64,000 nucleotides of DNA. Source: Luteolibacter sp. Y139. Lineage in GTDB: Bacteria > Verrucomicrobiota > Verrucomicrobiia > Verrucomicrobiales > Akkermansiaceae. This document shows positions 1 to 64,000 of this stretch, piece by piece. The translations under genes were made by a program, and so were the position numbers. The DNA lies in assembly GCF_038066715.1 (NCBI RefSeq), contig NZ_JBBUKT010000014.1, positions 62,001 to 126,000 on the forward strand, written 5' to 3'. The notes below the pieces were generated by a model. It saw nothing but the letters and a program-made list of their open reading frames with translations, did no database searches and was not told the DNA's origin. How positions within the stretch are numbered: the first letter of the stretch is position 1; each line of letters begins with the position of its first letter.

Positions 1-896
1 ACATCCACAAGCGCTTCTACGAGGCCGGCTCGGATATCTGCGAAACGAACACCTTCTCCGCGACCTCCATCGCGCAGAGCGAGTTCTTCGTCGATGACCC
101 GCGCGAGCACGGCGGCATCAAGGACCCCGAGTTCTTCCAGAAGATCATGGACGATCCGATGCTCCGCGAACTCGCGTGGGAGCTGAATGTCCAGTCATCG
201 CTCCTCTGCCGCAAGTGGGCGGACAACATCGGCAGCGACACCGGCATCAAGCGCTACGTCGCCGGAGCCATCGGGCCGCTTACGGTTTCCCTGAGCACCT
301 CGCCGGACGCGAACGACGCGGGCTTCCGCACCGTGACCTTCGATCAGGTGAAGGAAGACTACACCCGCCAGGTCCGCGCCCTGATCGAAGGCGGCTGCGA
401 CATCCTGATGGTGGAAACGATCTTCGACGCCCTGAACGCGAAAGCCGCCCTCGTCGCGATCCAGGAAGTCTTCGATGCCGATGGCCTGAAGCTCCCCATC
501 ATCGTCAGCGCCGCCGTCGGCCGTGGCGGCGAAACCATGATCTCCGCCCAGAAGGTCGAAGCCATGTGGAATGCCGTCGCCCACGTCAATCCACTCGCCG
601 TCGGCCTGAACTGCTCGCTCGGCCCCGACCTGATGAAGCCGCACTTGGAAGAACTGGCAAAGGTCTCCGCGAGCCACATCTCCTGTTACCCGAACGCCGG
701 CCTGCCTAACCCGCTCGCACCGACCGGCTTCGACCTTGAGCCGCCGCACATGAATGCCTACATGAAGGAGTTCGCCTTAGACGGCCTCCTGAACCTCGCC
801 GGTGGCTGCTGCGGCAACACTCCCGAACACGTCGCCGCCATCGCCGAAGGCGTGAAGGGCATCGCCCCGCGCGAAGTGCCCGTGGTAGAGGATTGA
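1..896 (+). CDS. metH: Homocysteine S-methyltransferase half of cobalamin-dependent methionine synthase (5' truncated by window)
   Basis: The reading frame is open from base 3 to the TGA at 894-896; the start lies left of the window. The product carries the homocysteine-binding zinc barrel of MetH: the first visible residues include EAGSDICETNTFSAT, typical of the N-terminal barrel. The zinc ligands are a Cys in GLNCSLGP and the pair in GGCCGNTPEHV near the C-terminus. The domain transfers the methyl group from methylcobalamin to homocysteine in the cytoplasm. In many Bacteroidota and Verrucomicrobiota this domain is a separate polypeptide, and the pterin, cobalamin and reactivation domains follow here at 1417. 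The gene ends inside the left inverted repeat of the cassette that separates the two halves. Function is secure; only the N-terminus is missing. Confidence 0.93.
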   Translation, partial: IHKRFYEAGSDICETNTFSATSIAQSEFFVDDPREHGGIKDPEFFQKIMDDPMLRELAWELNVQSSLLCRKWADNIGSDTGIKRYVAGAIGPLTVSLSTSPDANDAGFRTVTFDQVKEDYTRQVRALIEGGCDILMVETIFDALNAKAALVAIQEVFDADGLKLPIIVSAAVGRGGETMISAQKVEAMWNAVAHVNPLAVGLNCSLGPDLMKPHLEELAKVSASHISCYPNAGLPNPLAPTGFDLEPPHMNAYMKEFALDGLLNLAGGCCGNTPEHVAAIAEGVKGIAPREVPVVED

Positions 897-1404
897 ACGA
901 ACCGCGGAGACGCAGAGATCGCGGAGGTAAACGCTGAGATTTTTGACCGAGATGGCGACCAAAGAGGATCTGAACCGACTTTCAGGAGTCATCATTGATG
1001 CGGCCATCGAGGTTCACCGTGAAATGGGTCCGGGATTGCTTGAACGAGTCTACGAGGCCTCTTTAGCGAAAGAACTCTTGTCGCGAGGAATTTCATCAAT
1101 CCAACAGCTTCCCCAGCCGGTCATCTACAAGGGCGAAGCATTGGAAGATGAAGGCTATCGAATCGATCTCTTGGTTGAAAACTCGGTCATCGTCGAGCTG
1201 AAGACGGTGGCACAGCTTCTCCCCATCCACGAATGCCAGCTACTCACCTACCTCCGGCTCTCAGGTAAGCACCTCGGCCTCCTGATCAATTTTCACGTCC
1301 CGCTGCTGAAAGACGGGATCAAACGCCTCGTCCACCAGTTCCCTTTCGAGTAATACATACCTCCGCGATCTCCTCTGCGACCTCTGCGCCTCCGCGGTTC
1401 GTTC
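895..1404. mobile_element. Inverted-repeat-bounded GxxExxY cassette inserted between the metH halves
   Basis: The outer ends are a perfect 15-bp inverted repeat, GAACGAACCGCGGAG at 895-909 and its complement at 1390-1404. A second matched block, GATCGCGGAGGTA at 917-929, is complementary to 1358-1370. The right arm is 12 bp longer than the left because of an extra purine-rich stretch. The enclosed segment holds only the GxxExxY gene, whose stop codon lies 4 bp before the right repeat. The left repeat overlaps the last two bases of the upstream metH stop codon, and the right one ends 12 bp before the downstream metH start. No transposase is inside, so if this is a mobile unit it would be non-autonomous; mobility is an inference. 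Confidence 0.6.
952..1353 (+). CDS. GxxExxY family protein
   Basis: This is a small protein of about 133 residues matching the GxxExxY family (PDDEXK_3-like). The naming motif is visible as GPGLLERVYEASL, with G, E and Y in register. It is followed by the conserved core YRIDLLVENSVIVELKTV, whose D...E-x-K pattern resembles a PD-(D/E)XK nuclease site. The biochemical role of the family is not established. ATG 952 is chosen; an in-frame TTG at 943 would add three residues, and neither has a convincing ribosome-binding site. The gene sits alone between inverted repeats and has no obvious link with methionine synthesis. Family assignment is confident, function unknown. Confidence 0.85.
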   Translation: MATKEDLNRLSGVIIDAAIEVHREMGPGLLERVYEASLAKELLSRGISSIQQLPQPVIYKGEALEDEGYRIDLLVENSVIVELKTVAQLLPIHECQLLTYLRLSGKHLGLLINFHVPLLKDGIKRLVHQFPFE

Positions 1405-1416
1405 CATTCACCAGCC

Positions 1417-4182
<2,766 letters not shown>

Positions 4183-4215
4183 TGGCGGGAGCAGGCGGAA
4201 TGGCAGATTGAAAGG

Positions 4216-4249
4216 ACCGCGGCTCTCTGATAGAGAGCCCGCGGTTTCC
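4216..4249 (+). terminator. Hairpin terminator after metH
   Basis: A strong stem, 4216-4228 paired with 4233-4245 around a GATA loop with one bulged G, is followed by TTTCCT. It lies 33 bp past the metH stop and before the next gene on the same strand. It probably ends the methionine synthase transcript, although the T tract is short. Confidence 0.6.
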
Positions 4250-4280
4250 TCACCTTTCAACGTCGCCCCTTCCTTTCGAA

Positions 4281-5738
4281 ATGAAAGCATCGCTTCCCCT
4301 CCTTCCGTTCGTCCTCTTCTCCAGCGCCTGGGCCATTGAATCCCCGCCGGGCTACTACAACGACGGGGTAAACATATTCCCAGCGCCCGCCGGGACCTAC
4401 GTCTCCACGGCGAATTCCACGGCCACCACTCCTTGCCCCGTCGGCTACTACACTCCGGTCGCAGGCATGAGCGCCCCGATCCCCGCGAGCCCCGGCTACT
4501 TCGTCTCCGTCTCCGGCTCGGCCTCGCAGACTCCTGCTCCGGCCGGTAGCTATTCCAGCGGCACTGCTTCCACTTCTGCCACACCTTGCAGCCCCGGCTA
4601 CTACACCCCGTTCGCAGGCATGAGTTCTCCCATCGCCGCGAGCCCCGGCTACTACGTGTCAGATACCTCGGCCACCAAGCAGTTGGCGGTTCCGGCAGGT
4701 AGCACGTCATCATCCGATGGAGCTTCTTCCTACACCCCGGCGATCATCGGAACCTATGCCCCGGTGGAAGGAATGCGATCCTCAATCCCGGCCTCACCCG
4801 GCTACTTCGTTTCGACCGTGGGATCCTCATCTCAGACCCCGGCCCCGGCAGGAAGATTCGTAAGCACGTCTGGAGCGAGCTCTTCCACGCCCTGCAACCC
4901 CGGCTCCTACACGCCTTCGATTGGCATGCAGGCATCCATCCTCGCCAGCCCCGGCTACTGCGTCCCTTCACCCAGTTCTTCCTCACAGACTCCTGCCCTG
5001 CCAGGATCGATCTCCTCGTCACCCGGCTTGGCCACCGCCTCCACCGTGCCGGCCGGCAGCTATGCCCCGGTCGGCGGCATGCAGGCCGCCATCCCCGCAT
5101 CTCCGGGCTACTACGTGTCTTCCTCCGGTTCTTCTTCGCAAACTCCTGCGCCCGCTGGCAGCTTCGTGGCGACCGCCGGGTCCGCGACCCATACACCGGC
5201 ATCGATAGGTCACTACGTGCCACTGCCCGGCATGAGCGGCCAACTGGAAGCACCTCTCGGTCACTACGTGAGCGTCACTGGAGCCACCTCGTTCGAACGG
5301 GCAAATCCCGGGTTCTACGTGCCATCCACCGGCTCTGCATCTCAATTCCCAGCCATGCCCGGCACCTATGTGCCCCTGTCAGGAGCATCACAAGCCATTC
5401 CCGCCCCCATCGGCACCTACGTGCCGCAGAGCGCGTCCTCCTTCGCCATCCCCGCGCCTGCCGGCTACACGACCTATGTCGCCGGCTCGACCTTCTTCCA
5501 AGCGATCCCCGACATCCAACTCACCGCCTACACCCTCAATCCCGGCGGCAGCAGCAGCTTCTCCTTCACCACCGCCAGCGGCCAAACCTACGGCATCTTC
5601 ATGAGCGACAATCTCAATGACTGGATTGAGATCGAAAGCGTGCCCGGCACAGGCAGCGTGGTCACGAAATCCATCGCCGCGCCAGGACCGGGATCACTGA
5701 AGCGCTTCTTCCGCATCGTGGCGACACCGACGCCTTGA
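4281..5738 (+). CDS. Secreted protein with 21 tandem 17-residue repeats
   Basis: The 485-residue product begins with a signal peptide ending near SSAWA. From about residue 40 it consists of at least 21 consecutive units of exactly 17 residues, pattern A-x-[PA]-G-x-Y-V-x-x-x-G-x-S-x-x-x-P (for example ASPGYYVSSSGSSSQTP). In the first two thirds every third unit carries GM near position 11-12, giving a 51-residue super-period. A C-terminal module of about 75 residues (SDNLNDWIEIESVPG ... KRFFRIVA) resembles the terminal domain common on verrucomicrobial secreted proteins. Scattered Cys residues recall eukaryotic GCC2/GCC3 repeats. It is likely extracellular or surface-bound; no catalytic site is visible. 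The role is unknown, and adhesion or structure is only a guess. Confidence 0.85.
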   Translation: MKASLPLLPFVLFSSAWAIESPPGYYNDGVNIFPAPAGTYVSTANSTATTPCPVGYYTPVAGMSAPIPASPGYFVSVSGSASQTPAPAGSYSSGTASTSATPCSPGYYTPFAGMSSPIAASPGYYVSDTSATKQLAVPAGSTSSSDGASSYTPAIIGTYAPVEGMRSSIPASPGYFVSTVGSSSQTPAPAGRFVSTSGASSSTPCNPGSYTPSIGMQASILASPGYCVPSPSSSSQTPALPGSISSSPGLATASTVPAGSYAPVGGMQAAIPASPGYYVSSSGSSSQTPAPAGSFVATAGSATHTPASIGHYVPLPGMSGQLEAPLGHYVSVTGATSFERANPGFYVPSTGSASQFPAMPGTYVPLSGASQAIPAPIGTYVPQSASSFAIPAPAGYTTYVAGSTFFQAIPDIQLTAYTLNPGGSSSFSFTTASGQTYGIFMSDNLNDWIEIESVPGTGSVVTKSIAAPGPGSLKRFFRIVATPTP

Positions 5739-5757
5739 GCGTTCTACACGCCGAACT

Positions 5758-6087
5758 TCATTTCCTAACCGCCGCTGCAAAAGCGACGGCTAGGAAAGCC
5801 AGAGACGCATTTCCGAGCAGTTTCGCCCCACCAATCCGGAGATCCGCCGAGATAAACGCCTCCTTGTAGGAGTCCAACGCTTCAACGTGCCTGTTCTTTG
5901 TAGCATCCGCCTCGAGGGAGGATGCGGTCTCCGGCAATTGCTCAACCGCAAGCTCTGCCCTTCCCAGCGAAACTCCCGCTCGTCCCAGTGAGTGAAGACG
6001 ACCATTGGAATCGCTCGAGTTGATGTTCGAGGCCACCATGCAGACAACTGCAAATATTCCGGCAACGATTGCCACGACTCTTCTCAT
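5758..6087 (-). CDS. Small hypothetical membrane protein
   Basis: A protein of 109 residues from ATG 6087, or 128 from a TTG at 6144 that overlaps the parE stop. It has a hydrophobic segment right at the N-terminus (VVAIVAGIFAVVCMVAS) and another at the C-terminus (ASLAFLAVAFAAAV), with a polar helical middle. It is therefore either a two-pass membrane protein or an anchored one. It follows the topoisomerase gene closely on the same strand and is convergent with the repeat protein, 20 bp from its stop. I recognise no family. Opposite-strand frames here look like shadows. Confidence 0.5.
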   Translation of the reverse strand: MRRVVAIVAGIFAVVCMVASNINSSDSNGRLHSLGRAGVSLGRAELAVEQLPETASSLEADATKNRHVEALDSYKEAFISADLRIGGAKLLGNASLAFLAVAFAAAVRK

Positions 6088-6140
6088 CGCCAGCAGCGTC
6101 ACGGGATCCGCGTTGGCAGGCAAGGCGGATCCCTTACGGG

Positions 6141-7988
6141 TCAAGCCACCTGCCGGTCCACATTGACGCGCAGGTGCTCCACGATGAAGTCCTGCCGGTC
6201 CGGCGTGTTCTTGCCCATGTAGAAGGCGAGCAGTTCCTTGGTCCCCTTGCCTTCCTCAAACTCGACGTGATCGAGCCGCATGTCCGCGCCGATCATGAAC
6301 TTGAACTCATCCGGCGAGATTTCGCCGAGGCCCTTGAAGCGGGTGATCTCGGCATTCTTGCCCAGCTTGGCGAGAGCCTTCACCCGCGCCTCCTCGTCGT
6401 AGCAATAGATCGTCTCTTTCTTGTTACGCACACGGAACAGCGGCGTCTGAAGGATGTGAAGGTGTCCCTCGCGAATGATCTCCGGGAAGAACTGTAGGAA
6501 GAACGTCAGCAGCAGCAGACGGATGTGCATGCCATCCACGTCGGCATCGGTCGCGATGACGACCTTGTTATAGCGTAGCTCCGCGATGCCATCCTCGATG
6601 CCGAGCGCCGCTTGGAGCAGGGCGAACTCCTCGTTCTCGTAAACGATCTTCTTGGCGAGGCCGAAGGTATTGAGCGGCTTGCCTCGCAAGGAGAACACGG
6701 CCTGCGTTTCCACATCGCGGCTCTTCGTGATCGAACCGGAAGCGGAGTCGCCCTCGGTGATGAAAAGCGTGCTATCGAGTCGCTGCTTGTGCTTCGAGTC
6801 CAGATGCGCACGGCAATCGCGCAGCTTCTTGTTATGAACCTTCGCCTGACGGGCGCGCTCGCGGGCAATCTTCTGGATGCCCTTCAGATCCTTGCGCTCG
6901 CGCTCGGCGGCCATGATGCGCTTCTGGATCGCCTCGGCCACCTTCGGATGCTTGTGCAGGTGGTTGTCCAGGTGCTGCTTGAGGAAGTTGCCGACGAAGG
7001 TCCGGATCGACTCGCCGTTCGGAGTCATCGCGGCAGATCCCAGCTTGGTCTTGGTCTGCGATTCGAACACCGGCTCCTCCACACGCACCACGATCGCCGC
7101 TTCGATACCGGCACGGATGTCCGCCGGATCATACTGCTTCTTGTAGAAGGTGCGGATGGCATTCACGAAGCCCTCTCGGAAAGCCTGCAAGTGCGTGCCT
7201 CCCTGAGTGGTGTTCTGGCCGTTGACGAAAGTATAGTATTCCTCGCCGCTTTCGACCGTGTGGGTAAAGGCGACCTCGATATCCTTGCCCTTGAGGTGGA
7301 TCGGCTCATAGAGCGCCTCGCTGTCCATTTCCTCACGGAGCAGGTCGAGCAGGCCGTCCTTCGATTTGAACTTCTTGCCGTTGAAGATCAGCGTCAGCCC
7401 TGGATTCAGATAGCTGTAGTAGCGACACATCTTCTCAACGAAGGCGTCCTTGAACTTCGACTTCGCCGGGAAAATCGAGCGGTCGATGTCAAACGCGAGC
7501 CGCGTGCCGGAGGGCGCCTCCTCACTGCGCGGATACTTCATGTCCACGGTCACCTGTCCCTTCGAGAACTCGATCGCCTTGGTCTGCCCTTCGCGCCACG
7601 CCTGGATCTCGAAGAAACCGGACAGCGCATTCACCGCCTTGATACCGACACCGTTGAGGCCCACGGATTTCTTGAACGCCTCGCTGTCGTACTTCGCACC
7701 CGTATTGATCTGGGCAGCGCAGTCGAAAAGCTTCCCGAGCGGGATGCCACGGCCGAAGTCGCGGACCTCCACACGGCCTTCCTCATCGATGTCGATGCGG
7801 ATCTCCTTGCCGTGCCCCATGATGTGCTCGTCGATCGAGTTATCGATGACCTCCTTGAGCAGGATGTAGATCCCATCGTCGGCCGAAGAGCCGTCACCGA
7901 GCTTGCCGATGTACATCCCCGGCCGCAGCCGGATGTGTTCGCGCCAATCGAGGGATTTGATGCTGTCTTCGGTATATTCGGCGGCCAT
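6141..7988 (-). CDS. parE: DNA topoisomerase IV subunit B (ParE/GyrB family)
   Basis: The 615-residue product is a type IIA topoisomerase ATPase subunit. It shows the GHKL site ([32 protein letters not shown]), the transducer lysine region (QTKTKLGS), and the TOPRIM elements EGDSASGS and [17 protein letters not shown] DADVDGMHI. The SASGS form and the '[14 protein letters not shown]' stretch are like Bacteroidota-type ParE rather than canonical GyrB (EGDSAGGS). With the A subunit it would decatenate or relax DNA at ATP cost; no parC lies in the window. ATG 7988 is preferred, being preceded by GAAAGA at a suitable distance; an ORF extension to 8060 lacks homology-like sequence. Confidence 0.93.
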
Positions 7989-8134
7989 GGCGATCTTTCG
8001 GGAATCCTGAAGACCCGCCGCCCAGCTGGCAAGCGCGAGCTCCCCATCAAGGCAATCCATCCTTTTTCAAAAACTTGCGGATTCCTCCGCAAATCGAGAG
8101 CGATCCGTCCCAAATGCGAGAACTCCCACCCCAT

Positions 8135-10513
8135 TCACTCCAACCCCGCCTGCAACAAATCCCAGCGCCGCTTGAAGGCCGGATAGCTGGATGCGAGGCT
8201 CTCGCCCGCCTTCTTCCCCCGTGCCGGATCCCCGGCCAATAGGTCGAAGGCGATCGCCTGCTCATGGCGGCGCAGGCGCTCCAGTTCGCTGGTTTCGCTC
8301 TTCACCAGTTGCCGGTGCAGCTCGATCACGCTGTCGGGGGAAACCTCGGCCCATTCGACATCACGCGGCGAACCGGTGGCATCCAGGATCTTGATCCCGC
8401 CGCTGCGAGTGCCAGTGATGTGGTCGAGCTTGGTGTGGTCGCGCAGCTCCAGCACCACGCCTTCCGGCGGAGCAGCGAGCTTATCCTCCAGATCACCGAG
8501 AAAGGACGCTGCCGCCTCAGCCAATAGCAGCAAGGCGGAAACGCGAGGCTCGCCGGCCTTGTCCGGGAAGCCCGAAGATTTGATGGCCGCAGCAGCTTCA
8601 GCGAAATGACAGGCCGCAGCGGTTTTGCGAACCTGCACCAGCGGGTCTCCGGCGGGTGGCGTTGGCGGTGGATCTTCGGACGGAGCGACAGGACTCCCCC
8701 CGCCCAGCAACCGGGCGTGCTTCTCCAGATCCAGCTGCAAAGCGCGCAGATTGAAGCGCGCGCGACCCTTCGTCTTCAGCGAGGCATGGACAGCGTGGAG
8801 CTCATCGGCCAAGCCACGGCAAGCGTCCGCACTATCGGGAAACTTCTCCGGGATCGCGGACCGCAGCTTTTCCGCATCACTCAGGTAGCCGCGCAGGATT
8901 TCCTGATAGGAGGCCACCCAGGCATCGGCTCCCTTTGGCTCGGCGGCGAGCACTGCCTTGAAGTGCGGCAGGGCGAGATCCGGCATCCCGTGCTCCCAAT
9001 TCCTCAAGCCGGCAATCATCGCGATCAGCAAGGCCGGCCCGGTCGGAGCAGGAGACTCCGCACTCCACGCCACAGGGCGCAGCCCGGAAACCTTGTCCAA
9101 GCCATCTAACAAAAACTCACGGTTGTTCTCGGCGATGCCAGCGGCACCCTTGATGTGCTCGGCAGCATCGCCCGCATCCTTCCGCGCCTGCTCGCTCTTG
9201 CCATCGAGATAGGAGGCGATCACCGCCTCGCCGGCAGCCCAGGAACCGGTCGGCTCGAGCACGCCGGCCTGATCGCGGACTTCCGCAAAAAGCGTCCGCG
9301 CCTTGGTGTAGTCGCTGGATCTCAGCGATTCGCCTGCCGAGCGATAGGCGGAGCTGATACGCGCGCTATTGTCGCCACCCGATGGATCGACCGCCACGGG
9401 AGTCGGGCTGGTCCCGCCTTGTGAAATCTGCGGCTTCGGTTCCTCACGGGTCACCCACCATCCGGCGAAGCCGAGCGCCCCTAGGATCAAGGCGGCGGCG
9501 ACCCCGAGTCCGATCTTTTCACCGATATTCGAGCCACGCCTGGAACCATTCCCGGCCTTCACAGGAGGAGCTGCGGCACCACTCGCAAGACGCTGGCGAG
9601 CAGCCTCCAGCGCGGCCAATAGATCATCGTAAGAACGGAAACGCTGCGCCGGATCATGGGCCATCGCCCGATCCACCACGGCGCAGGTCTCGGCACTCAG
9701 CCACGGCGCGGCCTTAGCCAGCGGCAGGATCTTCTTTTTGACCTCCCGCAGCTTGTTGGTGTCCATCGACTCCTCATTGCACGGCGGCTTTCCGGCCAGC
9801 GCGTGGTAGAGAGTGGCGCCAAAGGCATACATGTCCGAGCGGAAGTCCTCCGGCAGCCCCTCGATCGTCTCGGGCGGCACATAATAGGGCGTCGCCCAGA
9901 TTTCAGTGGCCTGCGCCTTGCCGCCCTTGGTGACGAGGGCGAGGCCGAAATCGACGATCTTCGCGTTCCCGGCACCATCCAGCAGGATGTTGCCCGGCTT
10001 CATGTCGCGATGGATCAGGCCGGCCGCCTGCGCAGCCTTCAGACCGGCGGCCACTTGGATTGCCAGCGGCAGCATTTCCGCCTCCGGGATCGACCCGCGC
10101 TCGCGGATGTGATGCTCGAAATGCCCGCCGGGCACGAGTTCCATCGCGATGTAAAATCGCCCGAAGGCCCGCCCCGTCGTGAAGACACGCACCACATGCG
10201 GATGGCTGAAGGACGCCGTGATCCGCGCCTCTTCCTCGAAAGCCGCGATCCGCTTGTTATCGCTGCCGTATTCCTCGTTCAGGATCTTGACGATCACCTC
10301 GCGGTTGAGGGTGTTGTCCTGCGCCATGAAGACCACGCTCATGCCACCGATCGCGTGACGCTTCATCAGCGTGTAGGGGCCGAACTCCCGCTTCACCCGC
10401 GTGTGCTTCCCGCAGTTCGGGCACTCCACATTCGAAAATGGGGCAACCTCGCTCACGTCCATCGACGTCCCACAGGCGTGGCAATAAGCGATCTCCAGTT
10501 CCCCCTCCGGCAT
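8135..10513 (-). CDS. Zinc-ribbon Ser/Thr protein kinase with extracytoplasmic C-terminal region
   Basis: The 792-residue product starts with a C-x2-C ... C-x2-C zinc ribbon (CHACG at 11-15, CPNCG at 31-35). A Hanks-type kinase domain follows at ~45-320, with Lys76 in VIVKIL, HRDMKPGN (Asp170) and DFGLA (Asp188). A membrane segment (GVAAALILGALGFAGWW) comes after an Ala-rich linker. The last ~400 residues are helical and TPR-like, with a short all-beta stretch near the end. The layout suggests a transmembrane signalling kinase with an outer sensor half. ATG 10513 is chosen because the zinc ribbon begins just after it; upstream in-frame sequence is the antisense of the next gene. Divergent from the pseudouridine synthase, 25 bp away. 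Confidence 0.9.
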   Translation of the reverse strand: MPEGELEIAYCHACGTSMDVSEVAPFSNVECPNCGKHTRVKREFGPYTLMKRHAIGGMSVVFMAQDNTLNREVIVKILNEEYGSDNKRIAAFEEEARITASFSHPHVVRVFTTGRAFGRFYIAMELVPGGHFEHHIRERGSIPEAEMLPLAIQVAAGLKAAQAAGLIHRDMKPGNILLDGAGNAKIVDFGLALVTKGGKAQATEIWATPYYVPPETIEGLPEDFRSDMYAFGATLYHALAGKPPCNEESMDTNKLREVKKKILPLAKAAPWLSAETCAVVDRAMAHDPAQRFRSYDDLLAALEAARQRLASGAAAPPVKAGNGSRRGSNIGEKIGLGVAAALILGALGFAGWWVTREEPKPQISQGGTSPTPVAVDPSGGDNSARISSAYRSAGESLRSSDYTKARTLFAEVRDQAGVLEPTGSWAAGEAVIASYLDGKSEQARKDAGDAAEHIKGAAGIAENNREFLLDGLDKVSGLRPVAWSAESPAPTGPALLIAMIAGLRNWEHGMPDLALPHFKAVLAAEPKGADAWVASYQEILRGYLSDAEKLRSAIPEKFPDSADACRGLADELHAVHASLKTKGRARFNLRALQLDLEKHARLLGGGSPVAPSEDPPPTPPAGDPLVQVRKTAAACHFAEAAAAIKSSGFPDKAGEPRVSALLLLAEAAASFLGDLEDKLAAPPEGVVLELRDHTKLDHITGTRSGGIKILDATGSPRDVEWAEVSPDSVIELHRQLVKSETSELERLRRHEQAIAFDLLAGDPARGKKAGESLASSYPAFKRRWDLLQAGLE

Positions 10514-10537
10514 GACTGAGGCTATCCTACGCACGGT

Positions 10538-11545
10538 TTGGCTGGAAACTTCATTTTCGCGAAGGATTCCGCCGCGGTTGACAGCGCCGGTCCCCCGCCC
10601 CGACGCTCCGCGCCCGTGGAACTCCGTGTGGACAGCGATGCCGGCACCCGCCTCGACGCCTATTTGGCGGCGCGGATCCCGGAGCTTTCCCGCTCCCGCA
10701 TTCAGGAGCTGATCCGCGAGCAATTCATCCTGCGCAATGGCCAGCCGGCCAAGCCGCGCGACTCCGTGGCCGTCGGCGATGCGCTCAGAATCGCCATCCC
10801 CGAAGCCGTCCCCGCCGAGGCCCAGCCGCAGGACATCCCGCTCAACATCCTCTTCGAAGACGACCAACTCGTGGTGCTCGACAAGGAGAGCGGCATCGTC
10901 GTCCACCCCGCCGCGGGAAATCCCGATGGCACCCTGGTGAATGCCCTCCTCCACCACTGCCAAGGCCGGCTCTCCGGCATCGGCGGTGTCGAGCGGCCGG
11001 GCATCGTCCATCGCCTCGACAAGGACACCTCCGGGTGCATGGTCGTCGCCAAGACCGACCTCGCCCACCACTCGCTCACCGAGCAATTCTCCGGGCGCAC
11101 GATGGAAAAGCTCTACCTCGCCGTGGCGCAGGGCATTCCGAATCCTCAGCAAGGCACCGTCTTCACTCACATCGGCCGCCATCCGGTGAACCGCCAGAAG
11201 ATGGCCGTGGTCAATCCCCCCGGTGGCAAGACCGCCATCACCGACTACGAAGTTCTCTCCATCGACCGCTCCACCGGTTCGTCGATGGTGCTATGCCACC
11301 TGCATACCGGCCGCACCCACCAGATCCGCGTGCATCTCTTGCACCTAGGCTGCCCGCTCGTCGGCGACCCCATCTACGCCAAGCCGGAGAAACAAAAGGC
11401 CAAGCCCGGCCGCCTGATGCTACACGCCTGGCGCCTGCAGTTCGATCATCCCGTCACCAAGGAGCGGATGAAATTTGAAGCCGCGATCCCGCCGGAATAC
11501 ACACCGTGGCTGCAGATGTTAGACCACCCTCTCCCCTTAGCCTGA
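10538..11545 (+). CDS. rluD: RluA/RluD-family pseudouridine synthase
   Basis: The product (335 residues from TTG 10538) has an N-terminal S4 RNA-binding domain (RLDAYLAARIPELSRSRIQ) and an RluA/D catalytic domain. The catalytic motif is HRLDKDTSG with Asp161. GRTHQIRVHL and PIYAKPEK complete the family signature. It should convert specific uridines in 23S rRNA helix 69 or tRNA to pseudouridine. The start is uncertain: GTG 10616 gives a product starting just before the S4 domain and may be the true one. The target (RluD versus RluA/C) cannot be fixed from sequence. The next small gene begins 6 bp after the stop and is probably co-transcribed. Confidence 0.92.
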   Translation: MAGNFIFAKDSAAVDSAGPPPRRSAPVELRVDSDAGTRLDAYLAARIPELSRSRIQELIREQFILRNGQPAKPRDSVAVGDALRIAIPEAVPAEAQPQDIPLNILFEDDQLVVLDKESGIVVHPAAGNPDGTLVNALLHHCQGRLSGIGGVERPGIVHRLDKDTSGCMVVAKTDLAHHSLTEQFSGRTMEKLYLAVAQGIPNPQQGTVFTHIGRHPVNRQKMAVVNPPGGKTAITDYEVLSIDRSTGSSMVLCHLHTGRTHQIRVHLLHLGCPLVGDPIYAKPEKQKAKPGRLMLHAWRLQFDHPVTKERMKFEAAIPPEYTPWLQMLDHPLPLA

Positions 11546-11551
11546 CCCACC

Positions 11552-11818
11552 ATGGACGAAGACGCCTTTTTCCAAGACCTGCTCAATGCCGTGGAGCAGC
11601 AGCTCATCGCGCCCCAGACGAAATACGTCGCGAAGACCCTTGAGCGTCTTACCTCAAAGGGAATGAGCCCCGAGGACGCGAAGGAAAGAATCGCCGCCTG
11701 CCTCGGCGAGGAAACCGACGCCATGTGGCGAAGCAAACGCGGTTTCGATGAGAAGAGCTATCGCGAGAAGCTCGATGCAATTGACGCGTCAGAGCGATTT
11801 GCAGACGAGGAGGAGTAG
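11552..11818 (+). CDS. Small acidic helical protein downstream of rluD
   Basis: An 88-residue, strongly charged, predicted all-helical protein (MDEDAFFQDLLNAVEQQL ... ASERFADEEE). It has no signal peptide or membrane segment. The ATG is 6 bp after the pseudouridine synthase stop, so the two form an operon. Codon use matches its neighbours and the competing frames have no family features, which supports it being real. I do not recognise the family; the linkage suggests a cytoplasmic role possibly tied to RNA modification or ribosomes. Confidence 0.75.
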   Translation: MDEDAFFQDLLNAVEQQLIAPQTKYVAKTLERLTSKGMSPEDAKERIAACLGEETDAMWRSKRGFDEKSYREKLDAIDASERFADEEE

Positions 11819-11936
11819 CTGGCGCTGGCCGAAGAGAACCAATGCCATTCCCGCCAGACGCCTGGGTCCTGGCAGCAGCCAACTGCCTTGTCATGATGCT
11901 TAATTTTGCTTAAGCAACGTGGACCACCCTTAAAAC

Positions 11937-13517
11937 ATGCGTCCCCTCCCCGCACTCATCCTGGTCATCTTAACCGCATTGTTGCCCACCATAGCGCGCG
12001 CTGAGGTGATAAGCTCATCATTGGGCACCGGCTTGAAGGCGGATGGCAGCTTGGCGGCGGAAGGTAGCAACGACCTCCGTTGGACGGTCCGGTTTGGGTC
12101 GGGTAGTGAGTCGGCCGCTCGTGTGGGGTCCATAGGCAGCCCGTGGATTCCTTCAGGCACCCGGGGACAGTGGATCCAGCACCCGGACTCTCAAGCGGGG
12201 GGCCGCTACACCTACCGGAGTACGTTCAACTTGGAATTTCCCGAGACGAGTACGCCGCGGCTGCAATTGCGTATGGCCGCGGATGACGTGATCTACAGCG
12301 TGCGCGTGAATGGGCAGCACCAGTTTAATTCCCTCACCGGATTTGGCGCAGTGGACACGGTGGTCGTGGAAGAGGGCCTTCTCGCGGGACCTAACACGCT
12401 GGAGATCATCGTTTATAACACCAACGTTTACACCGGTCTCTGGTGCGAGATCATCGCCACTCACACACCTGTCGGAGCCACCGAAAGCCTGAGCGCCACG
12501 CTGGTGGAAGACATGCTCAAGGTAAGCTGGCCGGTCCGGGATCCCGCCTTCAGCCTGACTTACAATTCCACCTTGGATGGCGCGCTGCCTTGGTCCCCCG
12601 TCACGGCGCAACCTGATCTGATCGGAAGCGAGTTCTCCCTGAAGTTCCCGACCGAACTGGAGAAGGGTTTCTACCGGTTGGTCAAACCGGAGATCACGAA
12701 ACCGCCGGTCACCCGCATCACGGTGGACCCCACCGGCCCGGCCTCGAGCCAACCCGTCTATCTGGCCTCCAACGGGGAAAACTCATCGGCCCAGATTCCC
12801 CAGCTCGGAACGAGTCTGGGCGGAGCCCTCATCCACCGCTTCGACGCCGGGGACAGCTTCGATCCGCGAAAGGGCAATCTCAGCTACAATTGGAAAATCT
12901 TTTACCCCCCGAACATCAACGGCAGCGCGGAATACACCGGCCCGGGCCTTTCCGGCAACCTGACTTCCGCGCTCCAAATCGCGGCGAATACGCTTCCGAC
13001 TTTCGGCGGCAATGCTTGGCGAGCCCGGCTTACCGTGACCAGTGACGCCGGCGGCCTGCCGCTCTCCCGGGTGGCGGAGTTTAATTTTCAGTACACTTCC
13101 ACACCGAGTTCTCCCCCGGTGGTGACGGTGGTGGTCGATCTGGCTTCAAGCGAGTCATCTCAAGAAGTCGGGACCGGTTGCACCAGCGTTGATGGCTGCA
13201 ACCTGACTAACGCGCTCCCTGCCATCGACACTCATGTCTTCGACGCCTCTGCCTCGATCGACCCGCGTGGTGGCACCCTGAGCTATTACTGGGAATTCCG
13301 TTATCCCTCGAATTTCAACGGTGGAATTCCCTATACTCACTCCGGAATCGTCATTAACGGCCCCGTGGCGACCATCAGTCCCAATTCATTCCCTGATATT
13401 GGAAGCCTTAACTACCGCGTCAGGCTGACCGTGATCAGCACCTTGCCGGACGGCAGCATTCAATCGAAGGAGTTTAGGTTCCGCTTCAACTACGCCGATT
13501 CGGAACTTCCCTTTTAG
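11937..13517 (+). CDS. Secreted multidomain protein with two PKD-like domains
   Basis: The 526-residue product starts with a signal peptide (LPALILVILTALLPTIARA). Residues ~25-180 look like a jelly-roll or galactose-binding-like fold (RLQLRMAADDVIYSVRVNG). This is followed by a short segment related to the 'S-x-L-D-x-x-x-W' module seen on other secreted proteins here. Two PKD/Ig-like repeats then cover ~260-390 and ~395-520; each contains FDAG/FDAS-x-S-x-DPR-x-G-x-LSY and ends in a FNFQY/FRFNY strand. One CxxxxxxC pair lies in the second repeat. It is probably exported and surface-attached, perhaps binding a polymer. No enzyme motif is visible. Confidence 0.8.
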   Translation: MRPLPALILVILTALLPTIARAEVISSSLGTGLKADGSLAAEGSNDLRWTVRFGSGSESAARVGSIGSPWIPSGTRGQWIQHPDSQAGGRYTYRSTFNLEFPETSTPRLQLRMAADDVIYSVRVNGQHQFNSLTGFGAVDTVVVEEGLLAGPNTLEIIVYNTNVYTGLWCEIIATHTPVGATESLSATLVEDMLKVSWPVRDPAFSLTYNSTLDGALPWSPVTAQPDLIGSEFSLKFPTELEKGFYRLVKPEITKPPVTRITVDPTGPASSQPVYLASNGENSSAQIPQLGTSLGGALIHRFDAGDSFDPRKGNLSYNWKIFYPPNINGSAEYTGPGLSGNLTSALQIAANTLPTFGGNAWRARLTVTSDAGGLPLSRVAEFNFQYTSTPSSPPVVTVVVDLASSESSQEVGTGCTSVDGCNLTNALPAIDTHVFDASASIDPRGGTLSYYWEFRYPSNFNGGIPYTHSGIVINGPVATISPNSFPDIGSLNYRVRLTVISTLPDGSIQSKEFRFRFNYADSELPF

Positions 13518-13626
13518 CAAGCATGCGGGAGTGCTGGTGATCGACGGAACAAGCGACCGTTCAATCTGCGACGGTAAGAACGCCTGCTTATGGCACCACC
13601 TCAGTGCCATTCAGAACACAGCCCCT

Positions 13627-14403
13627 TCAACCAAACGCTCCCGACACATACTGCTCCGTCTGCCTCACACTCGGATTCGAGAAGATCTTCTGCGTCGTCC
13701 CGTGCTCGATCAGCTTGCCGAGGTAGAAGAACGCCGTCTTGTCCGCACACCTGCTGGCCTGGGCCAGATTGTGGGTGACGATGACAATGGTGTATTCCTT
13801 CTTCAGCTCTAACAGCAGCTCCTCCACCTTCAGCGTCGAGAGCGGATCCAGCGCCGAGCAGGGCTCATCCATCAGGATGATGTCCGGCTTCGTCGCGATG
13901 GTCCGTGCGATGCACAACCGCTGCTGCTGACCACCGGACAGACCGAAGGCACTGGTCTTGAGACGATCCTTCACGTCGTCCCACAGGGCGACACGTCGCA
14001 GGCAGTATTCGACGCGCTCGTCGATCGCCTTCGAGTTCTTCTCGCCGTGGATGCGCAGGCCGTAGGCGATGTTGTCGTAGATCGACTTCGGGAAAGGATT
14101 CCACTTCTGGAAGACCATGCCGACGCGACGGCGGAGCACTTGCAGATCGAGGTCCGGGCGGGAAATATCGATGCCCGCGATGCGGATCGCGCCACCCGTG
14201 ATCTTCGCACTGGGGATGCGATCGTTGATGCGATTGAAGCAACGCAGCAGCGTCGACTTCCCGCATCCGGACGGCCCGATGAAAGCCGTGATCTCGCGCG
14301 ACTGGATATCGAGGCTGATGTCGTGCAGCACCTGCTTGGCCCCGTAGTTGAAGCGCAGGCTATCGACGGCGATTGCCGGGACAGTGGACTGACCGTTTAC
14401 CAT
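13627..14403 (-). CDS. pstB: Phosphate ABC transporter ATP-binding protein PstB
   Basis: The 258-residue ATPase has Walker [10 protein letters not shown], signature LSGGQQQR, Walker [14 protein letters not shown] and the switch His in IVIVTHN. The PstB-typical stretch [15 protein letters not shown] is also present. It drives phosphate import through the PstC/PstA channel. Its start overlaps the end of pstA by 7 bp, so it is the last gene of the minus-strand order pstS-pstC-pstA-pstB. No phoU or two-component genes follow within the window. The downstream region is convergent with the PKD-like protein. Confidence 0.97.
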
Positions 14404-15521
14404 TTGAGTTTCGAGCGGACGCGGTTGCGGAGGATGATGGAGACGGTCGAGAACAGGAAGATCATCATCAGGAAAACGAAGACCGAGCCATACTGGGCGC
14501 GCTCGGTGTAGTCAGAGGTCGGGATGCGCGCGGCCAGCGTGTAGATGTGATATGGCAACGCCTGCACCTGGCTCTGGAAGGTGCCGAGAATTCCGCCCTC
14601 CCCTTCCCACGGCATCGTGTCCTTCGCCGCGACCGCAGCGGTGAACATGATCGGAGCCGTCTCACCGGCAGCACGGGCCAGCGAAAGCACGGATGAGGTC
14701 AGGATGCCCGGCAAGGCAAACGGCAGCACGCACTTGCGGATCGTGTGCCAGCGGGTCGCGCCCAGCGCCAGCGAAGCCTCGCGGAACCCCTGCGGCACCG
14801 CCTTCAGCGACTCCTCCGAGGCTGTGATGATCACGGGCAGGATCATGCACGCCAGCGTGGCGGACCCCGCAATCAGCGAGGAGTTCCAGCCTTGGAAGCT
14901 CAGGTAAGTGAAGCCCAGCGGAATCGCCAGCAGCGTGCGATCCACAGGCGTGCCGGTGAACACCGGCGCAGCCAGCACGAACACCGCGAAGCCGAAGAGA
15001 CCGAATACGATCGAAGGCACGCCAGCGAGATTGAGAATGGCCAGACGCACCCACTGGATGAAGCGGCCTTGCTTGGCATACTCGCTGAGATAGATAGCCG
15101 CTGCCACCCCGAAGAACAGTGCCAGACCCGTGCTCAGTAGCGTGAGCAAGGCAGTTCCGACGATCGGACCGGCAATGCCACCGCCCGAGTAGGAGTAGGA
15201 CATCTCATTGAAGAGAGCCCCTGCCCCGTGCTGGTCCACCCAGGCATGATACTGGTCCGCCGGCAGGCTGTGACGGACTCCGGACGCATCATCGAACACA
15301 TGGAGCGTCTGGGTCCGCTCGGTCAGGAAGGCGATGTCGATGAAAGGAAAGTGCGGCTTGAATAGCACAGGCATGCCATCCCAGCAAATGCGGCCGAAGA
15401 TCAGTAGCGCGACCAGCACCACGCCCCAGGTGAGGCCGCCGAGCGCCACCTTCACCAGGTTCTCCTTGAACCGTTCGTGATGGACGCCTTTGCGAATGAG
15501 TTGTTCGGGATTGTCCATCAC
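14397..15521 (-). CDS. pstA: Phosphate ABC transporter permease PstA
   Basis: The 374-residue inner-membrane permease shows the PstA hallmarks [14 protein letters not shown] and the EAA-type loop [16 protein letters not shown]. It is longer than typical PstA (about 290) because of an extra periplasmic segment at ~45-115, between the first membrane helix and the conserved core. It overlaps pstC by 4 bp (ATGA) and pstB by 7 bp, so the three are translationally coupled. With PstC it forms the phosphate channel. Confidence 0.95.
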
Positions 15522-17455
15522 TCGTGGCTGATACGGAATTTGTGAAGCAGGCGCTGGGCAGTCCAGTTGATGGCGAGCACCATGGCGAAGAGCACCATAC
15601 CGACAACGAAGAGCGCGCGGTAGTGGACGCTGCCGAAGGGCACCTCACCCAGCTCCTGCGCGATGATGCCGGTCAACGTGTGCGCCGGCTGGAAGAAAAC
15701 ACCGAGGCCCTCGGTGAAATCCGGGATCTTGATGCGGTTGCCTGCGACCAGCAGCACCACCATCGTCTCCCCGATCACGCGGCCCAGGCCTAACAAGACC
15801 GCGGCAAGCACACCGGAAATCGCGGCGGGAAAGACCACCCGGAAGACCGTCTGGAGCTTGGAAGCACCAAGCGCATCTGAAGCCTCGGCGAAGGCGGAAG
15901 GAACGTTGTTCAGCGCGTCTTCCGAAAGCGAGAAGATCGTCGGGATCGCCATCAGGCCGAGCAAGCAGCCGGCCGTGAACATGTTAAGCCGCTGTTGGAT
16001 CGGGAAGCCCGGCATCCACGAAAAGGCATCCTTCGTCGAGGTCTCCTGAAGGATCGTGCCCAGCACCGCGATGCCGAGGAAACCGAGCACCACCGACGGA
16101 ATCGCCTGGAGGAACTCGATGACCGGCTTCACGAAGTTCTGCTGGCGGCGGCCTGCGAGCTGGTTCGTGTAGATCGCCGCACCCACACCGAGCGGGATCG
16201 CCAGCGACAAGGCGATGACGGCGATCAGCAGCGAGCCCGTGAAAAGTGGAATGATTCCGTAGAAGTCCTGCCATTCACCGCCCGTGATCCAGTCGCGACC
16301 GGACAAGAAGCCCCAGATGGTCGTGCCCAGGCCAATGGGAGCATCGTTCTTCCACGACTCCATCGCCGGCATCGTATCGGAAATCTCCTTGGAATACTGG
16401 TCGACCGCCTTGCGGAAGGTGGCGAGGTAGCGGTCGGCCTTGTCATCCGCCAGCTTGGCGGGAAGCTTCTGCTGGACCTCGGCAAGCGCGGCCGAAAGCG
16501 CCGCATTGGCCTCCTTGAACTCCGTCAGGCGCGCGAGCACCGGCTCCAGATACATCTTGAAATCCACCGGCTCGGTGGTCACGGCAGCCTGCGCATCGGC
16601 CTCAAGCTGTGTCTTCGCCTCGGCCGATTTGGCACCCCGGGCGGCATCTAACAAGGTCTCGCGCTTGGCGACCTCGATCTCGTGCAGGTTGGCGGCTTCC
16701 TTGGTCGCCTTGACCGTGTCGCCGGTCTCCATGACCAGCGTATCGAGAGGAGCCGAAGCATCGGCGAAAGCATCGATCGCCGCGCGGAAATCCGCCAGCG
16801 GCTGGCTAGCCTCCGCTTTCTTCGCGGCAAGCTGCGCTTGAATCGTGACGATCAGCGGCGGATCGTCGGTGGAAAGCGGCGCACGCGCGCCAAATGCTGA
16901 AATCAATTGCGAACGCTCCGCCTCGGAGAGGTGCGGGGATGTCGGGAGTCCGGTGCCAAATTTACCGGCCACCCCTTCGCCCAGCAGTTCCTTGTACTTC
17001 GCGGTCAGCTTGTCCTGAAGCTCCTTCGGGACACCCGCGTCGCCGGCATTCTCCGTCACCTTCTGGAGCGCCGTCTGCGCCGGGGCGACCGCGTCACCGA
17101 GATAACTGACAATTGCCGCCGCTTCCTGCGATCGGAGCATCTCCTCACGGCAGCCTTCATTGACCTGTGCGAAATACGCGCGGTTGAGCAGCGAACTCAT
17201 CTGCTCATGCGCCGTCAGGTCCTTGCGCGGGATATCCACGAACTCGAGACCCGCCTTGCGGTAGAGCTGGAGCTCCGCGCGGTAGCTCGGGAAAAAGCTC
17301 GAGCCCTCCCGGATCAGGAAGACGATGATCAGGACCAGAATGACAATCGTCAGGCCGGCATTGCTGGCGAAGAAGAACTTGATCAAGCCGTCCGTGCCGC
17401 GCCCCTTCCGGCGGAAGGGATGGTCGGCAGGAACTTGGGTAGGCGTCTCAGGCAT
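15518..17455 (-). CDS. pstC: Phosphate ABC transporter permease PstC with large periplasmic insertion
   Basis: The 645-residue product is about twice the usual PstC length. The first membrane helix (~29-50, AGLTIVILVLIIVFLI) is followed by ~340 residues of mostly helical, Ala/Lys/Glu-rich, probably coiled-coil sequence. The canonical permease core begins near residue 395 (FYGIIPLFTGSLLIAVIAL, QAIPSVVLGFLGIAVLG, EASDALGASKLQTVFRV). The orientation of TM1 places the insert in the periplasm, where it could contact PstS. The gene overlaps pstA by 4 bp and follows pstS after 94 bp. The core assignment is certain; the insert is of unknown function. Confidence 0.94.
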   Translation of the reverse strand: MPETPTQVPADHPFRRKGRGTDGLIKFFFASNAGLTIVILVLIIVFLIREGSSFFPSYRAELQLYRKAGLEFVDIPRKDLTAHEQMSSLLNRAYFAQVNEGCREEMLRSQEAAAIVSYLGDAVAPAQTALQKVTENAGDAGVPKELQDKLTAKYKELLGEGVAGKFGTGLPTSPHLSEAERSQLISAFGARAPLSTDDPPLIVTIQAQLAAKKAEASQPLADFRAAIDAFADASAPLDTLVMETGDTVKATKEAANLHEIEVAKRETLLDAARGAKSAEAKTQLEADAQAAVTTEPVDFKMYLEPVLARLTEFKEANAALSAALAEVQQKLPAKLADDKADRYLATFRKAVDQYSKEISDTMPAMESWKNDAPIGLGTTIWGFLSGRDWITGGEWQDFYGIIPLFTGSLLIAVIALSLAIPLGVGAAIYTNQLAGRRQQNFVKPVIEFLQAIPSVVLGFLGIAVLGTILQETSTKDAFSWMPGFPIQQRLNMFTAGCLLGLMAIPTIFSLSEDALNNVPSAFAEASDALGASKLQTVFRVVFPAAISGVLAAVLLGLGRVIGETMVVLLVAGNRIKIPDFTEGLGVFFQPAHTLTGIIAQELGEVPFGSVHYRALFVVGMVLFAMVLAINWTAQRLLHKFRISHE

Positions 17456-17492
17456 GCAGGCGCGGCAAGCGTGGGGGGGAGATGTGTAAATG

Positions 17493-17527
17493 GCAATCCC
17501 GGCGGGTGGACGCCGCGCCGGGATTGC
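17493..17527 (-). promoter_or_regulatory. Intergenic hairpin between pstS and pstC
   Basis: A perfect 12-bp stem, 17493-17504 with 17516-17527, and an 11-nt loop lie between the pstS stop and the pstC start. On the minus-strand transcript no U run follows. It is therefore more likely a 3'-end-protecting or partial-readthrough structure that raises pstS over permease expression than a full terminator. Confidence 0.5.
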
Positions 17528-17549
17528 GTGTCAAAATCGACAGACGAAC

Positions 17550-18365
17550 TTATTTGTTCGGCACGAAGCCAAGGCGCTCGGCGATCTTCTGGCCTTCAGC
17601 ACCGGTGGCGAATTCCACGAAGGCCTTCGCGGTGGCGTCGGCAGTTTCCGGAATGTAGTAGTAGCAAGCGCGGCTGTAAGCGTACTTGGTCGCGTTCGCG
17701 GCAACCGGCTCGACACCTTCGATGGTGATGTCGGCAACTCCGGAGGCCTTGGAGTAAGCGAGGCCCACGTAGCCGACGCCGTTCTTGTTCTTGGCCACTT
17801 CCTGGGCGATCTGCTCGTTACCAGCCAGCTTCTGGGCGCTGTCCGGATAGTTGCGGCCCTTCATGGCGAGGGTCTGCCAGTCCTTGTAGGTACCGGAGGC
17901 AGTGTTGCGGGTGTAGATCGAGATCGGGCCCGGAGTGCCGCCGACTTCGCTCCAGTCCTTCACCTGGCCGGTGAAGATCTTGGCAACCTGATCCTTGGTC
18001 AGGGCCTTGATTCCGTTCGCCTTGTTCACGATGACCACGATCATGTCGTGGCAGGCTTCCACTTCATTGAGCTTGATGCCCTTGGCGCGGGCGGCAGTGA
18101 TTTCCTCAGGCTTGGCCTTGCGGGAAGACATGCCGATCTGGGCCGTGCCGTTCGCCAGCGCCGGGAAGGCGGTGGACGAACCTTCAGCGGCGATGTCGAA
18201 CTTCACGCCCTTGTTCTTTGCGGAAAAGCTCTCGGCAAGCTGCGGAACGAGCTTGGCACCCAGGGTGTCGGATCCCTTGATGCTGATATTTTGCGCGCTG
18301 GCGCTGGCGGCGAGCATGGCTCCCGCGAAGAGGCTGGCGGCGGCGAATCGGATGGTGGTGCGCAT
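17550..18365 (-). CDS. pstS: Periplasmic phosphate-binding protein PstS
   Basis: The product is 271 residues from ATG 18365, chosen because a signal peptide (MRTTIRFAAASLFAGAML ... ASAQ) starts there. The ligand-binding loops typical of PstS are present: IKGSDTLG after the cleavage site, EGSSTAF, and YTRNTASGTYKDWQ. It captures phosphate in the periplasm for PstCAB. It heads the pst operon and diverges from the porin gene across a ~270-bp region with palindromic sites. A hairpin follows the stop. Confidence 0.96.
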   Translation of the reverse strand: MRTTIRFAAASLFAGAMLAASASAQNISIKGSDTLGAKLVPQLAESFSAKNKGVKFDIAAEGSSTAFPALANGTAQIGMSSRKAKPEEITAARAKGIKLNEVEACHDMIVVIVNKANGIKALTKDQVAKIFTGQVKDWSEVGGTPGPISIYTRNTASGTYKDWQTLAMKGRNYPDSAQKLAGNEQIAQEVAKNKNGVGYVGLAYSKASGVADITIEGVEPVAANATKYAYSRACYYYIPETADATAKAFVEFATGAEGQKIAERLGFVPNK

Positions 18366-18442
18366 GATGTGATATGGATTTCCGCGCCGCAAGCGACGCT
18401 CGTCGGCATGGATGCCAGCATCGTCACAAACGTCCACCGGTG

Positions 18443-18590
18443 CTTTGTGACGGGTTTGTCACGTAACCCTGCTAGAGGAGCAGGCGGATCACCCCGCAAA
18501 TCCCTCGCCATCAGCCTCCAAGGCTGGTTCCGGCGCTTTGTGACAGGACTGTCACGAGACGGATCTGTCACAAACCCGTCACTTCACGTC
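18443..18590. promoter_or_regulatory. Palindromic and Pho-box-like sites between pstS and the porin gene
   Basis: Two near-identical copies of CTTTGTGAC-N6-GTCACG lie at about 18443-18462 and 18537-18556, one nearer each divergent gene. The spacers are different (GGGTTT-like and AGGACT). Beside the second copy, CTGTCAC (18565-18571), AAAC and CCGTCAC (18576-18582) form a 7-4-7 direct repeat, which is the spacing of a classical PhoB box. A phosphate-starvation regulator is the obvious candidate. Which element is bound cannot be decided from sequence. Confidence 0.6.
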
Positions 18591-18635
18591 GATTCCCGCC
18601 GCCTAACCGCACCGCCTTCCTATTTCATCCAATCC

Positions 18636-19940
18636 ATGAAGTACCAAACGACCCAAGCCACCACGGCGCTTCTCGGCGCCCTTTCCAGCCTCGCCTTCGC
18701 CGGTGATCCCGCGCCCGCTCCTGCCCCCGCCGCCGAAAGCGGCTCGATGTTCGCCGACTTCAATTTCTGCGAATGGCTCTCGAGCAAGCCCGGCACGGTC
18801 AAAATTCCGGAGAATCCTTGGGTCCAGAGCCTCGTCTTCGAAGGCCGCTACCATTGGAATGCCGCCTACATCGATGGCGAAGGCACCAACGGCCGTGACT
18901 TTAGCGAGACCTACACCGACGCCCGCCGCTTCCGTCTCGGTGGCAAGATCGGCTTCCTCAACTACTTCGCCTACAAGGGCGTGGTGAACATGGTCGACGA
19001 CCAGCGCTTCAATGGCGGCGAACTGCATTACGGATACGAGGATTTCGACGAGTCCTACTTCACCTTCGACCTGGTCAAGGCCTTCAGCATCTCCGGAGTG
19101 GACGCCCTGACCCTGAACTACGGCCGTTTCAAATGGCACGGCGGCCTTGAAGCCCGCACCTCCTCGAACGCACTCATCACTGTCGAGCGCTCGGCCCTGT
19201 CGAACAAGCTCTATCAAAGCGCCCGCCCGACGGGTGTCTTCGTGACCGCCACCAAGGGCCGCTTGAGCGGTATCTTCGGCGTCTCCAGCACCGATGAAGG
19301 CACCGATGACGCCGGCGTTGACACCGGCAACGTCGAAGGCTGGGGCGGCTGGAACGACGGCGTGATGTTCAATACCGAATTGGTCTACTCCGCCACCGAC
19401 GACCTCCGCTTCGGATGGGAATTCATCTACAACAATGCCGACGAGCGCTTCCACGACGAGGACTCGCTGCTCGACTACCGCTGGGCCACCACCCTCTCCG
19501 GCGAATACGCCATCGGCAATGGCGGCGTGAGCGTCGAAGGTTTCCTCGGCGACAATGGCGGTGCCGACATGCAGTCGAACGCCAAACGCCGCGGAAACTT
19601 CTGGGGCGTCGTGGTCATGCCTTACTACTGGATCGTCCCCGCCAAGCTGCAGGCCGTGGTTCAGCTCATGTATGCCGGTGCCGAAGAAGACCAGGGCATC
19701 CGCACCAACAGCCGCTACGTCCGCGCCACCAACTACGGCGGCGGCGGCAATCCGAACATCGTCAACGGCGGCCGCGGCGACGAACTCTTCACCGCCTACG
19801 CCGGCCTCAACTACCTGGTCTGCGGCGATAACCTGAAGTTCCAGCTCGGCGCTGAACTCAGCCACCTGGAAACCCCGAATGTCGGCGACGGCGATGTCGA
19901 CGCCCTCACCTGGCAGTTCGGCTTCCGCACGTTCTTCTGA
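18636..19940 (+). CDS. Phosphate-selective-porin-like outer membrane protein
   Basis: The product is 434 residues from ATG 18636; upstream in-frame sequence is antisense to pstS and is excluded. A signal peptide ends near SSLAFA. The rest is rich in alternating hydrophobic/aromatic beta-strands ending in the outer-membrane C-terminus FGFRTFF. Pattern and length resemble the OprO/OprP (porin O/P) family, for example LTLNYGRFKWHGGLEARTSS. Divergence from pstS and the palindromic sites between them support a role in phosphate or polyphosphate passage across the outer membrane. The substrate itself is inferred from context. A rho-independent terminator follows. Confidence 0.85.
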   Translation: MKYQTTQATTALLGALSSLAFAGDPAPAPAPAAESGSMFADFNFCEWLSSKPGTVKIPENPWVQSLVFEGRYHWNAAYIDGEGTNGRDFSETYTDARRFRLGGKIGFLNYFAYKGVVNMVDDQRFNGGELHYGYEDFDESYFTFDLVKAFSISGVDALTLNYGRFKWHGGLEARTSSNALITVERSALSNKLYQSARPTGVFVTATKGRLSGIFGVSSTDEGTDDAGVDTGNVEGWGGWNDGVMFNTELVYSATDDLRFGWEFIYNNADERFHDEDSLLDYRWATTLSGEYAIGNGGVSVEGFLGDNGGADMQSNAKRRGNFWGVVVMPYYWIVPAKLQAVVQLMYAGAEEDQGIRTNSRYVRATNYGGGGNPNIVNGGRGDELFTAYAGLNYLVCGDNLKFQLGAELSHLETPNVGDGDVDALTWQFGFRTFF

Positions 19941-19967
19941 AGCGCTCGGTTGCGCATCATGGTTGCG

Positions 19968-20000
19968 AAGCACCGGTCCACAAGGGCCGGTGCTTTTTTA
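19968..20000 (+). terminator. Rho-independent terminator after the porin gene
   Basis: AAGCACCGG (19968-19976) pairs with CCGGTGCTT (19987-19995) around a 10-nt loop and runs into a T-rich tail. It is 27 bp past the porin stop and correctly oriented. Confidence 0.85.
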
Positions 20001-20087
20001 TTGGGCTGCCGCACAGACCCGCAGGATGAGCCGCTGCCATCGCTCACCCGCTCTATTGCCAGCATCCCTTCTTCCGCCACATCTCCC

Positions 20088-20152
20088 CTTCAGCACCACA
20101 TTCTCTCTTCAGCACCATATTCCCTCTCCAACACCATTCACTCTTCAGCACC
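20088..20152. repeat. Four short direct repeats leading into a REP-like cluster
   Basis: The 11-mer CTTCAGCACCA (with CTCCAACACCA as a variant) starts at 20088, 20107, 20126 and 20143, a period of 19, 19 and 17 bp. The last copy runs directly into a GCACC-AAC-GGTGC hairpin. The stretch is non-coding. Confidence 0.6.
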
Positions 20153-20228
20153 AACGGTGCGAAAGCTTTTAGCCCAGCCCATCGGGCTGGGTTTCCCATG
20201 CAGATCCATCGGCGGCCTGAAGGGCCGC
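20148..20228. repeat. REP-like three-hairpin element, copy A
   Basis: Three perfect hairpins occur in order: GCACC-AAC-GGTGC (20148-20160), CCCAGCCC-ATC-GGGCTGGG (20173-20191) and GCGGCC-TGAAG-GGCCGC (20212-20228), separated by 12 and 20 nt. Copy B at 39181-39261 has the same order, nearly the same spacing and the same first and third loops, with different stem sequences. The element sits between the terminator after the porin gene and the convergent dacB-like gene. It resembles REP/BIME-type palindromes common in this phylum; this identity is inferred. Confidence 0.65.
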
Positions 20229-20286
20229 GAGACGTGCCAGGCGGCATCAACCCCTGCGCCACCAACAGAAGCATAGCCCTCCCATT

Positions 20287-21753
20287 CTACCGCCCCGAAC
20301 CAGCTGCCACCTGCTGAAGCAGCTTGTTCCTCAGCGGCCAATAGTCCAACTGGGGATTCAACCCGTTCGCCATGAGGCAAAACGTAAACTCCCGCCCATC
20401 CGCCATCGTGATGAACCCCACATCCGTCTTCACCCCGGACATCGCACCCAGCTTCGCGCGCACCTTGCCATCGAGGTAAGCCGTTAGACTCTGCCGAAAC
20501 CGCTCCCCCTGCGGCCCGCGACGCACAAGGTGGTTCACCTTCGCCAGATCAAGCGGCCGGATCATATCAGCCCGGGCCAGACCATTGCCGTCGATCATCC
20601 GCAGCCCCTTGAACTCCACCCCGCGATCCCCCCAATGGCGGCGGATCACCCACGACGGATCGGTGGATTGCTTCCTGCCAATCGCGTGGAACAGGCACTG
20701 CGCCTCCAGATTATCGCTCACCTTGTGGAGGTGATCGACGATCTCCGGCAACGGAGCCGACCGATGGGAAGCAAGCTCTTCACGCACTGAACGCCCCTGA
20801 TTGAGAGGCTGCGTCTGCTCCAGAATCTTCACCTTCGCGGCTTCCAGACGGGCACGGAGCAGCTCTTCCACCCGTGCTGGAGGATCGGGAAGCGCACCTC
20901 CCACAGCAAACTCCTCCGGCCCCTGCGGGACCGTGCCTTGCAGGCGGATCGTTCGTCCATAGGGTTCCGAATACACCACCACCTGATCACCGCTGCCCGG
21001 CGAAGCGGTTTTCACCTCGTTGATCCATTTCGTGTCCTTAGTCGCAACGCCCGTATCTAACAAAGTCGCCCGATCCCCCTCGCGAGCCCCCGGCCTGAAG
21101 CGCAGGTTCAGGCGGTTGTGATCCAGATTGAGCGCGAAGGCTCCAACCCCGTAGGCATTGCCGATATCGCCCCAATTCCAGTGCTCACTCACCGGACCAT
21201 CGAAATAGCTGCCCGTGCTGACGATGATCTTCCCACTCACCTGCTTCAATCCGCCGCGAACCAGCTCGTCGACCAGAGCTTCCAGATCCGCGGTTGAGAA
21301 CGTCGGATCGCCGTCGCCTCCCAAATAGAGGTCCCCAGCGAGCACCCCGTTCTTGATCGGACTGTAGCTGTCCAAGCTCGTCGTGAAGCAAAACTCCGGC
21401 CCTAACAGCTCGAAAGCCGTCGCCGTCGTGACCGTCTTCAGCGCCGAAGCCGGGCAAAGCGCGGTCGAGGCCAGCGGCGAGGCAAAAACCAAAGCCCCGT
21501 TTTCATCCAACAGGCAGAAGCCTAACAACGCACCAGCCAGCGCTGGATCAGATGACCACTCGCGGAAGACCCCATCAACTTCCCCTTCTTTCGCTGGAAC
21601 CGACTTCTCCGGTTCGATCCTGGCAACCGAGCCGCTCGCGCCGGAATTCGACGCGATCACGATCGAAGGCAAAGGCTTCGAAACCAGCAGCCACGCCGCC
21701 ACGCCCCACCCGGCCACCGCGAAAATCCCGCCGATGGCAGCGGCCGTCTTCAC
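20287..21753 (-). CDS. dacB: D-alanyl-D-alanine carboxypeptidase/endopeptidase, PBP4 (S13) type
   Basis: The 488-residue product has an N-terminal anchor helix (~5-25) and the peptidase S13 motifs: SxxK at Ser103-Lys106 (PASALKT), SxN at Ser346-Asn348 (VSDNLEAQ), and the third box at Lys442 (SGVKTDVGFIT). The third box reads KTD instead of the usual KTG. DGNGLARAD is the family's substrate-side signature. It would trim or cleave peptidoglycan cross-links in the periplasm. Its start overlaps the gspF-like stop by 4 bp, making it the last gene of a gspE-gspF-dacB operon. Family is secure; activity is likely but not certain given the altered motif. Confidence 0.88.
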   Translation of the reverse strand: MKTAAAIGGIFAVAGWGVAAWLLVSKPLPSIVIASNSGASGSVARIEPEKSVPAKEGEVDGVFREWSSDPALAGALLGFCLLDENGALVFASPLASTALCPASALKTVTTATAFELLGPEFCFTTSLDSYSPIKNGVLAGDLYLGGDGDPTFSTADLEALVDELVRGGLKQVSGKIIVSTGSYFDGPVSEHWNWGDIGNAYGVGAFALNLDHNRLNLRFRPGAREGDRATLLDTGVATKDTKWINEVKTASPGSGDQVVVYSEPYGRTIRLQGTVPQGPEEFAVGGALPDPPARVEELLRARLEAAKVKILEQTQPLNQGRSVREELASHRSAPLPEIVDHLHKVSDNLEAQCLFHAIGRKQSTDPSWVIRRHWGDRGVEFKGLRMIDGNGLARADMIRPLDLAKVNHLVRRGPQGERFRQSLTAYLDGKVRAKLGAMSGVKTDVGFITMADGREFTFCLMANGLNPQLDYWPLRNKLLQQVAAGSGR

Positions 21754-23075
21754 GCACCCAAATTCTTGATCGTCTGGAAGATCGCCGTGATCATCAGATA
21801 CGCCATGGTGCCAATCAGGCCCGCCATGATGATCAGGATCGTCGGCATGATCAGCGCCATGATGCGTGACAGGCTCTTATCGAGTTCCTTGTCGTAGCGC
21901 TCCGCGGCGCGGCGAAGGGCGAGGTCGAGCTTGCCGGTCTGCTCACCCACCGAAACCATGTCGATCAGCAGCGGTGGGAACGCACCCGTGCGGATAAGCG
22001 CCTTCGAAAAAGCGCGGCCATCCCCGACCTGATCGATCACCGTATTCAGCTCACCCCGCAGCGCCAGGTTCTGCGTGGCATCGCGGGAAAGCTCCAGCGC
22101 GCGCAGCAGCGGCAGGCCGTTGCCGGAGAGGTTGGCCATCGTCTCCAGGAACTGGACGTAGAAGCGGCTGGTGACCACCGGCCCCATCAGCGGCGCGCGC
22201 AGCTTGAATTGGTGCCACGTCATCGCATTGTCCGGATTGTCCTTCCACGCCTTGAAGAAGAGACCGGCAGCAGCCAGCACGATCAGGATGATGTACCAGT
22301 AGGCCTTGATGAAATCCGAGGTCGTCACCATGAACTTGATCGGCGCCGGCAGCTTCCCGCCGGGCGTGCTTTCGATCAGCGTGGTGAGCTGGGGAATGAG
22401 GGTCGTGACGAAGACCGCCGCCACACCGATACCCGCCACGACGAGGAAGGCCGGGTAAATCATCGCGAGGATGAGGCGGGCCTGCAGCTCGGCGAGGGTC
22501 TTGAGATAGTGGGCCTGGCGGCGAAGGATTTCATCCAGAGCGCCGGAGGCTTCACCGGCCGCGGCCAGCGAGCAATAGAGCGGGCCGAAGCTCGGGCTCA
22601 CGCGCTTGATCGCCTTGGAGAAGTTCATGCCATCGCGCACCAGCTGGCGGACACGGCTGGCCACGTCTTTCAGACCGCCGAGTTCCTGGCGGCTCTCCAT
22701 CGACTTGAGCGCAGGCTCCAGCTGCAGGCCGGCGGAGAGCATGTCGGAGAGCTCTTCGGTGAACATGATCACCTCGGAGCGCTTCAGCTTCAGCGGGCCA
22801 TCGGGAGCCTTGTCCTCGGCTTCCTTGCCCGCGGCTTTTCCCGCTGACTTGGCGGCCGGCTTGGCAGCAGCCTTCGGTGCGGCTTTCGCAGCAGGCGCGG
22901 CTTCCTTGGCTTTCTTTTTCGCCGGTGCTGCCGAGGCGGCCGTTTCCTTCAGGCTGACCGGCTGCAGGCCGCGCTTGTCGAGCACGCGCAAGGCTTCAGG
23001 ACGGTCCGCGGCATCCACCTCGCCGGTCTGGACACCGCCGGAGGAACTGAGGGCTTTAAAGGCGTAAAGGGGCAC
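21750..23075 (-). CDS. Type II secretion/type IV pilus inner-membrane protein, GspF/PilC family
   Basis: The 441-residue product has two repeated T2SF domains (~105-225 and ~305-430) with LSAGLQLEPALKSME and LSGNGLPLLRALELS at equivalent places, and three membrane segments. An N-terminal fragment (MPLYAFKALSSSGGVQTGEV) resembles the small cap seen in PilC. It is joined to the core by an Ala/Lys/Pro-rich linker at ~48-95. It is the platform on which the GspE-like ATPase acts to assemble a pilus or pseudopilus. The other pilus or secretin genes are not in the window, so the two roles cannot be told apart. Confidence 0.9.
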   Translation of the reverse strand: MPLYAFKALSSSGGVQTGEVDAADRPEALRVLDKRGLQPVSLKETAASAAPAKKKAKEAAPAAKAAPKAAAKPAAKSAGKAAGKEAEDKAPDGPLKLKRSEVIMFTEELSDMLSAGLQLEPALKSMESRQELGGLKDVASRVRQLVRDGMNFSKAIKRVSPSFGPLYCSLAAAGEASGALDEILRRQAHYLKTLAELQARLILAMIYPAFLVVAGIGVAAVFVTTLIPQLTTLIESTPGGKLPAPIKFMVTTSDFIKAYWYIILIVLAAAGLFFKAWKDNPDNAMTWHQFKLRAPLMGPVVTSRFYVQFLETMANLSGNGLPLLRALELSRDATQNLALRGELNTVIDQVGDGRAFSKALIRTGAFPPLLIDMVSVGEQTGKLDLALRRAAERYDKELDKSLSRIMALIMPTILIIMAGLIGTMAYLMITAIFQTIKNLGA

Positions 23076-23115
23076 GCAGGGATGAAGATTCTAAGGTTGA
23101 AGCTCGGGATTCAGG

Positions 23116-24825
23116 TCACTCCGTGGCGATGTCGGTGGAGGTGACCGAAATGACCTCCTCGATCGTCGTCATGCCCTGCATCACCTTGATCCAGCCGTAG
23201 CCGCGCATGGGGACGAAGCCTTCCTTGATCGACTGGGCCCGGATATCCGGTGCGCTCGCACCGTGAGCCACCATGTCTTGCATGGCCTGGCTCAGCACCA
23301 CCACTTCGTAGATCGCGAGACGACCTTGGAAACCGGTATTGCGGCAGCGGTCGCAACCCTTCGCCACATACGGCTGGCCTTCCAGATTCATCGGGATGCC
23401 GAGATCCCGGCGATCATCGAGGCTCAGTTCACGCGGCACCTTGCAGTGCGGGCAGAGGCGACGGACCAGACGCTGGGCGAGGAAGGCACGGACGGCGGCG
23501 GAAACGAGGAACGGCTCCACACCCATGTCGATCAGACGGCTGATACCGCCGAGCGCATCGTTGGTGTGAAGGGTGGAGAACACCAAGTGACCCGTGAGCG
23601 AGGCGCGGATCGCGATTTCCGCGGTCTCAAGGTCACGAATTTCCCCGATCATCACCACGTTCGGGTCAGCACGCAGGATCGAGCGAAGGCCAGCCGCGAA
23701 GGTCAGGCCGATGTCCGACTTCACCGCGATCTGCATCACCCCAGAGAGCTTGTTTTCCACCGGGTCCTCGATCGTGACGATGCGGCGGTCCGGGTGGTTG
23801 ATCTCGCTGAGGAAGGAGTAAAGGCTCGTCGACTTACCCGAACCGGTCGGACCGGTGATCAGGATGATGCCGTTCGAAATGTGCAGCAGGCTCTCGATCT
23901 TCGAGCGCACGTGGTGCTCCATGCCGAGCTTGTCCAAGTTGAACTTCTCCTGGTTGAGGAGACGGAGCGCCACGCTCTCGCCCTCCACCGTCGGCACGGT
24001 CGCAACGCGGACGTCGATCGTGCGGCCTTCGAACTGGAGGTTGATACGTCCGTCCTGAGGCAAGCGGCGCTCGGCGATGTCGAGGCGCGACATGATCTTC
24101 AGACGGGCGATCACCGAGCTCTGCAGCGCCTTGATGTTTTCCGGCACCGTCACCGCCAGCAGCTTGCCGTCGATGCGGTAGCGGATGCGGAGGTTGTCAG
24201 CCAGCGGCTCCACGTGAATATCCGTCGCGCGCTGCTCCAGCGATTCGCGGATGATCTGGTTCACGAATTTGACGACGCTCGCCTCCTCATCCTGGTCGGC
24301 GTCGATGACGTTCGCCTCGTCGTGGCTTTCGAGATTGTCGTAGTCGAGGTCGCGGCCTTCCAGGATCTGCTCGAATGTATCGGCACCCACACCGTACAGG
24401 CGGCGCAGCGATTCGTGAACGCGGCGGCGGGATGCCATGCACCACTCCACCGGCAGCTCGATTTCCTGGGCGACGGCCTGGCGGGCGACGAGATTGAAAG
24501 GATCGAAGGTGGCCAGCTTCAGGCGCTTGCCCTCCCCTTCTCCCACGAATTCCACGGGGAGCAGGCGGTGACGCAGGGCCACCCGGGGGCCGCAGGCTTC
24601 ACGCAGAGGCAGCGGGGCTTCCGGAAACTGGATGTTTTCCAGCCACTCCATGCCCAGCTCGGCGGCGAGCTCGCGCATGTACGGCTCCTCCTCGACCACG
24701 CCGGCATCCAGCACGTCGTCGATCGGCGAGCGCTGACTGATGCTGGCATTCCCCAGCACTTCCTCGAGCTTTTCCAAGTCTTGGCATCCGCTGCGGCGGG
24801 CGGGGTCGATCAACAATTCGGTCAT
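23116..24825 (-). CDS. GspE/PulE/PilB-type assembly ATPase
   Basis: The 569-residue product has an N-terminal MshEN-like region to ~150 and a Walker A GPTGSGKST near residue 325. It also has the Asp box TIEDPVE, Walker B MIGEIRD and His box LVFSTLHTNDA. A C-terminal tetracysteine zinc motif follows (LCPHCK ... CDRCRNTGF). The metal motif and overall layout fit the PulE/PilB branch rather than PilT. It hydrolyses ATP at the cytoplasmic face to drive pseudopilin or pilin assembly through the GspF-like protein encoded 40 bp downstream. Confidence 0.93.
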   Translation of the reverse strand: MTELLIDPARRSGCQDLEKLEEVLGNASISQRSPIDDVLDAGVVEEEPYMRELAAELGMEWLENIQFPEAPLPLREACGPRVALRHRLLPVEFVGEGEGKRLKLATFDPFNLVARQAVAQEIELPVEWCMASRRRVHESLRRLYGVGADTFEQILEGRDLDYDNLESHDEANVIDADQDEEASVVKFVNQIIRESLEQRATDIHVEPLADNLRIRYRIDGKLLAVTVPENIKALQSSVIARLKIMSRLDIAERRLPQDGRINLQFEGRTIDVRVATVPTVEGESVALRLLNQEKFNLDKLGMEHHVRSKIESLLHISNGIILITGPTGSGKSTSLYSFLSEINHPDRRIVTIEDPVENKLSGVMQIAVKSDIGLTFAAGLRSILRADPNVVMIGEIRDLETAEIAIRASLTGHLVFSTLHTNDALGGISRLIDMGVEPFLVSAAVRAFLAQRLVRRLCPHCKVPRELSLDDRRDLGIPMNLEGQPYVAKGCDRCRNTGFQGRLAIYEVVVLSQAMQDMVAHGASAPDIRAQSIKEGFVPMRGYGWIKVMQGMTTIEEVISVTSTDIATE

Positions 24826-24961
24826 TCGGCTGGCGGTCTTGTCCCGTAAAACCGCCGAAGGTGCAACTTTGTCTCTGGAAAATACACTTCGTTGCGTCAG
24901 CAGCCCGGAGCCGGGTCGCCGGGGACTTGCCGCCGGACGCCCCCCTCCCTAGAACCGCACC

Positions 24962-25738
24962 GTGCCGACGATCCACCCGACCGCCCAGATTTCGCCCGAT
25001 GCGGAGCTCGCCGATGACGTGAGCGTGGGCCCCTTCACAGTGATCGAGGGGCCGGTGAAATTGGCGGCCGGCGTGAAAATCGGCGGCCACGCTTGGATCT
25101 CCGGCCGCACCACCATCGGCGAAGGCACCAGCATCGGCTGGGGTGCCGTCATTGGCGCCGACCCGCAGGATCTCTCCTTCGACCCCGCAACCGACTCCGG
25201 CGTGGAAATCGGCGCGCGCAATTCGATCCGCGAGTACGTGACCATCCACCGCGGCTCCAAGCCCGGCGCCCGGACCGTCATTGGCGAGGGCAATCTGCTC
25301 ATGACCGGCGCTCACTTGGCGCACGATGTCCACCTCGGCAACGGCAACATCCTCGCGAACAGCGTCCTTCTCGCCGGCCACGTCCACGTCGGAAACAAGG
25401 CATTCCTCGGCGGCGGCGCCGGCTTCCACCAGTTCATCAAGATCGGCGACCTCGCCATGGTCCAAGGCCTCACCGCCGTCAGCCAGGACGTGCCGCCCTT
25501 CTGCACCGCCTACGGCATCAATCAAATCGCAGGCCTGAATACCATCGGCCTCCGCCGGGCGGGCTTCAGCGCGGATGAACGCGCAGCAGTGAAACGCGCC
25601 TACAAACTAGTGTTTCAATCAGGGCTCGTGCGTGAGGCCGCCCTAGCCGAAGCCACTGCCTTGGAATGGCCCGAGCCAGCCGCACGCTTCCTAGCTGCCA
25701 TTGCGACTCCCTCGAAGAAGGGCGTGATGAGCCCTTGA
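24962..25738 (+). CDS. lpxA: UDP-N-acetylglucosamine O-acyltransferase
   Basis: The 258-residue left-handed beta-helix protein has many hexapeptide turns (IGEGTSIGWGAVIG). LpxA-specific features include PQDLSF, NSIREYVTIHRGS, and the catalytic-His region HLAHDVHLG, followed by a helical C-terminal domain. It transfers a 3-hydroxyacyl chain from ACP to UDP-GlcNAc as the first step of lipid A synthesis in the cytoplasm. The start is GTG 24962. The gene stands alone rather than beside lpxD/lpxC/fabZ, and is divergent from the gspE operon with ~136 bp between. Confidence 0.95.
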   Translation: MPTIHPTAQISPDAELADDVSVGPFTVIEGPVKLAAGVKIGGHAWISGRTTIGEGTSIGWGAVIGADPQDLSFDPATDSGVEIGARNSIREYVTIHRGSKPGARTVIGEGNLLMTGAHLAHDVHLGNGNILANSVLLAGHVHVGNKAFLGGGAGFHQFIKIGDLAMVQGLTAVSQDVPPFCTAYGINQIAGLNTIGLRRAGFSADERAAVKRAYKLVFQSGLVREAALAEATALEWPEPAARFLAAIATPSKKGVMSP

Positions 25739-25985
25739 GGTGTTCCTCACAATAGCCCGTCGGGAAACCGGTCACCGCAAGCAAACAAACGATTAATTCA
25801 AGCGATCTCGCCTATTCACAGATTATTCCCAATCGTCCTGCCAGCACTGCGAGCCCCGCAAAACAGAAACACTCGTTTCATCGAGGATTGAGACATCATA
25901 AAACCTCAAGCCAGCCGCCTCCTACAATCGCGTGAGAATACCCCTGAACCCTCTCAAGAGAATCAGGAAGCCAAGTTAGATACTC

Positions 25986-26876
25986 TCAGCCCGTGCTCCC
26001 TCCCTGCTCGTCCTCCCCATCCGCGTTTTCAGCGATCGTTTCAGCTTCGATCTCGCGCTGGACCTTCGGCGACAGGAAAGGCCGCACCACCAGACCGTAA
26101 AGCAGGTAGGCACTGAACAGGACCGCAGGCATCACGTAGTGGAACCGGACAGTAATGATCAGCACCGCCACCGCTCCGACGATCACCAGCGGAGTACCGC
26201 GGGTGCGCCAGCCGACCTTCTTGAAGCTGGGATAGCGGACGCTGCTCACCATCAGGATCGAGATTCCCAGCATCGCACCCGCCAGCACATACTTCCAGGC
26301 ACCCAGATTTCGGTCCGTGTCGTTGAAGTAGATGACCAGGTAGGTCAGGGAAGAAATGAACCCCGCAGCCATCGGGATCGGCAGTCCGCGGAAATCTGTG
26401 CTCGCATTCGCCCGCTTCGGCATCGCCGCCAGGCAATTGAAACGCGCCAGCCGGATCGCACCGCAGAGCACGTAGATGCAGGCCAGCCCCCAGCCGACCC
26501 CCTCCAGCTTGAGGTGTTTGAAATCCTCATCGAGCGGGAACAGCACCGCCTTGGCCATGAGGATCGACGGGGCCATCCCGAAGGAAATCACGTCCGCCAG
26601 CGAATCGAACTCCCTCCCGAACGGCGACTCCTGACCCCCGAACCGGGCCAGGCGGCCATCCAACAGGTCGAAAATACACGAGGCGAAGATCAGCAGGATC
26701 GCCTGCTCGTAGTAGGGACGGGCGGAGTCGAAAACGTAGCCCTCCGGCGTCGTTGCGAGGAAAATGCCCTTGAAGATCGTCAGCACCGCGAAGAACCCGC
26801 ACGCGAGGTTGCCGGCGGTCATCAGGTTCGGCAGCAGGTAGATGCGCGGCTCGTCGGGCTCGATGGGACGGAACAT
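25986..26876 (-). CDS. pssA: CDP-diacylglycerol--serine O-phosphatidyltransferase
   Basis: A polytopic CDP-alcohol phosphatidyltransferase of 296 residues from ATG 26876; a TTG at 26897 would add seven. The family motif is complete: DLLDGRLARFGGQ...GREFDSLAD, fitting DGxxAR-x8-GxxxDxxxD. The early NLMTAGNLACGF and the length fit PssA rather than PgsA. It makes phosphatidylserine, the precursor of phosphatidylethanolamine, at the inner membrane. The C-terminus is an acidic, low-complexity tail. About 250 bp of AT-richer sequence without a gene separate it from lpxA. Confidence 0.88.
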   Translation of the reverse strand: MFRPIEPDEPRIYLLPNLMTAGNLACGFFAVLTIFKGIFLATTPEGYVFDSARPYYEQAILLIFASCIFDLLDGRLARFGGQESPFGREFDSLADVISFGMAPSILMAKAVLFPLDEDFKHLKLEGVGWGLACIYVLCGAIRLARFNCLAAMPKRANASTDFRGLPIPMAAGFISSLTYLVIYFNDTDRNLGAWKYVLAGAMLGISILMVSSVRYPSFKKVGWRTRGTPLVIVGAVAVLIITVRFHYVMPAVLFSAYLLYGLVVRPFLSPKVQREIEAETIAENADGEDEQGGSTG

Positions 26877-26950
26877 GTCGCCGGGAAGGTGGCCCAAAAG
26901 GATGCCTTGAAACAGTGGAAAATCCCGGGCGGCCAGTTAGGGTCCGCGCC

Positions 26951-27499
26951 GTGGACCCCGCGACGATCACCACCGACACCCCGATGGGGGAAATCATGAG
27001 CGCCCTGCCCGGTGCCCGCCGCGCCCTTTTTTCCCGCTATCACCTCGGCGGCTGCCAGAGCTGCGGCTTCGCCGACACCGAGACTCTCGCCGAACTCTGC
27101 GCCCGCGCCGGAGAACTGGATGCCCAGGAAGCGCTCCAGCATCTGCTGGAAAGCCACGCCCACGACGAGTCGATGATGGTCTCCCCGGCCGAACTCAAGG
27201 CCGAGCTGGAATCCCCCACCCCGCCGCTTCTGCTAGACTGCCGCACCCGCGAGGAGCACGAAGCCGTCGCCATCCCCGGCGCCGAGTTCATGACCCAGGA
27301 ACTCCAGCAACAGCTCTTCGGCGGCGACCCGCAGCGCCGGATCATCCTCCACGACCACGCCGGCAAACACGTCCTCGATACCTGCGCTTGGTTCCTCGGC
27401 CACGGCATGAAAAACACCCGCGCCCTCCGCGGCGGCATCGACGCCTGGAGCCGCGAAGTGGATCCCAAGCTTCCGAGATACCGGCTCGAAGTGGATTGA
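26951..27499 (+). CDS. Rhodanese-like protein with DUF1858-type N-terminal domain
   Basis: The N-terminal ~70 residues (ITTDTPMGEIMSALPGARR ... GGCQSCGFADTETL) resemble the DUF1858/ScdA_N-like domain with its paired cysteines. A rhodanese fold follows from ~residue 85 (LLLDCRTREEHEAVAIPGA; LRGGIDAWSREV). The catalytic Cys of the active loop (normally Y-C-x-x-G-x-R) is absent: the loop reads LHDHAGKH, with Asp in its place. A sulfurtransferase reaction is therefore unlikely; a binding or regulatory role is possible. GTG 26951 is chosen as the start just before the first domain; GTG 26915 and ATG 26984 are alternatives. Confidence 0.8.
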   Translation: MDPATITTDTPMGEIMSALPGARRALFSRYHLGGCQSCGFADTETLAELCARAGELDAQEALQHLLESHAHDESMMVSPAELKAELESPTPPLLLDCRTREEHEAVAIPGAEFMTQELQQQLFGGDPQRRIILHDHAGKHVLDTCAWFLGHGMKNTRALRGGIDAWSREVDPKLPRYRLEVD

Positions 27500-27535
27500 T
27501 CCCTTCAGGCAATTGCAGCATTCTTCCCGACAGCT

Positions 27536-27988
27536 ATGAAATTCAGATGGGGACGGATGCTTGCGGGCATGTTCATCTTGCTCTCAGCACTCCTCGTATT
27601 GACTCGGTCGGAAAGCATCACCGAGATCAATGCTGCCACGGGAAACATCAGGACCAGAACCACGGTTGCATGGCTCTGGAAAGGCGCTTGGAAGGAGTCC
27701 TCCACCTGGGTTTCAGAACGCGCCAAGCATCTTAAGGTGCCCACTGAAAACAAATGGCAAACACTCGGCATTGTTCGTCAGTTTGGAACTTCCATCTCCC
27801 GAGGCTGCAATAGGGCGCCCGTTTCCTATCTTCTGACGAACTTACGCGAAGAGGCGGTTGCTGAAGGACAGCGCGACGAGTTCGTCCGGCAGTTTGCCGG
27901 AGCGACCGAAAACGAACGTGAAGAGATTCTGCGGCAACTCCTCCGAGGCGAATCTCTCTCATCCACCCATCCAAAGCTCATCGAGTAA
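27536..27988 (+). CDS. Small membrane-anchored hypothetical protein
   Basis: A 150-residue protein with an N-terminal hydrophobic segment (MLAGMFILLSALLVL at ~8-22) followed by a charged domain containing a Trp-rich stretch (AWLWKGAWKESSTW). Its helical C-terminus has the repetitive pattern FVRQFAGATENEREEILRQLL. It is either anchored to or exported across the inner membrane. The start is ATG 27536, 36 bp after the rhodanese stop. I recognise no family. A hairpin terminator follows immediately. Confidence 0.6.
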   Translation: MKFRWGRMLAGMFILLSALLVLTRSESITEINAATGNIRTRTTVAWLWKGAWKESSTWVSERAKHLKVPTENKWQTLGIVRQFGTSISRGCNRAPVSYLLTNLREEAVAEGQRDEFVRQFAGATENEREEILRQLLRGESLSSTHPKLIE

Positions 27989-27996
27989 AAGAAACA

Positions 27997-28020
27997 GGCC
28001 CGGCAATCGCCGGGCCCGCT
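27997..28020. terminator. Bidirectional hairpin terminator
   Basis: GGCCCGGC (27997-28004) and GCCGGGCC (28009-28016) form an 8-bp GC stem with an AATC loop. It lies between two convergent genes and is flanked by AAAAGAAACA on one side and CGCTTGTT on the other, so it can serve both. Confidence 0.7.
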
Positions 28021-28050
28021 TGTTGGAATGATTGAACCGCGTCTCGCGCG

Positions 28051-29358
28051 TCACGCAAACACGTCCGCCACCGGCACGCCCTTGTCGGCGAACTTGAAGG
28101 GACGGCCCGAAGGCGACATCACCACGAGGTCGTGCGGCAGGCCCATCGCATTGGCGATGGTCGCATTGAAGTCCTGCACCATCACTGGCTTGTCCTTCAC
28201 GCGTTCGCCCTTTGGATCGGTCTCGCCGTGCTTGTAGCCGCCCTTCACGCCGCCACCCGCGAGCAGACAGGTGAACGCAGCCGGATGGTGATCGCGACCG
28301 TTCTGGTGCTCCGTCTTGATCGTCGGCGTGCGGCCGAATTCGGTCGCCACGACAACCAAGGTATCCTTGAGCATGCCCTTCGACTCGAGATCCTTCAGCA
28401 GGCCCGCGTAAGCTTGGTCGAACTCCTTGCAGCGACCTTCGACGGCCGCGAAGTTATCGAAGTGAGTGTCCCAGCCACCCAGCTGGACCTCCACGAACTT
28501 CACACCGTGCTCCACCAGGCGGCGGGCCAGCATGCAGCCCTGCGCAAAGCGGCCGTCACCATAAGTCGAGCGCACCGAGGCGGACTCGTCGTTGATGTTG
28601 AAAGCCTTCAGATCCTTGCTGTTCATCAGCTTGATCGCTTCCTGATAGAGCTCCTCGTAGGACTTCACATCGGCATTCTGATACTTGCCGTGGAACTGCT
28701 TGTTAAGCCGGTCGGCCAGCGACAGGCGCCGCTCGAAGTCTTCCTTCGAAACCTCGCCCGGCTTCTTCGAATCCTGCAGGCCTTCCGTCGGGCTGCCGAT
28801 CGGAGCGGCGGCAAACTTCGCGCCGAAGAATCCACCACCGGACGTATCCGCGGACGAGTCGATCGCCACGAATCCGGGGATCTCGGGATTCGTGCGGCCA
28901 CCGAGCTTCATCACCCACGCACCGAGCGATGGATGCTTCACCGTGCCACGCATTTCATAGCTGGTGTGCATGATGTAGGTGCCCTGCTCGTGGGCACCTT
29001 GGCGGGACGTCATCGAGTTGATCACGCAGACCTTGTCCATGACCTCGGCGGTCTTGGGCAGGTTCTTGCCGACGAAGATGTCGCTGGCCTTGGTCGGGAT
29101 GGCTTCCATCGGCCCCATCACCTCCTTCTTCTTCGGCTTGGGGTCGAAGGTGTCGATGTGGCTCATGCCACCGGACATGTAGAGGTAGATCACAGCCTTG
29201 GCCTTTGCCTTCACGGCTTCGGTGGCTGCGGCAGGAGCCGCCGCTGCGGCGCTGTTGAAGAAGGGCATCAGCTGCACCCCGAGGTACATCTTCGCGGCAT
29301 TCGTGATGAAGCTGCGGCGGGTCGGCTCGTCGAAACGGTTGAAATCGCGGGCGTTCAT
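28051..29358 (-). CDS. DUF1501 family protein (Tat-exported)
   Basis: The 435-residue product belongs to DUF1501, a branch related to the alkaline phosphatase/sulfatase superfamily. A Tat-like leader (TRRSFITNAAKMYLG) is present. Conserved landmarks are MSGGMSHIDTFDPKP near residue 65, GGWDTHFDN, and EFGRTPT ... GRDHHP near the C-terminus. It starts 24 bp after the DUF1549/DUF1553 partner at 29382-31289, a pairing seen throughout Planctomycetota and Verrucomicrobiota. The biochemical role of the pair is not established; degradation of complex sulfated or carbohydrate substrates is often proposed from context. Confidence 0.9.
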   Translation of the reverse strand: MNARDFNRFDEPTRRSFITNAAKMYLGVQLMPFFNSAAAAAPAAATEAVKAKAKAVIYLYMSGGMSHIDTFDPKPKKKEVMGPMEAIPTKASDIFVGKNLPKTAEVMDKVCVINSMTSRQGAHEQGTYIMHTSYEMRGTVKHPSLGAWVMKLGGRTNPEIPGFVAIDSSADTSGGGFFGAKFAAAPIGSPTEGLQDSKKPGEVSKEDFERRLSLADRLNKQFHGKYQNADVKSYEELYQEAIKLMNSKDLKAFNINDESASVRSTYGDGRFAQGCMLARRLVEHGVKFVEVQLGGWDTHFDNFAAVEGRCKEFDQAYAGLLKDLESKGMLKDTLVVVATEFGRTPTIKTEHQNGRDHHPAAFTCLLAGGGVKGGYKHGETDPKGERVKDKPVMVQDFNATIANAMGLPHDLVVMSPSGRPFKFADKGVPVADVFA

Positions 29359-29381
29359 GGATTTTTCGAGGGTGAGAGGGT

Positions 29382-31289
29382 TTATTGGAGGAAAAGGAAC
29401 TCGGAGGACATCACCAGCGCCGAGACGATGTTGCGGTAGCCGTTCTGGCCGGACTTTTTCACCTCGTCTTGCATCCAGCCCATCTCCTCGGAGGTCGGCG
29501 GACGATTGAGGATGGTGATGTAGAGACGGCGGATCTTCTCCTCGTCGCTGCCCGCGCCTTCGAGACTCTTGTAAAGGTGCGCACCGGAGTTGTTGACCAA
29601 CTGCTCCTGCACGTAGCCGTTCATCAGCGAGAGCACCTGGCCCACGTTCGGCTCACGGCTTGCGCCTTCGACAACGATGCGGTCGGACTGACCGAAGAGG
29701 TAGAGCAGGTGGTTGCGGGGAGCGGGGCTGGGCAGCTCGGAAGCGCGGACCTGGGCCTTGCTGTCATAGGTCTGCACCTTGGCCATCATGCCCATGCTAT
29801 CGCCACCACCACCGCCGCCGCCCTTCTTCACTTCTTCGAGCAGCTTGTCGAAGTAGGAGCGCACCGCGGCTTCGGAATCGAGGGCCAGCACCTCCTTGGA
29901 CACCTGCACCATGTTCTTCTTGCCGACCAGCACCGGCTTGCGGCCGACATAGATCCGGTCGTCCAGGCTGCGGCGCGGCTTCTTGTCCGGATCGCCGGAG
30001 GCCAGCGTGATCAGCGAGTCCCACAGCTGCTCTGCCGACAGGCGGGAAAGCTGGCGACCATGGAAGTCATCACCGGTAGCCACCTTCGCCGGCTCCGGAT
30101 TCGGCACGAATTGGAAGGTCTTGGTATTCAGCAGCACCTTCTGGAAAGCCCGCAGGTCATAGTTGAGCTCGCCCATCAGCGAGATCAGCGTGGCCATCAG
30201 CTCCGGGTTGTGGAGTTCCTTGGTCGCCTTGTATTCGTCGACCGGCTCATACACCCCGCGGCCCATCACATGCTTCCACATGCGGTTCGCTGCGACGGAT
30301 GCGAACTGCTCTCCCGTCTTGTTCGTGACCCACTCGGCGAGCATCTCACGGCCGCCGCCCTTGTCGTTCTTCTCGGAAATGCGGACGCCCTTGCCGAACG
30401 GAGTCTTCGCACCGATCAACTGGCCCGGCTGGCCATCGCGATACTGGTAGTCTTCGGGCAGCTTGATCTTGCCCTCGCCGGTACCGCCGAGGCTGAGCCC
30501 GTAGACGCGATCCCACATGACCTGCGCCACGTCGTAATCCGTCGAGCGGCGCTTTTCGCCATCGTTGATCTCATCCCACAGACCCTTCATCAGGTCCTGC
30601 TTCTCTCCACCCTGACCTTGGGTGAAGGCCGCCAGTTCGAAGAAATCGTGCCGCTCGGTGGTGCCGAAGGGATCATCGTGGCACTGCGCACACTCCATCC
30701 GGGAGCCGAGGAAAACCCGCATCGAGTTCGCCAGGTTGTCGAGCGGCATGCCGCGGTCACGGGTGTAGTAGCCGACCGCCGCCGTCTCCGGATCCCAGCC
30801 GTCACCCTTCGCAGAGAGCAGCTTGTGGGTGAATTCGTTCCACGGCATGTTGTTCTCCATCGCCGTGCGTACCCAGTAGCGATACGGCTCGAAGCTGCCG
30901 TTGAAGCCCGGCTTGTCATCCGTCACCCGCAACAGGTCGAAGACCCAGTTGGTCATGTTGCTCGCGTAGCCCGGCGACTTCATCAGGTAGTCGATGAGCT
31001 GGACGCGTTTGTTCGCGTCGTCGATTTCCAGGAAAAAGCGGGCCTCCTCGACCGTCGGGATGCGCCCGATGGCGACCAGGAAGGCACGGCGCAGGAATGT
31101 GGAGTCATCCGTCACCGCCGGCACCTCCAGCTTCTCCTTCCGGTACCAGGCCGCCACCGTGGCGTCGATGGATCGGGCGGCTTTGGCGATGAAGACAGGA
31201 TCGTCCGCGGGAGCTGGCTTCTCCGCAGCGCGGACAAAGGGCAGCACCACCAGCCAACAGGCGAGGGAACCGAAAAGGCGAGATTTCAT
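29382..31289 (-). CDS. DUF1549/DUF1553 domain protein
   Basis: The product is 635 residues from ATG 31289 with a signal peptide (SRLFGSLACWLVVLPFVRA). The DUF1549 part covers ~40-260 and contains the haem-type motif CAQCHDDPF. DUF1553 follows (~330-600) with SAEQLWDSL and the Gly-rich low-complexity patch GGGGGGDS. Unlike the longer homologue at 40777 it lacks the N-terminal PSCyt1 cytochrome domain. It is exported and probably binds one c-type haem. It is co-transcribed with the downstream DUF1501 gene and divergent from the lipo-NRPS. Confidence 0.9.
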   Translation of the reverse strand: MKSRLFGSLACWLVVLPFVRAAEKPAPADDPVFIAKAARSIDATVAAWYRKEKLEVPAVTDDSTFLRRAFLVAIGRIPTVEEARFFLEIDDANKRVQLIDYLMKSPGYASNMTNWVFDLLRVTDDKPGFNGSFEPYRYWVRTAMENNMPWNEFTHKLLSAKGDGWDPETAAVGYYTRDRGMPLDNLANSMRVFLGSRMECAQCHDDPFGTTERHDFFELAAFTQGQGGEKQDLMKGLWDEINDGEKRRSTDYDVAQVMWDRVYGLSLGGTGEGKIKLPEDYQYRDGQPGQLIGAKTPFGKGVRISEKNDKGGGREMLAEWVTNKTGEQFASVAANRMWKHVMGRGVYEPVDEYKATKELHNPELMATLISLMGELNYDLRAFQKVLLNTKTFQFVPNPEPAKVATGDDFHGRQLSRLSAEQLWDSLITLASGDPDKKPRRSLDDRIYVGRKPVLVGKKNMVQVSKEVLALDSEAAVRSYFDKLLEEVKKGGGGGGGDSMGMMAKVQTYDSKAQVRASELPSPAPRNHLLYLFGQSDRIVVEGASREPNVGQVLSLMNGYVQEQLVNNSGAHLYKSLEGAGSDEEKIRRLYITILNRPPTSEEMGWMQDEVKKSGQNGYRNIVSALVMSSEFLFLQ

Positions 31290-31334
31290 GGGTTTCGAGG
31301 TTTTGACAAAGCTAGACGTTCGACTTGGGGTCGT

Positions 31335-31374
31335 CAATTGGACGCCAAGGCATGCAATTCAACGCCAAGGCAGG
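31335..31374. repeat. Tandem 20-bp direct repeat in the DUF1549/NRPS divergent region
   Basis: Two abutting 20-mers, CAATTGGACGCCAAGGCATG (31335-31354) and CAATTCAACGCCAAGGCAGG (31355-31374), differ at 3 positions. They lie 46 bp upstream of the DUF1549 start in a 338-bp divergent intergenic region that holds no gene. A tandem operator for a dimeric regulator is a reasonable reading. The rest of the region is AT-richer near 31400-31450 (promoter-like) without a motif I can name. Confidence 0.5.
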
Positions 31375-31627
31375 GGATCGACCGCCTACGCAGCCATCCG
31401 ATGGGTTCTTTCGTTAAAACAAAACGGAGTTTAAACACAAAACGGTAGGGAAAGTTCCTCTCAGAGATGCGCTATTTTTGATCCAAACCCGTCACAGGCA
31501 TGCATCTTGCCTCAACTTCTTTGCCTTTCCTCACGCGATCACGTAGGAGGGGCGGAGTTGTCCCCCGGGATCGATTTCGGTAGCGTCACCGAGCTGCTGT
31601 GGTTCGCCGCGCAGCGCCCCCCCCTGA

Positions 31628-34600
31628 ATGACCACCAGAGCACTCACCCTGGACCGTCCAATCGTCGGCCCGCTTCCCGCGGTGCTGGACCAGAGGGCTG
31701 CTGCCGATGCCGGGCGGCTGGCCTTCCGGTTTCTCGTGGACGGAGAGGAAAACGAGCGCCTGCTCCACTACGGCGAACTGCTGCGGCAGGCGCGGATCCA
31801 AGCCGCGAATCTGGTCGAGGCCGGCGCCTCCGGAAAGCCGGTGCTGTTGATGCACTCGCCCGGTCTGGATTTCATCATCGGCCTTTTCGCCTGCTGGTAC
31901 GCCGGGGCGATCGCAGTGCCGGCCTACCCACCGAGCGGGAATCGCCACCGGCAACGGCTCGAGGCAATCCTCCGGGATTCCGGCGCGGCCCTCGCCATCG
32001 GGGAAACACCCGCCAAGCCCATCCCCGGGGTCAGGGTCCTGACTTGGGAAGAACTCTCCACCGGCCAGCCCTTCGCCGGAGATGCCCCTTATGGGGAAGT
32101 CCCCTGCCTGATCCAATACACCTCCGGCTCCACGGCGAAGCCGAAGGGCGTGGTGCTTCATCATCGTCATCTCCGGCAACACCTCGCTGCACTCGGCAAT
32201 ACCGTCCGTGGCCTGGGCATCCGCTCCATGCTGAGCTGGCTGCCGCCCTACCATGACATGGGGCTCATCCTGAAGATCCTCTTCTCCTTCGACTCGGGAG
32301 TCCCGCTCACCTTCTTCTCGCCCGATCACTTCGTGCAGCGCCCGGTCCGCTGGCTGCGCGCGATCAGCCGCTACCGCGCCGAATTCAGCGGCGGCCCGAA
32401 TTTCGCCTTCGATCTCTGCCTGCGCTCGATCCGCGACGAGGAACTCGCCGGCCTCGATCTCTCCTGCTGGACCGCCGCGCCCACCGGCGCCGAGCGGATC
32501 CGCATCGATACCCTCCAGCGCTTCACCCGCCGCTTTGCGCCCTACGGCTTCCGGCCGGAGACCTTCCTGCCCGGCTACGGCTTGGCCGAGTCCACCCTCA
32601 TCGTCACCGCCTGTCGCTCGGGGAAATTCCAGAGCATCTCCCATCATCCCGAAGCCGGCCAGCATGTCTCCTGCGGACCGGTGATCGATGGCCTGTCAGT
32701 GCGCATCGCGGATCCTGCCACCGGACAAACCCTGCCGCCCGGAAAGATCGGCGAGATCCGCGTCAAAGGCACCAGCGTCGCCGCGGGCTACTGGAACCAC
32801 CCGGAGGAAAGCGCCAGGATCTTCGGAGCCGAGGGCGAGCTGCACACCGGCGACCGCGGCTATCTCGAAAACGGCGAACTCCACGTGGTCGGCCGCATCA
32901 AGGATCTGATCATCCTCGGCGGCACCAATGTGGCCCCGGAGGATGTCGAGGCCGCCCTGGCCAGTGCCTTCCCGCAGTTCGCCGCCGCCGCTGCCTTCGC
33001 GGGCGATACTCCCACCGGTGAAGGGTTGATACTGGCGATCGAATCGCCACGCCTTCCAGAGAAGGAGCTGGCCGAACTTGCCACCGCCATCCGCCGCAGC
33101 ATTGCCGATTCCCTGGAATTGCCCATCCATCGCATCGTCTTCGTTCGCACCGGCACCCTGCCCCGCACCACCAGCGGGAAGCTCCAGCGCTCCGCCGCAC
33201 GCGAGGCCTACCAGCAGCGAAAGCTCATCGTCACCTTCGACGAAGCCGCCCTCTCGCCCGCGATTCCGCCGGGCGGCAAGTGGCTGGATGCAGTGCTGGA
33301 TGCCGTGCGCGAAGTCTCCGGCCGCGATGGCGTGACTGCGGAGGACGACCTGATCGCCTTCGGCCTTAGTTCCATTGAGGCTACCCGCTTGGCCGCCCTC
33401 CTGCGAGCCACTACCGGTGTCGAAGTCTCCCTTGCAGAACTCTTCTCAGCGACTTCCTTCGGCCATCTCGCCAGCAGCTTTGAAGGCAGGACCGGCACTC
33501 CGCTGCCCGAGATCGTTCCCGGCTCGGGACGTGACAGCGGCCTCCTCACCCACTCGCAGGAGCGCATGGGCTTCCTCCATCAGTTGGAGCCGGAAAGCGC
33601 CGCCTATCATGTCTTCGGTGCCCTGGAGTTGGAGGGGCCGCTCGACTCCCTCGCGCTCGAGCGCGCCTACACCACCCTGCTTTCCCGCCACAGCATCCTG
33701 CGCAGCCGTCACCGGATGAATGACGGCCGCCTCACGGTGCGCCTCGACGATAGCCCACCGCCGCCCATCGAGCGCAGCAGCGGCCCGCGTGAAGAAGTCC
33801 TACACGCCTTCGCCTTGCGGCCATTCGATCTCGCGAATGAATCACCCATCCGCGCGCTGCTGATCGATTGTGGAAAGAACCATCACATCTTCGCGCTGTG
33901 TGCCCATCACATCGTCGCTGACGGCTGGTCGGTGCGCCTGCTCGTCCGCGACCTCGCCGCCTACTACGATGCCTTCACCGGCGGCACCCAGGCCCCGTCA
34001 CCACTGGCTGGACCGGACTACCTCGACTACGCGGCATGGCATCGCCGCTGGATCGAAGACGGTGCCGCCGATGCCGCGACCCTCTACTGGAAGCGCCGTC
34101 TAACAGGTCACTCCGGCGTGATGGAACTCGCCACCGATTTCCCGCGACCGGCCAAGCCCTCGTCACTCGGTGGTGCCGTGGAGCGTACCGTGCCAGCCGG
34201 CCTCGTCGAACGCGTCACCGCTTTCGCCAAGTCCCGCCGCGTCACGCCCTTCATGGTCCAGCTCGCGGCCTTCCTGCTGCTGCTGCGACGCCACGGCGGC
34301 GATGATGATCCAGTGATCGCCGTGCCGGTCGCCAATCGTAACCACGCCGCCGCCGCTGACCTCGTCGGAACCCTCGTCAATACCCTGCCCTTCCGGCTCA
34401 CGCTCGATCCGTCGGAGACGTTCCTCTCGTTGTTAAACCGCGTCCGCGATGCCGCCTTCGAAATGCAGGGCGCACAGGATGCCCCCTTCGAGCGCATCAT
34501 CGAGGCCATTCGCCCCGAGCGCGCCCGCGATCGCACCCCGCTCGCCCAGGTGATGTTCGATCACCAGGAAATCCCGATCGCCGAAACCTGGCACGGCGGC

Positions 34601-37435
34601 CTCCGCTGCCGTCCCTACCTCGCCCATCGCGGCGCGGTGCAGTTCGATCTCAGCCTGCTCTACTTCGTGCTCTCGGACCGCCAGCAAGTGGTGCTCGAAT
34701 ATCGCGACGATCTCTTCAAGAGGGAAACGGCGGACGCGATGCTCGACCGCTATCTCGCGACGCTCGGTGCCGTCTGCCGCGAAGCCTCACGGCCCATCCA
34801 CGCCATCGACGGTCTATCGGAAAATGACCTCCTCCACCTGCTCTCGGCAGGTCAGGGAGCCGCGCGCCCAGGGTTCCCGAAGCAAACCACTCCCGCGCTC
34901 ATCGCCGCGACTTGCAACCGTCTCGCAAAACAAACCGCCCTCGTCTGCGGCGAGGAATCGCTCGACTACGCCACCCTCGATTCGAGCGCTGCGTCCTTGG
35001 CTGCATCGCTGCAGCGAAAGGGCATCAAGCCCGGTGATCGCATCGCCATTTTGTTAGAGCGCGATCTCCTGCTGCCGGTCGCTTTGCTGGCCGCCTGGAA
35101 ATGCGGGGCCGCCTACGTTCCGCTGGACTCCGCCAATCCACCCGAGCGTCTCGCGCTGGTGCTGGAGGACCAGGCCCCGCTCCACGTCCTCGTTTCCCCA
35201 TCGCTCGTCGATCGCCTGCCGCCAAATACGACATCTATCGTACTTGATCCCGCCATGCTTGCGGGCACGAGCCTTCCCGAGCCAGTCCCGGTAAATCCGC
35301 AGGACGCCGCCTACATCCTTTACACCTCCGGCTCCACCGGAAAGCCAAAGGGCGTGATCGTTTCCCACGGCGCGCTGGCGAATTTCCTCCTCTCGATGCA
35401 GGAGGAACCGGGCTTCAGCCAAGGCCAGCGCCTGCTCGCCGTGACCACCGTGTCCTTCGACATCTCGGCGCTGGAAATCTTCCTGCCTCTCGTCGCCGGC
35501 GGCACCGTGGACCTCGTCCCCGGTTGCGTCGCCCGCGATCCCGCCGCACTCCTTTCACGACTCGAAGCGACCACGCCGGACGTGATGCAGGCCACACCCG
35601 CCACTTGGCGCATGCTGATCGACGCGGGCTGGCACGGCTCGCCCGGCATGAAGATCCTCTGCGGTGGCGAGGCCATGGACCTGCCGCTCGCCCGCAAGCT
35701 GCTCCCGCTCGGCCGCGAACTCTGGAACCTCTACGGCCCCACCGAGACCACCGTGTGGTCCACCATCTGGCGCGTGCCGGACAATCCCGAGCGCATCCTG
35801 ATCGGCCACCCCATCGCCAATACCGGCATCCACATCGCCGGAAACGATGGCTCCCCGCTCCCTCCCGGCATCCCCGGCGAATTGCTTATTTCCGGCGCGG
35901 GCTTGGCCGACGGCTACTGGCAACACCCCGACCTAACAGCTGAACGCTTCGTCCCGACTCCTTCCGTCGAGATGCCCCGGATCTATCGCACCGGCGATCT
36001 CGCCCGCTGGCACGCCGATGGCTCGCTCGAATGCCTCGGGCGCTCCGATGGCCAAATCAAGATCCGTGGCTTCCGCGTGGAGCTTGGCGAAATCGATGCC
36101 GCCCTGCTCTCCCATCTCGGCATCGCTGAGGCCGCCACCGTGCTCAAGGATGAGCGCCTCGTCGCATGGTATCGCCCCACCGTTCCCGGGCTGCCCGCTT
36201 CCGAAATCACCGCGCACCTCCGCGCACGACTTCCGGACTACATGATTCCGGCACCGCTGGTCGCCATCGATCACATGCCTCTGACAGCAAGCGGCAAGAT
36301 TGATCGCAAGGCCCTCGCCGCGCGCCCGCTGCCCGAAGCCTCCATTGAAAATCCAGTCGCAACGAACGCCGGTGACCCGCTGGTAACCGAACTCTGCCAG
36401 ATCTGGGCCGGAGCCTTGGGAAGCCGGAACGTCCAACCCGACGACGACTTCTTCGCACTCGGCGGACACTCGCTCGTCGCGGCACGCCTCGTCACGGAAG
36501 CTACCCAACGCACCGGCATCACGGTCTCGCTCGATTGGTTGTTCGATCGCCCAACGCCCGCCGGCATGGCCGCGCAAATCCGCGAGAAAGCCGCGCCTGA
36601 CCTGGCGGAACCGCGGGTGCTACCGCTGGCCCGCGGCCAAGGCGGCACCCCGCTCTTCTGGTGCCACACCCTGGTCGATGGCGGCATGGGACTCCTGCCC
36701 TATCGCGAGACGGCACAGTTGTTAGGCGACGTCACCGACTCGCACGGCATCGCCGAAGGGGCGCATGGCTTCGACACGCTGGCCGCCATGGCCACCGCCC
36801 ACGTCGCGAAGATCCGCGCCGCCCAGCCACGCGGACCTTACAAAATCGCCGGCTTCTGCTTCGGCGGAAATCTCGCCGCGGAAATCGCCTCCCAGCTCGC
36901 AGACGCGGGCGAGGAAATCGAGCTGCTCTGCCTGCTGGAGGCTGCTCCGCCTCACCCCGCTTCCCATCACAATCCTTGGCTTCACCTCGCCACTTGGCAG
37001 CGCATTCTCTCGCGCCTTCCCGGCCGCGTGAAGAGCTTCATGAAGCGGGACGCTGAAGCCGTGCTTCGCCGCTTGAAAATGAAGCAACGCGCCGCCGCCT
37101 CCGAAATGACACGGCTCTCGCGCAAGGACGGCATCCCGGACATCCGCGGCATTCTCGATCTCGATGTCCTCGACCCGGAATCCCAAGAGCGAGCCACCCT
37201 TCATTGGGAAGCCCTCCACAAGCACCAGTCGCGTCTGCCCCGGGCCAAGCGCATCGTGCTGATCCGTGCCGATGACGATGGCTGGCTGCCACGCCCGCCC
37301 ACGCTCGGCTGGTCGGCACCCTGCGAAATCGAAGTCCACACCGTGCCCGGCCGCCACGAGGAATTCCTGCGCCGCCGCTCCGCCAAGGAAGTGGCCGACG
37401 TGATGAGGCAGGTGCTCTTTCCCCAGAAGGCCTAA
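31628..37435 (+). CDS. Lipo-NRPS: FAAL-ACP-C-A-PCP-TE, predicted glycine-activating, with cysteine thioesterase
   Basis: The 1935-residue cytoplasmic megasynthase has a fatty acyl-AMP ligase (1-~550; QYTSGSTAKPKGVVLHH, WLPPYHDMGL, SGGPNFAFDLC) and an acyl carrier domain with Ser582. A condensation domain (~640-1065; HHIVADG from His760) and an adenylation domain (~1075-1580; YTSGSTGKPKG, YGPTETT, KIRGFRVELGEID) follow. Last are a carrier domain with Ser1615 (LGGHSL) and a thioesterase (~1665-1935). Aligned by eye to GrsA, the A-domain pocket reads D-I-L-Q-L-G-L-V-W-K, close to glycine codes. The thioesterase nucleophile motif is GFCFGG, with Cys1744 in place of Ser. Loading of a fatty acid and condensation with one amino acid is predicted. 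No phosphopantetheinyl transferase or tailoring genes lie nearby. Confidence 0.92.
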   Translation: MTTRALTLDRPIVGPLPAVLDQRAAADAGRLAFRFLVDGEENERLLHYGELLRQARIQAANLVEAGASGKPVLLMHSPGLDFIIGLFACWYAGAIAVPAYPPSGNRHRQRLEAILRDSGAALAIGETPAKPIPGVRVLTWEELSTGQPFAGDAPYGEVPCLIQYTSGSTAKPKGVVLHHRHLRQHLAALGNTVRGLGIRSMLSWLPPYHDMGLILKILFSFDSGVPLTFFSPDHFVQRPVRWLRAISRYRAEFSGGPNFAFDLCLRSIRDEELAGLDLSCWTAAPTGAERIRIDTLQRFTRRFAPYGFRPETFLPGYGLAESTLIVTACRSGKFQSISHHPEAGQHVSCGPVIDGLSVRIADPATGQTLPPGKIGEIRVKGTSVAAGYWNHPEESARIFGAEGELHTGDRGYLENGELHVVGRIKDLIILGGTNVAPEDVEAALASAFPQFAAAAAFAGDTPTGEGLILAIESPRLPEKELAELATAIRRSIADSLELPIHRIVFVRTGTLPRTTSGKLQRSAAREAYQQRKLIVTFDEAALSPAIPPGGKWLDAVLDAVREVSGRDGVTAEDDLIAFGLSSIEATRLAALLRATTGVEVSLAELFSATSFGHLASSFEGRTGTPLPEIVPGSGRDSGLLTHSQERMGFLHQLEPESAAYHVFGALELEGPLDSLALERAYTTLLSRHSILRSRHRMNDGRLTVRLDDSPPPPIERSSGPREEVLHAFALRPFDLANESPIRALLIDCGKNHHIFALCAHHIVADGWSVRLLVRDLAAYYDAFTGGTQAPSPLAGPDYLDYAAWHRRWIEDGAADAATLYWKRRLTGHSGVMELATDFPRPAKPSSLGGAVERTVPAGLVERVTAFAKSRRVTPFMVQLAAFLLLLRRHGGDDDPVIAVPVANRNHAAAADLVGTLVNTLPFRLTLDPSETFLSLLNRVRDAAFEMQGAQDAPFERIIEAIRPERARDRTPLAQVMFDHQEIPIAETWHGGLRCRPYLAHRGAVQFDLSLLYFVLSDRQQVVLEYRDDLFKRETADAMLDRYLATLGAVCREASRPIHAIDGLSENDLLHLLSAGQGAARPGFPKQTTPALIAATCNRLAKQTALVCGEESLDYATLDSSAASLAASLQRKGIKPGDRIAILLERDLLLPVALLAAWKCGAAYVPLDSANPPERLALVLEDQAPLHVLVSPSLVDRLPPNTTSIVLDPAMLAGTSLPEPVPVNPQDAAYILYTSGSTGKPKGVIVSHGALANFLLSMQEEPGFSQGQRLLAVTTVSFDISALEIFLPLVAGGTVDLVPGCVARDPAALLSRLEATTPDVMQATPATWRMLIDAGWHGSPGMKILCGGEAMDLPLARKLLPLGRELWNLYGPTETTVWSTIWRVPDNPERILIGHPIANTGIHIAGNDGSPLPPGIPGELLISGAGLADGYWQHPDLTAERFVPTPSVEMPRIYRTGDLARWHADGSLECLGRSDGQIKIRGFRVELGEIDAALLSHLGIAEAATVLKDERLVAWYRPTVPGLPASEITAHLRARLPDYMIPAPLVAIDHMPLTASGKIDRKALAARPLPEASIENPVATNAGDPLVTELCQIWAGALGSRNVQPDDDFFALGGHSLVAARLVTEATQRTGITVSLDWLFDRPTPAGMAAQIREKAAPDLAEPRVLPLARGQGGTPLFWCHTLVDGGMGLLPYRETAQLLGDVTDSHGIAEGAHGFDTLAAMATAHVAKIRAAQPRGPYKIAGFCFGGNLAAEIASQLADAGEEIELLCLLEAAPPHPASHHNPWLHLATWQRILSRLPGRVKSFMKRDAEAVLRRLKMKQRAAASEMTRLSRKDGIPDIRGILDLDVLDPESQERATLHWEALHKHQSRLPRAKRIVLIRADDDGWLPRPPTLGWSAPCEIEVHTVPGRHEEFLRRRSAKEVADVMRQVLFPQKA

Positions 37436-39123
37436 CAGCGCTTCGCTTCCTGAATCAGCGGACGCAGCTTCGCAAGCTCCGCAAGCGCCACGCTCTCCAG
37501 TGAATCGGGCAGGCGGAAGCTCCAGTTCTGCGGACCCACGGTGCCCGGTGAATTGATGCGGTCGGTGAGATCGCACAAGTCGGTGATCATGATCGCAGCA
37601 TAGCGCGACTTGGAATCGAGCAGCGCCTTGAACAACGCTTCCTTCACTTCCGCGCTGTAAGGTTGATCCGGCTCGATGTCCGCGAACTCGGCCATCAGCC
37701 GGAGATTGTTCACCGCCCCGGAACGCTCGCCTTCTTCGGCCTCCGGATCCTCTGCGATTTCGCGGAACCCTTCCCACATCGCCGGCAATGAGTCGTGGTC
37801 ATGCGTCGCATAGGTGGCGAATGAACACTCGGGCAATTCATCAGGCAGGATCACATGCCCCTCCTCATCGGCATCCCAGTGCGGCACCCGGAAGCCGGCG
37901 ACATCCAGCGAGGCAAGGTGCGGCCTCACATACTCCGGTACGCACCCGAGATCCTCGCCCACGACCGCCGCTCCACGCGCAGCCTCGATGACCATCTTCA
38001 ACCGCACGTCACCCTCCGCGCGATTCAGCTCCCGATTCTCCGGTGTATCGTCTGGCCGTGGACTCCACCCCGGCAAGGGACCGCCAGTGAGCTCGACCGC
38101 CTCGTCCTCCGTTAGACCGAGAAACTCGGCATTCCGCTGTGGCTGCCACGGGAATGAATAGATCCGGTAAAAGCCGAGCACGTGATCGATCCGGAAGATG
38201 TGGAAGATGTCCGTCAGCATCGAGATCCGCTGCCGCCACCACGGGAAACCAGCCGCTTCCATCCGGTCCCACCGATAGAGCGGGATGCCCCAGTTCTGCC
38301 CCCACTGCTGGATGAAGCGATCATGCTTGAAGAGTGTCTCCGGCGGCGCACCTCCGCACCAATTCAGATCAAAGTCCTCACGATTGAAGAACACATCCGC
38401 CGAGTAGCGGCTCACGCCGATCGGGATATCGCCCATCAGCTTCACGTTCTTGTGATCGGCATGCTCGCGGACCGAGCGCCACTGGACAAAGCACAGCCAC
38501 TGCACCCACGCGTAAAACTCCAGCCGCTCCTCCACCACCGCCGCGCTCGCTGCCTTGCTCGCTTCGAGGTGGGCCATCGCCCCCTCCACCGTGCGCAAGG
38601 GCTCCGGCCAATAGTCCCAAGCCTCGGAACCACCAGCCTGGTCCATCAACCAACGATAGATGCAGTAATTCTCCAGCCACGCCTTCTCCTCCCGCCGGAA
38701 GCGGAAGAAGGCGATATCCCCCGGACCGGAATTGAAGCGACTCCACGCTTTTTCCAACAAAGCACGCTTGGCCTGGCGAACCGCGGCATAGTTCACGCGA
38801 TCGGCCTGGAGATGCTCCCCGAGCTCGACTCGCGCGAGTTCGACATCGGATTCCTCAAGGCCGGGAATATCCCGCGCATCCATCGACAAGTACAATGGCT
38901 CCAGCGCCACCGAGGTAATCGCGTTGTACGGACTATCGTCGCCACCGGTTTCATTCAGCGGCAGCAGTTGCAGAAAGCCGATGCCATTCGCAGCGCAACG
39001 GTCGATCCACTGCTTCAAGGCACGCGTATCACCAATACCAAGATCCCCCTCCCGGCGGGGCGTGAAAGCGGGCAGGAGGAGGCCTGCGAGTCGAACGGAC
39101 ATGCGGGTGAGGCTGGCAGACAT
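37432..39123 (-). CDS. malQ: 4-alpha-glucanotransferase (GH77)
   Basis: The 563-residue product (or 556 from ATG 39102, where SVRLAGLLLPAF begins) matches amylomaltase. It has GIGDTRALKQWID and the loop NETGGDDSPYN near the N-terminus. The GH77 catalytic residues lie in FRIDHVLGFYRIY, VGEDLGCVP and YATHDHDSLP. It transfers glucan segments between alpha-1,4-glucans in the cytoplasm during glycogen or maltodextrin turnover. It is convergent with the NRPS gene and overlaps its stop region by 4 bp. No other glycogen genes are in the window. Confidence 0.93.
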   Translation of the reverse strand: MSASLTRMSVRLAGLLLPAFTPRREGDLGIGDTRALKQWIDRCAANGIGFLQLLPLNETGGDDSPYNAITSVALEPLYLSMDARDIPGLEESDVELARVELGEHLQADRVNYAAVRQAKRALLEKAWSRFNSGPGDIAFFRFRREEKAWLENYCIYRWLMDQAGGSEAWDYWPEPLRTVEGAMAHLEASKAASAAVVEERLEFYAWVQWLCFVQWRSVREHADHKNVKLMGDIPIGVSRYSADVFFNREDFDLNWCGGAPPETLFKHDRFIQQWGQNWGIPLYRWDRMEAAGFPWWRQRISMLTDIFHIFRIDHVLGFYRIYSFPWQPQRNAEFLGLTEDEAVELTGGPLPGWSPRPDDTPENRELNRAEGDVRLKMVIEAARGAAVVGEDLGCVPEYVRPHLASLDVAGFRVPHWDADEEGHVILPDELPECSFATYATHDHDSLPAMWEGFREIAEDPEAEEGERSGAVNNLRLMAEFADIEPDQPYSAEVKEALFKALLDSKSRYAAIMITDLCDLTDRINSPGTVGPQNWSFRLPDSLESVALAELAKLRPLIQEAKRC

Positions 39124-39180
39124 CGTGCCACGTTCCAGCCGGAAGCGTGTCGCCCCCTCTCTTCGTCATCCAGATCTCTT

Positions 39181-39261
39181 CGTCCCAACGGGACGGCTCA
39201 TAAAAGCCCGGCACGCAGTGCCGGGTCAGAGGACCAGCACCATCGCCTCCTGAAGGGAGGC
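39181..39261. repeat. REP-like three-hairpin element, copy B
   Basis: Three perfect hairpins: CGTCCC-AAC-GGGACG (39181-39195), CCCGGCAC-GCA-GTGCCGGG (39207-39225) and GCCTCC-TGAAG-GGAGGC (39245-39261), spaced 11 and 19 nt. The order, the first and third loops and the spacing match copy A at 20148-20228, while the stems differ with both strands changed. It occupies the 196-bp gap between malQ and the DUF1501 gene. Confidence 0.7.
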
Positions 39262-39319
39262 CTCATGCTTCTGGCGGCACCATCCAGGGCAAGGTCCGAA
39301 ACCATCCCTCGCCCACCGA

Positions 39320-40774
39320 TCACGCAATAATCTCGTGAATCGGATCCGCCCCCTCCACCCCCACGAGCTTCTGATCCAGCCCCCCATAGAAGTAGGTCAG
39401 GTGATTCGGATCGAGCCCCATCTGCTTGAGCACCGTGGCGTGTAAATTCTTCACCTGCACCCGGTCCTTCACTGCCTCCCCACCGAGCTCATCGGTCTCA
39501 CCAAAGGTCGTGCCACCCTTGATCCCACCACCGGCCATCCACGTCGTGAAGCCATACGCATTGTGATCGCGCCCCGTCCCCTCGGCATACTCCGCCGTCG
39601 GCTGACGACCGAATTCACCACCCCAAATAATCAGCGTCTCATCCAACAGACCGCGCTGCTTCAAATCCTGAATCAAACCCGCAATCGGCTTGTCCGTATT
39701 CCCCGCATGGAACTCGTGGTTCTTCACGAGATCCCCATGGGCATCCCAGTTGTCGTCATTATGAGCCCCACCGGAGTAAATCTGGATGAAACGAGTACCA
39801 CGCTCCACGAGCCGCCGCGCCAAAATGCACTTCCTCGCAAAGTCATCCGTCCGGCTGCCATCCATCCCATAGAGCTTCTTGATGTGCTCCGGCTCGCTCT
39901 CCACGTCGATCGCCTCCGGCGCAGTCGCCTGCATCCGATACGCGAGCTCATACGAAGCAATCCGCGCGGACAGGTCGCTATTATGCTCGCGCCCCTTCAT
40001 GTGGCCGCGGTTGATATCGCCCAGAAAATCCAGCAGCGAACGCTGCTGCACCCGATCCATCCCGGGCCGGTTCTCCAAATTCAAAATCGGATTCCCCTGC
40101 GAACGAAATACCACACCCTGATAGCTCGCCGGCATGTAGCCACTGCTCCAATTCTTCGCACCGGAGATCGGCCCACCGGTCTTGTCCAGCATCACCACGT
40201 ACCCAGGCAGATTCTCATTGAGCGAGCCGAGACCATAGTTGACCCACGATCCGAGCGAAGGCTTACCGCTGAGCAACGAGCCGCTGTTCATCATCAGCAT
40301 CGCCGAGCCATGGATCGGCGAATCCGCAGTCATCGAGTGGATGAAAGCAATGTCATCAACACAGCCGCCGATGTTAGGAAACAGCTCCGAGACCCACTTC
40401 CCCGATTGGCCATACTGGCGAAACTGCCACTTCGGCCCCACCACGCGCCCTTCGTTCTTCTTGCCACCGCGGCCGAAGGTCTTGATCGGCACCGTCTTGC
40501 CATCCAGCGGATACATCTTCGGCTTGTAGTCGAAGGTATCCATGTGGCTCGGCCCGCCATACATGAAGAGAAAGATCACCGACTTCGCCTTCGCCGGCAG
40601 CTGCGGCTGCTTCGGAGCCAGCGGATTGTCATAACCCGCTTCGCTCGCGAACACCCCATCGCGCGACATCATGCCAGCCAACGCCAGCGAAGTGAATCCG
40701 CCACCGATCTGGTGAAGGAATTCACGGCGATGAACGCGGCCGCAAAAGTTGCCGGTGGGTGGACGCAGGATCAT
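39320..40774 (-). CDS. DUF1501 family protein (Tat-exported)
   Basis: A second DUF1501 paralogue, 484 residues, with a twin-arginine leader (HRREFLHQIGGGFTSLALAG). It carries FMYGGPSHMDTFDYKP, HNDDNWDAHGD, and WGGEFGRQPTAEYAEGTGRDHN. It follows the PSCyt1/DUF1549/DUF1553 gene with a 2-bp gap, so the two are translationally linked. It is more similar to the planctomycete form paired with large cytochrome-type partners than to the shorter copy at 28051. The exact reaction is unknown. Confidence 0.91.
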   Translation of the reverse strand: MILRPPTGNFCGRVHRREFLHQIGGGFTSLALAGMMSRDGVFASEAGYDNPLAPKQPQLPAKAKSVIFLFMYGGPSHMDTFDYKPKMYPLDGKTVPIKTFGRGGKKNEGRVVGPKWQFRQYGQSGKWVSELFPNIGGCVDDIAFIHSMTADSPIHGSAMLMMNSGSLLSGKPSLGSWVNYGLGSLNENLPGYVVMLDKTGGPISGAKNWSSGYMPASYQGVVFRSQGNPILNLENRPGMDRVQQRSLLDFLGDINRGHMKGREHNSDLSARIASYELAYRMQATAPEAIDVESEPEHIKKLYGMDGSRTDDFARKCILARRLVERGTRFIQIYSGGAHNDDNWDAHGDLVKNHEFHAGNTDKPIAGLIQDLKQRGLLDETLIIWGGEFGRQPTAEYAEGTGRDHNAYGFTTWMAGGGIKGGTTFGETDELGGEAVKDRVQVKNLHATVLKQMGLDPNHLTYFYGGLDQKLVGVEGADPIHEIIA

Positions 40775-40776
40775 GG

Positions 40777-43740
40777 CTAGTCGAGATAGAAGAATTCGTT
40801 GAAGCTGAAGACCGCCACCGCGAAGCGTTGCAGCGCCACTTCAGGCGTGAGCTTGCTCTCGGTCTTGAGCTTGTTGATGAAGGCCAGCGAGCGAACGACC
40901 TCGCTCTCATCCGGCTCGCGCGAAATCACCAGTTCGAAAGCCCGCTTCACCTGCGCCTGCAAATCCCCCGGATGCTCACGCTCAAGCCGACTCGCCAGCC
41001 GGGAGGCTTCGTCGTGAATGAACTCGCTGTTCATCATCGCCAGCGCCTGGGTCGGCACCGTGGTGGTAAAGCGCACCGGGCAAGAGTTGTCCGTATCCGC
41101 GAGGTCAAAGTCCGTGAACAGCGGCGGCAACAGCGAGCGCTTGATCTTCACGTAAATGCTCCGGCGATCCGCCTGATCCGGCGGACTCACGCCCCACTTG
41201 CCGCCCTTCGTCGAGGACGTGGCCAGCACCTCCTCGGGAATCGTCACGAACACACTCGGGCCGCTCATTTCCAAGTTCAGCTCACCCGTGCTGAGCAGGA
41301 TCGAGTCGCGCAATTCCTCGGCACCCAGCCGCCGCGGATTGAAGCGCCAGAAAAGATCGTTGGCGGGATCCGCCGCCGCGTCCTTCGGGTCGGACGAAAT
41401 CGAAAGCCGGTACGTCTTCGAGTTCAGCAGCAGCCGATGCATCGCCTTCACGCTCCAGCCCTTCGCAACAAACTCCGTCGCCAACCAATCGAGCAACTCG
41501 GGATGCGTCGCCTCCGTCCCGAGATAACCAAAGTCATTCGGCGTCGGACAGATGCCCCGGCCGAAATGATGCTCCCAGATCCGGTTCACCATCACCCGCG
41601 CCGTGCGCGGATTATCGGGACGGGTCATCCAGTTCGCGAGCGCGAGACGGCGACCGCTCGTCTTGGCATCAGCCGCCGGCGGAGACACCGAGGCCACCTC
41701 GCCACCCCAGATCGCAGGAAAGCCGGGCTGCACCTCATCGCCCTCGGCATGGGCACTGCCACGCAGCAGCACGTGCGTCGGCGGCGGCACCGGACCACTT
41801 TCCGTGATCACCATCGCCTCAACGCCTGGCGACTTCTTCAGCATCTCGATCTCTTCAAGCCGAGCCTGTCCCCGCCGGTAAAGCTCGCGGTCCTTGCGGC
41901 TCACCGCGCGATAGTCGCGATTCATCACCAGGTCGGACGGCGTGATCGCATCCACCTCCAGCCCCAGATCAAAGAACTGCCCACCGGCCGTCTGGTGAAC
42001 GTGCACGGCCAGCACGTTGCGCCCGGTCTGCAGCGCCGCCATGAACTCGCGCGATGCGGTGATGCGCTCGTAGTCGCTCACATGATGCTCGCGCTGCAGC
42101 ACCGGCTGGCCGTTCAGGAAAATCTCGATATCCTCGTCGTGATAAAGGTGCAGCAGCACCGACTTCGGAATCGCTTGCAGCCCGAAGGTCGTCTGAAGCC
42201 AGATGTCCGCGCTCGTCCACACGGTCTTGGCCTGCACACCCGGCGCCGCCGTGCCGAAGCCAGCGGCTCCCTGCTGCCAATTCGCGCGCTCGGCGCGGAA
42301 ACTAACAGCCGACCAATCCTCAGCCGGCTTGGTGGTCGTATAGAACCAGGTCGTCGGACGCATCCGCGCATCGGTCACCAGCCAGCGATCCGGCGGCGCC
42401 ATATTGTCCACTCGTCCCGCAACCTCGGGATTGGTGCGACGCACATTGACCAGCGCGTTTTCCTCGGAACGCGCCATCCCTTCCCGGATCCGCTTCTCCT
42501 CGGCACCGAGCTCAGCGAGTTGGTGGTCACGATTCTCAACCAGTTCGGGAGACTGGATATACTGCGTCTGCTTGCCCCCCTTCCCCATCGGCTCGATGCC
42601 GCGGAAGAAAGAGACGAACTTGTAATAATCCTTCTGCGGAATCGGGTCGCCCTTGTGATCATGGCAACGCGCACAACCCGCGGTCATGCCAAGAAATCCC
42701 TCGGTAACGGTGCGGACATTGTCATCCAGCACATCGAAGAAATGCTGCGGAGGATCCGCCGGATCATCGTCCCACGCCATCAGCCGCATCATGCCGGTCG
42801 CGATCTGCGAGTCGGCCGTCTTGTCGGGAAGCTCATCACCGGCAATCTGCTCGGCCACGAAGCGGTTGTAAGGCTTGTCCTGGTTGAAGGCGCGGATCAC
42901 GTAGTCGCGATAGCGCCACACATACGGCTTGTCGTTGTCGCGCTCGAAGCCGTTCGACTCCGCATAGCGCACCACATCCAGCCAATGCCGCGCCCACTTC
43001 TCGCCATACTGCGGCGTATCGAGCAGGCGATCCACCTGCTTGCTCCACGCATCCGGCGAATTGTCCGCTTCAAAGGCCCGGATCTCTTCCAACGACGGCG
43101 GCAACCCCGTCAGATCGTACGATAAACGTCGTAGCAATGCCGCCTTGGATGCCTCGCCCACCGGCTTCAGCCCCTTCTCATCCAGCTTCGCCAGGATGAA
43201 AGCATCCACCGGATTCACCGCCCATGCGGGATCGGAAACCTTCGGCGGCTCATGCCGCTCCATCGGCCGGTAGGACCAGTGCGTCTTGGTCTTCTCATTG
43301 ACCTCGGTCACGCCCGCGAGCGGATCGTGCACTTCCACCAGCACGTCGGCATCCTCCGGCGTCCACGGTGCCCCCATCTCCAGCCATCGGGCGATCTTCG
43401 CCTGATCGCCGTCATCCAGCTTGCCGCGCGGCGGCATCTGCAGGTCCTCGTTCTTGTATGAGAGCGCCTCCAGAATCAGGCTCTTCGCCGGCTCAGCCTC
43501 GTTGAAGACCGCCCCGAGCGCGCCCCCCTTCATCAGCCCCTTGCGGCTGATGAGCTGCAGGCCTCCTCGCACCTTCGGATGTCCCTTCTCATCGAGGCCG
43601 CCGTGGCACTTGAAGCAATTCTGCTCCAGGATCGGCTTCACCTCGTTGCGAAAGTACTCCACGCCCTCCGTCTCGGCCGCTCCCGACCGGGATGCAGCGA
43701 GACCCAGAGCAGAGAGACCGATGACCAGGGGTCGAATCAT
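40777..43740 (-). CDS. PSCyt1-DUF1549-DUF1553 exported cytochrome-type protein
   Basis: The 987-residue product has a signal peptide followed by a PSCyt1 domain with the haem motif CFKCHGG near residue 42. DUF1549 comes next (~140-350), with a second motif CARCHDHK near residue 360. A carbohydrate-binding-like beta domain (~490-620; VLLHLYHDEDIEIFLNGQP) precedes DUF1553 (~690-970). It is periplasmic or surface-located and probably binds two c-type haems. Its start overlaps the IclR gene stop by 4 bp and the DUF1501 gene follows 2 bp after its stop, giving a three-gene operon led by a regulator. Confidence 0.92.
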   Translation of the reverse strand: MIRPLVIGLSALGLAASRSGAAETEGVEYFRNEVKPILEQNCFKCHGGLDEKGHPKVRGGLQLISRKGLMKGGALGAVFNEAEPAKSLILEALSYKNEDLQMPPRGKLDDGDQAKIARWLEMGAPWTPEDADVLVEVHDPLAGVTEVNEKTKTHWSYRPMERHEPPKVSDPAWAVNPVDAFILAKLDEKGLKPVGEASKAALLRRLSYDLTGLPPSLEEIRAFEADNSPDAWSKQVDRLLDTPQYGEKWARHWLDVVRYAESNGFERDNDKPYVWRYRDYVIRAFNQDKPYNRFVAEQIAGDELPDKTADSQIATGMMRLMAWDDDPADPPQHFFDVLDDNVRTVTEGFLGMTAGCARCHDHKGDPIPQKDYYKFVSFFRGIEPMGKGGKQTQYIQSPELVENRDHQLAELGAEEKRIREGMARSEENALVNVRRTNPEVAGRVDNMAPPDRWLVTDARMRPTTWFYTTTKPAEDWSAVSFRAERANWQQGAAGFGTAAPGVQAKTVWTSADIWLQTTFGLQAIPKSVLLHLYHDEDIEIFLNGQPVLQREHHVSDYERITASREFMAALQTGRNVLAVHVHQTAGGQFFDLGLEVDAITPSDLVMNRDYRAVSRKDRELYRRGQARLEEIEMLKKSPGVEAMVITESGPVPPPTHVLLRGSAHAEGDEVQPGFPAIWGGEVASVSPPAADAKTSGRRLALANWMTRPDNPRTARVMVNRIWEHHFGRGICPTPNDFGYLGTEATHPELLDWLATEFVAKGWSVKAMHRLLLNSKTYRLSISSDPKDAAADPANDLFWRFNPRRLGAEELRDSILLSTGELNLEMSGPSVFVTIPEEVLATSSTKGGKWGVSPPDQADRRSIYVKIKRSLLPPLFTDFDLADTDNSCPVRFTTTVPTQALAMMNSEFIHDEASRLASRLEREHPGDLQAQVKRAFELVISREPDESEVVRSLAFINKLKTESKLTPEVALQRFAVAVFSFNEFFYLD

Positions 43741-44555
43741 GCCATCTGAGACAGAACGGCCCCGAAGCGTCCTGAAATTTCATCTGCATGGGCTTTTACC
43801 ACCGCTCCGAAAGAATCGAGCTGGCTGTCTGGAATGCGTGAGGACGGTGCGGTGATCCACAGCGCGGCAATCACGCCACCCGTGGCTCCCCGAATCGCGG
43901 CGCCGATGCAGGTCTGACCCTCCATCTCTTCCGCAAGGTCGAAGCCGTAGCCGCGCTCGCCGACCACCCTGAGATGCTCCAGGAAAGCCTCGTGCGTGGT
44001 GATCGTGTTCGCCGTGAAACGCGGCAGCTTCATCTTCATCACCCGCTGGACGCGTTCTTCCTCCGGCATCGCCGCCAGCATCGCCTTGCCCGGCGCGGCG
44101 GTGTGGAGGCAGAAGCGCGTGCCGGCATCCACGGCAAACTTGAAGTGATGCGTGCCGAGCGCCTGGTCGAGCACCACACCTTCGCCATCGATCATCGTGC
44201 CGAGCAGCGCGGTCTCACCGGTCGCATCGCGCAGGCGGCGCATCACATCGATGGACTTCTCGAAAAGGTTCGCATCCGTCACCGACATCGCTCCCAGCAC
44301 CAGCAGGCGCGGCGTCAGGCGGTAGCGCTTGGTGCCTTCCACCTTTTCCAGGAACCCGCGGTTCTCCAGCGTCACCGCGATGCGGAAGGCGCTGTTCTTC
44401 GGGATCTTGAGTTCCACGCCGAGGTCACTCACGTTGATCCCCTCGGGACGGGAGCTCAAAAGCTCCAGCATCACGAGTGCACGGTCGAGATTCGGCACAA
44501 TGTAGCGCGCGCGTGGATTATCGGCGCTGTTCTCCCAGTCAGATTCGTTTGTCAT
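43737..44555 (-). CDS. IclR-family transcriptional regulator
   Basis: The 272-residue product has an N-terminal winged helix (ALVMLELLSSRPEGINVSDLGVELKIPKNSAFRIAVTLE spans the HTH at ~25-65). An IclR effector domain follows from ~90, with HTAAPGKAMLAAMP and the Cys in GQTCIGAAIRG. A 20-residue acidic N-terminal extension precedes it. As first gene of an operon with the PSCyt1/DUF1553 and DUF1501 genes, overlapping the former by 4 bp, it probably controls that operon in response to a small metabolite. The effector cannot be read from sequence. Confidence 0.92.
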   Translation of the reverse strand: MTNESDWENSADNPRARYIVPNLDRALVMLELLSSRPEGINVSDLGVELKIPKNSAFRIAVTLENRGFLEKVEGTKRYRLTPRLLVLGAMSVTDANLFEKSIDVMRRLRDATGETALLGTMIDGEGVVLDQALGTHHFKFAVDAGTRFCLHTAAPGKAMLAAMPEEERVQRVMKMKLPRFTANTITTHEAFLEHLRVVGERGYGFDLAEEMEGQTCIGAAIRGATGGVIAALWITAPSSRIPDSQLDSFGAVVKAHADEISGRFGAVLSQMA

Positions 44556-44627
44556 ATCGAACGCGGTGCAAGCCCCTCATACCAAAAGGGGCACCCGTTT
44601 CCTTTCAAATCCGTAACCGGAAATCCA

Positions 44628-45644
44628 TCACAAACCTACCCACTGGCGGCCCCACACGATCACAAAGGGCAGCGTGACGAGGCTGACCACTGTAGTAGCA
44701 ATGACAATTTGCACGGCCACCCCCGGCCGCCCTCCGTAAACTTTTGCCAGCATGATGGGCGTCATGGCCGAGGGCATCGCTGCCTGAACCACCAGCACCT
44801 GCTTCAGCTCCACCGGTGCCGGCAGGAATTTCGCCGCCGCCAGCAGCATCAGCGGCAGCACCGCCAGCCGGACCACCACCCCGCTCAGCACGACTTTCAG
44901 CGACGGCCGCTCCGAAATGATCAGATCACTCACCAGCGCCCCGGTAATCAGCAGCGCCACCGGGAAAGCCCCCGCGCCGGTCCACGCCATCGCCTTTCTG
45001 ATCGCCACTCCCACCATATTCCCGCCTCCAGCGTCCAGATAGCGGTCGATCCCGCTCCCCACCAGCACCAGCCCGAGCAGCACGGAAATCACCGGCCCGT
45101 TCACCAGCTTCCGCCACGGGATGGTCTTCTCGCCGGAAAGGATCATCACCCCCACCGACCAGATCGCCAGCTCCACCCCGAGATTGTGGACGAAGAGCAT
45201 CGCCATCGCCCCAAACCAGATCTGCTGGACCACCGGGATCGCCGTGTAGCCGAAATTCTGCACCCCCGCCGCCAGCGTAAAGGTCCGCTTCCCGCCCCCC
45301 TTCTGAAATCTCAGCAGCCCCGCCAACAGCCACGCCCCGGCAAATCCCAGCACCGTCAGCCCGAAGCCCAGCCCAATCCCCCACACCACCGACCACCCAT
45401 TGCGGACGCTCTCGCTCCCGAGGATCTTATCCAGAATGAAGCAGGGATAGAGGACATTGAACACCATCCGGAACACCGGCTCGTCCTGATCCACCGTCAC
45501 CACCCGCAGCTTCCGCAAGACGGCCCCCGCCAAAATGATCAAATACACCGGCAGCACCGCCGCAAGAACCGCCTTGGAAGTATCCACGCCGCCGAGCATT
45601 TCCGCCGCCGCCCCGGGCGACAAGCCGGATTGCCGGGCCGTCAT
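44628..45644 (-). CDS. AEC (auxin efflux carrier) family permease
   Basis: A 338-residue polytopic protein with about ten hydrophobic segments. It has the AEC landmarks VFNVLYPCFILDKI near the N-terminus, AAGVQNFGYTAIPVV in the middle and QAAMPSAMTPIMLA towards the C-terminus. The start may be ATG 45599, where sequence directly before the first helix begins. It moves small organic acids or similar anions across the inner membrane; the substrate is unknown. It is divergent from thiC, but the riboswitch between them faces thiC only. Confidence 0.88.
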   Translation of the reverse strand: MTARQSGLSPGAAAEMLGGVDTSKAVLAAVLPVYLIILAGAVLRKLRVVTVDQDEPVFRMVFNVLYPCFILDKILGSESVRNGWSVVWGIGLGFGLTVLGFAGAWLLAGLLRFQKGGGKRTFTLAAGVQNFGYTAIPVVQQIWFGAMAMLFVHNLGVELAIWSVGVMILSGEKTIPWRKLVNGPVISVLLGLVLVGSGIDRYLDAGGGNMVGVAIRKAMAWTGAGAFPVALLITGALVSDLIISERPSLKVVLSGVVVRLAVLPLMLLAAAKFLPAPVELKQVLVVQAAMPSAMTPIMLAKVYGGRPGVAVQIVIATTVVSLVTLPFVIVWGRQWVGL

Positions 45645-45696
45645 CGCCCCACTTCCCGCTTGGCAGTTTCCTTTCCTCCGGTAACGTCGCCGTCAC

Positions 45697-45800
45697 ACGA
45701 CAGGAGAGTTCCCCGATCGAGGAACTGAGAACGGCCGGCGCGCGGCGAAAATCCTCCGAACCTGATGCGGGTCGCTCCGCCCTAGGAAGTTCGTACCATC
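45697..45800 (+). promoter_or_regulatory. TPP (THI-box) riboswitch upstream of thiC
   Basis: The conserved aptamer blocks appear in order on the plus strand: a hairpin AGTTCC...GGAACT running into CTGAGA (45726-45731), then GAACCTGAT (45756-45764), GCGGGTCGCTCCGC, and CCTAGGAAGTTC. These match the THI-element consensus. Thiamine pyrophosphate binding should favour the strong terminator at 45817-45850 and so lower thiC expression. Boundaries are approximate. Confidence 0.9.
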
Positions 45801-45816
45801 CCGACCTTTTCCTTCC

Positions 45817-45850
45817 GGCCGCGCCTCTTATCAGCGCGGCCTTTTTCTTT
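45817..45850 (+). terminator. Riboswitch expression-platform terminator
   Basis: GGCCGCGC (45817-45824) pairs with GCGCGGCC (45834-45841) around a 9-nt loop and is followed by TTTTTCTTT. It lies just downstream of the TPP aptamer and 130 bp before thiC, so control is by premature transcription termination. Confidence 0.88.
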
Positions 45851-45893
45851 CCCTTCACAAGCATCCACGTTCCACCGCCCAGCCTGCCTTCCC

Positions 45894-47965
<2,072 letters not shown>

Positions 47966-48001
47966 CCATACCGATCCATTTTCAGTTCCTACTCTGCAAC
48001 G

Positions 48002-48871
48002 ATGATTCCTTCGAATGTTCTGCACCGGATCAGCGAATTCGTGCAGAAGAAAACCATCGACTCACTCGTCGCGGAAGATCTCCGCAATTACGTTTACGCT
48101 CTATATGCTCCTGGCGAGAAGTTCCCTTTTTATGTGGGAAAGGGCGTTGGCGAACGCGTTTTGCACCACTTCGCTGAAACCATAATCGAACTTTCCAGGA
48201 CCAGCGCATCTACGATTGACTCGATGAAGCTGAGGTCGATTATCGATTCGTTCGACCGAAGCGACTCGGAACCTCAGATCAGGATCATCCGCCGGAATCT
48301 AGACGAAGATCAAGCAGAGGCTGTAGAAGGTGCTCTGATTGACGTTCTGCAACCTCCCGGAAACAAGGTAAGAGGTCTTCACAGCGTCCAAAATGGGATG
48401 ATTTCTCTCGACGAGCTAATCATTGAGAAAGGTGCCAAGCCTCTAGCTCCGAAGACCGACTACGGCCGCATCTATCTGTTCAATATCGAGAAGGGCCATG
48501 CCGAGCGAAAAAGCTACGACATTGCTCTTAGAGGCCATTGGAAATCGAACCGTTTCATTCGAGATTTGGCCAAATACCGTGCAGGCGGGGGCCGAGCTTT
48601 CGCCGTGGGTCTTATCCGGGGTATTAGCCGTCACGTGATTGAAGTGGAATCGTGGCAGCCGTCGGAGTTCGGACCGGACCGTTTTCAAATGGTAGGGCCT
48701 GAGGTCGCGGACGCAGATCTGCTCCACAAGAGATGGTCACAGGTAATCAAAGAATCAGGTTTCTGGAAACGTGGTAACGGCCTAGTGGTTGAACTCACCA
48801 GAGATCTCGGCCGCTCCGGCTTCCGAATACTTCACGGCGAGAAACAGGTTCGATTTCGGCCATTCGAGTGA
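48002..48871 (+). CDS. GIY-YIG (LEM-3-like) domain protein
   Basis: A 289-residue protein with an N-terminal GIY-YIG nuclease fold of the LEM-3/COG3680 type. It shows YVYALY (30-35), PFYVGKGVGERVLHH (42-56), and the metal-ligand Glu region DEDQAEAVEGALIDVL followed by GNKVRGLHS. The C-terminal half (~155-289) is unfamiliar, possibly a DNA-binding or effector part (GRIYLFNIEKGHAERKSYD). Base composition is clearly AT-richer than thiC, and the convergent neighbour is a restriction-like nuclease. That suggests acquired DNA and a possible defence role. Catalysis is inferred from the fold. Confidence 0.78.
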   Translation: MIPSNVLHRISEFVQKKTIDSLVAEDLRNYVYALYAPGEKFPFYVGKGVGERVLHHFAETIIELSRTSASTIDSMKLRSIIDSFDRSDSEPQIRIIRRNLDEDQAEAVEGALIDVLQPPGNKVRGLHSVQNGMISLDELIIEKGAKPLAPKTDYGRIYLFNIEKGHAERKSYDIALRGHWKSNRFIRDLAKYRAGGGRAFAVGLIRGISRHVIEVESWQPSEFGPDRFQMVGPEVADADLLHKRWSQVIKESGFWKRGNGLVVELTRDLGRSGFRILHGEKQVRFRPFE

Positions 48872-48911
48872 CGGAGCAAAGAATCGCCAAGCTAAAGGTG
48901 ACTTCCACAGG

Positions 48912-49778
48912 CTACGGAAACAATGTTGCTATTTCAACAAAGGCATCCCCCGTTTCCGCAGCCCGTCGCACCTTGCCCTCCAGCAGGCGGGTTAGTGGGA
49001 TTTCTCGGTTAAATGCTTCGTGGAGGTCCAATCCGCTAACGCAAACAACCCTCTTTCCCCTGCCGAACGCATAGATCCCATCGGCTGTGAATCCGGAGTA
49101 ACTGATGAAGACCCCTCGTGCCCAAGACGCCTTCTGATCAAGTTTCCCGTGGAAAGCATGTAAAGGCTCTGCTCCGCAAAAGCTATTGTGCCACTTTGCC
49201 TCAACTAGATAGGTCTCATTGCTCATTACAAAACTCCCATCAATCTGCTCACCCTTCAATCGAAAGGGCTCACGCGCCTCAAGACCAAAGGAATTGAAGA
49301 GGTCGCGAAGGAACTTCTCAAAAGCATAGCCCCGTGCTTGGGGTTCGATTCGACTGAGTGCCAACAATCGCTCCTTGAACGTTCGGTATCTTTCTACATC
49401 GAATGCTTGGGACGGAGGAGGACCCGAGTGTGCAATCCCACCGCTGCGTCCTTCGAGTCTATCAAGGATTTGCAGGAATCTGCCTTGGAGGACCCCGCCC
49501 AACGCTTGCCCACGGCTTTCATCCATCAACTGACGATGCTGCCAAAGAACCCTCAGAGCTTTCGCAGCACTTCGGTCGTCTACCGTCTTGAGAAAACAGC
49601 GTAGACGCTTGGCCTTAGATCTCCCGTCTCGGGAATAAATAGGATCGTCGATGTCAACATTGAGTTCATCAGCGAAGAATTCACGCATGGTCCTATCGGA
49701 GAAGTCCAAAACATACCCGCCACCCATGTCAAAGACTTCGTCTAGCAGACGTATATCAAGAGTTCGAAGGCTGCTCAT
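48912..49778 (-). CDS. PD-(D/E)XK restriction-endonuclease-like protein
   Basis: A 288-residue protein. The C-terminal half carries a Mrr/REase-type core: GYAFEKFLRDLFNSFGL with Glu154, Asp180 in GEQIDGSF and the E-x-K pair Glu193/Lys195 in LVEAKWHN. This is followed by FISYSGFTADGI, which is typical of stand-alone restriction enzymes. The N-terminal ~110 residues form a helical domain of the sort found on AbiJ-like or HEPN-associated defence proteins, though I cannot name it. No methylase is adjacent, so a type IV-like or abortive role is possible. It is convergent with the GIY-YIG gene, with 40 bp between. Confidence 0.75.
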   Translation of the reverse strand: MSSLRTLDIRLLDEVFDMGGGYVLDFSDRTMREFFADELNVDIDDPIYSRDGRSKAKRLRCFLKTVDDRSAAKALRVLWQHRQLMDESRGQALGGVLQGRFLQILDRLEGRSGGIAHSGPPPSQAFDVERYRTFKERLLALSRIEPQARGYAFEKFLRDLFNSFGLEAREPFRLKGEQIDGSFVMSNETYLVEAKWHNSFCGAEPLHAFHGKLDQKASWARGVFISYSGFTADGIYAFGRGKRVVCVSGLDLHEAFNREIPLTRLLEGKVRRAAETGDAFVEIATLFP

Positions 49779-49843
49779 GAGTGAAGTTCTAACGAATTTC
49801 CATGTTCAGGATCTGACGTGAAGCATTGCGGCTTGAAGTGAAC

Positions 49844-50179
49844 CTATTTGATCTTCAATTGGGAGCCTTTGGTCTCAGCAGGCTGAGGCTGTGGAAGCAA
49901 TTCCTTGAGAGTCGCAAGTGCGGACTTGAGCAGAGCACGAGAAGCAATGTCCGGCATCCCACTATAAGAGGTTTCCAAGAGTTTGATTACCTCGTCCGCT
50001 CCCATACTAAGCCGATAATCGTAGGTCGAATTGCGATCCTCTCCCCAGAACCCAACTGAGAACCTCGATTGATCCGCGTGGAACTGCGGTGCGTAGAAAT
50101 GTTTCCGGTTGCCTACGTGGTCGGCGAACAAGGTTTTCGATCCCGCATTTCGCTGTGATCCAGATCTTACGAGTTTCAT
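49844..50179 (-). CDS. Hypothetical protein in the AT-rich accessory segment
   Basis: A protein of 111 residues from ATG 50179 (114 from 50188). It is soluble, with a beta-rich first half (SVGFWGEDRNSTYDYRLSMG) and a helical second half, ending in a polar tail (QPQPAETKGSQLKIK). No signal peptide or membrane segment is present. It lies just downstream of AT-rich sequence and 65 bp before the start of the restriction-like gene on the same strand. No family recognised; moderate support from composition and lack of a better frame. Confidence 0.5.
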   Translation of the reverse strand: MKLVRSGSQRNAGSKTLFADHVGNRKHFYAPQFHADQSRFSVGFWGEDRNSTYDYRLSMGADEVIKLLETSYSGMPDIASRALLKSALATLKELLPQPQPAETKGSQLKIK

Positions 50180-50188
50180 CGCGCACAT

Positions 50189-50355
50189 GATCAGCTAACG
50201 ACAAATAGCGTCAAATTTTATTTTCAAAAAACGACCAACCCATCGGAAAAAATTCCGATCACACTGGCATTAAACCAATTACAATAGAAGCGTCACGGCT
50301 ATTCCAGGAAAATAATTGCAGTTCAAATGACCACAATTAAATTAAATTAGCAAAA
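50189..50355. other. AT-rich intergenic stretch
   Basis: The most AT-rich sequence of the window, with runs such as AAATTTTATTTTC and AATTAAATTAAATTAG and a short palindrome TCGGAAAAAATTCCGA around 50246. No convincing gene is present. It probably holds the promoter of the minus-strand genes that follow and marks the edge of imported DNA. Confidence 0.4.
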
Positions 50356-50490
50356 GGGGTCAGTCATTGAATTTTTGAATTCCTTGCGTGGCTTCCCTCT
50401 TAGGAACGCGCTGTCACTGCTCGCTTGTTCGATGGGAGGGGGCCAGTCGGCGTTCTTCTCAGAACGATGGGATCACGCTGGAATAGGGAC
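50356..50490 (+). repeat. Dispersed repeat, copy 1 (most complete)
   Basis: It begins GGGGTCAGTCATTGAATTT, continues through GAATTCCTTGCGTGGC and GATGGGAGGGGGCCAGTCGG, and ends ATCACGCTGGAATAGGGAC. The first ~100 bp match copy 2 at 51902 and the last ~60 bp match copy 3 near 52890. It is non-coding; the Met-containing reading frames over copies 1 and 2 are explained by the shared nucleotide sequence. Confidence 0.65.
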
Positions 50491-50579
50491 AAACTTCTAC
50501 GGCCAGTTCTTGAAGTCCCCCCATGAAACGGATGCCCAAGCGCTCATCGCCTACATCAACGGTGATAATCCTTTGCCCT

Positions 50580-50855
50580 TTAGACACACAACAAACCTGC
50601 TTGGGCGAAAGCAGAAATTGACGCGGCAAGCGCTGCCGCCCTGTTCCATTTAGCCTGAGCAGCAGCAGTTGCGACTAGATCCACGCCATCAATTTGAAGA
50701 AGAAGCCCTCCTCCGCCCCCTCCCAGTCCAAAACTGTAACCCGAAGATTCTTCAGGGGCCTTCACCTTCACGATGGTTGACACGAGCCACAGTATGCCTG
50801 CCAGTAAGGCAAAAACACCGACCACAATATTCAAATAGAACTTAAGGGAATTCAT
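50580..50855 (-). CDS. Small single-pass membrane protein with Gly-rich linker
   Basis: A 91-residue protein from ATG 50855 (105 from 50897). It has one clear membrane helix (FYLNIVVGVFALLAGILWLV), then a glutamate/serine patch, a seven-residue glycine tract and an Ala-rich amphipathic C-terminal helix. The N-terminus MNSLKFYLNIVVG precedes the helix directly, supporting this start. It resembles other short anonymous membrane proteins but I cannot name a family. It stands between relic repeats in the accessory region. Confidence 0.55.
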   Translation of the reverse strand: MNSLKFYLNIVVGVFALLAGILWLVSTIVKVKAPEESSGYSFGLGGGGGGLLLQIDGVDLVATAAAQAKWNRAAALAASISAFAQAGLLCV

Positions 50856-50925
50856 TTGAATCACCGTAGTAATTCCGCCCGAGAAAACAAGATACACGTC
50901 ACACAGGAGTCAGCGAGCCACGCGG

Positions 50926-50964
50926 TCCCGGGGGGCAGTCCTTGTCCCCGGGGGGCAGTCCTTG
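50926..50964. repeat. Tandem CCCCGGGGGGCAGTCCTTG repeat
   Basis: Two adjoining copies, the first starting TCCCGG. The second runs into AAATTTGAA, so the sequence CAGTCCTTGAA-TTTGAA is shared with the start of the dispersed repeat at 51902. About 240 bp here (50898-51139) hold no gene. Confidence 0.55.
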
Positions 50965-51139
50965 AAATTTGAATCTGTTAGGCTCAAACCCACCCTGCGA
51001 TCGCCCATCCTGATGCCCTGGTTTGTGGCGAAAGGTCCGGCAAAATGCCTGTTCTTTCATAAAGAGATTCAATCGACGGGATCTCGATGGGATGCGGCCC
51101 CGACTCACAAGCGTTGAAGCCTAACAAGGCGCAACACTC

Positions 51140-51808
51140 TCACGGATTACGATCGGCGGATCGCGGCGCCTGGCCGGCTTTGAGCTCTGCGATCTCGGCC
51201 TCGAGGCTGGCGAGTCGCGCCTCGATGGCGGCACGCCAATCGTTCTCCGCAGGAGTGTCGGCGGCGGCGGAAGGAGTGACGGTACCGGAGAAGCCGTCTG
51301 CGGCGGCGGGTGAAAGGAGCTGGACGAAGGTCTCGACCCGGCGGCCTTCGCCGACGGGGATGCGGCGGACAAGCGGACCGTGCGGGTAGTCGATGAACCA
51401 CGTGAGCGTCTCTTCCACTTCCTCAAGGGAGGAGAAGGTGTGCAGCCGATCGGTGCGCTGGCGGATTTCCCCGGCGCTCTGGGGACCGCGCAGCAGAAGG
51501 ATGGTCAGGACGGCGCGCTCGCTCCGCTGCATGCTCAGCACGTCCTGGATGCAGTGTTCGAACTTCGGGGAACGGCCGCCGAGGTTCTTTTCGACCAGGT
51601 ATTTCTCCGAAAGTCCGCGCAGGGCCTCCGCCACTTCGTCCCCGGTGAAGCGGGTGATAGGGTCCCGGCTGGTGGTCTGGTTGCAGGCCAGCAGCAGGGA
51701 GTTGGGCGTGAGCGGATAGCTGTCGGGCGTGAGGATTTCCTTTTCCAACAAGCAGCCGAGGACCCTGGCTTCTTGAAAGGTGAGCTGGATTTCAGGGAAG
51801 TGCAGCAT
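51140..51808 (-). CDS. DUF480 / YceH family protein
   Basis: The product is 222 residues from ATG 51808. It has the tandem winged-helix DUF480 fold: LTFQEARVLGCLLEKEILTPDSYPLTPNSLL at the start, CNQTTSRDP, and LRGPQSAGEIRQRTDRLHTF in the second half. The C-terminal tail is a short coiled coil (AAIEARLASLEAEIAELKAG). Homologues are usually annotated YceH; the function is unknown and DNA binding is suggested by the fold. An in-frame extension to 52048 runs through the dispersed repeat and is not homologous, so it is left out. Confidence 0.9.
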   Translation of the reverse strand: MLHFPEIQLTFQEARVLGCLLEKEILTPDSYPLTPNSLLLACNQTTSRDPITRFTGDEVAEALRGLSEKYLVEKNLGGRSPKFEHCIQDVLSMQRSERAVLTILLLRGPQSAGEIRQRTDRLHTFSSLEEVEETLTWFIDYPHGPLVRRIPVGEGRRVETFVQLLSPAAADGFSGTVTPSAAADTPAENDWRAAIEARLASLEAEIAELKAGQAPRSADRNP

Positions 51809-51901
51809 GGTCGCGCCGAAGTGTAAGGACAGTGGACCCTGAGGCACCACGAGAAAGCACACGGACGCCATGCCTGTCTCTTCATGAAGATAGAAGTCAG
51901 A

Positions 51902-52005
51902 GAGGCCAGTCCTTGAATTTTGAATTCCCTGCGTGCCTTCCCTCCTAGGAATGCGCTGCCGCTGCTCGCTTCTTCGATGGGAGGGGGCCAGTCGGCATTC
52001 TTCCC
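51902..52005 (+). repeat. Dispersed repeat, copy 2
   Basis: It matches copy 1 from GAGGCCAGTCCTTGAATTTT through GGGAGGGGGCCAGTCGGC, with about 85-90% identity by eye, then diverges after CATTCTTCC. It lies 94 bp upstream of the yceH-like start, in a 325-bp gap (51809-52133) with no gene. Confidence 0.65.
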
Positions 52006-52133
52006 AAAGCTCGTGACAGGTTGCCCCTACTCTAAAAATCTCCATCACTCGCTCCCATCCGACCGGGAATGGAAACGATGGAATGTTGCGAGAAGTCCGC
52101 GTGTGACGCCCAAGGGATTGGCCACCTCGACTG

Positions 52134-52601
52134 TTAGACGGCTTTCCGGTATGCGACGATCAGCAGGATGAAGGCCACCCCGATCACAGCGACTCTCACG
52201 GAATTATAGATGTCCCACAGTTTCCGCTCGGACTCCCAATTTGGCGGCAAATCTGAGGGATTCCAGCGGCCGACCCGATTGTTGATCGGAACAGGAAAAA
52301 CAACGCTGAAGATGACGATGAACGCCCAAGCGAATCCTGCATAAAGGGTAAATAGTCCCGCACTCCGGTGAGAAGCCCACATGCACCAGGCCAGCGCGAG
52401 GTGCAAAAGCAGGGTCGCGGCCATCCAAAAAGGCATCACCTTGCCAAACAGTTTGGCAAACACCTGGATCGCAGGGATGAAGTGTTTGTGGTCCGCCTTT
52501 GATAGGGATGGATGAATGAAAGCCGCGATCGAGAATTCATTGCCCATCAAGAGCGCGGTGGACGTGATCAGGAAGATGTAGGCGGCGTCGATCGTATTCA
52601 T
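52134..52601 (-). CDS. DUF1772 family membrane protein
   Basis: A 155-residue protein with four membrane helices. It carries the DUF1772 (anthrone-oxygenase-like) pattern: an early GNEF in helix 1 and VVFPVPINNRVGRWNP after helix 3, where the Pro-Asn-Asn-Arg is conserved, followed by W...N..R in the final part. Members are integral membrane proteins of unclear function. The gene stands alone between repeat copy 2 and the hairpin-rich non-coding region; its ATG is at 52601. Confidence 0.82.
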   Translation of the reverse strand: MNTIDAAYIFLITSTALLMGNEFSIAAFIHPSLSKADHKHFIPAIQVFAKLFGKVMPFWMAATLLLHLALAWCMWASHRSAGLFTLYAGFAWAFIVIFSVVFPVPINNRVGRWNPSDLPPNWESERKLWDIYNSVRVAVIGVAFILLIVAYRKAV

Positions 52602-52862
52602 TTTGCCAAACAGTGTATTGGTCCTTCCCTTGGTAGGGCTGGCATACTCCGCGCTTTGCCGGGAGAATCAAGGGATCGGCGCGAAATGCTCGACGCCATT
52701 AAGCGCCATCCGTTGCGCTTCCATCGTTTCAAGCGGCCAGAGGTCAGATGGAGTCGGCTCCCGCATCGTAACGTCTCCGATGCAGTGCTTGCCCGAGCAG
52801 GCAGCTTCATCCGGCCAATCCCGCCCCTTCGGCCACCCAAGCAGATACCGAAACATTGGAAT

Positions 52863-52949
52863 CCTCCTGTGGAAGCCGCCGCCAGCTTCCACAGGAGGGG
52901 GCCAGTCGGCATACTTCCAACAGCGATGGAATCACGCTGGAATAGAGAC
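52863..52949 (+). repeat. Dispersed repeat, copy 3, with 14-bp hairpin
   Basis: A perfect inverted repeat CCTCCTGTGGAAGC (52863-52876) and its complement (52885-52898), with an 8-nt loop, runs directly into GGGGCCAGTCGGCATACTTCC and GATGGAATCACGCTGGAATAG. The part after the hairpin matches the 3' half of copy 1. Confidence 0.65.
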
Positions 52950-53050
52950 GTGTCGAACGATTCAGCCCTCAATCCCAGCAAGCTCAGCGCATCCGTCCGG
53001 GCAATCCGCTCAGCCACCGGTCTCTCACTGGAATGCGCACCTTTTCCCGT

Positions 53051-53365
53051 TTTCCCGTTTCCTATACATACGGGAAAGGAGGAATCGGAAATTGAATGGA
53101 CCGTGCCATTCGGACGGGATCGGCCTCCGCAGCCTCGATCCCGTCGAACTCCGCTACTCCGCTCTCCTAGGCATACCGGAGTAGCGGAGTTCCACGGCGC
53201 AGCTTGGGCCAACGGAATCCGCCGAATTCCGATAATTCCACTCCCTAGGGTTATTGGAATATCGGAATCCGGAATTCCCGGCAACCCGGCTCCCACCAAC
53301 CTCAAATCCCACCCACTCACCTACTCCGCTAATTCCGCTATAGAGGCATCCCGAATTACCGGAGT
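53051..53365. repeat. Array of five hairpins
   Basis: TTTCCCGT stem 53051-53077 (11-nt loop); GACGGGATCG stem 53113-53145 (13-nt loop); a perfect 16-bp stem 53146-53161/53177-53192 (15-nt loop); a ~17-bp imperfect stem 53223-53271; and a 13-bp stem with one mismatch 53323-53365. Stem sequences differ, while several loops contain related CTCCTA/CCTAGG/CTATA and GGCAT elements. No short constant repeat is present, so this is not a CRISPR array. Confidence 0.65.
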
Positions 53366-53492
53366 GCTTCCAGGAACGAACAAAGCCAGTTCCAAACCGC
53401 ACCGCCCGACAAAATCCCAGTCTCCCATCCCCGCCTTTCTCATCCGCGCCCATCCGCGCCATCCGTGGTCAGAAACCTCGCATTTCAACGTC

Positions 53493-54575
53493 ATGAGAAA
53501 GGCAATGGCACGCTCCTCCCCGAAGTCCTCCCCGCCAACGGACAGCCAAAGGCCTCTCGGACCGCCTGGGCTCGGCCGTGACGAGCTCGCCACCTCCCGC
53601 TTGCAACCTTCCCCTCGTTCCCCTACCACGCCCGGCGTGCGGAGATTTCTCGATACCACCCTCGACTACCTCCTGTGGCCGCTCCTCTTCGGAGGGTCTG
53701 TCCTATTGATGGCCTACGGCACCGCGCTCGGCCACGGCACCCTCGCCTTCAACCTCACCTACCTCCTCCTCGCCCTGACGCTCTGCGTCCTCGAGCGGGT
53801 CCGGCCTCACGAGGAAGACTGGCACCACTCCGACGGCCAGGAAATCCCCGACCTCGCCCACACCCTGCTCACGAAACTCTCCGTGCAGGTCCTCATCATT
53901 TCCGCAACCGCCATCGGCCTCGCCAAAAGCATCGGCGATCAACCCAGCGGCGGCATCTGGCCGTCCCACTGGCCGATGTTCTTCCAAGTCGTCCTCGCCT
54001 TGGTCGTCGCGGAATTCGGCCTCTACTGGGCGCACCGCGTGGCCCATGAGTGGATGCCGCTGTGGCGCTTTCACGCCGTCCATCACAGTGCGAAGAAGCT
54101 CTGGTTCTTCAATACCGGCCGCTTCCACTTCGTCGATACCTTCAAGAGCATCGTCTTCACCGTCCCCTGCACCGCCCTCGCCGGCGCGCCCGGACCGGTC
54201 ATGGTCTGGGTCGGCGGCATCACCGCCTTCATCGGCATCCTCACCCACTGCAATATCCGCATGCGCTTCGGCTGGTTGAACTACATCTTCAACACACCCG
54301 GCCTGCACCGCTGGCATCACTCGATGGACCTCCGCGAGGGCAACAAGAACTACGGCGAAAACCTCGTCCTCTGGGATCTCATCTTCCGCACCTACTTCAA
54401 CGACCACGCCCGCCGTCCCCCCAGCGAAATCGGCATCCGCGAAGCCATGCCCCACACCTTCTTCGGCCAACTCGCCGCTCCCTTCTACTGGAAGCGCTAC
54501 CAAGCCGAGCAAAAGGAACTCCGGAAGCAAATGCGGAAGCAGAAAAGCACGCCCGAAGCCTCGCAGGCTCCATAG
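53493..54575 (+). CDS. Sterol desaturase / fatty acid hydroxylase family membrane protein
   Basis: A protein of 360 residues from ATG 53493 (an ATG at 53505 is also possible). The first ~50 residues are Pro/Ser-rich and disordered. Several membrane helices and the di-iron histidine clusters follow: HRVAHE, FHAVHHSAKK and, near the C-terminus, HRWHHS. These match the fatty acid hydroxylase superfamily (PF04116). It should use a non-haem di-iron centre to hydroxylate or desaturate a membrane lipid. The C-terminus is a basic helix (KELRKQMRKQK). The substrate is unknown and the gene is single. Confidence 0.9.
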   Translation: MRKAMARSSPKSSPPTDSQRPLGPPGLGRDELATSRLQPSPRSPTTPGVRRFLDTTLDYLLWPLLFGGSVLLMAYGTALGHGTLAFNLTYLLLALTLCVLERVRPHEEDWHHSDGQEIPDLAHTLLTKLSVQVLIISATAIGLAKSIGDQPSGGIWPSHWPMFFQVVLALVVAEFGLYWAHRVAHEWMPLWRFHAVHHSAKKLWFFNTGRFHFVDTFKSIVFTVPCTALAGAPGPVMVWVGGITAFIGILTHCNIRMRFGWLNYIFNTPGLHRWHHSMDLREGNKNYGENLVLWDLIFRTYFNDHARRPPSEIGIREAMPHTFFGQLAAPFYWKRYQAEQKELRKQMRKQKSTPEASQAP

Positions 54576-54761
54576 CCCGGGGTCAGTTTCAGACCGATAG
54601 GGCCGGTCCTTTCAAGCGACAAGACTGCCTTCGAAATCGTCTTGAAGTCGGCGGGCTATCTGCTGCGTTGGCAACGTCCCCACCATTGGCTGTTTGTTGG
54701 CCGTGAGCTTCCAATCTGGCGACACCTGAGGCAACTCGGTGAATCTACGGCCGATTGAATT

Positions 54762-57098
54762 ATGAAGAGCAATCGGATTGCGGCTCTAGCACAGGCTTGC
54801 CTCTGCTTTCTAATATTTAATCTCTCCGTCGCTCGCGCCCAATTGCCATATGGCAAGGCCCTCGACCTGGACGGGACCAACCAATACGCCACCGTGCCCT
54901 TGCCAGCTGGCAGCGCGGTGGGCAGCCCGCTCACTGTCGAGGCATGGGTCTATGTGCGCTCCTATGCAAACTGGTCACGTCTGATCGATTTCGGCAACGG
55001 AGCCGGATCCAACAACATCGCCTGCGCATTGAGCTCGGGCACAAGCGGCCAGCCGGCGCTCTATTTCTTCAATGAGTCGGGCGGAATCACCGGAAGTGTC
55101 ACTTCCCCGACGGCGCTCCCATTGAACACGTGGACCCATTTGGCCTTCACCCACGATGGCACCACCGGAAGCATCCTCATCAACGGCAAGGTGGCGATCA
55201 GCGGGCCCATGCCCGCAACGACTGGCACCCTACGCACCGACAACTTCATCGGGCGGAGCAACTTTGGCATCGACGACTACGCCAATGCCATCATCGACGA
55301 ATTCCGCATCTGGTCCGTCGCCCGCTCTCCTGCGCAAATCCTGGCCAGCCAGGGCGCGCCACTCGTCGGCGATGAAGCGGGCCTGCTCCTCTACTACAAG
55401 TTCGACAACGCCAGCGGAACCGTGGCCACCAACAGTGCCACCGCCACCGGCGCGCCGTGGAACGGCACCATCCCGGCACCCACGCAATTCACACCCGGCA
55501 CCCGGAGTGTCGGCGACCCCTATCTGCCAACCCTCGGCAATGGTGGCTACGACGTGCAGCACTACGACCTGACGATTAACTACAATCCCGTGGCCAATAC
55601 GATGGTGAGCGAGGCCGACCTCACGATTCGCGCCACCAAAGGTCTGTCCGAATTCAGCCTCGACCTCCGCGGCTTCCCGGGGGCCACTGCCAAGATCGAT
55701 GGGATTCCAGCCGGTGTGGCTCGTGTAGGAGACAAGCTGATCATCACGCCAGCATCGGGAATCGTATCGGATCGCGTCTTCCACGCCGTCGTCGACTACT
55801 CCGGCACCCCGGCCAAGATCATAGACGCTGACGGAGCGCCCGAAGGTTGGGTACCGATCGACAGCGGCGCCTGGGTAGTGTGCGAGCCGATGGGTTCCAT
55901 CGGCTGGTTCCCGAACAACTGCACTCCCGCCGATAAGGCGACTTACGATTTCCACATCACCGCCCCAGCCACGCACACCGCGCTCGGCAATGGCGAACTC
56001 ACCTCCAAGGTCAACAACGGCAACGGCACCGCGACATGGAACTGGCACATGGGCTATCCCATGGCGAGCTACCTGGCCACCGCAACCGTCGCCTTGTTCG
56101 ACTACACCAAGAGCGTCAGCGACACCGCTGTGGGAGCCAGCGGCAATCCCCTCGAAATCTACAACGCGTTCGAAAGCGCCTTGTCGCCCGCGGAGAAGGC
56201 GGGTCTCACCGCCGATGCCGCCATCCAGGACGACATCATCAAGTTCATTGCGGACGAGATCGGCACTTACCCGTTCGATTCGACTGGCGTCGTGCTATAC
56301 CGCATCCCCGAGCTCGACTACGCCCTCGAGGTTCAGACGAAGTCGCACTTCACGTGGCTACCCATGGACCGGGAGGTCCTCGCGCACGAGCTCACGCATC
56401 AATGGTTCGGTGACTCTGTCAGCCCGGCGACCTGGCGGGAGGTCTGGATCAACGAAGGATTCGCAACGTGGTGGGAATGGTATTGGGACAATCAACGGAA
56501 CGGCGACACGACGACTGTCGAAGACTGGTTCGACATCTACTATCATGCTCCTGAGCAGACTTGGGACGCCCCATCGGCGAATCTCCCCAACGCCTCGCTG
56601 ATGTTCGATTTCTTCACGATGTATTCGCGGCCCGCAATGATGCTCGAAGCCTACCGCCAAATCGCGGGGCCACCGGCATTCTTCGCGCTGCAACGTTCCA
56701 TCCTCGCAGAACATGGCTATGGCAATATCACGACCGCGCAGTTCATCGCGCTTGCCAAACGCATCGCCAAGGAGAACTCCAGCTTCGGACCAGCGCACCT
56801 CGCCCAACTCGACGAATTCTTCCAGCAATGGCTCTATGAGGCAGGCCGCCCCACCTTGACTCCGGCAACCTTCTTCCAGGATCTCCAGCCGCGATTGGCC
56901 ATCCGCTTGCTCAATGTGAGTGACGTGGAACTCACCTGGTCCCCGACCATTGCCGGCTGGTCTCTGGAAGAGACCGATGATCTGAGAAGCGACTCATGGA
57001 CCCCGGTCCTGTCCTCCCCTGTCGTGACCAACGGAGAAACGAAGGTCACCCTCGCGCGGCAGCCGGCCGCCCACTTCTTCCGCTTGAGAAGCAATTGA
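54762..57098 (+). CDS. Secreted LamG-M1 family metallopeptidase
   Basis: A 778-residue protein with a signal peptide ending near VARA. A LamG/concanavalin-like domain covers ~30-240 (AWVYVRSYANWSRLIDFG; IDEFRIWSVARSPAQI). An M1 aminopeptidase follows, with the zinc site HELTH (His542, Glu543, His546) and Glu565 in INEGFATWWEW. The usual GAMEN exopeptidase motif is replaced by ELDYALEVQTKS, as in some actinobacterial-type M1 enzymes. A short C-terminal module (WSLEETDDLRSDSWTP ... HFFRLRS) matches the one on the repeat protein at 4281. It is probably exported and cell-surface bound. Confidence 0.9.
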   Translation: MKSNRIAALAQACLCFLIFNLSVARAQLPYGKALDLDGTNQYATVPLPAGSAVGSPLTVEAWVYVRSYANWSRLIDFGNGAGSNNIACALSSGTSGQPALYFFNESGGITGSVTSPTALPLNTWTHLAFTHDGTTGSILINGKVAISGPMPATTGTLRTDNFIGRSNFGIDDYANAIIDEFRIWSVARSPAQILASQGAPLVGDEAGLLLYYKFDNASGTVATNSATATGAPWNGTIPAPTQFTPGTRSVGDPYLPTLGNGGYDVQHYDLTINYNPVANTMVSEADLTIRATKGLSEFSLDLRGFPGATAKIDGIPAGVARVGDKLIITPASGIVSDRVFHAVVDYSGTPAKIIDADGAPEGWVPIDSGAWVVCEPMGSIGWFPNNCTPADKATYDFHITAPATHTALGNGELTSKVNNGNGTATWNWHMGYPMASYLATATVALFDYTKSVSDTAVGASGNPLEIYNAFESALSPAEKAGLTADAAIQDDIIKFIADEIGTYPFDSTGVVLYRIPELDYALEVQTKSHFTWLPMDREVLAHELTHQWFGDSVSPATWREVWINEGFATWWEWYWDNQRNGDTTTVEDWFDIYYHAPEQTWDAPSANLPNASLMFDFFTMYSRPAMMLEAYRQIAGPPAFFALQRSILAEHGYGNITTAQFIALAKRIAKENSSFGPAHLAQLDEFFQQWLYEAGRPTLTPATFFQDLQPRLAIRLLNVSDVELTWSPTIAGWSLEETDDLRSDSWTPVLSSPVVTNGETKVTLARQPAAHFFRLRSN

Positions 57099-57106
57099 GC
57101 GTGAAC

Positions 57107-58255
57107 TCACCTTTTTTCGCCCTGAGCCCGAGCCGCCTCCACCGTCGCGCGACCGGGTGACTTCGGATGCGCAACCAGCCACTGATCCACCGCATCGCCA
57201 CGCCCCGCGCGGGAAAGCTGACCAGCCATCAGACCAAGAGCCGCCGCCTGATCCGCGCCATCCGCGTTGTTCCCCATCCACGCAATGGCATCCGTTGGCG
57301 AAGACCGCACCCATCGCCCGGCCATCTCTTGAAAGGCTCCTGACAGCCTCGGGATCGCAGCAAGCTGCCCAGCCATCCCGCTGACGAAATCCTCAGGCGG
57401 CTGCTTCATCGAATGCATCAGGCTGCTCATCACCAGCTTTTCCCGATCCTTCGCCTCCGGCAATTGCGCTGCGATTTCCACCAGCCCCGTGATGCCTCGT
57501 CCATTGATGGCACCACCACCGAGCGACTCGAACTTCTGGTTCCGCTCCTCCTCAGGCAGGTTCAGGAACGTCCGGGCCGCAAAGTCCGGAGCCGTATCGC
57601 CAATCCCCCACACGATCCCCTTGAGAGCCTTCGAATAATACGGGCAATCCTCCGGCAGCCCATTCAGCCACTCCACCGCCGCCGTCGCATCCGAGGAAAC
57701 CCAACCGTGAACGATGGTATCCAGCTCCCGTGTCCCTTGGGGATAAGCTTCGGTATACTTCTGCATGAAGTCCCCGCCGAATCGCTTCCCTGCCTGGAAC
57801 ATGAATTCCCACAATTGCGATCCACCTTCGTCCTGAGGTGAGAGCCCCTTGCGGCGCTTGAACTCCTCATAAAACGCCTTCGCCTTGTCGCTATCGCAGG
57901 CCTCCGCAAAGAGCGCCTTGCGAAGAAGATTCTCGGAACTCTCCCTCTCGCACCAGACGTCCACCATCCGCCTCGAGAACTCCGCATCGGACAGCCCCTT
58001 GAGCGTCTTGAGCTCCGCAGCAAACCGCGCCTCAATGCTTCCTTCCGCCGAGTTCGAAGAACGAACCGACCTCTTCGACGAGCCCGGACCATCAGGAGTC
58101 AAAGATACCAGACTCGGAGCCGGACCAGAAGAGTCCGGACCTCCACTCCTACCAGAAACCGGCATGGTGGACTGTGGTTTACACAACCACCCCGTGGCGA
58201 ATCCCGCGCCAAGAGCGATGCACAAGAGGACGCCCGGACGGCTTGGGTTCATCAT
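57107..58255 (-). CDS. Exported helical-repeat protein
   Basis: A 382-residue protein with an N-terminal hydrophobic stretch (GVLLCIALGAGFATGWLC), then a Ser/Pro-rich linker. Helical repeats from ~75 onward each centre on W-x-x-x-D-A-x-A-A-x-x-W-like units (GWVSSDATAAVEWLNGLPE; RWVRSSPTDAIAWMGNN). Such proteins are frequent and often multi-copy in Verrucomicrobiota, with no assigned function. The Cys after the hydrophobic stretch could permit lipidation but there is no clean lipobox. It is convergent with the M1 peptidase, 8 bp from its stop. Confidence 0.78.
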   Translation of the reverse strand: MMNPSRPGVLLCIALGAGFATGWLCKPQSTMPVSGRSGGPDSSGPAPSLVSLTPDGPGSSKRSVRSSNSAEGSIEARFAAELKTLKGLSDAEFSRRMVDVWCERESSENLLRKALFAEACDSDKAKAFYEEFKRRKGLSPQDEGGSQLWEFMFQAGKRFGGDFMQKYTEAYPQGTRELDTIVHGWVSSDATAAVEWLNGLPEDCPYYSKALKGIVWGIGDTAPDFAARTFLNLPEEERNQKFESLGGGAINGRGITGLVEIAAQLPEAKDREKLVMSSLMHSMKQPPEDFVSGMAGQLAAIPRLSGAFQEMAGRWVRSSPTDAIAWMGNNADGADQAAALGLMAGQLSRAGRGDAVDQWLVAHPKSPGRATVEAARAQGEKR

Positions 58256-58319
58256 GGCGTTTTGCCAGCACTCGCGTCTTTTTCCAGCAGGAAATCGACC
58301 AGCGTCTCTTGAGGTTTCT

Positions 58320-61268
58320 CTAAAACAACACCGGCAGCTTCACTCCGGTCGCTTCGATCTTTGGCAGCAGCTTGCGCGCGGCCTGGTCGTCGCCGCTGAG
58401 GATCTTCTCCCAGAAATCGCCGAGCATGATTGCCGGGGTCTCGTGGTTGAGTTCGCGCTCAAGTTTCCGGCCGAGGTGTTCGGAGCGATCGCTCGTGGCG
58501 AGTTCCTTCAGCTTGGCATCCTTCTCCGGGTGCAGGCCATCCAGTAGCAGCCAGTCGTCCAGCCCGAAGTTGCCCGGGAATAGCTCGCTTTCACTTACGG
58601 CAGCTTCGCGAGCTTCGACGACTGCTGGATGCTTGCGGACGCGCTCTCCCAGTTCACCTTTTGCCCGGACCAGCAGTCTGAGGATCGCTTGAGGACCCAG
58701 CAGGCGGCGGTCCGCCTCGATGATGGCGGCACAGTCGGGATGATCGGCGGCCAGAGCCTCAAGGGCGATGATCTGCAAGGCTGCTTCCAAGGTGGTCTGG
58801 AGACGGACGCAGGGAGCCTCCTTCGCCGCGGACTTCAAGGCACCGAGCCACGACTTCGAGTCGCAGGATTCACCGATGGCGAAGCCACCCAACTGAGAGG
58901 TGGCCACAGATGCCTGCGCCCATGCGCGCGACTTGGCATCCTTCAAATCTGCCACCAGAGCCTTCACTGCCTCGCGCTGACCTTTCAGTGCGTCGCGCAC
59001 TTCATTGTCCCGCTCCTTGTTCACGTAGCGGGCGAGTTCATCACGTCCGATGGTGTGATCGAACTCCTGCCCCGCCGCCTTTTCCAGCAGCCGCTCCAGG
59101 GAGGCATCATCACCGATGTAAGCGAAGACCTGCGCGCCCCATCCGTAGAGGCCCGGATTCTTTGGCGACAGCAGCAGCGCATCCCAGTAGTGGGCGATTC
59201 CCTTGCGGAAATTCGGGTCCGAGGTCAGCGAGGCCAGCAGCTTGTCACGCTCCTCTTCGCGCTGGTAGAGGTAGCGCAGCGAATCGAGGCCATTGTCGAA
59301 CTGGAGCAGCTTCGGATCGATGCGATTACCCGCCAGACGGATGACAGCGGCGGTCAACTGGCTCTCGGCTGCATTCTCACTCAGGATGCTGTTCGCGGGC
59401 TCGAGTTCCACGGCCTCCGAAACGAGGCGCGCCGAGGTTTCGAAGTCCTCCAGCTTGCCCTCCATCCGATAGAGGTTGCGATAGAGCAATGCGGAGTTGT
59501 TCAGGCTGGTCGAATTCCGTTCCTGCTTCTCATAGGCTGCCAAGGCATCGCGATAATGACGCTTCGCCGCTTCCTGATCCCCCTGCTCTTCCGCCTTTTG
59601 GCCGCGCGCTTCGGAGAGCCTCACGGCGATGGTCGGCTCGGAGGCATTGCCCTTGGAAAGCCACTCGATCTTCTCGTCCGTGTCGCGGGCGAGAAGAGAA
59701 CGGAGGCTTACAATGCCAGCCTTTTCGGCGTTCCTCGTGGCCTTGGGAAACGCTTCATCCAGCAGTTTCCGGGCTTCATTGGTCTCACCGAGATCGCGGA
59801 AAATATGGGCCAGCTGGAAGAGCGTGCCGACATCCCGTTTCTTCGAAGCGAGCAGCTCGTCGAAGAGCTTGCGACCCTCCGGCTCACGATCGGACCAGAA
59901 GTAAACCTGTCCGAGGAAGAGCCGGTATTCGTCCGTTTCGCCGGCGGAGCTGCGAAGGGCGAGGAAGGCTTCCTCGGACTTTTTCAGCAGCTCCTTCCGC
60001 GCGGCCGGATCCTTCTCGGCCTGCGCCATCCGCAGCCGGGCGACGCCGAGATCCATGATGGATGGGACGATCTTCGCCTCGGCCTGATAGTGCTCGCGCG
60101 ATGCGATGAAGTCGGGATCCTTCGGGACTTCGGTTGAAAGATACTCCTGCACCATGCGCTCCTGCTCCTGCGCGCTGGCCGCATCGTAGCGCTTCCGGAA
60201 GCTGGCTGCACCATTGTCTCGATTGAGGCGGTCCAGCGCCTTCTTCTGCGCCGCTTCGTAGGAACGGTCCACGGCGCTTTCCAAGGTCTTCCACTGGGCC
60301 ATCCGTGGCGTCACGTAGCGCTCCAGATGCGGCAGCGCTTCCGCCACGCGGCCCTCGCCCATCAACAGATTGCCATACAGGCGTGCGCCTTCGCCATCGC
60401 CCAGCTTGTCCGCAGCCGGCTCTAACAAGGCAAGCGCGCCATCCACTTCGCCGAATTCCTCGCGCATCAGGGCCAGCTTGATTCTCGTCTCGCGGTTGTC
60501 TGGCTCAGCCTTGTGGATGCTTTCCAGCGCCTTCCGCAGCGCTTCGTGAACCCGCACCAGATCCGTCGGCGAAGGCCTGAGGGCGGCAAGGATGCGCTCC
60601 GCGTCTTTCGGGTCGCTGCACTTCGCCGCGGCAGCGAGCGCCCGGTCGGTGAGATCCGGGATGAGGACTTGCTTGAAGCCTGGAATCATCCGGTTGGCAT
60701 CGGCATAGCGGACCGCAGCAGCGATGCGATTTGGATCACCGGAGTCGAGCTCGGCATTCAGCAGGCTCAGCATCGCCTGCTGCGAAGCCGCACGATCGCC
60801 GATGCTCTCCTGGATCATCCCGCGGTACACTTTCACCGCCTCGATCGGCATTCCCGAGGCAATGTATCCCGCCGCCCTCTCTCCCGCCTTCCGGGCCCGA
60901 TACTCCGGAGAATGGATGTGAGCCTGCCACGCGCCGCTTCCGATAAAAAGCGCGACCACGGCCAAGGCACACCACCGGGTCCCGCGGGCGAAGCCGCTCA
61001 CCCGCTCCTTGCCGAGGAAATACCAGCCGCGGCCCGGCGCGTCCGCCACCCGGTAGGCATCGATCGGAAAGACCGGGATGAAGACAAGACAGAAGCAGCG
61101 TGTCTTGATGTAGGTGCCCGTGACCGCGTCGAAGTCACGCTTCCCGTACATGCTGACACCGATGCCATTGATCGTGAAGAGACTGGGCGGCGACTTGACC
61201 GGCCTCATCGAGGGAAATCTCCGCTCCAAGTCACTGTTACCCGCTGCACCGCCATTGCCAACCTGCAT
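58320..61268 (-). CDS. Large TPR-repeat membrane protein
   Basis: The 982-residue product starts with a ~70-residue domain (LFTINGIGVSMYGKRDFD ... CFCLVFIPVFPIDAYRV) that recurs at the N-terminus of planctomycete/verrucomicrobial membrane proteins. One membrane helix (~98-115, CALAVVALFIGSGAW) follows, and ~850 residues of TPR-like helical repeats (GNLLMGEGRVAEALPHLE). The repeat part probably faces the periplasm and acts as a scaffold. ATG 61268 is used; ATG 61208 is an alternative. The region just upstream carries the same GTGAC-N6-GTCAC palindrome as the pst locus. Confidence 0.8.
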   Translation of the reverse strand: MQVGNGGAAGNSDLERRFPSMRPVKSPPSLFTINGIGVSMYGKRDFDAVTGTYIKTRCFCLVFIPVFPIDAYRVADAPGRGWYFLGKERVSGFARGTRWCALAVVALFIGSGAWQAHIHSPEYRARKAGERAAGYIASGMPIEAVKVYRGMIQESIGDRAASQQAMLSLLNAELDSGDPNRIAAAVRYADANRMIPGFKQVLIPDLTDRALAAAAKCSDPKDAERILAALRPSPTDLVRVHEALRKALESIHKAEPDNRETRIKLALMREEFGEVDGALALLEPAADKLGDGEGARLYGNLLMGEGRVAEALPHLERYVTPRMAQWKTLESAVDRSYEAAQKKALDRLNRDNGAASFRKRYDAASAQEQERMVQEYLSTEVPKDPDFIASREHYQAEAKIVPSIMDLGVARLRMAQAEKDPAARKELLKKSEEAFLALRSSAGETDEYRLFLGQVYFWSDREPEGRKLFDELLASKKRDVGTLFQLAHIFRDLGETNEARKLLDEAFPKATRNAEKAGIVSLRSLLARDTDEKIEWLSKGNASEPTIAVRLSEARGQKAEEQGDQEAAKRHYRDALAAYEKQERNSTSLNNSALLYRNLYRMEGKLEDFETSARLVSEAVELEPANSILSENAAESQLTAAVIRLAGNRIDPKLLQFDNGLDSLRYLYQREEERDKLLASLTSDPNFRKGIAHYWDALLLSPKNPGLYGWGAQVFAYIGDDASLERLLEKAAGQEFDHTIGRDELARYVNKERDNEVRDALKGQREAVKALVADLKDAKSRAWAQASVATSQLGGFAIGESCDSKSWLGALKSAAKEAPCVRLQTTLEAALQIIALEALAADHPDCAAIIEADRRLLGPQAILRLLVRAKGELGERVRKHPAVVEAREAAVSESELFPGNFGLDDWLLLDGLHPEKDAKLKELATSDRSEHLGRKLERELNHETPAIMLGDFWEKILSGDDQAARKLLPKIEATGVKLPVLF

Positions 61269-61300
61269 GATGCGGATGAGTTCATAATCAATGTTTGGTT

Positions 61301-61455
61301 AAGTCACGCCGGAAGTGACTTTGTGACCCCGAAGTCACCGGCTCTCTCACCGATCCCCATCCGATTCCGGGCAACCGGCGAGATCCCCCCGATCTTCAAA
61401 TGGGCCTCGATGGATAGCACTTCATCTCCCGTGAGATTGGTCAAAAGTTGACCAA
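61301..61455. promoter_or_regulatory. Palindromic operator-like sites upstream of the TPR gene and the small secreted genes
   Basis: AAGTCAC-N7-GTGACTT (61301-61321) is followed by CTTTGTGAC-N6-GTCACCGG (~61319-61340), matching the two sites between pstS and the porin gene. TTGGTCAA-AAG-TTGACCAA (61437-61455) is an independent 8-bp palindrome. They lie in a 319-bp divergent intergenic region with no gene. A TATAAT-like TCAGTATAATACC occurs near 61493-61505, oriented towards the plus-strand genes. Confidence 0.55.
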
Positions 61456-61587
61456 ATCCGCCTCATCCCAACGGGCAATATCCATTGCACCTCAGTATAA
61501 TACCCATGATGTGGATTTCCCTCATCATCCCACCCCCAGCCAGTGACTTCTTAACTCCAATCTAACTTATCGCCTCTCCGATTCGCC

Positions 61588-62211
61588 GTGAAGACGCCGT
61601 CCAGTTCCGCACTGATTGGCTCCGCCCTTTTGATAGCCGCCGGGCTCTTCCTGGCCTTCCATCGTCATGACCCGGCTTCCGGCACGGACGATTCCCCGGT
61701 GCCCCTCGAGCAACCGCGTCCCGGACTTCATGCCCGGAGCCCCATTCCGGGTGGTCCGGGTAGCACCGTCGCGAAAGCGAGTGAGCCAGCTCTGATCCTC
61801 ACGGACGACGGCCTGGCGGACTTCGCCAACTACGACCGGGACGGCGACGGAGATCCGGAGGTCGATGCATTTCTGAATGTTTACCGCCGGGTTGACTCCA
61901 GCGCAGCCAAAGTCGACCTGCTGGAAAACGTCCGGACCTTCGATACCTCCGATGATCCGCAATTGAATGATTTGCTCATCTACCAAGCAGCCAAGGCCGA
62001 GGACTCGAAAGTCCGCACCGCGGCCCGGGCGGCCTTGTTCGAGCATGGCGGGGCGAAGGCTCATGATTCACTCGCGGCATACCTGAAATCGGAAACTCGG
62101 GCCGCCGATCGACAGGAACTGGAGAAACTTCTCGACGACTTGCAGCGGACACCCCTGAGCCTGGTCAGGTCAGGCTCGAAGAAAAATGGAACACCACCTT
62201 CTCCCCCCTAG
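61588..62211 (+). CDS. Small exported protein with HEAT-like helical region
   Basis: A 207-residue protein from GTG 61588. It has an N-terminal hydrophobic segment (ALIGSALLIAAGLFLAF), a Pro-rich linker and a DRDGDGDPEVD calcium-binding-like loop. Short helical repeats follow (DPQLNDLLIYQAAKAEDSKV; AARAALFEHGGAKAHDSL), then a disordered tail. It is probably anchored in or exported across the inner membrane. The next gene starts 17 bp after the stop, so the two form an operon. No recognised family. Confidence 0.7.
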   Translation: MKTPSSSALIGSALLIAAGLFLAFHRHDPASGTDDSPVPLEQPRPGLHARSPIPGGPGSTVAKASEPALILTDDGLADFANYDRDGDGDPEVDAFLNVYRRVDSSAAKVDLLENVRTFDTSDDPQLNDLLIYQAAKAEDSKVRTAARAALFEHGGAKAHDSLAAYLKSETRAADRQELEKLLDDLQRTPLSLVRSGSKKNGTPPSPP

Positions 62212-62228
62212 CACCAACAATTGAACCA

Positions 62229-62912
62229 ATGAAAACAACACTCGGAGCGGCACTTGCCGCCTTTATCCTGCCGCTTCTGGCCACCAGTGCCTATGCGCAG
62301 AACGACATTGCCCGGAACAACTACAAGGTGAAGGCCAAGGCATCCGCAGACCTTCAAACCTCGGTCAACGACACCACCGGCATCAAGGTAGGCACCAATG
62401 ACGTCATCGCCGCCCTGCTGAATGAGCTGGGCCCCGCCTTTAACAACGTCAAGGCCTCGCAATGCGATATCATCGCCCACTACGAGAATGACGAGGACAT
62501 CCTCGACCAGGTGGAGTATTACCTCGTCCGAACCCGCGGCAGTGGCGTCCGTTTCAAGGTGCGCCTCGATCCCGGCTTCTTCGATACCTCCAGCGGGACC
62601 ACCGTGTTCAGGCGCACCTTCAGCGCCAACAACACCACCGTGAAGGCGGATTTCACGGATGCCAATACCCTGGCGAACTTCAACTTCGGTGACGTGACCC
62701 TGCTGGGCCACGGTCTCACCAATGGCAATGTCACGATCAAGGATGTGGGCACCCTGGCGGCACGCCTCAACCAAGCGAACGCCCACTTCGATGGATCGAT
62801 CAGCGGCGACGTGGACGGAGACAACCTCGCGGGTTCGTTGTCCATCGACTTCGGCAGCGCGCTGAGCAATGACGTCTTCGATGCCCTGCCCTTGATCCTC
62901 TTCCCCATCTAG
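62229..62912 (+). CDS. Secreted beta-rich hypothetical protein
   Basis: A 227-residue protein with a clear signal peptide (ALAAFILPLLATSAYAQ) and no other membrane segment. The mature part has regular strand-like stretches (VRFKVRLDPGFFDTS; TVFRRTFSANNTTVKADF) and Asp/Gly-rich turns (SGDVDGDNLAG). Only one cysteine, in the segment KASQCDII, is present. It is the second gene after 61588 and is closed by a terminator. I recognise no family; a periplasmic or extracellular role is likely. Confidence 0.7.
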   Translation: MKTTLGAALAAFILPLLATSAYAQNDIARNNYKVKAKASADLQTSVNDTTGIKVGTNDVIAALLNELGPAFNNVKASQCDIIAHYENDEDILDQVEYYLVRTRGSGVRFKVRLDPGFFDTSSGTTVFRRTFSANNTTVKADFTDANTLANFNFGDVTLLGHGLTNGNVTIKDVGTLAARLNQANAHFDGSISGDVDGDNLAGSLSIDFGSALSNDVFDALPLILFPI

Positions 62913-62937
62913 TCCGGAGCCACACGGCATTTGAAAT

Positions 62938-62980
62938 TCCCCGGCAATCTGTGCACGCCGCAGCTTGCCGGGGACTTTTC
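62938..62980 (+). terminator. Rho-independent terminator
   Basis: TCCCCGGCAA (62938-62947) pairs perfectly with TTGCCGGGGA (62965-62974) around a 17-nt loop and is followed by CTTTTCC. It lies 25 bp after the stop of the secreted protein gene. Confidence 0.75.
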
Positions 62981-63082
62981 CTATCCCTCCGGAACCGGCT
63001 GTCTTCACGAAGATTTCACGAATCCCGTGAAGTAATCCTCCGGTTCGTTCCGTCTCATCCCATGGCGCGGCACTGCGCTACC

Positions 63083-64000
63083 ATGAGCCACCACCCCGCT
63101 CCCGAGCGTCACCTTCCCAGCCGGCTTCAGGCCCTGGCTTTCCATTTCAAGTCGCGTGCCTTCCAGCTGCGGCGTGGCTTGCGAGAATTCTCCTCCCGGC
63201 CTCCGCGTCATGAATGCGCTGCGCTATTGGTCGAGTCGCCGGTCATCGCGGAGAAGCACGCCCCGCTGTGGCGCGAGCTGTCCGCAGCCGAATTCCCGCT
63301 CACCGCAGGCAAGGTGGAAAACCTCCGCCATGCCGCCCGCGCCTTCCACGGCGTGGAAATCCCGGCGGGCCAGGTCTTCAGCTTCTGGCGGCAACTCGGC
63401 CGCACGACGAAGGGCAAGGGCTTCACCGAGGGCCGCGAATTGCGCGAGGGCTGTCTGGTGCCCGCCATCGGTGGTGGACTCTGCCAACTCAGCGGCCTGC
63501 TCTATCAGGCGGCGCTGGAGGCTGGCTTGGAAATCGTGGAGCGCCATGGTCACTCGCGCGTCATTCCAGGATCGGCGGCGGAGAAGAACCTGGATGCCAC
63601 CGTCTTCTGGAACTACGTCGACCTGCGCTTCCGCAGCAATACCGAGTGGCGCGTGGAGGTGGAGCTGACTGCCGCGGATCTTATCGTGCGCATCCGCTCG
63701 GCGCGGAGCGAATCGGTGAAGGTGGCGGCACCGGTGGTCGAGGCAAAGCCGCGGCCCGCGCCCTCGGGCGATTGCCTGACTTGTGGGATGATCTCGTGTT
63801 TCCGCCATCCGGCGGCGACTGCGGCTCATGCGCCTTCTTTGGGACACTCGGCATTTCTACTGGATGCGCGCTGGCCCGAGTTCGACCGCTGGTGCCGCAG
63901 CCATTCCCGTGAAGGCGATCGCTGGCTGACGCCTCTCGATGGCCGGCGCTGGAAGAAGCCGAACTACCAGTGGTCGCCACCGCCCGGCGTAACCACCGAG
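63083..64000 (+). CDS. VanW-domain protein (3' end beyond window)
   Basis: From ATG 63083 the frame is open to the window edge, at least 306 residues. Residues ~50-235 match the VanW domain (ENLRHAARAFHGVEIPAGQVFSFW spans its start; FTEGRELREG, IGGGLCQLSGLLYQAAL). It is followed by a cysteine-bearing CLTCGMISCFRHP segment and then a further region (FLLDARWPEFDRWC ... PLDGRRWKKPNYQW) that reads as the start of a second domain. VanW proteins are loosely linked to glycopeptide tolerance and cell-envelope functions without a known activity. The fusion partner cannot be identified from what is visible. Confidence 0.82.
   Translation, partial: MSHHPAPERHLPSRLQALAFHFKSRAFQLRRGLREFSSRPPRHECAALLVESPVIAEKHAPLWRELSAAEFPLTAGKVENLRHAARAFHGVEIPAGQVFSFWRQLGRTTKGKGFTEGRELREGCLVPAIGGGLCQLSGLLYQAALEAGLEIVERHGHSRVIPGSAAEKNLDATVFWNYVDLRFRSNTEWRVEVELTAADLIVRIRSARSESVKVAAPVVEAKPRPAPSGDCLTCGMISCFRHPAATAAHAPSLGHSAFLLDARWPEFDRWCRSHSREGDRWLTPLDGRRWKKPNYQWSPPPGVTTE

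Follow-up and report, generated by a model that had tools for sequence, protein, structure and literature searches.

A stand-alone FAAL-NRPS with a cysteine thioesterase in Luteolibacter sp. Y139, a candidate acyl-glycine synthetase

Gene, domain order and neighborhood

We analyzed a 64,000-nucleotide stretch of DNA (the window; G000:C14:62001-126000) from the 7.1 Mb genome of Luteolibacter sp. Y139. An open reading frame that starts from ATG on the forward strand (31628..37435, +) encodes a protein of 1935 aa (P0001), in which Pfam reported, above cut-offs, two matches each to AMP-binding and PP-binding and one each to Condensation, AMP-binding_C and Thioesterase. The domain order is FAAL-ACP-C-A-PCP-TE, exactly as claimed in a preliminary description of the same DNA. 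An MbtH-like domain was not reported by Pfam in this protein.

Using the TE region as a query, we found 43 full-length proteins of 1888-1971 aa, including the window's own (P0001 to P0043; E-values up to 3e-71), and the next TE-region match after these 43 family members appeared only at 4e-19. The eight of the 43 that are named all belong to Luteolibacter or Haloferula. The gene was present in 10 of 17 genomes of the same genus and absent from the other 7; in two of the 10 (G005 and G010) it is in pieces, and these two were excluded when TE residues were counted in the ortholog set. The best 120 of 4353 passing proteins comprised the 43 proteins above (the TE+ set), 51 proteins shorter than 1700 aa (the TE-less set) and a further 26 of greater length, which were left out. 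Among 386 genomes of the order, 14 matched the TE-less member P0074 at E ≤ 1e-220, a count that takes TE+ proteins, TE-less proteins and a distant relative in genome G128 together. The G128 relative (L144, 4465-12136) is split over two overlapping ORFs of 1495 and 513 aa, has a Cys TE and is followed downstream by an ABC transporter gene. In the open-licence PMC literature, we found neither this protein nor any Verrucomicrobia FAAL-NRPS described.

The first AMP-binding domain (residues about 16-533; 31673..33226, +) is FAAL-like (fatty acyl-AMP ligase): its nearest solved structures include FadD23, FadD32, FadD28 and a fatty acyl-adenylate ligase by name among the first 15 matches, and Lys173 and Lys518 are found in 43/43 proteins. 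The leading PDB matches 7r7e-g and 3kxw, together with chains named acyl-CoA synthase, are presumably FAALs as well. The domain scored below the cut-offs of the curated NCBIfam FAAL subfamilies (377 bits versus 775 for NF004509 and 361 versus 600 for NF006624). The ACP that follows (residues about 550-625; 33275..33502, +) contains Ser582 (GLSS) as the proposed pantetheine site, and the PCP (residues 1588-1650; 36389..36577, +) contains Ser1615; each serine is conserved in all 43 TE+ and all 51 TE-less proteins. The condensation domain (PF00668, residues 639-1066; 33542..34825, +) carries HHxxxDG at 760-766, with His761 and Asp765 kept in 43/43 and 51/51.

We also examined the ten neighboring ORFs using Pfam. 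Nine matched a family (T2SSE, CDP-alcohol phosphatidyltransferase, DUF1501 twice, PSCyt2/PSD1 twice, GH77, IclR and ThiC) and one had no match; none of the ten looks like a lipopeptide gene for tailoring, transport or a further synthetase, in line with the earlier statement that the locus has no tailoring genes. Two pairs of DUF1501 and PSCyt2/PSD1 genes (window 28051-31337 and 39320-43740) flank the NRPS gene and the GH77 gene. The CDP-alcohol phosphatidyltransferase, a lipid-type enzyme (window 25986-26897), lies about 4.7 kb away and is common only to the closest ortholog locus, L036.

The neighborhoods of the TE+ orthologs vary. A PSCyt2/PSD1 gene is common to the window and L036-L040 (about 5 kb away in L039), a DUF1501 gene is common to the window, L036, L037, L038 and L040, and L037 has further ORFs in common with L039 and with L040; none of the window's neighbors is present in L041-L046, for which some stretches are short. 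No neighbor is kept across all TE+ ortholog loci within about 7 kb or less on each side. The possibility of a conserved tailoring or transport partner was considered for the same stretches and rejected, an ABC transporter gene being found only beside the split gene of G128. A PPTase match was found neither in the window nor in the nine TE+ neighborhoods tested; two PPTase-family genes are present elsewhere in the source genome.

Thioesterase residues and adenylation code

The type I thioesterase domain (residues about 1665-1930; 36620..37417, +) combines a PF00975 profile match with an alpha/beta-hydrolase fold. We compared its structure model (mean pLDDT 88.8) with known folds using Foldseek, and the first match was AB3403 of Acinetobacter baumannii, with NocB and the EntF TE also among the nearest folds. 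Neither ObiF nor SulM, two TEs that form strained rings, is among the 50 structure-comparison matches listed. Cys1744 (GFCFGG; 36857..36859, +) follows a strand (model residues 84-89) and precedes a helix (91-105), aligns with the nucleophile elbow of the NocB, EntF and AB3403 TEs (phmmer) and is Cys in 43/43 proteins; these results bear out the earlier placement of this residue at the nucleophile position. His1910 (37355..37357, +), the triad histidine, is likewise found in all 43, as are the PCP and ACP serines and the HHxxxDG residues of the C domain.

Two positions could supply the acid of the triad. At position I, after beta-6, Glu1771 (36938..36940, +) aligns with an Asp of AB3403, and an acid is found in 43/43 proteins (Glu in 42 and Asp in one, P0028). 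At position II, after beta-7, Asp1883 (37274..37276, +) is conserved but replaceable: it is Asp in 39/43 and His, Ala, Glu or Asn in P0023, P0037, P0040 and P0043, and it is absent from the G128 relative too. Both acids are invariant across the first nine orthologs, in which the position-II Asp as the sole acid was attractive; the 43-protein set and G128 argue against it, and position I is therefore the better candidate. A role for the position-II Asp may remain, because it is kept in 39/43 proteins and in all of the first nine orthologs. We propose a Cys-Glu-His triad with the acid at position I, as suggested by conservation. Among the TEs compared, Glu as the triad acid occurred only in this FAAL-NRPS family. 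The TEs also keep an HW-x-x-LH-x-H segment before the beta-7 strand, which is common to the distant G128 protein.

A cysteine at the nucleophile position is not confined to this family. Among the next 18 TE matches (P0044-P0061), which were found by words in common with the query and whose Cys share is accordingly biased, 6 were Cys and 12 Ser by eye; a script count on the same 18 gave 5 Cys, 11 Ser and 2 without the motif (P0046, which reads Cys, and P0057, which reads Ser). Two further proteins of about 2000 aa, with an identical order of Pfam domains, use Ser with Asp at position I: one from Terracidiphilus gabretensis (L112, 8845-14862; GHSFGG, code DILQLGMIWK) and one from a gammaproteobacterial MAG (L049, 8974-14964; GFSIGG, code DILQLGMVWK). 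They are two among 46 loci examined of at least 80 from a contig scan with generic NRPS patterns, which yielded mostly other NRPSs, L050 being G128 again. Given these matches and the two Ser proteins, Cys is not very rare, nor does the architecture require it. Passages of PMC6668435 describe the Cys nucleophile of ObiF as favoring ring closure and its C1146S variant as mainly hydrolyzing, and part of PMC11934086 reports that the RufT TE S105C still mainly hydrolyzes. These outcomes indicate that the nucleophile alone does not decide between hydrolysis and other modes of release.

The adenylation domain (Pfam, residues 1095-1557; 34910..36298, +) has the glycine-type code DILQLGLVWK. The family alignment and the AB3403 residues confirmed this pocket, which had been read by eye in the preliminary description. 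In the TE+ set (n = 43), the codes were DILQLGLVWK (29), DILQLGMIWK (5), DILQLGMVWK (5), DILQLGLIWK (3) and DILQFGLVWK (1), and in the TE-less set (n = 51) they were DILQLGLVWK (38), DILQLGLIWK (7), DILQLGMVWK (5) and DILQLGHVWK (1). The textbook assignment of DILQLGLIWK is glycine; the code strings had no match in the open-licence PMC literature. LgrA module 2, which we take to be a glycine module, has other residues at several positions of the aligned pocket; glycine can accordingly be specified by more than one code. The code of AB3403, DILQLGVVWK by eye reading of the 4zxh residues, is identical at 9/10 positions. According to passages of PMC5376624 (citing Drake 2016), the AB3403 crystal (4ZXI) held glycine and AMP, and glycine was the best among 20 amino acids tested. 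By analogy with AB3403, the predicted specificity of the A domain for glycine is well supported; the glycine-like reading of the code, which extends to the 43 TE+ and 51 TE-less proteins, stands.

Proteins lacking the thioesterase

The TE-less sister set consists of at least 51 proteins of 1625-1682 aa with the same glycine-type code. They form one branch (SH-aLRT 100) nested within the TE+ proteins, the outgroup falling outside, in a quick tree that carries SH-aLRT support only, has long outgroup branches with five outgroup rows and places G128 in no group. Because of this nesting, the simplest reading, subject to the quick tree and its long outgroup branches, is that the TE is ancestral and was lost once.

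We inspected the TE-less loci of three genomes, G363 (L141), G296 (L142) and G029 (L045), in each of which the TE-less FAAL-ACP-C-A-PCP gene lies downstream of one for a full-length relative (55-63% identity) of a C-A-PCP-TE protein encoded on contig C13 of the source genome, and a PPTase gene then comes after the TE-less gene. In G029, one ORF stands between the two synthetase genes, and the TE-less protein has a single PP-binding stretch by Pfam. The ORF calls for these loci use the first possible start codon, and the exact gaps are accordingly unsure. Pfam gave no Thioesterase match in the three TE-less proteins, and a TE-region search found no TE remnant at the three loci outside the neighboring C-A-PCP-TE gene. 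The line in the source genome (C13:76499-91237; L145, L146) encodes an A-PCP protein (605 aa), a KS-containing protein of 2972 aa and the C-A-PCP-TE protein (1342 aa, Ser TE). A gene for a secreted-looking protein comes after this line.

Probable product and comparison with known systems

On balance, the protein is best explained as a self-contained acyl-glycine synthetase that most probably releases free N-acylglycine, a reading that we favor with modest confidence; the domain order, catalytic residues and code are those read in the sequence, and the reaction would be as follows. The FAAL would convert a free fatty acid to acyl-AMP and load the acyl group onto the ACP (the loading and chain length being presumptive), while the A domain would load glycine onto the PCP, as the likeness to AB3403 suggests. 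The C domain may then join the two into N-acylglycyl-S-PCP, from which the acylglycyl group would move to Cys1744, with His1910 as the putative base and Glu1771 as the putative acid in a triad of predicted geometry. Release would most probably be to water, giving free N-acylglycine. Hydrolysis is the simplest release because the gene stands alone, and the enzyme probably works alone, since no partner gene is kept beside it and the inspected TE-less sisters are the ones that adjoin the NRPS/PKS line. The earlier suggestion that a stand-alone enzyme may by itself define an N-acylglycine product is in this respect supported.

The main rival, which we regard as possible, is that the Cys TE passes the acylglycyl group to an amine, an alcohol or a lipid, giving an acylglycyl conjugate. 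All 43 TEs have Cys, the HW-x-x-LH-x-H segment lies outside the triad, is shared with G128 and could bind an acceptor, and Ac-505, the compound tied to the AB3403 operon, is presented in part of PMC5376624 as a conjugate and not a plain N-acylglycine, the reaction of the AB3403 TE being described there as uncharacterized. However, the relatives of the gene have no common neighbor that encodes an acceptor enzyme, a transferase or an exporter, G128 alone having an ABC transporter gene, and Cys in itself says little for transfer, because Cys TEs are not rare and two proteins of the same domain order use Ser. A bolder and more tentative version would take the Cys-Glu-His TEs, fixed across Luteolibacter and Haloferula, as a subfamily of acylglycyl transferases that make a novel conjugate, and the same loading module as having lost its TE once and been captured by the NRPS/PKS line. 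The location of the TE-less sisters close to the orthologous line in G363, G296 and G029 might suggest that the protein provides acyl-glycine in trans for the source genome's own C13 line, but this appears unlikely. The protein keeps its own TE, and the gene and the line are unlinked in both G000 and G221. Moreover, G001, G014 and G016 have the TE+ gene without a copy of the line's last NRPS at 51% identity or more, and G004, G011 and G012 have that NRPS without the FAAL gene, although this argument is weakened by 41% homologues of the NRPS in G014 and G016.

The preliminary description had likened the TE to the ring-forming Cys TEs of obafluorin (ObiF) and sulfazecin (SulM), which, according to passages of PMC11298585 and PMC6668435, have an Asp after beta-7 (position II) and act on a residue with a beta-nucleophile. 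The Luteolibacter family resembles them in its Cys nucleophile and in the usual presence of the position-II Asp (39/43). However, all 43 proteins have an acid at position I, where ObiF1 has Gly, the position-II Asp is lost in 4/43 and in G128, and the motif is Phe-Cys-Phe and not the Gln-Cys-Asn of SulM. The lack of an MbtH-like domain among the Pfam matches is a further difference from these systems. The terminal residue of ObiF and SulM bears a beta-hydroxyl or beta-sulfamate, whereas glycine, to which the code points, offers neither a beta-OH nor a beta-N. Formation of a strained beta-lactone or beta-lactam ring is unsupported on both triad position and substrate, and we reject it as the least probable of the readings. 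A five-membered ring could still be drawn from glycine, since closure of an N-acylglycyl thioester to an oxazolone is chemically possible. A 2-alkyl-oxazolone formed in this way would be a reactive acyl donor, and a Cys TE can favor ring closure, as passages of PMC6668435 describe for ObiF; we consider this product very improbable.

The preferred reading, a synthetase that releases free N-acylglycine, thus retains the glycine code, the nucleophilic Cys and the stand-alone gene of the preliminary description, and drops its ring-forming analogy; the closer relative, AB3403, had been missed. New in this analysis are the family-wide residue conservation, the link to AB3403, the position-I acid, the nested TE-less clade and the finding that Cys TEs are not rare. 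A one-gene, one-protein lipo-amino-acid pathway makes whole expression and a direct readout of the product possible, and the Luteolibacter product would hint at the role of the AB3403 Cys TE. The TE+ and TE-less sisters, which share the glycine code, provide a comparative pair for the loss of a release domain when a module joins an assembly line, and the combination of Cys, Glu and His in the triad lends itself to mutational tests.

Commendamide and the glycine lipids, which are made by the N-acyltransferases CbeA/GlsB, are products of the N-acylglycine type as well, whereas the route here is that of an NRPS. The OaaC fatty acid amide pathway is alike in joining an acyl-ACP and an amine by a condensation domain; OaaC is a free-standing C domain acting on small-molecule amines, and the abstract of PMC13142362 names no A-PCP-TE.

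The closest likeness is to AB3403 (A1S_0115; PDB 4ZXH, 4ZXI). The C-A-PCP-TE order is common to both proteins, phmmer aligned 4zxh over positions 12-1144 of a 1301-residue query, and both have a Cys TE with an acid at position I (phmmer; passages of PMC11298585), which is Asp in AB3403 and Glu in the Luteolibacter protein. As described in passages of PMC5376624, the AB3403 gene shares an operon with those for an acyl-AMP ligase and an ACP (A1S_0112, A1S_0114), along with acyl-CoA dehydrogenase and RND transporter genes. The ligase and ACP partners of AB3403 are separate proteins, whereas their counterparts are fused in cis in the Luteolibacter protein, and neither the dehydrogenase nor the RND transporter gene is found among the ten ORFs beside the Luteolibacter gene. 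On most of the features tested, the Luteolibacter protein belongs with the AB3403-type acyl-glycine NRPSs, of which it represents a variant fused into one chain and encoded alone.
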